A DNA stretch of 64,000 nucleotides from Rhea pennata (lineage: Eukaryota > Chordata > Aves > Rheiformes > Rheidae), in contig NC_084678.1 of assembly GCF_028389875.1 (NCBI RefSeq), forward strand, positions 17,142,899 to 17,206,898. The letters are read 5' to 3'. Position 1 is the first letter of the stretch, and each line of letters opens with the position of its first letter. Below are positions 1 to 64,000 of this stretch, one piece after another. The notes under the pieces were generated by a model. The model was given only the letters and a program-made list of their open reading frames with translations. It made no database searches and had not been told where the DNA came from. The position numbers and the translations under genes are program-made.

Positions 1-1889
1 AGCAGGGCTCTTTTCCCAATGTGAAGGAATGTGCAATAAGAAAGCACTGTGTCTGGGAAAAACCCATTTGTAATGCTGTGTTCTTTCATGCTCTGATTCT
101 GTGTTAAACTTGACTCAAGAACCTATGGAGAAAATTTGTTCCACTCTTCCTTATTTCAGACTGCCTTCCTGCATCTCTACGTTTGGTGGATTTGATCTGT
201 TCACTAGAGGCTACCTAGGCTTGCTCCTATATTACTGAAGCATAGTAACTAGCGTATGGCTTGAAATTCCACGTAGGACAAAAGCTGCAGGCAGTAACTC
301 CACTGGTTCTAAAGATGCTCGATAAAAGCTAGTAAGATATAAAGTCAGATGTTCATTGTTCCTCCCTGAAGCCATTGCACCCTGAATCTTAAGAATTTCA
401 CACTGGCCTTATTTCACAAATATTTTTGCAATTCCAAAATAAGCTTTTGTGGGAATCATTTTGTGGATTACTGAAGTGCAGTCATCTCAAAGGCTGTGTG
501 GAGGATTGCAGAAGGTGCAGACATCCTTAGGTTAAATACTTCAGCCATTAGCAGGTAGTTTAGCAAACTCATCCCGCTCCCTTTAGAACCAGTGGGACCC
601 ATTTTCATCAACTGATGTAAATAAAGAGTCCCTCCCTTGTTTTTTCTGCTGGTTGTTTCATCACATCTAATACAAATGAGGAGACTCGCCTCGAGGTTAG
701 TGGCTTAGTCCAATACTTGTGGGGGGGATTTGGCCATGTGTTTGTATTAGACCAAGAAACAGATCTCCCCAAAAGCCCTCCTGGAGAAAAAATTGTTTAC
801 TGCTGTTCCTTGGACGGTAAAGCCTAGAATGAAATGCTTTGTTCAGTCATTTTTGCATTGCAAGACAATACATTGATTTTTGTCTCTGAAGATGCATTTT
901 ATAATTTATGTTTAGAAAATGCTTCCCTAAACCCCACAAGAAGCAGTGACAGCCACTGATCTGGGTTGTTTGTGCTGTGTGCAGGTAATTGCAGAGAGTT
1001 GGTCATGTACCTGCAATAGTCAGGGCTAGCAGAAAGTGCAATTAATTGAACATTTTATAGACTGTTAATGATGACTGAATATTGTGTTATGGATATTGTG
1101 TTTCTGTCTTTATCATAGAATCATAGAAGTTAATACAGGAAAAAAGCTCAAAGTAGTCTGGTTTCATTTGCACACAGAGCTTTGAATTTACTTTTGAAAA
1201 GAATTTTATGTGAAAGCAAATATTCTTAAAATACTAAAACAAAACAAACCCCGCCAAAACAATAAAAAGATTTTTGTTGTAATTCCAGTAGGAGATCACT
1301 GGCAACACGGTTCACAGGCTTGTGTGATCATAGGCTCTACGCTTTTTGCAGTTCTGGGGACACACACGTGCATTCATCCAGCAAAATGACTTAAATTCCT
1401 CTGCGTTAGCTAGAGCTCGACCTTGAGTTAAGCAGGGACCTGCACACAGAGCAAACAGTGCTGCAGGCTCTGTCTGTGCTGCGACCAGTCTGTGATCGCA
1501 GAAATCGCCCTGCAACCTGCTCTGATTTGCAGTGAAATTACAGACGTACAGAACTAGGAAAAGTCTTTGGCTTCAGCTGGCAAAGGAAAAGCCCAAGGAA
1601 TGGTTTTGGAGGATTTGGACAGATCTGTGTAAGATGATCAATTTATTGCAATAAACTGTTTTTTAAATAGAAATGAAATGTTAAGTGTCATGAAGTGTAA
1701 TTTAAGGAACTTTAAATGTGGCAGGTTTTTATCTTTTGTATGTCTGTGACTTGCAGCAGACCTCAAACTGCATTTTGGATACAAATATTTTTACCTGCTT
1801 CTAGTGTTTGTAAGAATGAACCTCAACATTCCTTTTTGATATTTAAGCCATAATTGTAAAAATGATTTGAATTTATTTAAATAATAAAA
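1..1889. other. AT-rich non-coding flank
   Basis: No open frame here resembles a protein. The stretch is AT-rich and contains a plus-strand AATAAA at 620-625, which could be the poly(A) signal of a plus-strand gene lying mostly outside the window. That reading is weak because the hexamer is common in AT-rich DNA. A CR1 scrap lies at 1114-1172. Otherwise I see nothing in it. Confidence 0.5.
1114..1172 (-). mobile_element. CR1-type LINE 3' tail fragment, degraded
   Basis: The stretch opens with two copies of an ATCATAGA-type octamer, the reverse complement of the ATTCTATG tandem tail that ends avian CR1 LINEs. About 45 bases follow that align loosely with the CR1 3' untranslated consensus, with many substitutions. 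The element reads on the minus strand and is strongly 5' truncated. The sequence shows the octamers; assignment to CR1 rests on general knowledge of the family. It also supports an avian or other sauropsid source. Confidence 0.6.
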
Positions 1890-1895
1890 TTTATT
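1890..1895 (-). terminator. FNDC11: Candidate FNDC11 poly(A) signal
   Basis: TTTATT on the plus strand gives AATAAA on the minus strand, about 680 bases past the FNDC11 stop codon. A second copy lies at 1872-1877. The region is AT-rich, so chance occurrences are expected. This is the first pair of canonical hexamers I noted downstream of the gene, and the assignment is inference. Confidence 0.3.
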
Positions 1896-2571
1896 ACTAA
1901 AAGGTCTGCTTCTGTGACAGTGACTATTGTCTATGTGGGCACAACTGTGTTTGGACTGAACTAAATGGTAAAAGAGAAAATGAGCATTAACTGCAGTATG
2001 TGACGGAAAACATTGTCTTCCAGATATTGGTTTTGTGGACATATTGATAATTATAAAGCTTGTAGAGTGTACAGGGTGAGAGGAACCAGAGATGGAGTTA
2101 AGGTGGAGTGGCTGATTTCAGGAGCTTGGGATTCAGGTGATGTCCTCTGGAGGAAGGAGGTGGGCGAAATGACTTGGGGGGGGTATAAACAATCATTGCA
2201 AGAAGTCAGCATGGACCATCTTCTGGTGGTTGGGATGCACTGGATGACAGGGATGCTTTTTTTGCATCTGAGATGTTCTGATCGAGAAAACACGAACTGC
2301 CTGTTTGCTTCCAGCTGCTCCTGCCTGTGAGGGCTGGGCAGTGGGAAATGAGGGTCAAGTCCTGGTTGCTGCATAAGGATTGTTTTTTCCTACAAAACTT
2401 TGCAATAGGTTACTGTTAACCCAGAAAGGTTTGTGACAGGCACTTATAAAATTGCTGTTGAAAACAGAACAAGCTCAGTGTTATGCAAAATGCTTAAAAA
2501 TAAGGTTTTCCTTTAATTTTTCTCATTCAACTTTTTCAAATGGCTAAAATGAGAAAACCTTGTCTGTCACC

Positions 2572-3504
2572 TCACCCTTCTGGTTCACAAAGGCTGCTGT
2601 CCATGTCTTGGTCAGGGTTAGTTTCTGTTTTCAATGTGATGCTGTCATGCCATTGTTCATAGACAAGCGAGTAAGTCTCTGCTCGTCTAATTGTGAATTT
2701 GTATGCTCTGTCAGAGAGGAGGTTCTGGATTTCGCACGTGTTAGAGGTGACTGTCAGAATCCCAGAGTGACCCCTCTCCTTCTGATTCCCATGATCCAGT
2801 AACCTAAAACACAATTCATACTGTTCATGCTGTGACTGCTGACTTGTACTAAACCACTTAAGAGTGGCCCAGTCCTTGTACGCGACCGATTCTTTTCGAT
2901 CAAACACCACTGGCATCTTTGTACTGAGAACAAGCCTAATGTGGGGAAGTTTAGTAGCTCTAACATCTGGCACCAAACGGTGCTTGATGTAGAGCTTTCC
3001 CGGCACTAGTGTTGCAAGGAAACTGTCCATCAGCTCGGAGAGGTTTGACAGTCTCTGCTTAATCAAGTTCCACCTAGAGAGGAAAGCTATCATGTTGCAG
3101 GTCTCTAGGTAATAAACCAGCTCCTCCCGACCTCGTTCCAGCTGTTCTAACAGATCAGATAAAAGTAATAACTGGATTTTAGTCTGGGTGGTTCCCACCT
3201 TCTTCATCCTCTGGTATCTCCAGGGGTCAATTAGTTGGAACATGGTTGTGGGAAGCATCAGGTGGTTCTGGTCTCCTAGGGCCAAGTGCTTGGGCAGAAT
3301 CTCAATGTAAAAGGAACTCTTCTTCAGAAGCTCGATTCTCTTCCGGTGGCGTTTGAGGAGGTGGAGGCTCAGGTTGGTGCGCAGGAATGCCAGAACGATG
3401 CTTCTCCTTTCCAGGTACATCTTCCAGGCAGCATCATTGTGTCTCTCCTGGCTGCACACAGCACTCTCCAAACTGGTTTCAAATCCATTCAAATATACAT
3501 CCAT
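2572..3504 (-). CDS. FNDC11: Fibronectin type III domain-containing protein 11
   Basis: The whole coding sequence sits in one exon of 310 codons plus stop, close to the roughly 318 residues usual for the family. Recognisable family blocks include LLKRHRKR near residue 50, [11 protein letters not shown] and [16 protein letters not shown] in the first third, [11 protein letters not shown] in the middle, and [11 protein letters not shown] in the C-terminal fibronectin-III-like part. The frame stays open upstream through the polypyrimidine tract, so an initial Met at 3519 would be a GTG. The first ATG, at 3504 just inside the exon, is the better start. An acceptor, TGCAG or the following AACAG, lies at about 3515-3526, so at least one 5' untranslated exon lies upstream, perhaps ending at the donor-like CAAG/GTGAGC near 4060. 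Molecular function is unknown; mammalian orthologues are expressed mainly in testis and ciliated tissue. The gene name comes from family recognition and I am confident of it. Confidence 0.92.
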
Positions 3505-3517
3505 GATTTCAAAACTC

Positions 3518-3563
3518 ACTGTTGCTGCACAAAAAAAAAAAAAAAAAAAAAAAAAGCAACAGT
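3518..3563. repeat. A25 tract flanked by an 8-base inverted repeat at the FNDC11 acceptor
   Basis: Twenty-five consecutive A (3531-3555) supply the FNDC11 polypyrimidine tract on the minus strand. ACTGTTGC at 3518-3525 and GCAACAGT at 3556-3563 are perfect inverted copies on either side. In the pre-mRNA they could pair and place the acceptor AG inside a stem, with the U tract in the loop. Confidence 0.7.
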
Positions 3564-4859
3564 CATAAGTTTAAGAACCAAAGGAAGAGCAGCTGTGAAG
3601 GAGTATAATCGTGGCTATGCCTCTCTTCTCCTCTTAATTAGAACTTCACTTATAAATTTAAAGATGGAAAAGGACTGTCAGACTAGAAGTAGCCCTGGTT
3701 AATATAGGGATGTTCCTTTATAACTGCCTGAGTTTTAATCTTTTGTACAGTCTAGTTTTATATATTCCAAGCAGCTGGGCTCCTGCTACCTCCCTTGAGA
3801 GATTATACCCGTGTAATAGATTCAACCTCCGTTTAATAGATTCACTGTCGTGAATTGGTCTCTGATGTACGCTGCCAAAATTTCCCCCTATCTTATTGCC
3901 CTCACTTTCGTTATAATTAGATGCCTTTGTACTCCCGCAAGCAATTTCTCTCCACTCATCTACATCTCTGGAGATGTCTATTTTTCTCTCTTTGTAACCT
4001 GCCAGGCTGTTGAGGTTTGAGGCTCAGCTTCCAAGCCAGTTCCTACAGCTGCATGCTCACCTTGGTGGTTCGGCTTAGCCCTCTGCCCCCCCGGCGAGCT
4101 GGCACGCGGCAAGCGGCGCCCTGCGACGCGCTGACTGCAGCCTCATCCCAGCTTTCCGGACGAGCGCCGGCGTTTTTCCTTGCACCTCGGCTTTCAACAG
4201 CGGGTTGACAGTTGCAGCCTGGCAACGTTTTCTGTGATGCACTGCTTTCCCTTTCTTTGGTTTCAGTATATGTCATCACCTTGGGCCGGGATATCTGCTT
4301 GCTTTCTCGTGTCTGAGCTGCAGTGTCTGTGGCGCGTGCATCCTGCGCGGAAATCAGCTTAAATTCCTGTGACCTTGTTGCCAGCGATACCGTCTTAACG
4401 AGACCTCAGCGCAGCTTCGTGAGCCCAGTTTTCAAAAAAACTGCAGCTACTTGGTTTGAAAAGTGAAGAAATCCGCAATTCTGCAAGCGAACGTGCGCGA
4501 TCCCGGGCGCGCCGCAACGGTGCGACCTAGCCGCCACGCTCGGCCGCTTGCGTGCCTTGGGTGCTGCTAGCTAGCTGGCAATTTTTCTTAGCCTCGTTTT
4601 CTCCCAAGTGGCTGATGGAACTAATAATGCCTCCCCACGGCAGCCTCGGGAGTTTGCGAATCCTTCGGGTGTTTGGCCTACAGGAGCATTGCAGTTTACA
4701 CCAATTCACTCACAGCAAATTTGTTTTTTTCCCCCCGACAAGCAAGTTATTGACTTAAAAACAGCACGCATTTCCTTTCCACCCTCTTCCCGCAAATGTA
4801 GTGCAGAAAGCAAACAAAACACCCCAAAACGGGGGTCGCCACATGGCATTGGCCAAGGA

Positions 4860-5760
4860 AGGCGGCTGCGAGGGGCTGTGTGCTGCTTGCGGGGGGATGC
4901 GGCGTGCTCGCAGGCGGGCGCGGGAGGCCGCTGTGCTGCTTTTCCTTTATTTTCACGCCTGTCCCCCCCCCCTTTTATTTTTGTCTGTGCCAGAACGGGC
5001 TGCTTTGCCCTGACACCGCCAGGCCTGCAGCCTCGCGGGGCTGCTGCGGGGATGGAGGGGTGGAGGGAGGGTTGCGGGCTCTCCGTGCCTGGCGCTGAGA
5101 CCCTCCACCCTCGGTGCCGTCCCCGGGCCGAGGCCGGTCGTGGGGCCCGCGGGAGGCCGCGCAGGCTGCGGGAGGCTCCGGGAGGCCGTGCAGGCCGTGC
5201 CGGTTGCCATGGCGACGCGGTGCGCGGTGCGGGCCTGGCTGCGGCCTGCGCGCGCGCGCGGCTCCGGCTCCCGCCTCCCCTCTGCCGAGGGTCCCTCCGG
5301 CGGCCCGGGGCAGCGCGCACGCCCTCCTTCGCCGCCCGAACGCGGGCCCTCGCTCTCTGCGCCATGGGGGTCCATGGCTGTCGGGACACCGAGCACAGGA
5401 ATACCAGGGCGCCGGGGCCCCGCGCGGGCCGCTCCGACGCGCCTCACCCGCCCGGCGCAGAGCGAGGCGGCGCCTTCCGCACTGCCCAGCTCCGCGTCCC
5501 GAGAGGCGAATCGAGCCGCCTCCCCCGCGGGCTCGGCTAAAGCTTCGTGCTCGCTGCAGCGCCCGGTCCTCGACGGCGACCTGCAGGGACGCGGCCTCGA
5601 GCCGGGGACCTCTGCGCCCGCGGCAGAAACGGCCGGTTGTTGGCCGCGTCCGCACCGCGCGCTAGGACATGGCCCACCAGCACCTCACTGCTGCTCTGCT
5701 CGGGACCCGCTCTGAGCCCGGAGCGGGGAAGAGCTGGGGTAGCCACTGGCAGGCTTGACG
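4860..5760. promoter_or_regulatory. CpG island, probable FNDC11 promoter region
   Basis: CG dinucleotides are dense across about 900 bases, in contrast to both flanks. The open frames through it on both strands have biased composition and look like island artefacts rather than genes. It lies 1.4-2.2 kb upstream of the FNDC11 coding exon on the minus strand and holds an RFX X-box. I therefore infer that it is the FNDC11 promoter, though it could be bidirectional. The exact start site and 5' exon are not determined. Confidence 0.6.
5203..5216. promoter_or_regulatory. RFX X-box motif
   Basis: GTTGCCATGGCGAC differs at one base from the palindromic X-box GTTGCCATGGCAAC bound by RFX factors, which drive ciliary genes. 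It lies in the CpG island upstream of FNDC11. The match is seen directly; binding is inferred. Confidence 0.7.
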
Positions 5761-8700
5761 CTTGCTCTTTGCCACTTTCCAGGTGGTGGCGTTTCCCCCA
5801 GGAAAGCAGAGGTGATTCTGGAGTAGGAACAGGATCTACTGGGCTTTATGGCAAGCGGTGAGGTGGCCGAGCTATTCCCTTTTCAAGGGCAAAGCTTTGT
5901 GTTTCAGAGCTGAGGCCAGAAATACTCCAGTGCCTTATCTCTGCAGTGACACTGAGGCTGTGTCACAAGGTGTCTAGGAGTTTGTTAACTTAAACACATA
6001 ATCCTTATTAAAGAGATGTGCTGCAATGGGATATAAACTGTTCCATTAAGTGAAGCAAATACCCTTTTGGATAGGAAGGGATTTGCTCGTCTTGCTCTGC
6101 TGAGGGCCCTGACTGGCCGGTCAGCTCTGTTTTATTGCGGAGGGGAGACGGGCTCGTCTGGCTCACGGCAGCGTGCAGAATTCAATGGCCTGTGCTTTCA
6201 TCAGCAAACTGGACAGGTGTCCCGCATCTGAGGATGCTCTCATATGCTCTACGATTAAATCTTTGGGTCAGGGCTTAGCCTTAATGCTGTCTTCTCTGCT
6301 TAGCTGGTGCGTCTCTGCTAAGCTTTTTTAATTGAATGATAGTCAAGATCCACACCACCAGCCCTCTGCTTAAACATCAAGGGAGTAGGCAATCTGTCAT
6401 TTTAAGAAATCAATGCATCTTCTCAAGGCAGCCGGAGCTTACCATTTCATTTCACAGCTGCCAAGAGATTAACTATACAGTTGTCAGGTATGATTCTGTA
6501 ACAGACGTGGAAGATAACGTACGAGTGAAGGGAAGCTGATATCCTTGCCTGGGGAAGGGTCAGGGGAGAGCTCTATTCAGTAATAAGCACGCCAAGTTTC
6601 TGCAGGGGATGAATGTGCTGAGACACTCGTGTCAAAGATCCCAATCCTGGGATTTGGGCTGTGTTTGCTGGGAGTCAGACCTGGCCTTTCCTCCCAGGCT
6701 TGGTGGTCTGAGGACTTCAGGACCTAAGAAGAGCTGCATGGGGGTCCATCTAACCTTGCCCCCTGTTCCAGCTGTGGCCTGCACCAGATGCCCTGGGAAG
6801 AGCATAAAATGAGGCTGGCAGTTTGCAGTCATTTCCTTTGGCACCCTCCCATCCCACAGTGATTTCTGAACATGTGATGGTATCTTTGTATTTAACAGCT
6901 CTTGATGCATAGCATGTTTGTCTTTGAGCTGGAGAGGGCTGGGCTAGCTGGGGTGTTGCCGTGTCCTGGAACGGAGCTGGGAAAGACGAAGGTGTCAGGT
7001 GAAAGTATTGCACATCTGAGCTGAACCCAGTGGCTGACCTTTTTCCTGGCAAGCGTGAAGTCCTGGGCTTGTTAGGTTTCCCTCTTCGTTTTGGTGGGAT
7101 GGGGATGTCACCTGCACCTGTCTACAAGCACAACACAGTGCAAATCTGAAATCTGCTGGAGTTGTGCAGAGACTTCTGTGCCAAGGTAAAAATCACAAAT
7201 ACTATACTTCACCCAGATTTAATATGGAAAAATGGAACCCCTTCAGCTAACCCTATCCTAAATAGTTGGCCAAACTTCTGCCTGGCTTTTAGGAATATAA
7301 GCATAAACCTACCTCTGGTTTGCAGCTGTGATTTTACTGTTTTCAGTAGCCTTGCATCAGACACCAATTTAACCATAGGATTTTATAGTACTCTGCAAAT
7401 GTCTTTGAATTAATACAAATACAAATGTGTTCAAAGTAATCAAATACTATGTATTCCCCCCCCCACCAGCTAAGATACCTCTGTAGAGAGGCTGGCAGCT
7501 GCTGTCTGCTGCATTTGTCATTCTGCCCTGTCGTCTTGCCCACAGCAGCAAAATAAAGAACTTGTTAGTCCTGTCTTTGTGATCAAGATATAAGCAGCCA
7601 ATTGATTTTTCTCCTTCTTCTCATTAGTGAGCTCTGACACTTAATAAAACATATATTTCCACTCTCAGAGTAAGCAAAATACTCAGATAGTGCCTGTCAG
7701 AGAGACCTGGGAGTTAGGATTCATCTTTATGGAAAATCGATAGCTGAAACAGAAAAATTGGCAGAACCCAGATTAAAAGTCACTGGCAATTTCTGTCTTC
7801 ATATTTCATGTCTACTGCATTTATGAAATAGTAATTTGCTGCATAGGGAGAATGACAGACTTCATGATTTGTCTTCTACTCTTCATATGTGGGGTAACTA
7901 GGACTTCTTGGTGGATGTCAGGGAAGTGTCCTTCCTCTTGTCACACTTCCTCAGAAATAATTTTTAAGGGTGCTGGTGAGGAAACTGCTCTTCTGGGATG
8001 CACAAAGCCCCAGTTGGACCAGGGCAGGAAGGAGTTAATCGTGCATCCCAGAGACAGCAATTACCCCCAGCTTGTTACAGCTGCTGCTGGGATGGAGCCC
8101 TGCAACCCTGCGAAGGGGCAATGGGCTGTGCTGAAGTTTGGGGTGGTTGTTTACCTACAGCAAATTTTTGCACCTGGTAAAGATTGTGAACAAAAAAATC
8201 TCCCCTGGTCTGGACCAGTTGTGACTTGGGGCTCAGTTGTGGTATCTTCTTTGTGTGGGGCTGGTTGCTTGGGATTCCTTCAGGTAAGGGAAGCCTTGAC
8301 CTATTTGCTTGTGTTTCCTGCAGTACTGAGCATTGGGTGGCTGGACAGGCTGAGTGGTTCTCTGACACTGAAGGCCATCCTGGGGAAGACCGGCCCTCCT
8401 TTCTCCAGCAGTGATGTTGACCTGGGTGCTTGGGCACTTGTGCTGGGTGGAAGAGATGAGAGCTGGCCAAAACTGCAGGCTGCGGCAAAGGTTGGTTTAC
8501 AGCTGATCCAGCTTTGGAAGATGAAGCAGGGTCATAGAAGCTGAATTATCTTGCTGGAAGCCCATCAAAAGTCTGTTCTGATATCCTCATGCTGGCTGCA
8601 GTTTGCAAGACAGATGTCCTTGAGCATAAGTTCAAGGCAGGCTCTATCATGTCACCAGATCCCAAGAAATGGCTGTAAAAGTCTCAGAAGGCTTTGGGCT

Positions 8701-9549
8701 TGCTTAGGTGTAAGCCAAAGAGCGAAGTCTGGAAGTGGGAAACAGCCTGTGCGCTGCAGAGCGTGTGGGCATGCAGTGTCCTTGCAGGTCTGCGTCTCCT
8801 TGTCCCTGGTGGAAGGTGCCTGCTCTTTCCAAAGCACGAGGCACAAAAGCAGCTCTGAGGTTTGAGCATTCATCCCGCTGGGAACGAGATGACCAGGACG
8901 CTAATACCACTGGGCAGCGCTGGAGCCTGCTTTGAGTAATTTATCGCCGGCTGGGCTTGCTTGTTCTCTCTTCCATCTCCCGAGGCTGGCACGTTAATCT
9001 GCAGCGCCAACGTGCTGTATAAATCTGCCCAAAGCGTTCATTCCCACAGAGGCCTCCAAGCGACGGCAGAGCACTGCAAAGCCCCCAGGTCACCAGCCGT
9101 GCAGCAAGGGGGGGGGTGTATTTATGTGCTGTTCATTGAAGGTCCTGGCAATTTTTGGAACATTTGTCTGTTCCTTCTGAGGGCCCTCATCCGTATCAGG
9201 GCATTTCGGTGTTACAAGAAGGACCTGAAGCCCCCAGTAACATAACCACTGCTTGAGTTAGAAGAAGAGCGTAGAGCTGAACTGGGCTTTCAGCTTGGTG
9301 CCTCTCTGATTTCTGGAAGACTTCTGGGGCCCCAGAGCTGCGGCTGCCACGTGCAGTTGGGGTGCCTGGGGCTGGCGGGGGGCCGTGGGGCTGTGGCATG
9401 TGGGGCCTCAGGCCCCGTGGCCAGGCTGGGGAGGAGAAGTTGTGCCTGTGTTGCAGGCTGCTCCTGGGGGAAGCGCAGGTCTTGGCAGCGCTAAGTGGGG
9501 TTGGAGGTGGATGGGTTCTGGAGAACAAGATTCCCTTGCAAAACCTTTT

Positions 9550-9594
<45 letters not shown>

Positions 9595-10080
9595 AAACAA
9601 GCTTTTCATCCAAGAACTTTAAAGATCTCATCTCTGGCAGAGGAAATAAGGTCTTAATTTCCTCCCTTGCTGCTTGCCTCCCAGTGTGTCTCTTCACAAG
9701 TGCTCAATCCCCAGAGGAGAGCAGGCCATTAATTCTGCCAGGGAACGAACTGGAGACGAGAAGCATCTTTTGTTCACGGGGCTGAGATCGACCTGCCACG
9801 GGCTCGTGTGAAGTCAGTGCCTGTGAGAGCTGCAGCTGAGGGTGCTGGGCAGCGGCTGGCAGAGCATCGCTCGGGCACCCCCACCCCTTCGCAGACCTCC
9901 CTCTGCGCCTGACAGCACGCAAAAAACACGTTTATTTTTCTTGCTTGGCCGTGTTTCCCTTCTGAAGCCTTGCTTTGAACCAGAAAGCGCTTTGAGTGAT
10001 GTTTCTCTCCCCTCTCCATCCCTGCTGGTGGCCCTGGGGCCGCTTTGCGGGCTGGATGCCGGGTGGCCATGGCCATCCCT
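5761..10080. other. Intergenic sequence without a recognisable gene
   Basis: Base composition is mixed. The longest open frame is 230 codons on the plus strand (7852-8544). It starts with a hydrophobic stretch but shows no domain or repeat I recognise and no convincing splice context, so I do not call it a gene. A 38-base A run lies at 9554-9591. No RNA gene is evident. Confidence 0.5.
9554..9591 (+). repeat. A38 homopolymer
   Basis: There are thirty-eight consecutive A after a T-rich lead. It could be the tail of a retrocopy, but the 300 bases upstream are GC-rich and match nothing I recognise. I see no target-site duplication. Confidence 0.8.
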
Positions 10081-13000
10081 GCTGCTTTAGGGCTGCACCG
10101 CTCCAGGCGAGATGCTAGCGGCTGGAGGAAGGGCAGTGGGTCTGGGGGGGTGTTTAACAAGCTTGATGCCGCATCCTCGGTGCCGCCGGCGCGCTGCCCC
10201 GTCTCCCTCGCGGTGGGGCGCGTGGCCCCCGCCCGCGAGCGTGCACGGGCTCGTGCCCGCGCGTTTCCCTGTCGCCTGCTCCAGCACAAAGAGCCTGGGC
10301 TGAGTCATCTCCCGGCTAAATGGGAGCGCGTGGGCTTGCCGCAGCTTTCGCCTGTTCATCCTCTGCCTTCCTGGAGCGTGGCGCTGGGTAAAATAGAGTT
10401 ATTCATCAACGTGGAGAGGAGTGGAGATGAGTGTCCTGTACATGAAACGGGCCTTGCTCTCCTCCTACCTGCTGGATCAGCTCGTGCCTGGGGCCAGCGT
10501 GATGCAGCGAGGACGGCTTCAGCGGTTGCTGCTTGGGGAGCTCGAGGGAGAGAAAAGCTTAACGAAATACAGCCGTGCGCTTTGCGCGGAATGACTTAGT
10601 GCTCTAGCTGCAAAAAGCAACGTCGGAGCCTCTGCGAAGAGGGGGCTCTCGAAAACACTTGCGCTGGTCCAAGGCCGGGGGGAGTGAAGCCAGCGGCAGC
10701 ATCTCACCACTGCTCCCCGGTGCCAAATCCTGCCGCGGGGGGAGGCTGGCGCCTGCGGCGCCGGCCCCGGGGACGATGCCTCGGCCCGTGTCCTGGGCAG
10801 CTCCCGCGGGGTTTGCTGCCGGCACCGGTCCCGCCAGCGCCCTGCTGGGCTCTGCCTGCCTGGGCTGTCCCCGGCGCCCGTGTCCTCTCACGGTCCCCAA
10901 GCGGCACGCGGTGGGCAAGGCGGCTGCTGGCGGCCCCGCTCCCGAAGCCGAGGGGGAAGCCGGGGTGTTTTTGTCAGCTATCAAGTCGTTGAAGTGCCGC
11001 TGTGCAGTTTAGCAGCCCTCTTTGTGCACAGAACTGGAGGTCTCCAGAGAGCAAACGCGGGGTGAAACGTTTCTCCCAGCAACTGGCTGACACCAAACTC
11101 GCTCTGCTAATGATCTTAAAAGCTTCGCAGTTCTCCATGTGCTCCGCGGTCACCTGCGCTTACCGGCTTCTTGCAGGCGAGCAACCCCGCAGCGTGGCAG
11201 CACGCGGGGGAGCTGGCCCGCGCTCCCGTCCCCGGCGCCGCCGGCTTCGTCTCGGCCGCGTCTGCAGGGAGCCGCCGGCAGTGGCCCGCGTTTGGGGAGG
11301 GCGAGCGGGATGCATCCCCGAGCCATGGTGTTACGCAGCATCGCTGCAAGCAAAGGCCAGAGCTACGTCCGTGGCAAAGCCTTCGCTGACCGGTCCCTGG
11401 CGGGATGCGAGAAACCTGCGGCCAGGCCGGGCAGCGCGGCCTTTTCGAGCGACCATTCTTGGAAGGAAAACAGCACCAAGCGCGAGTGCCCGTGAAGGCG
11501 GCAGGGAGGATGGGATGGGTTCACCAAGCTCAACTCTTCCCTCCACTTCTGCCCCCCAAAAATGCTGAATGGAGGCGGGGGAAAGGCACGGTTCGCGTTT
11601 GGAGCCTGAGTTATGGCTCCAAGCGATAGTCTCTCAGGCATATTTATTTCCGTGGCATTTCTGGGGAGAAGTGAGGCAAGACGTTACCCCCAAGGACTGT
11701 CCGGAGCAGAGCCTGAGGAACCCTGAAACTGCCTGATCAGACAGAAGAGACGCCCTCGGGTGGGCTTTGAGACGAAGCTGGGCTTTGGGTGCAAGAGTGC
11801 CGAGCCCTGCAAGTTATTCTCCAGAGATTACTGCTGTTTTGAGCTAAAATCTGCCAAAAACAATGCTTCAGAAGCAAATGTTTGTGCCAAAACGATGGAG
11901 GTGAGAATAAGGCTCCGTCCTGGGCGCGGGTGGTCTGCAGGGCACCCCGGGCTGGGGGCTGGCGCTGCGCCCTGCGTCCTCGCGGGGCTGGGAAGCTGCC
12001 TGCAGGGACGACTCGAGCAGCCGCGTCTGCCCGTGTGCAGGCGGCAGGATCAGCGAGCACGGGAGCTGCCGGCAGAGCTGGAAATAAAAAGTTGCCGACT
12101 CCCTGTGCGCAAACGTACGTCTTAATTTGCAAACGCGGGTTGGTAACCGAGGCGCAGGCGGTGAGAACGCGGCAGCGGGCGGCTCTCGGGGCGCCTGGCG
12201 CGCGGCAGAACGAAGGGCAGGGAGGGGCAGGGCCGGGCGCGCGGGCAGGAGGGTGCGATCGCCCTCTGCAAATATTTGGCAGAATGCGGGGCGACGGTGA
12301 GGACGGGCCGTGCCGGAGGGCGAGAGCAGGGCGAGGACGAGAGCGGGGTGGGGATGGCTCAGGCTCTCCCTGCTGCTCCGGTGCCCGCTGGCCTCGACCC
12401 CGGCCCCTTCCCTGCTGCGGCGAGAGGTGCGGTGGAGCGGGCGGCCGCCACACCAGGGGCTCGGGACGCCCCTCGCCCGGCAGCCGCGGGCACCGCACGT
12501 GGATGGTGCCCTCGGCCCCGGGGTAGGCAGGGGAGCACCGGCCCCTTGCACGGAGGCGCCGCGGGGCCGGATGGATCTGTTCGAGGTCCCTGTCGGGAAC
12601 AATTAGGGAGCACAAAGGAGACGGGCGCCGTGGGGGGAGCGGGCGGGAGGACTCGCCGCCCGGCACGTCCGAGCCGGGGCCGTTACGCAAGGGCTGGCGC
12701 GCGGCGGCTGAGCCGCGTTGCCGCGGGCCCGCAGCGCCGGAGCCGGCCCCGGCTGCGGCTCTGCACCCCCCCGGGGAGCCCGGCGCTGGGCTGCCGCCTC
12801 TCCCTGCTCGCCCGACCCGCGGCAGGGTGGGAGAAAACGCTCGTGACCGTGAAGGCGGCTTCGCCAGCCGCCACCGCTGCCAGGACCTCGCACCGGCTGG
12901 GCGAGAGGCGGCTCGTCCCCTCTGCCCCCCCCCCTCGCCCCCGGGCTGCGGGAAAGGGGCGGCGGAGCAGCCCGGCAGCGTTTCGGGGGAGCAGTGTGCG

Positions 13001-14060
13001 CCGAGGGGGGGGGGGGGGGCCGTGGCTGCCTGGCCTCAGCTCCCCGCGACCCGGCCTGCTGGGGCTTTGCAGCCGGAGCGGAGCTTACCCTAATCCGGGC
13101 GAGGATCAGCAGCGGCGTGCTGGGGGGGGGGGCATGTTCCCGCTGCCGGCGGCTCCGGGGCTGCGGATAGCCAGGGCGGCAGAGGAGGTGCCCCGAGGCA
13201 CGGTGGCATCCGGGGACGTCCGTTGGCCCCGGCTCCTTGCCGGTGCAGCCCAGCCAGCCGGGCTTTTGGGGCTGGAGCTGGTGACGCTTTAGGGCCGCTG
13301 CAGGGCCAAAGGTGCAGCCGTGCCTGGGGCTCAGGCTGGGCAGAGCGACCGCAGCGTCAAGGGGGACGCGCGAAGGTGGCTGGGACGGTGCAAGCGTTTT
13401 CCCGTCCTTCCTGGAAAAATCCAACATCTGCCCCCCCCGGCTGGGCTGTGCCGTCCCTCCCCAGGCTTTATTTAAGATCAAGCTGAGAAACATGTTTTGC
13501 GTTAATCCTGCCCTAGGAAAGCAAGAGGAGGATTACATTTTAGCCACTTTGCATTGCCTTTTCCTGCGGTAGCTAAACTGGCCCGGTTCGGGCGTCCGGG
13601 GAGCGCGGGGCCGCCGCTGGATTAGCTCCGCTGAGCCTCGAGCAGCCACTTTCTGCCGCGCGGCACAGAGCCGGCTGCCCCGGCAGGCGCAGCGCCGGCG
13701 CCCAGAGCTGCTCTCAGCGATGCCCCGCTTAGGCAGTGACTAGTCCCCGGCGTCCCCGCAGCTGCCCGACGGGGGATGATTAGGGCGAGAGGCACCCGCT
13801 CGCCCGAGCAGCCACAGCGGCGCTGCCGAGGGGCATTCGGGCTCCTGCGAGCCCCGGCTCAAAGCCTGCACCAAGAGGCTCTGGTTAAAGGGATGCAGGA
13901 CGGAGCTGCGGGCCAGGGCCCGGCCGGCGGCAGGGCTGGGCGCCGCTGCGCCGCGCTTCGCTTCCCGCTGCTCCGCTGTCCCTGCCCCGGGAGCGCAGGA
14001 AAGGGGCGGCCGGGCCCCGGACCCGCGCGCGCCTTCGGCAGGCCGTGCAGCCCGAGAACA
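10081..14060. other. GC- and CpG-rich interval, no gene recognised
   Basis: Long open frames on all strands reflect high GC content and do not look like known proteins. Short AT-rich islands break the stretch, for example 11030-11140, 11800-11900 and 13455-13570, and may be non-coding regulatory elements. G runs occur at about 13005-13018 and 13121-13130. It may hold promoters of transcripts I cannot delimit. Confidence 0.4.
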
Positions 14061-14079
14061 AACGCGCAAAACTCGTCTT

Positions 14080-14350
14080 TCAAATGGTGTGTGGCTTTTC
14101 AACCCCATCTCAAACAGCTTTATTCACACAAACGTCTCTTAATTTACAAAGCCTCTGCCACTCATACGCATCAGGGTATCCACAGTGTTCAAAGAACTTA
14201 AATAGAACGTCTCATACCAACCCGAGTAAACCAAGTACAAAAAATATTTATATAAAGTTGTTCACACATAGGTCCTAGATTACCAGCTTTGTGCAAAAAA
14301 AAAAAAAGGAAAGAAAAAAAAGAAAAATACAGATTTATTTACTAATATCA
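14080..14350 (-). other. Probable 3' end of an unidentified minus-strand transcript
   Basis: This is a sharply bounded AT-rich block between GC-rich flanks. Read on the minus strand it has the texture of a terminal 3' untranslated region: a U-rich run, a UAUAUAAAUAUUUUUU stretch, then AAUAAAGCUG about 200 bases later, near the block's end. The nearest minus-strand coding sequence upstream is STK35, whose stop is 11.9 kb away. The block is therefore either the distal end of a very long STK35 3' UTR or belongs to another transcript. I cannot decide which. Confidence 0.4.
14119..14124 (-). terminator. Poly(A) signal of an unassigned transcript
   Basis: TTTATT on plus gives AATAAA on minus, followed in the sense direction by GCTGTTTGAGATGGGGTTG, a GU-rich downstream element. 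It is better formed than the other hexamers nearby. Confidence 0.45.
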
Positions 14351-17300
14351 TTACCTTTAGTTCAGAGTCTGGGTTTAAGCCTTCTGCTCTTGCTAGCGCA
14401 GCACGGGGGCTGCAGGGAGGCCGGGGAGCAGAGGCGGGGGCGCGCGGGGGCCGCAGGTGGCCCTGCTCCGCCGCGCCGCGAGCCCGAACGGCCCAGCAGA
14501 GCCGCTGCAGCGCCGGCGTGCGGGAGCCGGGGGCCGCGGCGGCCCGGGCGGCTGCTGGGGAGGGGGCAGGTGCCGGCGCGGGGAGGCCGAGCAGCGAGCG
14601 GTTACAGCACCTCTGCTGCGACGTCACCCTGGGCGATGAAAGCGCTGGGACGCAGCGCAGCGAAACGGGATTTGCCACATTGCCACGGGAAGCGACCAGT
14701 TGAGCGTGTTTTCCCTGCGGTGGAGACCCACAGGCTCTGGCTTCCGGGCGCTTCTGCTCTACCAACTCTTAAACCTGTATCGTGCGAGCAAAAGCCTGGG
14801 CGTTTGCAAGGAGCCTGCGTGCAGTGATGCCAGCTGCAGCCTGGGGCGAGCGTGGCAGGAGGCTCCTGCCTCAGAGCCTCCCTCCCCTCCGCTGCCAGCG
14901 CCCCGCGGCCTCCCTGCAGCAGCGGCTTGGAGAAGGGCTCAGAGCAAAGGGGGCAGCGGGGGTCCGCGGGCCCGGGCGCCCCACTCGCCTGCGGGAGCTG
15001 TAGTGTCTGGGGGAAACATGACAAAGCAGCAGTGCATTTCCCTGCGCTCGGGCCCCGCGGACAGGAACAGTGAATCGTGTCCCGGTTTGGGCCCTGAAGC
15101 AGTTGCCCCATGGCGCTGACCAGGCTTAAACCCAGACTCGGTACTGCATACGGCGGAGACATACGACGCACACGACGGAGGAATTCCACAACGATGGTAA
15201 CGCTCGGTTTTAAGTCTTATTGCTCCAGAAAGGCTCCAAGAGCCTCTGATATGTGAAGGAGCCGGGTCCTGAGGAGTAAAGGAAGACCACGGGGGTAACT
15301 CCTATCTGTCACTAGCACCGCTGAACCTCAAACACAGCAGCAAGGGGCCAAAGGGGAGCTAGCCTAACCCCGCTAGGCGACAGCCATCTCTGCTCTCTCC
15401 TCCGTGCAGACCAAAGCTGGCTGGGAGATCCCCGCGACACCTGCGAGCTGCTGGAGCTGTTGGACTCGCTGCAGGCTGGTGCAGATAACCTTTCCCAACC
15501 CTCCTGAGGCTTGGCTTGTCCCCCCCCACCCCCCCACCCCCACTTCCCTCTTGTAAACAGCATAGTCAGAAGTAAACAGTTTCACACAATCACTCCTACG
15601 GCGCGGCAGACCGGGGTGCCGGCTGCAGCACAACCTCGGGCTTCACGCCAGCCTCGAGGGCGGCAGGGTGTTCTCCTCTCACCACGGCCCCTTTGGCATC
15701 TGGATGTTCAGCATCGGTGCTGCAGACAGACAGTCCGGCACAGGGCTGCGCAGCAAGCTGCAGGCTGGAGGCTGCTTTCCTTTAGCTTGAATTTTCCCAG
15801 CTGCACATCCGAATGCCAAAAACTTCTACTGCCAGGGGTGGGGAGAAGTTTAACCTGCAGGATCTGGGTGGAAGATGCTTGATAGACCCAGCCCAGAAGA
15901 GATGTCTAAACACCTCTCGCATAACATCACATGCAGGTTTGAGTTGTTCCCCATTGCCACCTTGTTCTAAAGGGAACGCTGGGCCAAAATAACTGGAAGA
16001 GAGACATTAGGAGCTTGTAAACACTAAGCAGCTTCCTTAATAGTCCGAGGAGCCGAGCACAAACAGCAGCAAAGTCATCAGGGAGAAATGCTTTCAAAAG
16101 GACAAACTAAACAGGGGAACATCCACATTGGCCAAAGGCTAGCAGCCCTAGGACTCTTCCTTGGAAGTGTTTGCTAAATCCTAAGTAAGGCACTACGGTC
16201 TAGTTCACTAACATCAAGCTGCTTTAAAAACACAAATGCAACGCAAAAGCTGAGGTGGAGCCGTGTGGTTTGAAGATGGCTTGAAACCATGATGGGCTAA
16301 GAGGGCGACCGACCCTCGTGAGGCTGGAGTCCCGGTGAGGGGCCCATTCATCTTCCACCTGCATGTCCTGCACTTCAGGCTTGGTTTCTACATATACAGG
16401 CACGGAGAGATACTCAGTGCCCAGGAACAAATGCGAGGACTGGCTGCAAGCTCTGTGTATCACAGGCCAGAGCAAGCACGCTTCACAGGCAGTTCTGCAA
16501 GGCATCTCCTCCATCCAGGACAGCTCTCCTGCCAGGAAGCTCCCTTCTCCAAGGGCATAATGCCCAGGGAAGGGCCCTTCTGGCACAGAAAGCCTGTGTG
16601 AACAGCTTCAGGCGTGTAAAGCCCTCTTACTCCACCAGTTCAAGCCAGGGTAAGGTTTTAACAGTCAGTAGCAAAGGCTCTAGTAGGTGGGAGAATGATG
16701 GTTTGGTGATTTGGGCACTAATGCTGGAGTTGCAAAACACAGGGTTCAGTCCTCGCTTCACTGCAGCCCTCCTGGGGATGCTGGGCCAGGCGCAGGGGCT
16801 CCGCAAGCCGTCACGGGAGCAGGGAGGGCAGCCCGCCCTTGATTCCCAGGAGGGGCCTCGGCATGGCTGCTGCAGGGATCTGCTGCTAGCTGGAGAGAAA
16901 GCAGACCAGCCAAACCGCACTTCAAAGGCCCCCGAGAGAGCTCTGTGGCCAAGGCTGAGCGCACAGCCCGCTAACCAACCCTGAACTGCCTAACTCCCAG
17001 TAACTGTCCGGGAAGGAGTTCTTACAGCTCTCGTCTGGCTGTGGCTGGCCACAACCCACAGAGGCACCCCTAGGAACAAACACAAGAACCGAGTGGGAAC
17101 AGTGGGAACAGCCGCACAATTTGTGCTGGCCAAACAATCACAAAAGACCCACGGCCTCGAGCCTCACGGCGTCATCTTCCCGAGGAGGACCCGGCCCTCC
17201 CGCAGCGACAGCCTTAGCCTTGCGTCCTGGAACAGACGGAGAGAGGAGGAAAAACCCAACTCCTTCCCTCCCCGCCTCCCAACTTTAGCTCTGCCTTAGC

Positions 17301-20300
17301 CCACATAAATTTACTGCATTTCCATACATTCCCATGAGGTCAGTAAAGTAAACTAGAGTAGATAGAAGGAGCTGCTGTCAGTTTAGGAGCCTTTTGGTGA
17401 TGATAAATGGAAAACCAGAGCCTGAATACAGGCCGGGGACAGTTCCTACTGCCAGAAACAGGGAAAGCAGGGGGACCCTGTTCTGCCTGTGAACTTGGCC
17501 AGCTCCTGGTAAGCACTGAACACCTGGTTGCTTGCAAGTAATGCTTGATCAGAACAGCCTATTCCCCAACTGGTGCCAGTTGACTTAACCTGGTGGGAAG
17601 TGTTTCAGCTGCTTCAGAATCTGCAGGACAGAGAAGAGGTGGTGCTTTACACTGCATTTACAGTGAGCTAAGTCTAAAGACATCACATGGGGTAAGCCCC
17701 AGAGTATCAGTGTTGCTCTAAATATAGGTAAGGAAATGGCGTATTAACTGCTCAGCCTGAGGTTCCAATCTCCTTACTTGAGCGTCCTGCTGAACTGTAA
17801 CCAAGTAAGCAAACCTAAACAGCAGCATTGCCTTTTGCTTCCTGGAGAGAGCTATCTAGCAAGGAAAAGTGTTTTGCAGGAGGCAAGAAGCCAGCCTGTG
17901 AGCCATTTAGGCCAAACCTCCTCCCCTCCCTAGTGCTGTTCCTAACAGCTGCAGTTTGGCATAAGTGAGCTCAGATTAGTGGATGGCGATCTGCTTTTCT
18001 TGTATGTAGACAACATGTGTCTGAAAACGTACCTACTTGGCCCTCACTGCCCTCTGTATTGCAAGACTGTCCATAACAAATTTCACTAATGAAAACAAGG
18101 AAGAATAAAGGTCTGTCAATCCCAGAGGCAGACCTGCCTTGCAGAATGGCTTTCCAGCTTGTTTGCACTACTCTAACCTAACATCAACTGCTTATAACCT
18201 GAGCAGCATTTGCCTAGACAGAAGTTACCTGGCTATGAAATCATTAACATGCAGTCTCCAAGACTCACTTCTACTAAAGCCTTGCACTCCGAATGCAAAC
18301 CCAGCAACCACTTCATCCCCTTTCCCCTGGGGGAAGAAATAGCTTTAACCCTAAAGTTGTGCCCAGCTGGACTCAGACATGGGGCCTGGCAGCATATCAT
18401 GCTACCAGAAGCTATCCTGCTTCCCACCTGTTTATGGGCTCAGATCTTCTCTAGAAATATTCACGGAGTCAAACAGCAGCACCAGGGGAGGCAGGGATGG
18501 CTGGGAAGTGGCAGCTCTTCTATCTGGATCTTAGTCAAGGATAGCTTCATGAGCATGAAAGCTGCTTGGCTTGTGCTCTTCTGTAGGCCCATGAAGCCCC
18601 CATCCCATAACCCCAAAACATCTCTTCCCAACAAAACAACACCCAAAGATTTCACACTGCAAAATCCTGCAGGCCAGGCATCTTCTGTACCATCTTCTTC
18701 CCTTGTCTTCAAGATCCCTAGTTGCACGTAAGTAATGGAGATTATGGGTCCCTGGTAAATAAACCTGCAAAAAGAATCAAAAAAAGAAATAGGTATCAAT
18801 CATATCCGTAGGTTTGTTCCAGTCACTAAGTCATGACCGAGGAGAACGTAGTACCCCATCAAACCCTCCTGTCCCACCTCAGACTGCGGGCAGGTAGAGT
18901 TGAAGCGCATGTAGACTGTATTTGCTGTGTCTCCATTTTTCATTTCAACTCTTAATTAAAGCAGTACTTGAGAGACTAGGAGAACTTGAGATGAATGCAT
19001 ACTTTCTTATTACATGGTTAAAGTCAATGACCTTTAAATAATGCCTGTGAACAACTGCACTAAGTAGAAGGTGAAAGGAAGCATCGCTGGAGTCATTTAT
19101 CCGCCTCGATAGAAGTTCTGCAGGAGACTGCTGTGGAGAAGGTGTCCTTGCCCAAGGCTTTCCTGCCAGTCCCAGTACGTCTGAGGGGAGCTTTGCACAG
19201 CTCCTTACTTAGCAGTGCTCTTGTTACTGGGCCAGGCCTGTCTGTTATGGGGCTGGACTCCCTTTAGAGTTATTGCTTATGAGAAAGTGCTTCAGACAGT
19301 TTTGTACAAAGAGCATGTAGCTGCGTAAATACATATCCAGCCATCTCAGCACATACGTCTGGATTAGTCTCACAGCTAAACACAGCATTGCCTTTCCACA
19401 ACACAGCGCCATCCTACAGGATATGCGGTGTTAGCCCAGTTGAAACTAGGGTGAACACCCTCTTGTCCTTTTAGCTCAGTGTCACAGAAATACCTACCTA
19501 ACTGCCCTGCACATGAGTCACCTATGTTTTTGTCCTGGTTTGTAACTGGACAAATTCTCTGTCAGTACTGAACACTAAGTCTGGTTCCAAACAAACCAGT
19601 AGCAATGTGTGTGCATGCAACATCTCTTCTCTTGGGAATCATTATATGCATTTAACTGTGTATAGACAAACCTCAAACACAGCATGAAGGGGATGCTCGT
19701 GGTCTTAATTATGCCTGGTCTACGGAAGCGTAAACTGTGTGCCCTTCCAATGGCTGTTATTTCTATATAGAAAACGCATCATTCAGGATGTCAAAGTCTT
19801 CACAAGGAAGGCTTAGCAGAGCTGCAATCAGGGCCAGGCATGTCTGTCGATGGAGGTCCCCTTCTCACCAATATTTGCTCTGCCTGGTGGCACCTCAAAG
19901 ACTTCCTATGGTGCTGGACCTGGCTAGGCATAGTCCTGGAAGTCACTTCAGCCCCGGGGGTAAAACCCTGCTTTGCTTCGGAACTCCTCCTATTACAGAC
20001 TTATGGTAATTTTATAGCAGTTAATAGCAATTTAATTTTTCCCCTAAACTTCAGCTCTGAGCTCAGAGACAGTTGCATGGAAAAATGGAGGGGGACAGGA
20101 AGAGGAAGCTTCTGCTTTATCAGGGGCAGATCAGCTCTGGGGGGGCTCTGCCAGCCCCTCTCCCACCTGGATTGAGCAAGCGGCTCTTCAGATAAACCAA
20201 CTGATACTGCCTGAACAGTGGGAAAGATCTGCTGAAGAAAAACTGCTCCTGTCCAGCAAATTATTCAAATCCCTTAGCCCTAGGAAACTCATTAAAGAAA

Positions 20301-23300
20301 TATATGCCAAAAGAATACATTTCTTAAAGAAAGCAGCTCAGCTGCTCAGAGTAGAAACCAGGACCACATGCGCACTGCTTCACAGGGGAGTTGGACTGGG
20401 AAACACTGCCTTTGTAGGCTGCAGATCAGAAAAGCACCTTTCCGCTTTACAAGGGAGACTTGTGAGAGGCTGCCAGGTCGGGGGGACTGATGCAACGAAT
20501 TTTCTGGAACATTTCTCCTGTGCTGCAGCTTCATTAGCAAGTAGGACAGTGTTTCTGTTCACGTCTCCCTGGAGTAGGAGCATCTTCAGGAAAGATGCCT
20601 TGTTTGAGCAATTTCAAGCTCTCACCTCTGAGACAGGAGAGCTCGCTACACTGACGCATGTTGTTTCAGGGGCTTGTTCAAGAGCTTTTAATCCCTCCAC
20701 TGATGCCACTTATAGTTTTAATCAGCTCAAATGTTCATTTGGCATCAGCAGGATATGAGCCAGCAGCCTATGAAGTCCTCATCCAGCACCTAATACAGGT
20801 AACACCAATGCTAAGGTCACAGGGAGCTAGTCGGAGGTGGCAACACAGTACTTGTAATAGATGGCCCTAACACAGGGGAGGCAGATAACCTAGCACCTTT
20901 CCCTGTTAACCATATCATCCGCCCTGCACAGGAACACAGGATGCAGGGGCAGGGTTGAGAGCATCCTTTATTTCCCAGCTTCGTCATGCTCTTTACATAT
21001 GTACGTGTGCGAAACACTCCTTTGAGAGCTCCCTAAAATCCAACTGCAGTGCCTTCCCCCAGGGTAGGAAGAGTGGGGGAGACAGTGAGCAAACAAGAAT
21101 ACATCTGGTCAGATGTGGTGGGATCCAGGTCATCTGGAGGGCTCCACTGCTCTCCAGGTAGGAGCTACATTGCCCAGGAATGTGTCACTACTCAGCGCAG
21201 AGGCCCTGGGGATGCTGCTAGCTGCATCTGCTGCTGCTGCCAAGAAGTGGAAGTGATCTTGTTTTTATACTATTCCAGGGCTTGTTTTGTCCATGCCAAG
21301 ATTCACAAATCACACTGAAAACAGTCTGAAGTCAAAATCAACACTGATTCAGAAACGAAACTACTATACTTTTCTTCAGCTTTCTCACATGTTCCTGTCC
21401 AGCAGCGTCAGGGCCTCTTTACTACAGAGGAACTGAGGGGTGCTACTGGACCAGACCTAGTACCATGCAAGAGCCTTGCTCCCTGACAGCTTGTAGTCAG
21501 AGACATGTCTTATATGTGTCTGATTCCTGCCCTCCAGATCTAAAGAGCTGTACAGCAGCAATTTATTACCTGTGCTCAGCAGCAGCCCAGCAACGCTGGC
21601 TGCTCTTCGGCAGAGCACTGGAGCATTCCTGCAGATGTGCTAATTGAGGAGAAATGCCATCATGCAGGGTGGGTGAGCAGATGAGTTTTTCCAGCATCAG
21701 CTCAGTTGCATTTTGAAAACACAAACAGGAGAACAAAGCAAATGTAAACAGTTACTTTCAGCTGCAACTGAAATGATCAAAACCCACAGCAGGAAGAAAA
21801 GTACCGGAGCAAACAAGAGGCAGCTCCAGCTGTCAGCCATTTCCCTGCCGAAGGCAGTACCTGAGAGACCGCACGTCTGAATCGACGCTGCGCCCACTCC
21901 TGCCGTTCAGTGTCCACTCCAAACCAGACCAGCTATTTTATCAACAGTGATCAACTGTCATGGAATATGATCTACCAGAACAAGCTGCCCCCCGCACTGA
22001 GCAAAACCATTGCTGTTTGATGTCCTACAGGAATTACAGCTAGGAATTTTTGTAAATATTCAATCATTCAGATACTTGACCAAACTTAAAAACAAGGCAG
22101 TTGCATCTGCACCGTGTGCTAACAAAGCACTGGTAGGCGTGATGGTAATGGGATCACTAACTTTCCTGTGACTTCACCTTACGCTGGCTGCAAAGCGTGC
22201 ACTGAAATGGTGGACGACGCTGCCACTTGCTCCTCTCGTGATCCGCCCGTCTTTGTGGCGACGATCACAGTCAGCCATTTGCTTTCACTGCACCTCGCTC
22301 CTTAGCGAGGATAAAAGTGGACAATCCACGCTGCACAAATCCGTAACGTCAGACACTCTCCCACTGACAGTGCGGTACACAAGGGGAGGGAACACGTGTC
22401 CCTTGGGGAGCTCAAAGTACAACGACTGGAAAGATAAGAGAAGGAAGACAGATGTTCACATAGTGATGGGGGGGGGGGAGATGTGAGCAGCCCCAGCACT
22501 GTGAAACCAACCCCAGGACTGTGACTGGGTGCAAAAATCCTCCACTGCCGTGGAGATCAGGAAGACACTGATAGGAAAGGCAGCTCGCAGCTCCTCCGAG
22601 AACAAGGCACATGGCTGGAGGTTTGGAAGTCTTCCTGCATCACTAAGTAGGGGTGAAATAGCCCTTAGTGCAAACTGCAGTCACAGTACTGGGCTATCAC
22701 ACAGCAATCAAGAGATTAACAGCAGGTACCCAACACAGCCCAACCACTTGCTAATTGTACCAGAATGGCTTTTGTCCTCTGTGCCTAGAAGGCATGCTTG
22801 TGGTAATCAGGCCTTACATAATCCTGTGCTCCAGAAGATGTGGGAGCTCACTGTTCAGAAAAGAAAGAGGAGACCCTCATTTCCCCCAGGGAGTGCACAG
22901 CTTGCTGCCCGCCTGCACAGAACCCAAAGCCCTGGGAGGACAAGAGTGTGGCAGATGCCAAGCCAAAAACACTTTCCTGGCTGAGAACCGATATTTAACG
23001 TCTGCATTTTGGAGGGATGAAGTCTGCTGACGGGCAGGTTCTTGCAGCAGGACTGCCAGGACATGAAGCAAAATCAGAACAGGTCAATGACGAACCAAGG
23101 AATAAGTGAAAATCTGATTGCCATGATCAGGGAGGGTTAGTTTTACAGGTTCTGCCATGAACTAAGCCCACCTAGGGTCTGAAACTGTTCAGGAAAAGAG
23201 TAACTCATTGTGCTGCCTGACACCTATATAAGCTACACACAAGTGCTGCAACTATGTTGGAGAGGTTACTTGAGTTTCATGGTCAACCTAAACTACCTGA

Positions 23301-25781
23301 GAGTTCGGGAGCTGCTCTCAAGCCCATTTTAAGCTTCCTTCTCAAGCATGCATCCCGTTTAAGATTTACATTCAGTAACAGCCCAGCAATAGCGAGCAGC
23401 AGGCCGATTCAAACGCACAAGCATACAATTCATAAAAGCCCCCGTAGGGAAGCGTAGCAATCGCATCCTGCTGCCCCTGCAAACAAAACACAGCAACACT
23501 TCCCCCCTACGCAGCATAATGCACAGCGTCTGCAGTGACCATATGGCTGGTGCTCCGCTCCTATCTGGGCCACGCAGAGCCCAGCCACGGCACGCTGGCC
23601 GGATTGTGTTATATAAGTGCAGCCATCTCCCCTGCAGCTGTGTCGCTAGCGGGAACGATTGGTGCAGACTCACGGCTGGCTCCATCCATGGATGGAGGGG
23701 AGTTCAAAAGGCAGCTGGGTTTTAAGCAAACAGCCGCGGGGTAGGACTGTCCCCTCGCTGTTTGTTATCCCTGCGTGTGCTGTTCGGCGGTTATGCGCAG
23801 GATGAATCTTCCCCAGAGGGCACAGGCCTGTTGCATAACTCAGCAGCATCATGTTAGCACAGCACGAGTGATCACAGATGGCAACAGCGGAGGCAAACCC
23901 TGACCCTCCGCCACACAGCACTTGAAAACCCCAGCTCCCAGCCCCACAAGATGAGAAATGTCTCCTTCCCCATTGCTGCGCCCTGGAGCACAAGGCAGGG
24001 TGTCCTGTTCTTGCCCTAGGGCTTCATCACACCCACGTGAAGAGCCCTGCAGATTCAGTCCACCTCCCCGAGCCCCAGCCCCCACCTGCACCGAGACCAG
24101 TACCAAGCCCCAGCCTCAGGCAGAAGCAGTCACATCAATTACTTGCACTGAAGATCTTAAGGGCGTTAAAATATTTTGTGCCTTGTGATGCAGAGGAAAT
24201 GGTTTGTGGACCCTTCCGAGCAGACCAGCAGTGGCAGGACTAGACCCACCCAAAGGGCCTTTCCATGACTATATTCCTATTCCTCTGGGCTTCTCTTCTG
24301 GGGACACACCAGACACTTTCTATTCACACCTTGCTCCGCACACACGTAGAAGGCTAGGCAACACCCCCCAGGAATTCTTGTCTCTTGAGGTTAAATCTTA
24401 AGAGTTTGGCTTTTGGAGCACTGCTGTCTCAGGTAGGACAGGCAGCTGCCAAGGGTGCTGAGAACAGCACAAAGCTTATCTGGGCACATTCCGGCGGTTT
24501 GTCCGGACAGGGCACGGAGAGCAGATCCGTCTTACGTAAGCCCAGGAGTGCTTGGCTTAATTGAGCAGTGAGGAGGTTTAAGCCCTACCTGCCAAACTGC
24601 CTTTACGCTCCCCATCGTACTCTGCACGTTACTGCAGAAGGCTCTCCATCGGGAGCAGGGTGGGTGCAGAGCGACCGACTGCAAAGCCCCAGGCTTGCTG
24701 TTTGCTGGCTCCAGCAGCCCCGTCAGCTCTCTCCACTTTGTGTCTGTGATTTGCTTTGATCCAGTAGGATCTTTTTGATTTGTGGATCTGGAAAGGACTG
24801 GGAGGTCCAAGCTGCAAATCTAACATTTGTTATTTGCAGACTTCTCAAAGGTCTTCTATAATCAGCAACATGAAAGGTAGCTCTGCCATTGCTTGTGAAA
24901 GAGTGGGGCTCAGAACGCAGCCTGGCCTCTTGTAATCTGTAATTTTTCAATTTCATTGAAGTATTTGTCTGCCAGAGGAATCCCTAGTAACAGCTCTTGT
25001 TTATAGACATCTATGCCATGAAGGCAACACCTCTCATTCCTATGGTGTCACTGGTTACTCACACCGCCAGCTACCCCCACCTCCCTCGGGCAGTCCTTCC
25101 AGACCATATGTGACCCCCAAGGCCTCAGGCCTCAGGATTCAGCAGAGACTGAGCTTTGAACTATTTAGGAACTGAGCTGGGGGGGGGGGGGTGGTACAAA
25201 CTCTGCCTAAACTGAACTGAGAGCAATCTGAGTGCAACTGTTTTGTAAGCTTCCTTCCTGCACAGACTTCTGTCTCTGAACTCAGATGCTGAGCACCAAA
25301 GCATCTTACTGGGGCTTATGCAACTGCAGTTCACACCAAAAGGATGAAAACAAAGCGAGACACATCACAGCCTTTCCAGGTGAGAGCAAGGGAAATGCCT
25401 TATCTGTGCCGAGAGCCCACCTGCTGCTCTGCTCAGCGCAGCCCCAGCAAGCCAGCCTAGCGCAGAGCTGTAGAGTCTGGGCACGCGTCGGGAGGAAGGA
25501 CTGTGCAAGGCAATGAGGTGCTCTCGGCGCTGACTACTGAAATTAGACGAGGGAGCAGGGGAGACAGAACTGGCAGCTCCCTCCCTGCCTCTTGGAGGGA
25601 CAGTCATACCCAGGGCTGATGTCAAAGGTTGCTCCCGGGTTTCTCCGCTGCACACCAGCCTCTTTGTCAGCTAGCGGCCAGGACTGCTGCGGAGCAGGGC
25701 TGCTGTTCAGCCCTCTCGCCTGCACTCAGGCTTTGGGCAGCAGTGTGAAGTGCGGCTGCTAATACTGTTTTCCACCTCTAT
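14351..25781. other. Large interval without recognisable coding sequence
   Basis: About 11.4 kb downstream (minus sense) of STK35. No open frame here resembles a known protein and I saw no tRNA, rRNA or microRNA hairpin. The first part (14380-15120) is GC-rich; the rest has ordinary composition. It may include extended STK35 3' UTR or a long non-coding RNA. A G run occurs near 25181-25192. Confidence 0.4.
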
Positions 25782-25787
25782 TTTATT
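25782..25787 (-). terminator. STK35: Proximal candidate poly(A) signal for STK35
   Basis: TTTATT on plus gives AATAAA on minus, about 195 bases beyond the STK35 stop codon. If used, it gives a short 3' UTR. The distal signal at 14119 is the alternative. Confidence 0.35.
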
Positions 25788-25979
25788 TTTGCAGTAGAAT
25801 AGGTGGATAAAATCTCAGAAACAGTGCTCTGATGAGTCACTATAGAAATTGCTCTGGGAGCATAAAAGACTCCATTGTATCATTAGAGTGCATAAGCGGG
25901 CTGGTAAAGAAGACAGTATTATATAAAAACTGCAGATCACTTACCCAGCTGCAAAGCACAGCAGTGCTCTGCCCTGAAT

Positions 25980-34227
<8,248 letters not shown>

Positions 34228-34230
<3 letters not shown>

Positions 34231-34880
34231 GGGGGGGGGGCACCGGGACCGTGCGGTGCGGTGCGGGGGAGGGGGGCACCGGGACTGCAGTGCAAAGGAA
34301 GGGGTGCATTGGGGCTGCACAGTGCAAAGGGGGGGCACCGGGACGGTGCGGTGCAAAGGGGGGGGTGCATTGGGGGCTGCGCAGTGCAAAGGGGGGTACC
34401 GGGACGGTGCGGTGCAAAGGGGGGGGGTGCATTGGGGGCTGCGCAGTGCAAAGGGGGGGCACCGGGACGGTGCGGTGCAAAGGGGGGGGTGCATTGGGGG
34501 CTGCGCAGTGCAAAGGGGGGGCACCGGGACGGTGCGGTGCAAAGGGGGGGGGTGCATTGGGGGCTGCACAGTGCAAAGGGGGGGGCACTGGTGCTGTGCA
34601 ATGCAAAGGGGGGGTGCATTAGGGCTATGTGGTGCAAAGGGGGGTGCATTGGGGCCGTGCAGTGCAAAGGGGGGTACCGGGACGTGCGGTGCCAAGGGGG
34701 GGCGCACTGGAGTCATGCAGTGCAAAGAGGGGTGCACTGGGGCGGTGCGGTGCCAAGGGGGGGGATCAGGGCTGTGCAGTGCGAAGGGGAGGGGGCCCCG
34801 GGGCCGGGCAATGCCGTGGGGGTGCATTGGGGCTGCACTGTGCGGTGTGGGGGGGTGCACTGGAGCTGTGTAATGCAAAG
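34228..34880. repeat. G-rich minisatellite, about 30-base units in roughly 60-base doublets
   Basis: Alternating units contain GGTGCATTGGGGGCTGCGCA and GGCACCGGGACGGTGCGGTG, each followed by GTGCAAAG and a run of 5-13 G. The first 600 bases are regular; degenerate units (TGCACTGG, GTGCAGTGCAAGG) continue to about 35300. Because the unit is near a multiple of three, long open frames run through both strands, giving His/Cys/Pro or Gly-rich nonsense. It lies in the STK35/PDYN intergenic region. Confidence 0.85.
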
Positions 34881-37180
34881 GGGGGGGCTGTGCTGTATTG
34901 GTCGGTGCGCAGTGTCGGCGCACTGGCAATGGGGGGTGCTGGTGCCCAGGGAGAAGGGGCGTGCAGGGCAGCGGTGGGGGGAGCTGTGCAGTGGTGGTGC
35001 GCCGCAGGGGGTGCACTGGGAGCCCGAGCAGTTTGGGGGGGGTCAGTGCACTGGCAGGGAGACCGTGCAGTGCTAGGAGGGTTGCTGCACTGGCGGGCAG
35101 TGTAAGGAGGTGGTGGTGAGTGCACGGGGGAGAGGGGGAGCAGTGCAAGGGGACACTGGCGCGCCGGGGGAGCGTGCAGTGGGGGGGGGGGGGGGCCGGT
35201 GCGTTGCAAAGGAGGGTCGGGGCAGCGCACGGGGGATTGATGCAGTGCAAGGGGGGTGCAGTGTAGGGGGACCTGCAGCGCCAGGAGGGAGCGCGGCGGT
35301 TTGTGCAGTGCACAAGTTGTGCGGCGTTGGGTCGCGCGGTGGGGGGGGCCGCGCCGTTGCAGCGCAGCGGGCAGCGCGCTGGCACAGCTGCGTATTTGCA
35401 CGGGCGCAGGCAGGTGGCACGGGACGGCCCCGGGATCCCCGTGCCCGGCTGGAGCCGTGGCACTCTGCTCCTCCCGGCCGTGCAGGGCTTCCCGAGCATC
35501 CGCCCGCGCCGGCTGGCCGGTCCCGGCAGCGGGGCCGCGCCGTGGCTCCGCTCCAGCCGCAGCTCCGGCTGCGTGCCGGGATGCCCGCCGGCCGCGGCAC
35601 CGTGGCTCCCGTTCCGCCTGGCGGTTTGCACCTCCAGGCGTCCCCCGGATGGAGCAGCGCGGGGTGGCGGGGGGGATTTTCCCGGCTCCCCTGTGCATTG
35701 CACGGCACCGGACCGGGGCTCTGCGGCACCGGCGCTGCCCGGACCCCTTCCTGCCCTGCAGCCCCTGTGCCGCCCCGGCGGAAACGGTGCTTGTGGCCCG
35801 TTGTGACGAGCAGCGCGGCAGCGTTGGGACCCGCGGGGCGTCTCGCGTTGGCGTGGCGGCCGCAAGCACGTGCGGCTCCGCATGTGCAGCACCAGCGCTG
35901 ACCCATCGCCGCGTCCCTGCCGCGCTCGCCACCGCCGCTCCGGAAGGCCACTCGCTCGGAAGGACACGCGCCTGTTCCCACGGGGTCACGGCTCCGGCTG
36001 TTTTGTTCCAGCTGTTTTTTTTTTTTTCTTTTTTTGAGCCGCTTCTCTGCCCGCTTTGCTTCCCTCCGCGCGGGTGACGCTGGTGGCACTTTGCAGGGGA
36101 GCAGCTGCAGAGCGCGTTTGCAGAGGAGCTCTAAAAATCGCTCTGTGCTTGCCTCGCCTCTGAGGTGCCCGCTGCGAGCGCGCAGCCCGGCGGCAGCCGT
36201 GGCCTCTCCCGCGTGCCGGCGGGCACGGGACCCCCGCGCCGGCGGGGACGGAGGCACTGCGAGGCCGCCTGGGCCCTGCCGTGGGGCTGACACGCAGGAC
36301 GGCGAACGAGGGGCCCCGCGCGCCGCTGCACGCGTGCCGCGAGAAGCCTCTCCTCCACCTGGCATTCGGGAAATAAAGTTTATTTTCTCTCCCTCTGACG
36401 CAGCCTGTTCCATCCCCGCGGACTGCCAGGGAGCCCGCAACGCCTGGTCCTACCCGAAAGCCCGTTTGCACGGCGGGCGCTGCCCGGCCCCTGCCTGCAG
36501 CCGGCCCCGGCGGGGAGCACTGCTGCCGGCGGCCGGTGCCAGCGTGGGCTGCCGGAGAGCCATGTCCTGCAGGTTCTTTAAGCTCAGTTTGCTTTTCAGT
36601 GGAGCCACTTTGCCGCCTGGGCCGGGGGGAGCGGGGGCGCTCGGCCCCGGGAGCAGCCCCGTGCGTCGCCGCGGGACGCCCACTCCTCGCTCGGGCGCCG
36701 CTTTCCGCGCCGGCGTCGAGTGGCCGCTTGTGCATCCTGCCCACGTCCTCGTGCCAGGAGAGGGCACCGGCCCGCGCGCCTGCTCGTGCTCCCCGCGGCC
36801 GCGGCGGGGAGGGCGAGCGACGTGCTGCAGCCCGTTCTGCAAAAACGCTCCGCGGCTCCGTGGGACCGAGCCGACGGGCCGCGGCAGTGATCGCTCCGCG
36901 GGATTCATCCAGCGCGCCCCCGCGGCGGCGGGTGCCGAGCCGTTCCCGAACACCCGGCTCTGCTGGGGTGGGACTCCCCGACCCACTGCCACGAGGGCGT
37001 TTGCACCCCTGGAGCGGGTCCCTGCTGTGGGCCGGGAGAGGCTGGCGGCTCCGGGGGGCTGGGGGGGGGTCCCAGGGCTCCGGGCAGCCTCCGCTGCCGT
37101 GACAGGCGCTGCCTGACGTTGTCTGCCATTAACTCCCACCTGCTTTTGCACCAGCCCCACACTCGCGCTAGTCCCCCTCC
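34881..37180. other. STK35-PDYN intergenic sequence, GC-rich
   Basis: Degenerate continuation of the minisatellite up to about 35.3 kb, then GC-rich sequence with CpG clusters. A T-rich run lies at 36015-36035. No coding sequence is recognised; the many long open frames reflect composition. Confidence 0.5.
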
Positions 37181-37187
37181 TCTCCTC

Positions 37188-37372
37188 CTCAGCTCTTAAC
37201 TGATGCAGTTAAGAAAACTTAACTTTTCTATTACCGCGCGTTTGTCTCTCACCCAGGTGCTTAATTACCATTGTCCCAGGGAAATGTCAGCGTGACTCAG
37301 AGACAGTTTCCCATTAGGAAGCGGCAGATGAATATTAAATGACTATATTAAAGCAGGTGGTGGGTGGGCTCC
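37188..37372. promoter_or_regulatory. AT-rich putative enhancer island between STK35 and PDYN
   Basis: About 180 AT-rich bases in a GC-rich surrounding. It contains a perfect 8-base inverted repeat with 3-base spacer (CTTAACTG-ATG-CAGTTAAG, 37195-37213) and a further CTTAAC at about 37218-37223. It also has homeodomain-like TTAATTAC at about 37261 and consensus AP-1 TGACTCA at 37293-37299. This texture suggests a conserved non-coding element. Conservation has not been tested. Confidence 0.45.
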
Positions 37373-37785
37373 CTTGGAGCTTCTTTCCCGAGGGGACCCT
37401 GGCACCCCCCCCCACGCCCGCCCGGCCCCAGCCGAGGACCCTCTCGCCTGCTTCGGGGAGCCGGCGGTGGAAATAGAAACTAGTAAGACGCCTCTGCTCC
37501 GGGGCCGGGAGGAATCCGAGCAACGCGAAGCGGCTCTTACTAAGGAGCCTTGTTAGCAGCTGCCCTTCTCGCCGCGAGGGTGGGCGCTCCCGAGCAGCCC
37601 CCGCGGGGCTCGGGGCGGCCGGGCCGGGGGCCGTCGGGGGGGGGGGCGGGGAGGGCTCCTCGGCGGGGGGCTCGTCCCCGGCAGCGCAGGGGGACGGCGA
37701 GGGAGCCGCCGCCGCCCCCCACCGCGGCCCCCGCGAGGGCTTCGGCGCCGCCGGGCACGGGCTGCGGCGGCGAGAGGGGCCGGAT

Positions 37786-38098
37786 GCCCCGTCCCGTCCG
37801 GTCCCGTCCAGTCCCGTTCGGTCCCGCCCCGCTTGATCCCGTCCCGACCCGCCCCGTCCCATCCCATCCCATTCGGTCCCGTCCCGCCTGATCCCGTCCC
37901 GTTCCGTCCGGTTCCGTCCCGTCCGGTCCGTCCTGTTCCGTTAGGTCCCGCTGCGCCCGACATCGTCCCGCACCGTCCCGTCCCTTCCGGTCCCATCCAA
38001 TCTCGGCCCGTCCCGTCCCGCATAGTCCCATCCTGTCCCGCCCGGTCCCGTCCCGCCCGGTCCCGCCCGGTCCCTGCCCGCCCCGTCCGGTCCCGCCG
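37786..38098. repeat. Imperfect CCCGT/CGGTC-type pentanucleotide array
   Basis: About 300 bases made almost wholly of GTCCC, GTCCG, GTTCC and GCCCG five-mers. The complementary strand reads as GGGAC repeats, giving Gly-Arg-Asp/Thr nonsense frames. It ends about 60 bases before the CCAAT box of the presumed PDYN promoter. Confidence 0.85.
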
Positions 38099-38160
38099 GG
38101 CGCGGGGGCCGCGGCGCGGGGCGCCCGCAGCTCCGCTCCTTCCCAGCCTCCCGCGCCCCG

Positions 38161-38249
38161 ATTGGCTCCGCGGCGCGGGGCTGCGCCGGGGCCCCGCGGC
38201 GGGAGGAGACTCCGCGGCCATAAAAGCGGGGCGGGAGGCGGAGGGCGGC
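38161..38249 (+). promoter_or_regulatory. PDYN: Presumed PDYN core promoter (CCAAT and TATA boxes)
   Basis: ATTGG (inverted CCAAT, 38161-38165) stands about 54 bases before CATAAAAG (TATA box, about 38219-38226). A start site near 38250 is expected. A donor, CGGCAG/GTAGGG, follows at 38377/38378, consistent with a short non-coding first exon. Mammalian PDYN also has a TATA promoter and non-coding first exons. Assignment to PDYN rests on position and strand. Confidence 0.55.
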
Positions 38250-38377
38250 GAGTCCGCCGGGGGCCCCGACGGCGGCGGCGGCGGCGGCAGCAACAGCAGC
38301 AGCGGCAGCAGCCGCCGCGCTCGCCGCCTCCGGCCGCCCTCCCCGGGCCGCGCTCCGCCGCCGTCGAGCACCGGCAG
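38250..38377 (+). other. PDYN: Presumed PDYN non-coding exon 1
   Basis: Runs from the start expected about 25-30 bases past the TATA box to the CAG/GTAGGG donor. The sequence is CGG-rich. The start is approximate. Confidence 0.45.
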
Positions 38378-39136
38378 GTAGGGCCGCGCCGCCCTCGCCC
38401 GCGGGTCCCCGCCGCCGCCCTCGCTCCTGCCGCCGCGGCTCCGTCCGTTTGGAAACAGCCCCGCGCCGGGCGCATCCCGCGGCGGCGGCGGTTGCGGGAG
38501 GGCGAGGGGAGGCAGCGCGGCTGGGGCCGCCCGGGCCCCGCCGCCCCCTCGGGCGGCTTCGCAGCCGCCGGAGCCCCGTAAACGGCTCCGTCGCGGAGCC
38601 GCTGCTGCGTCTCCCTGCCCGTACCGGGGGCGGGGCGGGGGGAGGCGTTAGCGTGAACCGCACCGAGCTCGGAGAGCGACGGGAGGGGAGCGGGCGATGA
38701 GCGACGGCGAGGATGCTTCTGCCCTCCCGCGCTCGTGCGGGCCGGCGCCGGCGCTGCCGGTGTTTGCTGCGGTCCTGTTCAAAAAGTCATTGGCTTTTTT
38801 TTTTTTTTTTTTTTTTTTATTATTTTTTTTTTTTTGAGCAAACGTTGCCCTGGACGCGTTTGCAGGTCGCTCCTAAGGAGAAGAAAAGAACTGCTGGAAG
38901 GTGCCGCTCTTCCCCAGCAGAAACGCCCGTAGGGTCCCCAAATCGTCTCTGTTAGACCTCGACGGGAGGAGAAGCGTGTAGGGCCCGGGGTGCAGCGCGC
39001 GCTGGCATCGGGACTAACCGCCGCTCCGGCGGGAGCCAGCCCAGAGCCCTCCCGGGCGGCGGCCGGCGGCGGCAGCGGGGCCGGGACCCGCCGGGGGCGG
39101 CCGGCGGACACCCAGCCTCGCCGCTGTCGTTCCCAG

Positions 39137-39229
39137 GAGCTGCTACAGCCGCGCCCGAGCGCTTCTGCCGGGACGGACCGCGGCGGGACGCGCGCCTGAG
39201 CCGGCCGCTCGGCCTCCGGCTTCCTGCAG
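39137..39229 (+). other. PDYN: Possible PDYN non-coding exon 2
   Basis: It is bounded by a pyrimidine-rich TTCCCAG acceptor and a CTGCAG/GTAACG donor, and is 93 bases long. Mammalian PDYN has a second untranslated exon. There is no independent support. Confidence 0.3.
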
Positions 39230-39683
39230 GTAACGCCGTGCCGCGCCGCAGCTCCGTTTCCCTTCTTCCTTCCTTTTCCCAGTCCTTTTTGCCCCCCTTC
39301 ATCTCACACCTGTTGTTTTCCTCCCTTCTTCCTGCCCTGTTTTCCCGGGTCTCCTCCGCGGCGCGGTGCAGGAGGGCGGCAGAGCTCTGCGGCGGAGCTG
39401 CCACCGCGCCTGGGCCAGGTAGGTGCGCGGTGGGACACCCCGGCACAGTCCCCTCCGCGCGGGGCGCCTGGCTGCCGCCTCCTCCTCTATCTGATCCCGG
39501 CCTCGGCCACCAGCGCCTCGGAAAAGGGCGCGGAGCCCGCTGGTTGCCCTCGGGGAGCTGCGTTTCCCGTGGCCCCGTGGCACGCGGGGGCCTGGGCGCC
39601 TGGCGAGCCCGCGCCGGCGGATATCGGGGAGGCACCGGGCTGCGCGCCCCGGGAACGCCGCTGGCGCGGCGCACGACGGTGCG

Positions 39684-39790
39684 GATAATTCAAATTACAT
39701 TTTAATTTAGCATGAATTAAAACTGTGGCATTAACGTTTCCTCATCAGCACCAATTACCATACATTAGCAGATACAGCCGGAGAATACAA
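39684..39790. promoter_or_regulatory. AT-rich island with homeodomain-type sites in PDYN intron
   Basis: A block of about 100 bases with several TAAT/ATTA cores (AATTCAAATTAC, TTTTAATTTAGCATGAATTA, CCAATTACC), surrounded by sequence above 70% GC by eye. It looks like an intronic neural enhancer, by inference. Confidence 0.4.
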
Positions 39791-40442
39791 CAGTCTCCAG
39801 AGTGCGTCACTACCGCGCGGCAGCTCCCTCCGCGTCGGGCCTCTGCGCCCGAGGCAGCGGCAGGTGGCTGCCGGCGGCCAGCTCCCGCGGGGCCTCGCAG
39901 GGAGCGCTCGGCTCTGGCACCGGCTCTGGCACCAGCTCCGGGAGCGCTGCCGGACCCGGCGGCTGCCGGCATCCCCAGCCCTCGGCCAGCGCGGCGAGCC
40001 GGGGGCCGCGGTTTTCTTCTCCAAGGCCGCGCGGGGGGAGAGCTGTGATTCATCCTTGCCGCAGCGCGCACGGCGCGGCCGTCGCGACATCGCTCGGCAA
40101 CGCGGCGCTAGGGAAAACCCAAAGGGCGCACGAGAGGTGCCGACGGGGCGTCCCCGGGAGCCGGCTCGGGGCGCAGGTGCCGTGCAGCCCCCGGGGGTTT
40201 CGACAGCCCTGGAGGGTGCAAAGAGCCGGGCTCCTCCCCGCGGAGGAGCCGCGTCTCCGGGCGTCCCGGCAGGGCCGATTCCTGCCGGCCGCGGCTCCAG
40301 CAGCCGCCGCCGCGCGCCTTTGCCGGTGGGAGGTGTTGGCGCTGCGGTTCGGGGCAGTCATGCCATCACCCGGCAGCGGCGGGAGGCGACGGTGATGGGC
40401 TGCGCATGCTGTCTCCCTCCCCAGGAAGCGTCGCGGCGCGGG

Positions 40443-40562
40443 ATGGAGCGGCAGGTGCTGGCGCTGGCTCTCTGGCTGGCGCTGGCCACGGCGGCCGCGG
40501 CGGACTGCGCGGCCCGGTGCTCCGCGTGCGCCCAGGACTCGGCGGAGAGCATCCGGCCCCTG
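40443..40562 (+). CDS. PDYN: PDYN signal-peptide exon
   Basis: Forty codons, ending AUCCGGCCCCUG/GTGAGT with a strong donor. The exon itself begins at 40425 after CCCTCCCCAG. It carries the signal peptide and the first three cysteines. An in-frame ATG at 40394 (MGCACC) lies before the acceptor and is intronic. Confidence 0.88.
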
Positions 40563-41270
40563 GTGAGTGCCAGCGCCCAGCAGGCACCGGGCGTTTCACG
40601 GAGTGGGGAAAAATAGTGGCGGGTGCACGGGTTCCCCCGTGGCCGGCGCGGCTGCCCCGCTCCGAGCCGCGTGCTAACGCTGCGGGCGCCGCGGCGCGCG
40701 CCGGCCGCTGTGTTGCAGATGTGCCTGCTGGAGTGCCGCGGCTCCTGGCCGCCCGGCACCGGCCGGGAGCCGTGCGGGAAGGCGCCGGCGCTCCCGGCCC
40801 CGCTGGCGGCGCTGGCCGACGGGACGGAGCCGGCCCCGGCGGAGGCGGCGGGCGAGGACGAGGCGCCGGCGGAGCTCGGCTCGGAGAAGCTGGCGCGGGA
40901 CGAGCTGCTCTTGCTGCTGCGCGCCGGCGCCGCGAGCACGACACACGGCGGCGGCAAGGCGGGCGAGCGGGCGGCCTCCGCGGAGGTGCGGGACCTCCCC
41001 GCGCCGGAGGGTCCCGGCGGCCCGGCCACGTGCCACGGGGGCTTTCTGCACACCTACCCAAAACGGAGCTGGGCGCCGGGGGCCGCGGGCGCCGCGCCGG
41101 TGCCGGCGGAGCTGCACAAGCGCTACGGCGGCTTCATGCGCAGGATCCGGCCCAAGCTCAAGTGGGACAATCAGAAGCGCTACGGGGGGGCCCTGCGGCG
41201 GCAGTTCAAGGTGGCCACACGGGCCGACGAGGACCCCAGCGCCTACTCGGGGGAGGTCCTGGACCTATAG
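40443..41270 (+). CDS. PDYN: Prodynorphin (opioid peptide precursor)
   Basis: Coding exons 40443-40562 and 40719-41270 join in phase 0 to give 223 residues, against 254 in human. A signal peptide (residues 1-20, hydrophobic core [16 protein letters not shown]) precedes the six cysteines typical of opioid precursors (22, 26, 29, 42, 46, 59). Dynorphin A is residues 176-192, [17 protein letters not shown], flanked by Lys-Arg on both sides. The dynorphin B position (195-207) reads [13 protein letters not shown] and so lacks Phe4. The alpha-neoendorphin position (about 146-155) reads [10 protein letters not shown] without Tyr1 and without the upstream Lys-Arg. The tail [14 protein letters not shown] matches the family C-terminus. 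The ATG lies 18 bases inside the exon, after a CTCCCCAG acceptor. The product is secreted and its peptides act on kappa opioid receptors. The gene is head-to-head with STK35 and tail-to-tail with SIRPA. Confidence 0.93.
40719..41270 (+). CDS. PDYN: PDYN main exon with opioid peptides
   Basis: It starts after GTGTTGCAG with [10 protein letters not shown] and ends at TAG. It holds the last three cysteines, an acidic/alanine-rich spacer and all the peptide positions. Very high GC; the spacer is short compared with mammals. Confidence 0.92.
41034..41063 (+). other. PDYN: Degenerate alpha-neoendorphin position
   Basis: Residues [10 protein letters not shown] stand where mammals have YGGFLRKYPK. 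The preceding two residues are Thr-Cys rather than Lys-Arg, while the following Lys-Arg is kept. Without Tyr1 and the upstream cleavage site, no opioid peptide can be released from here. Confidence 0.8.
41124..41174 (+). other. PDYN: Dynorphin A peptide (Met5 form)
   Basis: [17 protein letters not shown], identical to mammalian dynorphin A except Met for Leu at position 5. Lys-Arg flanks both ends. The internal Arg-Arg could give Met-enkephalin-type fragments. Confidence 0.95.
41181..41219 (+). other. PDYN: Dynorphin B position with Phe4 replaced by Ala
   Basis: [13 protein letters not shown]. The fourth codon (41190-41192) is GCC instead of a Phe codon, needing at least two base changes. 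The Lys-Arg before and the Arg after are intact, so a peptide is probably still cut out. Phe4 is essential for opioid receptor binding in this family, so it is probably not an opioid. Confidence 0.85.
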
Positions 41271-41854
41271 AGCCCGGCGCGGGGCTCCCGGCCCCCACGG
41301 CATCGTTCCCCCCGACCCCATCCCAGCGCTCAGCCCAGCGCCGCGGCCCCGGCTCTGCCCGCTTGCGCGCCGCCCGCCCGCGCTGCCGGGGTCCCCGCAC
41401 GCGGCGGGGACGGCGTCTCCCACCCGGCGGCTGCGCTCCGCGGGCGTCTCGCCCAGGCCACCGCGGGGGCCGCTTTGGGGCCGGCTGCTGCAGGGCGGGC
41501 TCGCACGGAGCACCCCGCTCCTGCGGAGACGCAGCGGGAGCCGTGCACGGGGCAGCGGCCTCCCTGCGCCGGGAGGGATGAGCCGGAGCAGGATCAGGCC
41601 CTCCCGGCCAGGAGACGGTCCGTGCAGCCGGCGGCTCCTGCCCGCATCCGCGTCGGGGCAGTGGCATGGCCGGGGGACAACAGCCGCCGCCGGGGGACAC
41701 GGCGCTGGGCTGAGCACAAACCCACCTCCCGCTGCCCCGGGCTGCTCTCCGTGTCCCCAGCGTCCGTGTGTCCCCCCAGGTCACTGCCATCATGGCAATC
41801 GTGTCTCGAGGGAGGGCCAGTCCCGCCGCCCCCCCCCTTCCCTTCCGTCCCGCG

Positions 41855-41860
41855 AATAAA
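41855..41860 (+). terminator. PDYN: PDYN poly(A) signal
   Basis: AATAAA 585 bases past the stop codon, inside a pyrimidine-rich GC-rich stretch where the hexamer is unlikely by chance. Confidence 0.7.
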
Positions 41861-41880
41861 AGGAAGCTGCCGATGAAGCC

Positions 41881-43464
41881 GAGCGGGTGGCGAGCGTCTG
41901 CTTCGGCCCCGGCCGGGCGCAGCGGAGCCGGGTCCCAGTCCCCAGCGCATCCTGTCCTCGGGGCTGAGCGCGAGGGAGGAGGAGGACGGTGGATGATGTG
42001 TGACGTGTCGGCAATGCTGGTCATGCCGGGGACCCCGTGGCCGGTGCTCCCGGGCGGGCTGCAGCGTCCCTGGGGGGGCCTGGCTCCAGAAGGGGACAGG
42101 CTGGGCGGCGCATGTCCCCGGTCGCAGGTGTCCCCTGCAAGGCCTGCAGGCAGCACTTGGTGGCACTCTGCGCGCGGCGTGGTGTGCTGCAGGCAAGGGG
42201 AGCAACGCTGCAGCCTGTTCCCCCCCCCCCCTTTCCCGCCCGGAGCACCCTGGGTTCTGGGGTTGGAGGGCTGGAGGGGCTCCCGCAGGGCCCCCGTGGC
42301 CGGGCGGGCGCGGGACGGCCTCACCGCCCGCTGGCTGCTTGCAGGGGGCCCTGCTACCCCGCGCCGTGAGCGGCGCCCGGCGGGGAGGCGAGGGCTGGGT
42401 GCTGCGCCGGGGCAGGGTTTGCATCGGGAAACCCGGCTGCCGCAGATGCCGGCCTCCGTTCTCCGCGGGCCGGGAAGGGGAAGGTCTTAGCAGGCCACGT
42501 GCAGCCCCGGCACATCCGTAAGCTCTTCCCGACCCTGGCCGAGGCGGGGAGAAGGCTCTGCAAGAGCCCCCGCGGGTCCTCTGCTCTGACCGCTGAACGA
42601 GCTGGACGGTGCCCAAACAGCCGCGGCCAAGGTGGGACAAATCCCCGGGCTGCCGCAGGGGGTCCCAGGCTGCGGCTCTGGCCGGAGCCGAGCGGGAAGG
42701 GGCAGCCGGGCAGAGCACGAGGGCCAAGCCGGCCCGGCCCTGCTTGCGCTTTAAGGGCAGCGTGACCCGGATTGCAGCAGCTCTATGCAGAGAAAGCCGA
42801 AGCTGGGCACCACGTTCCCTTCCGAACTTCTCCTTTCCAGCCTCAGGCTACGCATCCCATGCGGCTACGGGAAGTCTCCCGCCCACCTTCCCCAGCCCCG
42901 CGGGGTGACGCTGACTCACGCTCTGCTCCGCCGGCCCTGTGGGTGGGAGAGGCCCCAGGCAGAGCTCACTGCCGAGCACCGAGCACCGGTGCGGAGCGGG
43001 GCTGCAGCCAGCTCACAGCCTGCCTGGCCCGGGGGGAGGGCAGAGCCCGCTCCGGTTCCCTTTCCAGGGAAGGGGATCACCTAAAGAGACGGGGAGAGGG
43101 GTTGTGTGCGGAGCCAGCCCCGACACGCAGCCCGAGCGCCGGCCTAGGCTGAGCAGGGCTTGCCCTGGGCTCTTCCCTCCCCTGCTGCCGTTTGGGCAAG
43201 GCCAGCAGCGCTAGCCCCCTCCCCGCCTTGTCCTAGCCCATACACCGCTCACCTCCTCCTCCAGCCGCAGCGCGGACGCAGCGCTGCTCCCGGGAGATGC
43301 TACGAGGCTGTGCTGGATGCGGCCTTCCCACCGCGCTGGAGGAGGCCCGGCGGCGAGGCTGGCCGGCCCGCTCCCAGCCCGCGGCCGCGCCACGCGCAGT
43401 TGGGAAGGGCGGGCGACGATCCAACAGCCCCGAGTATGTGCAGGGGGATGCTCTGATGCACAGG
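41881..43464. other. PDYN-SIRPA convergent intergenic gap
   Basis: About 1.6 kb, GC-rich, between the presumed ends of the two convergent genes. No coding sequence or repeat is recognised. Confidence 0.5.
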
Positions 43465-43485
43465 AGCAGCACAGGTCTTTTCACT

Positions 43486-43491
43486 TTTATT
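43486..43491 (-). terminator. SIRPA: SIRPA poly(A) signal
   Basis: TTTATT on plus gives AATAAA on minus, with U-rich sequence on both sides. It gives a 3' UTR of about 1.85 kb from the stop codon at 45312. Confidence 0.55.
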
Positions 43492-45311
43492 ACAAAAATA
43501 TCTTGCAAGCAAAAAAAAAAAAAGTTGTGAGTCACATAGCTCTCAAAGCATCACCATGTCTCTGGCTGGGACTCCTCCCTTGCTCCCTGCCCCAACAAGC
43601 ATGTTGGGGGGGTGACACCCTGCCTGCTGCCAGCACCAAGGGCACAAGGACACTGCAGGGAGCTGGCACAGCCCCTGAGACACAGTCTGGCCAGCGCAGG
43701 ATTGCGGCCCTAAGTTCTCGCTCTGCATCCTCAGGGAAGGAGGGCCGAGCCAGGGCAGGGACGTTCACCTGTGAGGCGTAGAAGGTGCCTCGTGCCACAC
43801 GCTGCAAGTCTTGTTGGCTGGACCCTGCTAGGCCCTCTCTGCCCCAGCCTGCAGCCACTCCAGCAGGTCAGAGAGGGCTGTGTTAAGACTCTGAAACTCT
43901 ATGGGGGTTAGGGGGGTCTTTACTGAGGCCTTGGTCTTATTTCTGCACATTTTATCCTAGTGCTAAGTACACAGCAGTACACCCACATACAACACACAAA
44001 ACAGTGGTTTTTAGCTCTAGAAATTAACAGTTACACGTCAAACAGTCAAAACATGTTATATGTTACTCGTGGGGAACTCTTCCCTTTCAGGATCCCTTCT
44101 GTTCCCATATGCTCTCCTCATGAACAAGAGCAAGATGGCAGCAGGGGACATGGGGCTGGCTAAAAGGAGGTGCTGAAGGCACCCAAATCCCAGTTCAGCT
44201 GGTGTTCAGAAGCAGAGGGGAGGCTGGACCCTTCATACAAGCCCAGCAGAAGGCTGGTTTGTCCCAGAGGGAGGGGGTTGCTCTGTGCCAGAGATGTGAG
44301 CCTGGGAGCCGCAGTCCTTGTCTGGGTGCTGTTCAGCCTGGGACTCTGGCAGCATAGGAGGGATTGTGCTCCTCAGGAGCCTTCTTGGATGAGGTGACAG
44401 GAAAGCCAGCAGAACTGCTGCTTTCCTGCGAGCCTTCCCAGGCTAAGGGTTTTATCTGCCTTAGTGAGACAGAGATCCCAAAGAAGAGACACTTCGGAAG
44501 ATAGATAGGTGGACACTTACGTCCTTTCTTTAAAGCCATAGTTACTGCCTTCCACACACTGCTTCCCCAGAGCAAGCAGCAGGAGAGCCCCAGGAGATGG
44601 TAGAGCTGGCTCCCCCACAGGTCTCTGCTAGAGACAGGATCGCTGTGGGAAGTCACAAGCCTGTCCAAGCAGCAACATCTCCTGCCAGACAGGTCACTAT
44701 CACCCAGGCAGCTAGTCACTCTGCAGCCTCAAACCGTACCACAGAGCACTCTGCCATGGCTCAGGTCCCACAGTAGCCCCTTTTCCTTCAGAGGGCTGGT
44801 TTGAAGCAGAGTGCCCAGGTCCCCTCAGCACAGCTCAAGCTTCCTGACAAGTTGCAAAGAGCTCTGCTTCTCCCAGAAGATGTGGCCCTTGGTCAGGAGA
44901 CGGGATAGCTGGAAAGATGCTCCAAGCAACTTAACACATTCGCAATCAAATCCAGTGCACTGAGGCTGAGCAGCCTCCTCAGCCACATGAGGGATCACAG
45001 AGAGAAACGGTTAGTAGTCCAGTGACTGAGGTGCCCACCAAGTGGCAGGTCAAAGTCAGGGTCTCTGTGGAAGGGGTGCAAGCTCCCAGTTGATGATGCA
45101 TCTGCAATGGACTGCAGTAGCCTCCCAGTACCACAGACAGCATTTCCATTCCAAAACACGGGTACCATAGCTCAACACACATCTCCACAATGTTCTCGTT
45201 CAGTGCCTCTTAAAATCCACCCACGGGGGACCAGGGCTGCTCCCCCAAGGCAGAGGGCTTCACTGCATATCACCAACCCCTGCCATGAGCCCCAGCCAGC
45301 TGCAGCCCTGC

Positions 45312-45566
45312 TCACTTCCTCTGGATCTGGACACTGGCATACTCAGAGCTGGCTTCCTCTGGGCGAGGGGCAGGCCTCTTGGGTGCCTTGCTGAGATGAA
45401 CCATGTCCAAGTCAGCATAGGTGAGGTTGTCATCAGTGGCAGGGGCTTGGTTGGTCTGGATGCAGGCATACTCGGATTGCTGACTCATCTCAATGATCCG
45501 GCGGACACTCTTCTTTTCTTTGTCAAAGTTCAGGTCCGCATAGGTCAGGTTGTTGGGATCAGACTC
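45312..45566 (-). CDS. SIRPA: SIRPA cytoplasmic ITIM exon
   Basis: 84 codons plus stop, after a TTGTGCAG acceptor, phase 0. All four ITIM tyrosines and the proline-rich APKRPAPRP segment are here, ending IQRK. Confidence 0.93.
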   Translation of the reverse strand, partial: ESDPNNLTYADLNFDKEKKSVRRIIEMSQQSEYACIQTNQAPATDDNLTYADLDMVHLSKAPKRPAPRPEEASSEYASVQIQRK

Positions 45567-48500
45567 CTGCACAAGATAAGAGTTTCTCTTCTGACAGGGC
45601 CAAGGGAAATGGAAGTTTCCTCATCCTTGCCATACATGCCAACCCAAACCACCAGAAGAGCTGATTCCACTTTGGCTTGACCTGGGACAACTTGGTTTCT
45701 CTACTTGTAGAATGAGGAGGAGGCCAGCAGCAGACTAGAACGATCTGGATGCAATGCCTTCTCCCATTCTACATCTTCAGCAAATTACCCGGTCCAGTAG
45801 CAGCAATGGCTAGTTTGAAGCTAACAAGAATCACTGGCCAGGATCTTACAGAGATGCCTCCTGCAGATGAGGCTCAGAGGAGGACACCAGATTCTGCAGT
45901 TCGTTGTGCTGTGAGGGCCCCACGGCTGCCACCACCGTTACCCTGTGGGTGTCCTTGAGGTTGCCAAAGGTATCACAGTCTGGGCCACTCAGGAATGGGA
46001 GAAGCCTGCCCAGCAAGAGCAGCTGCATGCCACTTACATGGGAGCCAGCAGAGGCTGGATGGGATGGACAGATTGCTGCTGATCGCGACATTGCTCATAA
46101 TTGCGTCACCAAATGCAAAACAACTCCACAAATGCTTCCTTGGCTATTGCAGAGCTGGTTTTAGTCATAACAAACCCAGACTTCTCTGGGAGAAAGGGGA
46201 GAGGAGACAAAGGCAGAAAAGATAGTGGGATCTAGCTATCCCCAGCCCAGGCGTGTTTTTTCCTTCTCAGCCACAGCTGAGTGACCCTTAAATGTTTCAT
46301 GCAAGAATCACCAGGCTCTGCTCCAGCATCTGGTATTTTTCTGGTTATTCTCCCCTCCCTAGTTCCAAGAGATAAGCTACACACCTGGGTAGCTGTTCCA
46401 CTACTCTTCTCTGGCTCATGTAACCTGGAAAGGGAAAACAAATCAGATCAATTAAGTGCCCTGTTGCCTCTTTATAGTGGCAGAGCAGCCAGCGGACAGC
46501 TCCCAGACCTGATTCAGACAGGAAACAAGGTCCTTCCAACAGTGCCACTCAGTTGAGTGGTTTGTGTCCTCACTGGAGAGGATTTGCTCACTCAGCTGGT
46601 CTCCTTCCTTACAGCCACATTTCTGCAGGCTGGGGACTTAGCTCCCATCTATTTGTTCAGCCTTACCAAAAGCTAAGCATTTGGGTGCGAGGTCACCTAG
46701 TGAGCAGGGAAGATGGAGGCTCAGTCATTGGTCTTGCAGAGTTCAACAGTTCTGTGGCAGAGCAGCTTCCTGGGAGACCAGCCGCCAGACTAGAAGCTGC
46801 ATGGCTCCTAGTGTGAGATGTCTCCCACATGCTGCTTCTTCCAGGAACCTGGGCTCCCACCTGTTCTTTCACAAAAACTTTGGGGATCTAGCTCTGCTAG
46901 CCATGAGAAAACACCCTCTTCTCATACCTGTAACCTTGTCCAAGCACAAGAAGTGACTTCAAGAAGCAAGTACTTGGGAGAGATGCCTGGGGAGCAGACC
47001 ACACTGCCAACGAAGCAGTCACATGGTGACATTAGCTGGGCTCCTTGCAAAGTTGTGATCCCAAAGCACCCTCATGTCCAGACTGAAAACGTCCGGTTCA
47101 TAGCACCCTCAGATAATTCAGTGATTTGGTGAATAGAGAAATCAGCACTTACCTAACAGATGGGGAGCTTTTACCTGCCAAAAGATAAATATTTTAGGAA
47201 ACAAAGTAACCCCCAAGTACCCTCAAGGCATGTGAACACATGTGCACAGACTGCTGCAAAAGCAGTTACACATTTTTTTCCAGGGGCATTTTTCTGAAAT
47301 TTTACTTCATCACTGCAGAACTTTTCATGGTAGAGGACAGATCATCTAGGGCGGCATTAGATGTTTTACATAGATTTCATGCAAAAGGAATAAAGAACAT
47401 ATATGACACTGCTACTGAAAGCCTAGTTGAACAAGTCGAACAAGTGCAGTAGCAGGCCAGGAGGCTGGTCCTGGCAGTATCAAAACTCCAAGACATCTTA
47501 TCAGAAGTCCTCAATAAGATTAAAATTAATGACTTCCTTCCTACCCTTCTTGAACATATCCAGGCCTGAGAGGCTCTAGGATAAGGCAGAGGGAGGAAAG
47601 ACTCATTCCTGGCATCCCTCCTGCTCTTTCCAACTACTTCACTTCCTTCTCCTCAGCTTCCCCTCAGGATTAGGTATCAGGCAACCTGGAGACCCTGACT
47701 GTTGCAGGAGAAAGCAGTAGCTCTGGTTGCAGGAACCCAGTATGCAGCCAGCCAGGACCTTCTAGAAGCCCTGGGAAGCCCATCATAGTGAATGGCACCA
47801 CACTGAGCTTAATGAGAAAGTCTTGCTGCATCTGAGGGTGCTGGCAAGAGCAGCACAGCTTGGGGCACAGTTAGAGATCAGGTCTGGTAGAGCAACACAG
47901 GTAATAGCAGAAAACGTCAGTCCTGAAGACCATGAATGCTGTTCTGCTCTGCAAAGCCAATCTGAACTTGTGGCTCTAGTCAGGTTTCTCAGGCATCAGA
48001 TCTCCACAAAGCACTGCATTTGGCAGGTGGCAGCACTAGGCAGAGGTTCCCCCAGCAGCGTGCAAACAATCTGTTCAACTCTGCTCTGCCATCCCCTTTC
48101 TCCAGGAGCTGCACTACTACTGCCATGAGTTTTAGAGTCAAAGCACTGACACTTGAGGAAGAACAGGGTGGAAAGCAGCTGCTTTTCCTGCCATGCTTGA
48201 TTTCCTTACCTTTGCTCTGTTTTGCTCGGATGAGGTAGAGAATAGCAACCACCAGCAGTGCCAGCACAGTGCAGATCACTCCCACTGCGATGTATATGAG
48301 GATTAAATTGTCTGAAATGAGAATAATACAATACAGATGCCACCATAGGTCTGCAAATGCTGGCACTGGCATGACTGTCTGCATCTTTACAGCTGGTGAG
48401 AATGAACTTCCCTGTTTCCTTGCTATGTCTCGCAGCATAAAGGGGCTCAAAAGCTGCACCGTTCCTGGGACAGACAGCTCCTTGGCTTTTCAGGGCCTGA

Positions 48501-51500
48501 AAACTAGCCCCTGACATGGGGCCATGCAGAACTGGGTGGAAGGCTCAGCTGGACACAGCAGGTACAGGAGCCATTCTGGCAAATTTGGTGCCAGGCCACC
48601 ACTACAGTGCTGTGCCTAATAGGAGAAGACCTTTGCGGGGTAGGGGGTGACACCTTGCCTGCTAGGGATGAGAATTCTGGTCCCAGCAGCATCCACCCCC
48701 ATACGGAAACAGGTTTTACGTCCTTAAATCTGCTGGCGGTGGGTGGGATGGGCTGGTCCTGCCAGGTTAGAGCCACGGCGCCCAGGCCCAGGACTCAGCA
48801 CTCACAAGGCCTGGTTGCCACCTCTTGAATTCAACAAGCCTGCGGGCCCTGAGGAGCCAGGCCTTAGTGAGCACGGGGCGGGCTCTGTGCTGCTCTTAGG
48901 ACAGCAGGATGAAGGGCACGCTTGGGAGAAGGGCTCAGCCTGGTGGGAGCTCTGCTCCCGACGGCTGCATCCTGCACGGGTGCCAGATCTTGCCTAGCCT
49001 GCGTCGTAACGGGAGCAGGGCAAGGAGCAGCTCAGGATGAGGCTGAGAGAGCAGGAAGCGGGGCACGTTTGAAGCTGGGCAGGCTCTTATCGTCCCGTGC
49101 AGGGTTCTGGTGGGACTGAGCTTTCTCAGGAGGACAAGAGCAAACAACCGCCTCCTCAGGGACCGCGCCTCCACGGCCAGCGGCAGGCTCACGCTCACCC
49201 TTGTTCGCGGTGGACTGGTTACTCGGTCCCCCGTCAGCAGCCGGCAGGACGATCTGCAGGGTCACAGTGCTGCTGGCGGGGCTCTGGGAGTCGTGCACCA
49301 CCTGGCACGTGAACACAGACTGATTCTTCTCCTCCGTCGCTTGCACTTCCAGGAGGCTCTGTAGCTCAAACGTCCCCTGCGAGGTCTCTGTTGGGCGCGG
49401 GGGGCTGCCCACGTTTGCCTCCGTCCCGTTTTCCAGCCAGGTGAGGGTCAGCACATCTGGATAAAACCCTTCCACACAGCAGGTGAAGTTCACGGTCTTG
49501 TTCAGCTCCACGGGGTTTGGCGGGTCAGCGAGCACGCGCACAGTCGGGGACACTGCAAAAGGAAGAAGCGCTCAGCGCCCAGCGTCCGCCCGGCTCCGCA
49601 ACCCGACGCCGGTGTCTGCCCAGGCCCCCTGCCCACAACGAGTCCTGCCCCTCGCCCTGGGAGTGCGATGCTCCGAGCAACGGTGCTCGCCGAGCCCTCA
49701 CCTCGCACAGCGTCGCTGAGGTTGTACGTCTTCACCAGCGGGGCTGTCAGAGTGGAGTGCTCGACCACACAGGAGAGCCAGGAGCGGATGTCAGCAGCCT
49801 CCAGGGTCACCTCCGCCGTGCTGCTCATGTTGTAGTTTGTCTGCCCAGCGGTGACCTGGGGCTGCGGGGCTGTCAGCGGGGCCCCGTTTTTGAGCCATTT
49901 CACAGTGATATCTTTGGGGAAGAAGCCTGCGGCTGTGCAGGTGAAACGCACCGAGCTCCCTGGCGCCACTCTGTGCTCAGGCCCAGACATAGCCATTGAC
50001 GCAGGGCTGGCTGTGGGGAGAGGCATTGACCCATCGGGGCAGGCTCTCTACTCCCCACAGCGCCCTGACCCCTGGGGCCACAGAGCTCTGGGGCAAGAGG
50101 GAAGCAGGGTCTCCCGCAGCAGGTGGAGTGCTCTATGCTGGGGGGGACAGACACTGCCATGAGCACAGCTGGGGAAGGGCCCTGCATGACATCCCCCTCC
50201 CAGTGGGCCATTCACGGAGCAGAACCAGGCAGCAGCAGCAGCTTCGGACTGGATTGGGGAAAGCGGCTTTGCACAGCCTGTGCCCCTGGCTGCCAGGCAG
50301 CTCTCCGGGGGGATCCCCTGATCTGCCCGGGGCACCTGCTTGCTCCTGTTGTCAGCAGGGAACGTGGCCTGGGCAGGGGAGGGGTACGCAGGGGCCCGCC
50401 CCTGGCCCCCGCTCATCCTGGGACCACAGCTGGCCACGACAGGGCAGCTGTGCTCGGCAGGGCTGGTTCCCAGGTGGGAGCTGCTCAGGGAGCGACAGGG
50501 CTGAGAGCGCCACTCACCATGCACAAGCACGTTCGTGCCCTGTCCCGACATATACACCTTATCCTGCTCTCCTTTCTGAAACTTCACACAGTAATAGGTC
50601 CCAGCATCCTCGATTTGAACATTGCTGATGCGGATGCTGTAATCTGTGTTGGACTGATTCACCACCCTCGTTACGCGGGAGAAGGAGCCTTTATCTTCAT
50701 AAACGGTCCGATTCACCTTGTCCTCAGCCTTCAGCCACTTCACAGGTCCTACTACAGTGGCTTCAGACACGGTGCAGTTCAGGGTGAGCGTCTGCCCCAC
50801 GGATACTGTCACCTCCCGCTGGGGCTGCTGCAGCTCGTTCTGAGCATCGGCACCTGGAGCAAAACCAAAACCCGTTACGTACCCCCCAAACGCAGGAGGG
50901 GCTCTGTGGCCCTGATCTCAGTAGAATTCTCCCTCAGTAATTGCCCACCCAAGTGTCAGGCTCTTCGCTTGCCTTCAGAGCCCTCTCCAGCATAGAACCA
51001 GCAAGGTTGGAAGGGACCTCTGGAGATCATCTAGGCCAACCCCCCTGCTCAGCAGGGTCACCTGGAGGATCAGAGCCCTGCAAAGCTCCCACTGCCATGC
51101 TCGGGCCTACTGCAGTGCAGCGGGGCCAAATTTACAGGCATGCACAAGGTTGTTAGCAGGGATTGCGGGCAGCAGGACTGGCCCAAAGTCCCGGGCCAGC
51201 ACTCCAAAGCAGGTGAGCCTGTGGTAGAGGTTCAGCTTATATGAGCAGGCACAGAGCTCAGTTCGACTGCAGGCCTCAGCAGCGAGGTTGAGACAGCTGC
51301 ATCTTTACTGAATGACAGCGCCTAGTACTCCGTACAGCCAAAACATCAAACAAATCCCAGCTGCTGAATCGTACTGGCATGCCCTGCTATGTCCCATGTC
51401 ATGGGCCATCCTTCTTGATCAATCAGGAGGGAACAAGGTTATAAAACACAAAACTCTCCTAAAGCAAGCTCTCTTCACAGATGTGGCTATAATACCACAT

Positions 51501-54500
51501 TTTCTGCACTTAATCGCTCTAATTTCCTTTGAACTCCAGGGCTGATTTGCTCTATCAGAGCACAGTTAGAAGCTGAAGCCTACACCAGTTAAGCAAAAGT
51601 TATTGCTACTTGTCACCAGTAGAGGAAAGTGGTTCCCTTTGAAGCATCTCAATAACATAGCTTCCAAATCCAGCCAACTGTGTTGTCCTTTGCAGTGCAA
51701 ATAGAAACACATAGTGCCTGGCCAGCTAGTGTGCCCGAATGTCCCCTTGCCTATGCAAACAAGTGTACAAACACACCTTTGTACGTGTATAGTCAGGAAA
51801 GGAGAATTTCCTCTGAGGTCTCCGTAAAAATTGCAGTTGCTCTAGTTTCCATTCTGGTACTCAATAATAAAAGCAAGCTCGGATTAAATTACAGCTGGAG
51901 CCAGCAGGGATGGCATGACAGAACTCCCTGCAATCCAGGTAAGATCTGCCTTGCAAAAGCTAGGCAAAAGGAGCAGGCAGGCTGGCTCAGCCCACCCAAA
52001 ATCATAAGCAATGCCACGTTCCAGGCTTCACAGAAACAGCTGCAATATCACAGACAGACACTCTGTAGCCTACACATACAGCTCCTTGATGTATTAATTT
52101 TGGCAACACTTGTCATACCAATATAGTTATTGCAACTTAATTGAATAAGATTTCAATACATGTCATCGCTTAAGGGAACATTTTTAAGCCATGCAAGAGA
52201 GAAATAGGAGAGAGTTGTGTAAATTGCCCTGCCAGTAACAGGAGCCCTAGCAAGGGCCAGACATTGCAGACCACCACATTCCCAGAGCTGACAAGCAGCA
52301 CACAAATGGTGTCACTGGTCACACAAAGACTGTCATATCTGAACTTATAATTCCCATTGCAGTTGATTGGTGTTAGGAGCATATGGATCAGGGCTGTTGG
52401 ACACGAGAAGTGGCTTTATAGTGCAGCTGTATCAGGAAGCCTTGGTTTCCAGTATTTTGAGGTGGAAGGCTGGCAGCTGTACCCGAGATCTTTCACACCA
52501 TAAAACGAAGGATAGCAGCTCCTGCAAAGGCTCCCCTTGGAACCACTTCAGCCCTGCTGAGGTTCCTCCTCTAGCAGAAGGTCAGCTTCATGCCAAGAAA
52601 CCTTGCCCTGTCTGTGTGAGACTGTAGCCATCAGCTCGATAAAAAAAACAAAATCCTTAACAGGACCCTTGCAGAATGACCCACTGTAAGAAAAGCTTCT
52701 CCGCTCCTTTCAGTCAGCAGTTGGCTCCCACACTGAGACTTGAGAGGATTGGGGGGAGTTGTCAAGTCCTTGTGATTTTCAACATCATTTTATGTACCCA
52801 CAAACATTTTCATTACCCGTATCCTTGATCTGGCCAAAGAGTTAAAGGATGAGATTTCTTCTGTCATTGACTTCTCCAGATTTAACCTTTTTGCATAGCA
52901 TTAAGTCTGTGGCGCCTCATCCCTTTCACAGACCAGTGCCCACAGCTGAAAGCTTCAGGCCATTGACATTTCCCCTCAAACCCACAGCAGGGCTAGTGCA
53001 GCCAGGGCGCCGAGACAAGCTCGTCCCAAAAGACGAGCCGGGAAAGGTGGAAACCTGGTCTCCATCACATTTGAGCACGCACCGTTCAGGCTGAGCCTCC
53101 ATTTTCTGCCTGAGCAGCAACAGCCTGGGCTTTGGCAAGACGAACTGCTCCCTCGCGCCTGCGTTTCTTGGCTAATATCTGCTGCCTGCCGCGCGGGGCC
53201 GAGCCGCGCTCACGCCCGTCCCCGCACCTCTGTCGCCGGCTGCCCTTTCGCAAGCCGCAGTTGAGCAACGCAGAGGGGAAGTCTGAAAGCTCAGAAATAC
53301 CCGCTGCCCCTCTCTCTGGCTTGCAGCCTCGCCCCCAACCCAGAGCCATGTGAGCAGCCCTGCGGGCTGCACGGCCCAGGCAGGGCTGCTCCGGCGCGGG
53401 GCCCTCCATCCCTCTGCAGGCCTCACGGCCCTGGCAGCCGCCTTCCTCCCAGAGACACGCTCGCTGTTAATTATTCACCCAGCTCCATTAGGCAAGGAAA
53501 GCTTGTGCCACCCCACAGCCCATCCACTGCTCAGAGGGGGCTTTGCTTCGCCACAGCGGCCCCCGCGGCCTCTGCCAAGATGGCGGCCCAGACGGCACCC
53601 AAGATGGCGGCGCCCGGCCCAGGCGGGTTGCCATGGTGACAGGGCCTGCACCCAGGGCAGAGGCAGCCTCCACGCGGGGCCCTGGGGCCGGCCCACGGCC
53701 GCTGGGGAGAAAAACCCCGCCGCCGGGAAGGGAGCCAGCGCCTTCCCAGCACGTAGGCTCGACGGAGCCGCCGGTGCTTCCCTCTGCAGCCTCCCTCTCT
53801 CCATCTGTCGAGCCGCACGCGGCGCCCAGGCAGCCGGAGCGCGGCCGAGGCGAGCAGCATGGGCACAGTCCAGCCACGCGGAGCTGGGGCAAAGGAGGCA
53901 AACACCGCTGCCTTCCCCACGATGGGGGAACACATAGATATAATCATCCACCACGCTGCTGCCTGGCTCGGCTGCCATCGTCCCCCAGAGAGTGGCCATG
54001 AACCTGCCGAGGGGCTTCACGCTGCCAGCGGCCAGGAGGCTTTGCAGGTCGCTTTTCACTTCCCCAGTCACCTCAGAAACACCGCACAGCTCTAAATAGC
54101 CTCTCAGTTAGGAGTAAAAGGCAACTTCTGCCTGTTTCTGCCGCGAGCCGCCTGGCCCCAGTTTAGCAGATTTCGGCACTCGCAAAGGGGAAGCTGCTCT
54201 GAAACCCCGGAACACGCAAGCTACAAAATGCAAAGTTTCCACCCAAGCTCCAGCTTCCCCCTGCCCCCAGGCGGCTTCCCCTCGCAGCCGGGCACGAGGT
54301 TGCGCCTTCCTTTTCCCAGGCGCTCGCCGTACCCTTCTCCAGGGGCTCTTCCCGGCGGCGCGGGCGATCCCGGCGCTTCCCCGCGGGAGATCATCGTGCC
54401 GCGAACGCGTAGCGCGAGCTCCTGACCTCTTCCCGCTGCCTCTCGCTCCACAAATGCGAAACACGAGTGCAAGAATTGCTTCCTACCCACCACGTTAGAC

Positions 54501-55825
54501 AGCTTCACCCCACGGAGCCACTTTCTCAGAGGACCATTCTGACCGCTTACGAGGCACAAAACCCTCCTGCTACGGAGACCGCGGGGGAGTTTAGACGCTT
54601 TGACCCTCTAATCTGCTCTATCCTACGCTCCAGAATTAGCGAAGCCTTTAAGAGCCCTGAAACGGCCATTGCCCCGCCGGCATCCTCGTGCCGCGGACCC
54701 AGAGCACAGGCACGAGCGCAGGGCCGACGGGGCACAGCTCGCCCCAAATAATCCCGTTATTCGGTTCAGTCGGAGAGCAAAACGGTGCCTCGCTCTCCCA
54801 CCACGCTGGAAGTTTTCCATCTCAGCAGCACATTTTTTTCTCCCCTCCCTCCCTCCCCTGTGTTGCACCTTTTGAAGTATTTGATACTGAACAGATTGCA
54901 AGAGGCTGTGGTTTAATTCAGGAGAGCGCTTAAATAGTTCCTGGTAAAAATAGATTTTCTTCTGAAGTAGCTGGGTAAAGAGTTTTAGGGCCGCGAAAGC
55001 AGTGCCACATGCTCGAGAGGAAACGTGCAGCTGGCCGCTAGCATTTGGGAGCTGCATCGCCCAACGAGCGTCCCGACGCGCAAAGCGGCCCCAAAATAAT
55101 TCGCCGGGACCGATGCCTGGGATTTCACCTGCAGCGGGGCTCCCCGTTAGGGAAAATTAGCAGGTGCCGACTATAAAAAGAGCCTGGAATTTGCAGCTCA
55201 GAGGAAGCCAAGGAAAGATGCAGAGACAGTTACGCAGTGGTATGCAGATTCCAGGCAGGCTCGGCGAGGCTTGTAGTAAAGGCCTTATTTTATATACGTG
55301 GTATCAGAGGAGGAATCAGGTCACACACAGCCACCATTTGAGCTTCCTTCCTACAACATTAGAAGAAATTTAGCTTTAAAGCCAAAAACCAAACAGGCTT
55401 CCTCCTCTTTGGAGTCTCCAGGAGATGTAGCTGAAGTCGCTCTGTTCAAAAACCTACATGGAAGTGCTGTTTTTTTCCCTCATATTTTTGCAAGGGGACT
55501 TTGCAATTCTGCTTTTTTTTGGCCTTAGAGAAAAATATTCCACTGGATTTTCCCCTTTCCCCTTGCTTCCCCAGGAAGCCTGCTGGAGTAGCCTTCCTCC
55601 AGTGGCAGGAGGCTGTGCCAGGTCCTCCAGAGTTCAGCAAACAGTTTGACAGTGGCCCCGGGAGGGATCACTGCAGTATTTGAACCAGATACCTATGTGG
55701 TAAGAAGTCTGCATACTTGCATCTGAAATCATTGGTACAAATTACTTCTAACGCAGTGTCTTTGCCCCGCCAGGGAGCCAGGATGGTCTTTTTCTATGGC
55801 TCTGGCTTGGAAACGCCTTTTTTTC

Positions 55826-55870
<45 letters not shown>

Positions 55871-57574
55871 AACTCTGGGGCCACATTTGATTAAATGGAA
55901 CAGCTTTTTTTTAGCTATTCATTTCTGGTAGGAAATCGTAATGGTTTATTGAGAAGCTGGAAGTCACAGCCAAAGCCTTCTTGGCTTTCAGCAGCTCAGA
56001 GTTTTCAGCTTGGGGCCAACATTTCTCAGTTGTGATCAAGCAACTCAGAAAGGAAGGAGTGTTGTGCTGAAAGCATTTGCTTTCTGTTCAAGTTTCTGTG
56101 GAGTCAGGCTGAAGTCTCTGTCGAAATAAAGCTTTGACAGTAAACATTTCCAATCAGCCTGCAAGACAGTGACTTTCATCCACTCGCCATGTGGAATGGC
56201 TGGGAAGAGCACACGATGGGAAAGAGGTTTGGTCGTGATCCCAGAGGAAGGCAGAGATCATCAGAAGAGACTGGTTTTATAGTAGACCTAGGCTGTGAAT
56301 TTACAGAGGGTTTCAGCTGGAAAAAATGCAAGATTTTGAAAGACTAGGCAAAATTCCCAGTGGCAAGATGCTCCTGAACTCAGTATATTGCTCTTGGCCC
56401 ACAAGATTATCTCAAAAAAAGCACGGCCCCTCCACATGGGTATAGGTAGCACAGGGCAGGAAGGAGAAATTTCTTGACAATATCACGCAAGATTAGCAGC
56501 ACTAAAAATGAAACATCCTGGAAAGCAGCAGCCACCACAGGACTCAGTTCCTGGTGGGTCAATAAACTTCTCATTCCCACTGAGGGAAGGGAAACAAGCC
56601 AGGGAGAGCACTAAGCCTTAATTCTCCCCTTTCATTCCGAACCTCTGCGCCCTTGCAAAGGGCTGGAAGAGCCACAAGCCTTGGAAAGAGCTTTGGCACC
56701 TGAGAGGCTGACAGCAGGACCTCTGAGGTGGCCCGGGCCAGGTTGAGCTTGGAGCTGGAGGCAGCAGCCCCACTGCATGGGCTGGGTGGTAAAGCCAGCA
56801 CGCCAGCAGGATGATGGCATGGTACAAGCCACACTGCTTTGGCACTCGACAGTTGGGTAGAGCAGCAAGAGTGAGAAGCCAACAGAAGCTAAAACAGGGT
56901 CATTAGCAGGAAAACAACAACAACAAACCCCAGCTTCAAAGGCCAGCAGAGGAAGGCAGGCACCCCGTTTCCTCACCAGCTCTGCCTTCCTCTCCTTTTC
57001 TGGGCAGCAGCTGGGCAGGAATCTGTTACTTGCAGAGATCTACCTCTCACATAGCTGGCAGAGGGTGCTCAGCAAATGGGTGGAAATTACATGCCTCTTC
57101 TTGTTCCTGCCTAATTCACTCCTCTACCTAGAAAGGGGAATGTCTCCCTTCAAGTTTGCTTCTAGCAGAGCAACCAAGCAGAGCTACGCTGCAGAGCGCA
57201 GCCACCACCACAGCCCGGAGTGGGGGCAGAGCTGGCTCGGCCCCGCAGTTCTCCAGGAGATTCCCTATCCCACAGATCCCCCTCTCCCGTCGACACGCTG
57301 GAGGTCATCTAATGAAAAGGTCATCGTACAAAATGCCTGTGTAGGGACAGCGTAATGCAACGTACAGGAGGCATGCAGCAGGAGAGCGGAGGGGCAGCAG
57401 AGAGGAGGGACAAGGACCAAGAAGGAAAAAAAAAAAAAAATCATTCTGGAAAGAGCACGCGAATATGTCAGCAGGTCGGAGCCATTGCTTACCTGGCCAG
57501 CCATGCAGGGAGATGAGAAACAGGCAGGTCAGGGGCAAGACGGAAGATCCGGAGGCGCTGGAAAGGAGCTCCAT
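45312..57574 (-). CDS. SIRPA: Signal-regulatory protein alpha, inhibitory Ig-superfamily receptor
   Basis: Eight coding exons: 57493-57574, 50518-50853, 49702-50010, 49199-49552, 48210-48311, 47153-47174, 46385-46424 and 45312-45566. They total 1500 bases (499 residues plus stop) and every phase agrees. In order: signal peptide (1-27), V-set domain with J-like GQGTNVLV strand (28-140), two C1-set domains (140-360), a transmembrane helix (about 364-386) without the charged residue of activating SIRPs, a GKSSPSVRLHEPEK linker and a tail with four ITIM-type tyrosines. These are Y424 and Y465 in LTYADL, Y448 in SEYACI and Y491 in SEYASV. The ITIMs recruit SHP-1/SHP-2 on binding CD47 and restrain phagocytosis. 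Length and domain order match human SIRPA (about 504). This is the only SIRP gene in the window. Confidence 0.93.
46385..46424 (-). CDS. SIRPA: SIRPA juxtamembrane exon (LHEPEK)
   Basis: 40 bases, after TTTCCAG and before GTGTGT. It completes an arginine codon and then encodes LHEPEKSSGTATQ, matching the LHEPEK block of mammalian SIRPA. Confidence 0.88.
47153..47174 (-). CDS. SIRPA: SIRPA 22-base microexon
   Basis: Found by phase: the transmembrane exon ends in phase 1 and the LHEPEK exon starts in phase 2. Only 22 bases, between TTTTGGCAG and GTAAGT, satisfy both and encode GKSSPSV plus part of Arg, comparable to GSTSSTR in mammals. It is far too short for open-frame detection. Confidence 0.8.
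47318..47569 (+). pseudogene. Unidentified protein-like relic in a SIRPA intron
   Basis: Read on the plus strand, a frame of about 83 codons has the composition of a real helical protein: ELFMVEDRSSRAALDVLHRF, KGIKNIYDTATESLVEQVEQ, then after an in-frame TAG (47450-47452) QARRLVLAVSKLQDILSEVL, ending at TGA 47567-47569. Heptad-like hydrophobic spacing suggests a coiled coil. An acceptor-like CATCACTGCAG precedes it. I do not recognise the family. It may be a decayed retrocopy or domesticated element, or chance. Confidence 0.3.
48210..48311 (-). CDS. SIRPA: SIRPA transmembrane exon
   Basis: 102 bases between TTTCAG and GTAAGG. It encodes DNLILIYIAVGVICTVLALL and the rest of the helix, then the basic stop-transfer IRAKQSK. 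There is no Lys or Asp in the membrane span, so it does not pair with DAP12. Confidence 0.92.
49199..49552 (-). CDS. SIRPA: SIRPA second C1-set Ig exon
   Basis: 354 bases, phase 1 in and out. Core cysteines are in NFTCCVEGFYP and VFTCQVVHD with WLENG between them. N-glycosylation sequons occur at NKT, NGT and NQS. Confidence 0.92.
49702..50010 (-). CDS. SIRPA: SIRPA first C1-set Ig exon
   Basis: 309 bases, phase 1 in and out. It carries FTCTAAGFFP, WLKNG and LSCVVEHSTL, and ends YNLSDAVR. Confidence 0.92.
50518..50853 (-). CDS. SIRPA: SIRPA V-set Ig exon (CD47-binding domain)
   Basis: 336 bases, phase 1 in and out. It begins ADAQNELQQPQ after the signal peptide. It has LNCTV, VKWLK and DAGTYYCVKF core residues and a J-like GQGTNVLV G strand. 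In mammals this domain binds CD47. Confidence 0.93.
50992..51075 (-). mobile_element. CR1-type LINE 3' fragment
   Basis: CATAGAACCA followed by GGTTGGAAGGGACCTCTGGA, GATCATCTAGGCCAACCCCC and CTGCTCAGCAGGGTCACCTG is a close match to the reverse complement of the CR1 3' UTR. It is much better preserved than the copy at 1114, hence younger. Confidence 0.88.
53300..54450. promoter_or_regulatory. CpG island inside SIRPA intron 1, possible promoter
   Basis: GC-rich with many CpGs. It holds two identical CAAGATGGCGGC motifs, the YY1 core, at 53576-53587 and 53600-53611, and an RFX X-box at 53627-53640. Open frames on both strands are present but not recognised. Direction is uncertain; the YY1 orientation favours plus. 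Confidence 0.45.
53627..53640. promoter_or_regulatory. RFX X-box motif
   Basis: GTTGCCATGGTGAC, close to the X-box palindrome, sharing its first eleven bases with the site at 5203. Confidence 0.55.
55172..55179 (+). promoter_or_regulatory. TATA-like element
   Basis: TATAAAAA preceded by GACC-poor GC-rich sequence and followed about 45 bases later by an ATG. No coding sequence follows that I recognise, so promoter use is only possible. Confidence 0.2.
55817..55869. repeat. T-rich then A38 homopolymer tract
   Basis: A T-rich stretch meets 38 consecutive A at 55832. The TnAn junction could extrude as a hairpin. Length is uncertain because of homopolymer sequencing error. Confidence 0.8.
57493..57574 (-). 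CDS. SIRPA: SIRPA signal-peptide exon
   Basis: It starts MELLSSASGS, has the hydrophobic core VLPLTCLFLISLHGWP and ends CCAG/GTAAGC in phase 1. Twelve untranslated bases precede the ATG after TTCTCAG. Phase and function match the V exon 6.6 kb away. Confidence 0.85.
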
Positions 57575-57856
57575 CGCTTGCTATTTCTGAGAACAGAAAT
57601 GAGAGTAGCTTCAGAAAGCAACTTGAAGCTTTTTTTTGCTGTTTAGAATTGCAGATTAAAAGAAGGAAATTACCCTTCTCGGCCCCAAAATGAGGAAGGA
57701 GGGCTGGGCTGCCTCCCCCCGCCGCCGGCCTGCAGGCGCAGAGCTTGCACACACAGCTGGCTTTGAGCAAAACGGGAATCGAGCCGCTGCCGCCGCGCGC
57801 CCGGTCCTGCCCCGGTGCCAGGGCAGCGCGCGAAGCAAAGCCCAGGTTCTCCTTAC

Positions 57857-58110
57857 CTGGCGCCGGCGGGGGGATCGCCAGCCTCACGCGGTCAGCGGCT
57901 CGCCATCCCGCCCCAGCGCCGGGGTGCGGGGGCCCGCGGGAAGGCTGAGCACCCGCGCGCGGCCGGCGGGCGAGCGCATGCCCTTGCTCCGGCCTCAAGG
58001 GCCGACGGCTTCACCTTCGCCGTCCGGCTCCCGGGGCTCGGCGGCGTGCGTCTGCCTCGCCGCAGTCCCGTCTCCCCCTCCGGTTTTCTGGCGCTGATGA
58101 TGTCTCTGCG
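57857..58110 (-). promoter_or_regulatory. SIRPA: SIRPA 5' untranslated exon and CpG-island promoter
   Basis: A strong donor GCGCCAG/GTAAGG ends an exon at 57857, 270 bases upstream of the acceptor before the signal exon. The upstream sequence is CpG-rich. Upstream ATGs, including an 82-codon frame at 57892-58140, may dampen translation if transcribed. The start site is not defined. Confidence 0.55.
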
Positions 58111-61100
58111 CGCCGCCTCCCCATCCCCGTTGCCTAGCACTCAGGACTTGATGGGGCTCTGTTTTCAACAATGTACCAGTTCAGCACAGAGATCCCCCCA
58201 GCCGGCTTTGGAAGGGCTCCGCATCAGCCCTGATTTAAGGTAGCTTTCCTGCCGGCTGGGGAGAAGCCAGGGCACTGCCTGGCTCCCAGCAAACTTGTTT
58301 TTGTAAGGTCATTTCTGCATGCCCGATGCGGCGCACAGTGTTTTCTTAAGGTGGGCCGGCGGAGTTCCCGCTGCCGGGGGGCTCCTGGCTTTTGCTGGTT
58401 TCGGGTCTCAAGGCTGCAAAAATCCCTGCAGGTCCTGCATGTGCGCGCCTCCCACAGCGGCCACCGGCATGGCCGGTGCCCCCGTGGCGTCCCCGCGGCC
58501 GTGGGGTGAGCCAGGAAGCACGTACGCTGGGGAGCCCCAGGGAAGACGCAGGAAGTGGCCGGGCCACAGGAAGGGATGGTTCAGTGCCTCAAGCGCTCAC
58601 CCGGGGTTGGAGTCCCGCCACATGCCACAGGCTTCCTGGGTGACCACAAACACAGCCATGGCCTCGGCACCGCGCAGCCCGGGGCTCTCCGTGGAATTCG
58701 CCTTGGGAGGCTCACCACCACGGCGAAGTGTTTCTGCACCATCCGAGGGATGGCACGGGGCCACCGGCCAAGCCAGGAGAGCCCACACTGCTTCCAGCCC
58801 AGAGCGTGGGGCAGCAAGATAGTGCCGTGCACAAGCAGGTGTCTTGGAGCACCGTGCCAGGTGGACAGGCCAGCTTGGCCCACCAAGGTCACACGAAGCA
58901 AGGAGGAGCCGCCAGCGCGGACGCTTGGAGGCTCGATGGGGAGGCAGAGGCACTGCAGCCCCCTCTCTGCGAGGGGCCGCTGCAGACGTGCCCGGGGAGC
59001 GAGCCCAGCGCGGATTTGGGCATCCCCGGGACGTCCCCTCCGTCTCCGCCAAGGAGGATCCGGGGGCAGAACAAAGCTGCTTCTCAGGGCGGCGCGGGGA
59101 GGCCCGCTCCCCGGCGCACGCGGGAGCGCCGCGCGAGACACACGCCGCTCTGTGCCGCGGGGCGCCCGTGCTGCGGCACTGCCTGCTCCGCCAGCGCATT
59201 AATGGGAGCTTGTTCTCCGAGCATCCCCGGCTCCCTCCGCGGCTCGGGGGAGGCGAGAGCCTGCTCTCGCAGGCAGGGGAGAAGGGGTGCAAGGGAGGAA
59301 GAGGTCTAGACATAAGCACCCGCGTGACACATCGTTGCGCTGTCCCACAGCCTCCCCACTTCTCCCCAGTGCAAAGGTCCCTCCCAGGGACCGTGCAGAG
59401 ACACTTCCTCCGGGGCCTGCCCCGCCACAGGCCTGCCCCGTGGGCTCAGCAGCGGGACCAAACCCAAGCCTGTCCCCAGCACCCCAGGTGGGTGCGCAGG
59501 TCTGCAGCAGCTTTGGGTTAGATGCAACACTGGGAGCTCCCAAAACCTCCCTGCTTCCCCCTCTGCCTGCCCAGGGACGGGTGAGCCAGCCTCGCTCGCA
59601 GGAGCGCGCATCCCGGCCGGCCGCCCTGCCGCACCGGCCCCGGGGACCCGCCGCCAGCAGCTCGGCTCCCCTCCCTCCCGAGGCAGCCGCCGGCGCTGTC
59701 GGCTTTATTTAGGGCTTCGGATAAACAAACAGCAAAGATATCTTAAGTGACTTGGCACCGGCAATCTGCGCCCGTTGTCAGCCTGTGCACGCTCGCGCCG
59801 CCGCGAGCCGCCCCAGCCCCGGCGCGTGCTACGCCCATGCGCTGCATCCAGCCTTAATTTAGCTCACGCCACATTCGGAGGCAGGACTGGCCGCGCTGTG
59901 TCTCCTTCCCCGAGCCCCATCAGGGCAGCTGGAGCTGCCCTAAAATAATCTGCGGCGAGTGCTGCTCCCAGGGAGCCCAGGGCAGCCGTTGCTTCCGTCT
60001 CCCCTTTAAGCAGCCGGGAGCACCCGGCCGGGAAGGCTGCGCCGAGGAGCCGCTTGCTTTGGCGAGGGGATCCGCTCGCGGCCTTCGGCACAGGAGCGTG
60101 GCTCAGAGACAAAACCACCCCGGCGCCAGGAGCGGGCCTGGGATTAGCCCTGGTCTGCAGAAGCCCTGCACCCCCCCAGCTAGCAGGCAGCGCATCCCAC
60201 CCAGGCTGGACGGGGCAGCAGGTCCCCCAGCCAGGGGACAAGGCACCGGCAGGATGCTACAGCCCTTTCCAACAGCTCTGCCGGTTATTTTTAAATGGAA
60301 GCACAACTCCTGGAGGCCTGGCTGACTTCAGCCTGTCTGGGCTGCTCTCCCGCTCCGTGCTGAAGGTTGAGACAACCTTTTTGGAGGCAATTACAAAGCG
60401 GAGACAGCCCCTGCGCAAGCAGCCGCCGCACGCTTGGGAAGGAAAGTTAGAGCTTAAAAAAAGCTCTGCAGGAGAAGGTACCGAGGCAGAGCAGATGGTG
60501 TGGCGGGAGCTTCCCGGGAGGAGCTGCTATCGCGCCCCATTATGGGAGCACACGGGCAGCAGGCTCGGCCGCCCCCCGCCCGCCCGGGGCCCCGCGCCCT
60601 GGCGAACGCGGGCGGCTCGGGGAGCCGGCAGCCCGGGGCTGGCAGCCCGGTCCCGCGCGGGGCTGCGGGTCGGCGCCGGCTCCGGGGCAGACGGGCGCTC
60701 CACTCCTCGCGCGCGCCGAGCCGGAGCGAGAGCTCAGCCGGCAAAACGCCGTAATTAGTAGTTTCCTTCAGCATCAAACACCCACAGCGAGCAGGTGGCT
60801 GGCGGTGCCGCTCGCCAGGGTGGGCTCGCGCTGCCAGGCTTTCTGCGCCGCTATCGGGCGGCCGGGCTGCGCTCGCTCTCGCTGCCGCTTCTCGCTTCAG
60901 CCGAAACCCGCCGCTCCAGCGCGGAGGGCGGTTTCGGAGCCGGCGTTCCCGCGGCCCCTCCGGCCCCCGTGCGGGGCGGCTCGGGGCCGAGGAGCCGCTG
61001 CAGCGGCCTGCCGGAGACCTCGCAGCCGGCCGGCCGGAGAAGCGCTCCGGGAGCGTTTCCAGAATAGATTCGTTTCCACAGCTTTGCGGCAGGGGAGGAT

Positions 61101-62040
61101 CTCACACCGCGTTCCCAGCACCCTCCTCGGGAGGGCACAGGCAGGCCAGGCTCGCGCCCGGCCCCCCCCAGCCCCGCTGCGCTCGGTGCTGGGCCGTAGC
61201 AGACTCTCTCCAAGAGCCAAGCGGGGCTCAGCTCCCCTTCCCGAGCCAAAGGCTCTGGCCAGAGCTGTCACCGCTCCAGGAGGAGCCTGGGGCCCAGCAC
61301 GCTTTTGCATTTCCCTACTTCCAGGTGCACGGCTCTGTGCGGGCAGTGGGATCGCCCACACCGAGCTGCTTCCTCCCCGGCACGAGCCCGGAGGCAGATC
61401 CTTCCCCGGAGCAGGAGCCACGGCACGGGAAAGCAGCATCCCGGGGCCGCGCTGAAAGTCCCGCAGCGCTGCTTCGACCCCCACGGCGCTTCCACCCCCG
61501 TGACCACCGGCCTCCGCCATCCCCTCCCTGCGCCCAGCGGAAACGGCTCGCTCGGCCGAGAGGGGGATTCAGAGCTAACCGAGACGCGAGGGCTCAGTTC
61601 CCGCCCAGCAAGGCCCAGTCTGGGCCCGAGCAAAGCTTTGCTGGTGAGGGAGATGCCTGCGGTCCCTTCGGCCTCACAAAACCCAGGCAGCCGGGAAGCC
61701 TTAGAGATGAGCTGCAGAAACCCAGTACGGGAAGAACACCAGTGCTTTGCCACCAGCCTAGAAAGCACCGTAAATCCTGCGGCTCCGGGAGCCGAGATAA
61801 CCCGTCTCCCTTTTCCACACCGCCCGCAGATGGCCACTCCGATTTGCGGGGACGCGCTGCCCCGCGCAGCTCTGCGGCCGCCCCGTTGCGTCCCCGGCCA
61901 AGCCCAGCCCGGGCACCGCCGGATCCCATCCCGTCCCCTCCGCGGGACGCCGCTTTCGTAGCGTGCCACCACAAAAAGCGAGGTGCACGACCACATCAGA
62001 GAGCGAGCGCGGCTCGCGAGCCTGCGCGAGCGAACGCCCG
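58111..62040. other. GC-rich upstream flank of SIRPA
   Basis: No gene recognised; long open frames on all strands follow the GC content. An AT-rich patch at 59700-59760 contains a forkhead-type ATAAACAAACA. Confidence 0.45.
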
Positions 62041-62285
62041 GGGCATCCTCCTCCTCCTTTTTCATTTTAGGAGGAAGAAAAAAACCACGGAAATATCTTC
62101 TAGAATAAGTAACTGCTATTGCACTGCTGATATTTAGGGCTTCCAGCATAACAAATGGAGCTTCAGCTTCATTAGGTACCATGCCAACTTAATCCAAGAC
62201 ATCCAGTACAGAAAGAGCTTAAATTAGTTTAGCTGATGTTAACTTGTAACAAACAACACGCTAACGCACGGACGGGAAAAGCGAC
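62041..62285. promoter_or_regulatory. AT-rich putative conserved element
   Basis: About 240 AT-rich bases between CpG-rich flanks, with TTAAATTAG and GATGTTAAC-like sites. No open frame. It resembles a conserved non-coding element, untested. Confidence 0.35.
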
Positions 62286-62460
62286 CTTCGGCCAGCCGGC
62301 GAGGAGCAGCAGCGGGAGCAGCCGAGCGGGACGTGCCCCGGGAAGAGGGGACGGGGCAGCCGCCCGTGTCGGGCGGCAGCTCCCCGCGGCGCGGCATGGC
62401 ACGGCACGGCACGGCCCTGCAAACACCCGCGCGGGAACCCGGCGCTCGCTCGCGTCTTAC

Positions 62461-62850
62461 CTGCCCGCTCGCCCCGGGCGCTGCTGTTGCTGTAGCCACC
62501 GCGGCGGCACCGCGAGCACCTTGTAGCCAGGCAGGAGGCGGCGCCCAGCCGCGTCCTGATGGGGAGAGGCCCCCGGCTGCAACGAGCCGCAGGTGCTTCG
62601 TTAAGGCCCCGGCGAACACGCTGTGACGGGCAGAGCAGGGACGAGCTGCGGGGAGGCCGCCGTCGCGCCAGCCGGGGCCGGCTCACGCCCCTGACGCCCC
62701 TCGAAGGGCTTTCGCGGGGTGCTGCAGCCCCGACTGCTTCGTGGCGCCCTCCGGGCGAGGGAGGGCGGCCGCCCCGGCGCGGGCGGGCGGGGGGGAGCGC
62801 GGGGGCACCCGACCGGCGCCGAAAACGGGGCAACTCGGCCGGGCTTCCTT
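62461..62850 (-). other. Possible alternative 5' exon of SIRPA
   Basis: A strong minus-strand donor GGGCAG/GTAAGA lies at 62461/62460 at the edge of a CpG island. SIRPA is the next minus-strand gene, 4.9 kb downstream, so this may be an alternative first exon. It could equally belong to another transcript. The upstream limit is arbitrary. Confidence 0.3.
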
Positions 62851-64000
62851 AACGCCGTGTGCACGTTCCCCGACGGGGGAATTCCTAGCAGGCTGTGTCA
62901 GAGCAGGAAAGGTGGTTTATATCCTGTGCCGAGGCCGGGGCCCGACCTGGAGGCGGTGGGAATTCGGGGGCGGACGGAGGGACTGCGGGATTCGGGACGA
63001 AACCGCTGACGCGGTGAGAAAAGCAGGCCGGGGAGGGCTGGGAGGCGACGGGCGCTGGCAGGGCGCCGCGGCGCTGGCGCCCGCAGCCCGGGCCCCTGCT
63101 CGGGAGGGCGTTTGCTCAGGTGCCGCCGGGGCTCGGGAGCCGGCGCTGACGGCTCGGCCCTCCTGGGAACCGGGTTAATTAAGAGGAGAAGCCGGAGCGG
63201 GACGATGCTGCGGAAGCCCTCGGAGCCCCCTCTGCAGCCCTGCGAGGACCACGCCGGGCGAGGAGTGACACCAGCTTGATTTTCTTTTGCTGCTTTCTTT
63301 TTTGTTTCTTTTTTTATAATCCCCTCAAAGTTCTTTGCTGATAGCAAATTGTTATCATGAAAGCGCATCCAGCGTTGCGACGGCAGATAACGCTCCGCTC
63401 GCTCCCGGGCCCGGCCGCTCCAGCTCGCCGCTGCCTGATAAACTCGCACGGCAGCTGCAGATGAAAACACAAGCGCCAGCGCTCAGGGATTTATCACGTT
63501 AAGCTATCTCAGCCCATCGCTTCCTGCTCGTCAGCGCTCTCGCTGCGGGCGCTGGCACCGCCGCGGGACGCTGAAGTCCAGCCTGCGCGGGGGCAGCTGC
63601 TCCGCGGGACGTGTTCTCGCCGCAGAGGCGGCAGCAGCAGGCGCCGGGGCCGGCGGAGCCGCCCCAGCCCCGCGCGGGGCCGGCCGCGGGGCCGGGCTCG
63701 GGCGCGAGCGCCGCCGCCACCGCGCTCGATCGCCCGCTGTTAGCAAAAGTGCCGAAAGATAGCAGCGTTGCTGGCAGCGGCGGCTTCGATAGAGGTTGTT
63801 TGTGAAAGCGCCGGGTGCGAGGCGGCGCGGCGGGAACGGAAAGCGTGCCGCGGCCGGGCTGCCGCGGGCGAGCTCGGCCCAGGCGGGCTCCGCGCGCTCC
63901 CGGCCTCGGGGCGCCCCGCGCGTGCCCGCCCGGGGGGCCGCGCACGTCCCCGCCGCCTGCCTCGGCGCTCGCTGCCCTCCGGGGACTGACCGCGCTGGCC
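62851..64000. other. CpG-rich window end
   Basis: CpG islands (62.3-63.2 kb and 63.4-64.0 kb) flank an AT-rich patch at 63275-63395 with GATAG and TTATC motifs. This may be a promoter region for a gene beyond the window. No coding sequence is recognised. Confidence 0.4.

Follow-up and report, generated by a model that had tools for sequence, protein, structure and literature searches.

Across vertebrate classes, dynorphin A and dynorphin B are described as remarkably conservative (PMC10280075). The closest described counterparts of the peptide reported here are chicken dynorphin B (rimorphin), YGGFLRRQFKVTT (PMC6308189), and human dynorphin B, YGGFLRRQFKVVT (PMC7305236), both of which occupy the same slot after dynorphin A and follow the same Lys-Arg. 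A degenerate dynorphin B is on record in monotremes, reading YGASRPRPFKPVT in the platypus and YGAVRPRPYKLVA in the echidna (PMC10280075, section 17), so loss of the dynorphin B core is not unprecedented. More broadly, relic or degenerate cores of prodynorphin (PDYN) have been described in birds and mammals (PMC10280075, PMC2865548), and the loss of a single core from a working precursor is recurrent. For chicken and other birds, section 16 of PMC10280075 gives three enkephalin motifs plus one degenerate motif; its Table 2 lists two Met-type motifs, one Leu-type motif and one degenerate motif, and the paper calls avian neoendorphin markedly different. The gene itself was reported absent from the chicken genome in two papers of 2010 (PMC2865548, PMC2873334), and chicken PDYN was shown from mRNA in a 2023 review (PMC10280075).

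Here we analyzed a 64,000-nucleotide stretch of the Rhea pennata genome, hereafter the window, which occupies 17142899-17206898 of the 18.7-Mb contig C16 and carries a PDYN gene whose dynorphin B has Ala4 and Ala12, whereas the chicken and human peptides have Phe4 and either Thr or Val at position 12. As in the monotremes, the opioid message is lost in a slot that is still present. However, the monotreme peptides are altered at positions 3 and 4 and in the Arg-Arg address, while here only Phe4 of the message has changed and the address is intact. The locus also differs from other degenerate PDYN cores in that the slot affected is dynorphin B, one of the two peptides singled out for their conservation (PMC10280075). 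Our favored explanation, held with moderate confidence, is that this is an ordinary avian PDYN in which the dynorphin B message was lost by a real Phe4-to-Ala replacement in a dispensable or redundant core.

An intact PDYN gene with YGGA in the dynorphin B slot

PDYN lies on the forward strand of the window. Coding exon 1 (40443..40562, +) contains the ATG, the signal peptide and the first cysteines of the opioid-precursor domain, and it ends at a GT donor. The intron (40563-40718, +) has GT/AG ends, and the PDYN criterion that we applied to it was taken from PMC2865548. Coding exon 2 (40719..41270, +) runs from the AG acceptor to a TAG stop and encodes the remainder of the opioid-precursor domain, a spacer and the opioid slots; an AATAAA polyadenylation signal is located at 41855..41860 (+). 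The product has 223 residues, with 20% Ala and 11% Gly, and its N-terminus matches the opioid-precursor domain (Pfam PF01160) at 31.6 bits, the cut-off being 23.5. Thus, the PDYN gene is intact here, with an open frame, splice sites, domain and polyadenylation signal.

The expected architecture is also present: dynorphin A, Lys-Arg, dynorphin B and then a leumorphin-like tail. Human big dynorphin is identical to the corresponding stretch at 29 of 32 residues. Of the 29 residues in the C-terminal stretch, 21 coincide with those of human leumorphin (PMC7305236), whereas the best of 20,000 random 29-mers, drawn with the composition of the first 173 precursor residues, reached 7 matches; the resemblance is therefore not due to chance. 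Within this stretch, the tail after dynorphin B (41223..41267, +) shares 9 of its 15 residues with the tail of human leumorphin.

The dynorphin B slot (41181..41219, +) translates into 13 residues whose message is YGGA, the YGGF message being absent from the amino terminus. Its codons in the one assembly used are TAC GGG GGG GCC CTG CGG CGG CAG TTC AAG GTG GCC ACA. Codon-by-codon translation confirmed the central claim of the original prediction, that Ala (GCC, 41190..41192, +) stands where Phe4 is expected, and the accompanying claim that at least two base changes are needed (TTY to GCC) also holds. The flanking cleavage sites were said to be kept, as we found on both sides: Lys-Arg at the dynorphin A/B boundary (AAG CGC, 41175..41180, +) and a single Arg 3' of the peptide (CGG, 41220..41222, +). 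Judging from these sites, Ala4 dynorphin B would presumably still be released from the precursor. A second substitution, Thr12 to Ala relative to chicken, leaves 11 of 13 residues identical to the chicken peptide and as many to the human one, and the three basic residues are the same in all three. DNA patterns resembling YGGF (up to two mismatches) were no commoner in the window than expected (102 against 131), so a lone motif is uninformative, and it is the gene context that makes the observation secure.

The precursor carries a further altered slot at 41028..41066 (+), which we take to be that of alpha-neoendorphin by comparison with the mammalian peptide. It is broken: His stands in place of Tyr1 and Thr-Cys in place of the dibasic site upstream, while the downstream Lys-Arg is kept. 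Dynorphin A (41124..41174, +) is intact, with Lys-Arg on each side and residues 1-16 equal to those of chicken dynorphin A (PMC6308189), and it provides the sole YGGF in this precursor. By the count in PMC10280075, the precursor would be without two cores that other birds keep, a comparison of totals in which the slots are not matched one to one. Part of this loss may be shared with other birds, since the avian neoendorphin is the one called markedly different (PMC10280075).

The surroundings of the gene were also characterized. To the left lies a protein kinase exon (25983..26693, -; Pkinase, 2.2e-40), which from its position and motifs is probably STK35. To the right is a SIRP gene (45315..50917, -) with a V-set frame (50051-50917), a C1-set frame (49035-49571) and a tail frame (45315-45620); its best PDB chain is SIRP alpha (7.3e-24), and the tail frame contains NLTYADL motifs that we read as ITIM-like, the only Pfam match there being a sub-threshold one to SIT. 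A kinase and SIRP flanking PDYN may reproduce the human gene order. A 300-base query against the bird's own 1.27 Gb assembly (180 contigs), in search of a second PDYN copy, matched the window alone. We also rejected an intact PDYN paralogue, as the three matches of a protein query were the two PDYN exons and PENK on contig C2. No RNA family reached its gathering score in the window, and of 21 pattern matches in a search for relatives in viral_contigs, none was confirmed.

The opioid system elsewhere in the genome

The other opioid precursors retain their cores. All seven YGGF cores of PENK are intact, POMC keeps KR-YGGFM in beta-endorphin (the one core looked at), and PNOC is identical to the query at 36 of 36 residues across the nociceptin region (again the one core looked at). 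For PNOC, a first query with the chicken C-terminal peptide gave no match, and the nociceptin-based query succeeded. Together, nine of the nine cores looked at in PENK, POMC and PNOC are intact, and we therefore rejected the idea that opioid genes are damaged throughout this assembly.

The kappa receptor (KOR) has three open exons. Its loss was considered and dismissed: the TAA within the exon 1 match belongs to the GTAAGG donor. Ten of 12 presumed pocket positions are identical to the human receptor; the other two, Ile294 and Ile316, are Val. With intact cores and an open kappa receptor, the opioid system is present in this species, and its cores are not generally corrupted in the assembly.

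Two side observations were made in these genes. Position 118 of the kappa receptor (G000:C2:131285848-131286219) is Glu, and the human residue is Val; this residue sits where TM2 meets the extracellular side, close to the ligand pocket. In POMC, the beta-MSH slot (G000:C3 near 128388652, -) reads GTRRFRWQEPPKDKR, with the core RFRW after a Gln/Glu tract. The usual beta-MSH core is HFRW. In the same exon, ACTH, gamma-MSH and beta-endorphin retain their cores.

Sequence context of the Ala4 codon

PDYN sits in DNA of unusual composition. Its coding sequence has 77.5% GC and a GC3 of 0.96, and the interval from 40.4 to 41.4 kb has 77.8% GC, against an average of 43% in 10-kb stretches sampled at 17 places along this contig. 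Among these samples, which span 0.5 to 16.5 Mb, none of the 170 one-kilobase bins reached 70% GC; beyond 16.51 Mb, the window is the stretch sampled. Between window positions 33001 and 43000, nine of ten one-kilobase bins have at least 70% GC, with a maximum of 83%. High GC may be the reason why chicken PDYN was missed.

This composition bears first on whether the Ala4 codon is real, as the assembly or its consensus could have miscalled a GC-rich run of G and C that truly encodes Phe4. A run of seven G (41184..41190, +) extends into the first base of the codon; it is followed by three C and is the sole run of G or C of at least six in the PDYN coding exons. The surrounding region has 78% GC, and position 4 belongs to the best conserved portion of dynorphin B. 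However, gaining or losing one G would shift the frame, and yet the frame runs through the conserved tail to the stop; what an error would require is two adjacent substitutions rather than an indel. The nine intact cores mentioned above, among them that of POMC, whose exon is comparably rich in GC, also speak against it, as does the Thr12-to-Ala change, which lies outside the run. Consequently, we consider an assembly error unlikely, although a seven-G run in DNA this rich in GC leads us to reserve a small share of probability for it.

Composition bears second on how the replacement could have arisen. The shortest paths from Phe4 to Ala and from Thr12 to Ala consist, under the genetic code, of A/T to G/C changes only, and a T/A to G/C change would be expected under GC-biased substitution in a strong GC island. 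Two observations temper this idea. YGGFM survives in the POMC stretch despite 71% GC and a GC3 of 0.93, so GC pressure by itself is not enough to eliminate a core. In addition, GC-biased gene conversion (gBGC) in birds is reported to raise synonymous AT-to-GC substitution much more than nonsynonymous substitution (PMC6389324), and this makes GC bias less convincing as the cause. Thus, we regard GC-biased substitution as a contributing idea and not as a demonstrated cause of the Phe4-to-Ala change.

Function and history of the altered peptide

An alanine scan of adrenorphin found Phe4 to be crucial both at the classical opioid receptors and at ACKR3, where only Trp was tolerated at position 4; these data concern adrenorphin at mammalian receptors, and not dynorphin B at the receptor of this bird (PMC7305236, section 8). 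For the KOR-dynorphin complex, the part of PMC10246719 that we drew on names only main-chain contacts for Phe4. By analogy with adrenorphin, free Ala4 dynorphin B should be silent at the classical opioid receptors and at ACKR3, and the scan supports the original prediction's proposal that the free peptide would not be an opioid agonist (PMC7305236).

Big dynorphin, the uncut form comprising dynorphin A and B, is a different matter. Its amino terminus is that of dynorphin A and still begins with YGGF here, so it should remain active even though its B half lacks the message. In an arrestin assay, the EC50 values at KOR were 19.1 nM for big dynorphin and 12.7 nM for dynorphin A, so the two activate this receptor about equally well (PMC7305236, Table 1, with the column order deduced from the text). 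Reasoning by analogy, we infer that big dynorphin with Ala4 in its B half would still act at KOR.

Our favored explanation, a real loss of the message in a dispensable or redundant core, would then work as follows. Free dynorphin B would still be cut out of the precursor and would be inactive at opioid receptors, and the kappa signal would be carried by dynorphin A and by uncut big dynorphin. The loss of Phe4 would be tolerated owing to the redundancy provided by dynorphin A, big dynorphin and the enkephalins. Persistence of the basic tail RRQFK may reflect either a recent change or a continuing role of the tail in big dynorphin and leumorphin. That 11 of the 13 dynorphin B residues are unchanged argues against a long neutral decay of the peptide.

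The same conservation could instead be read as a sign of selection for a new function, and the original prediction had suggested that dynorphin B may have gained a non-opioid role or may be early in decay. We found no evidence for such a role. It is rather improbable that a single residue change converted dynorphin B of this lineage into a basic peptide that is released but not opioid, with processing and address kept; this would be a natural uncoupling of message from address inside a working precursor. Equally, we doubt strongly that the Ala4 peptide has been selected as a non-opioid, or that a non-opioid action of big dynorphin explains why the basic tail of the peptide is retained. The retained cleavage sites, charge and 11 of 13 residues are consistent with such a switch, and truncated dynorphins have recorded non-opioid actions (PMC7305236). 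However, a recent change would preserve the sequence equally well. Moreover, the obvious candidate receptor, ACKR3, needs Phe4 in adrenorphin, which removes it as an easy non-opioid target. To our knowledge, there is no established target for non-opioid dynorphin B.

The change might also be old and clade-wide, in which case dynorphin B would long have been non-opioid in this lineage. Palaeognaths differ from many neognaths by one dynorphin B residue, which the section of PMC10280075 that we drew on leaves unnamed. Among single-chain bird alpha globins in the PDB, the alpha-A globin of this genome, joined from three exons, had its highest scores, by slight margins, against chains taken to be from ostrich (270.6 bits), goose (268.3 bits) and emu (268.0 bits); six rows of engineered alpha chains of double length (283-285 residues) ranked above these and were set aside, and margins of this size do not place the clade. 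Nevertheless, the peptide described here differs from that of chicken at two residues and not at one, and we consider an ancient, shared Ala4 improbable. A full-text search for the exact 13-residue Ala4 sequence returned no paper, and broader literature searches, which did not ask for Ala4, indicated no such bird. The string YGGA has no occurrence in the main text of PMC10280075, whose avian alignment sits in the supplement.

Finally, a whole PDYN gene decaying towards loss, as its single remaining YGGF, compared with the three intact motifs and one degenerate motif of birds (PMC10280075), and its Ala- and Gly-rich product might suggest, is very improbable, because the frame, the splice sites, the opioid-precursor domain, dynorphin A, the C-terminal tail and the polyadenylation signal are all intact.

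If the Ala4 codon were an error, this locus would be a caution on single-codon readings in GC-rich bird genes. If it is real, the opioid message of dynorphin B would have been lost while its address and processing sites stayed, within a working precursor, and this species would offer a natural test of the extent to which the kappa system needs dynorphin B at all.
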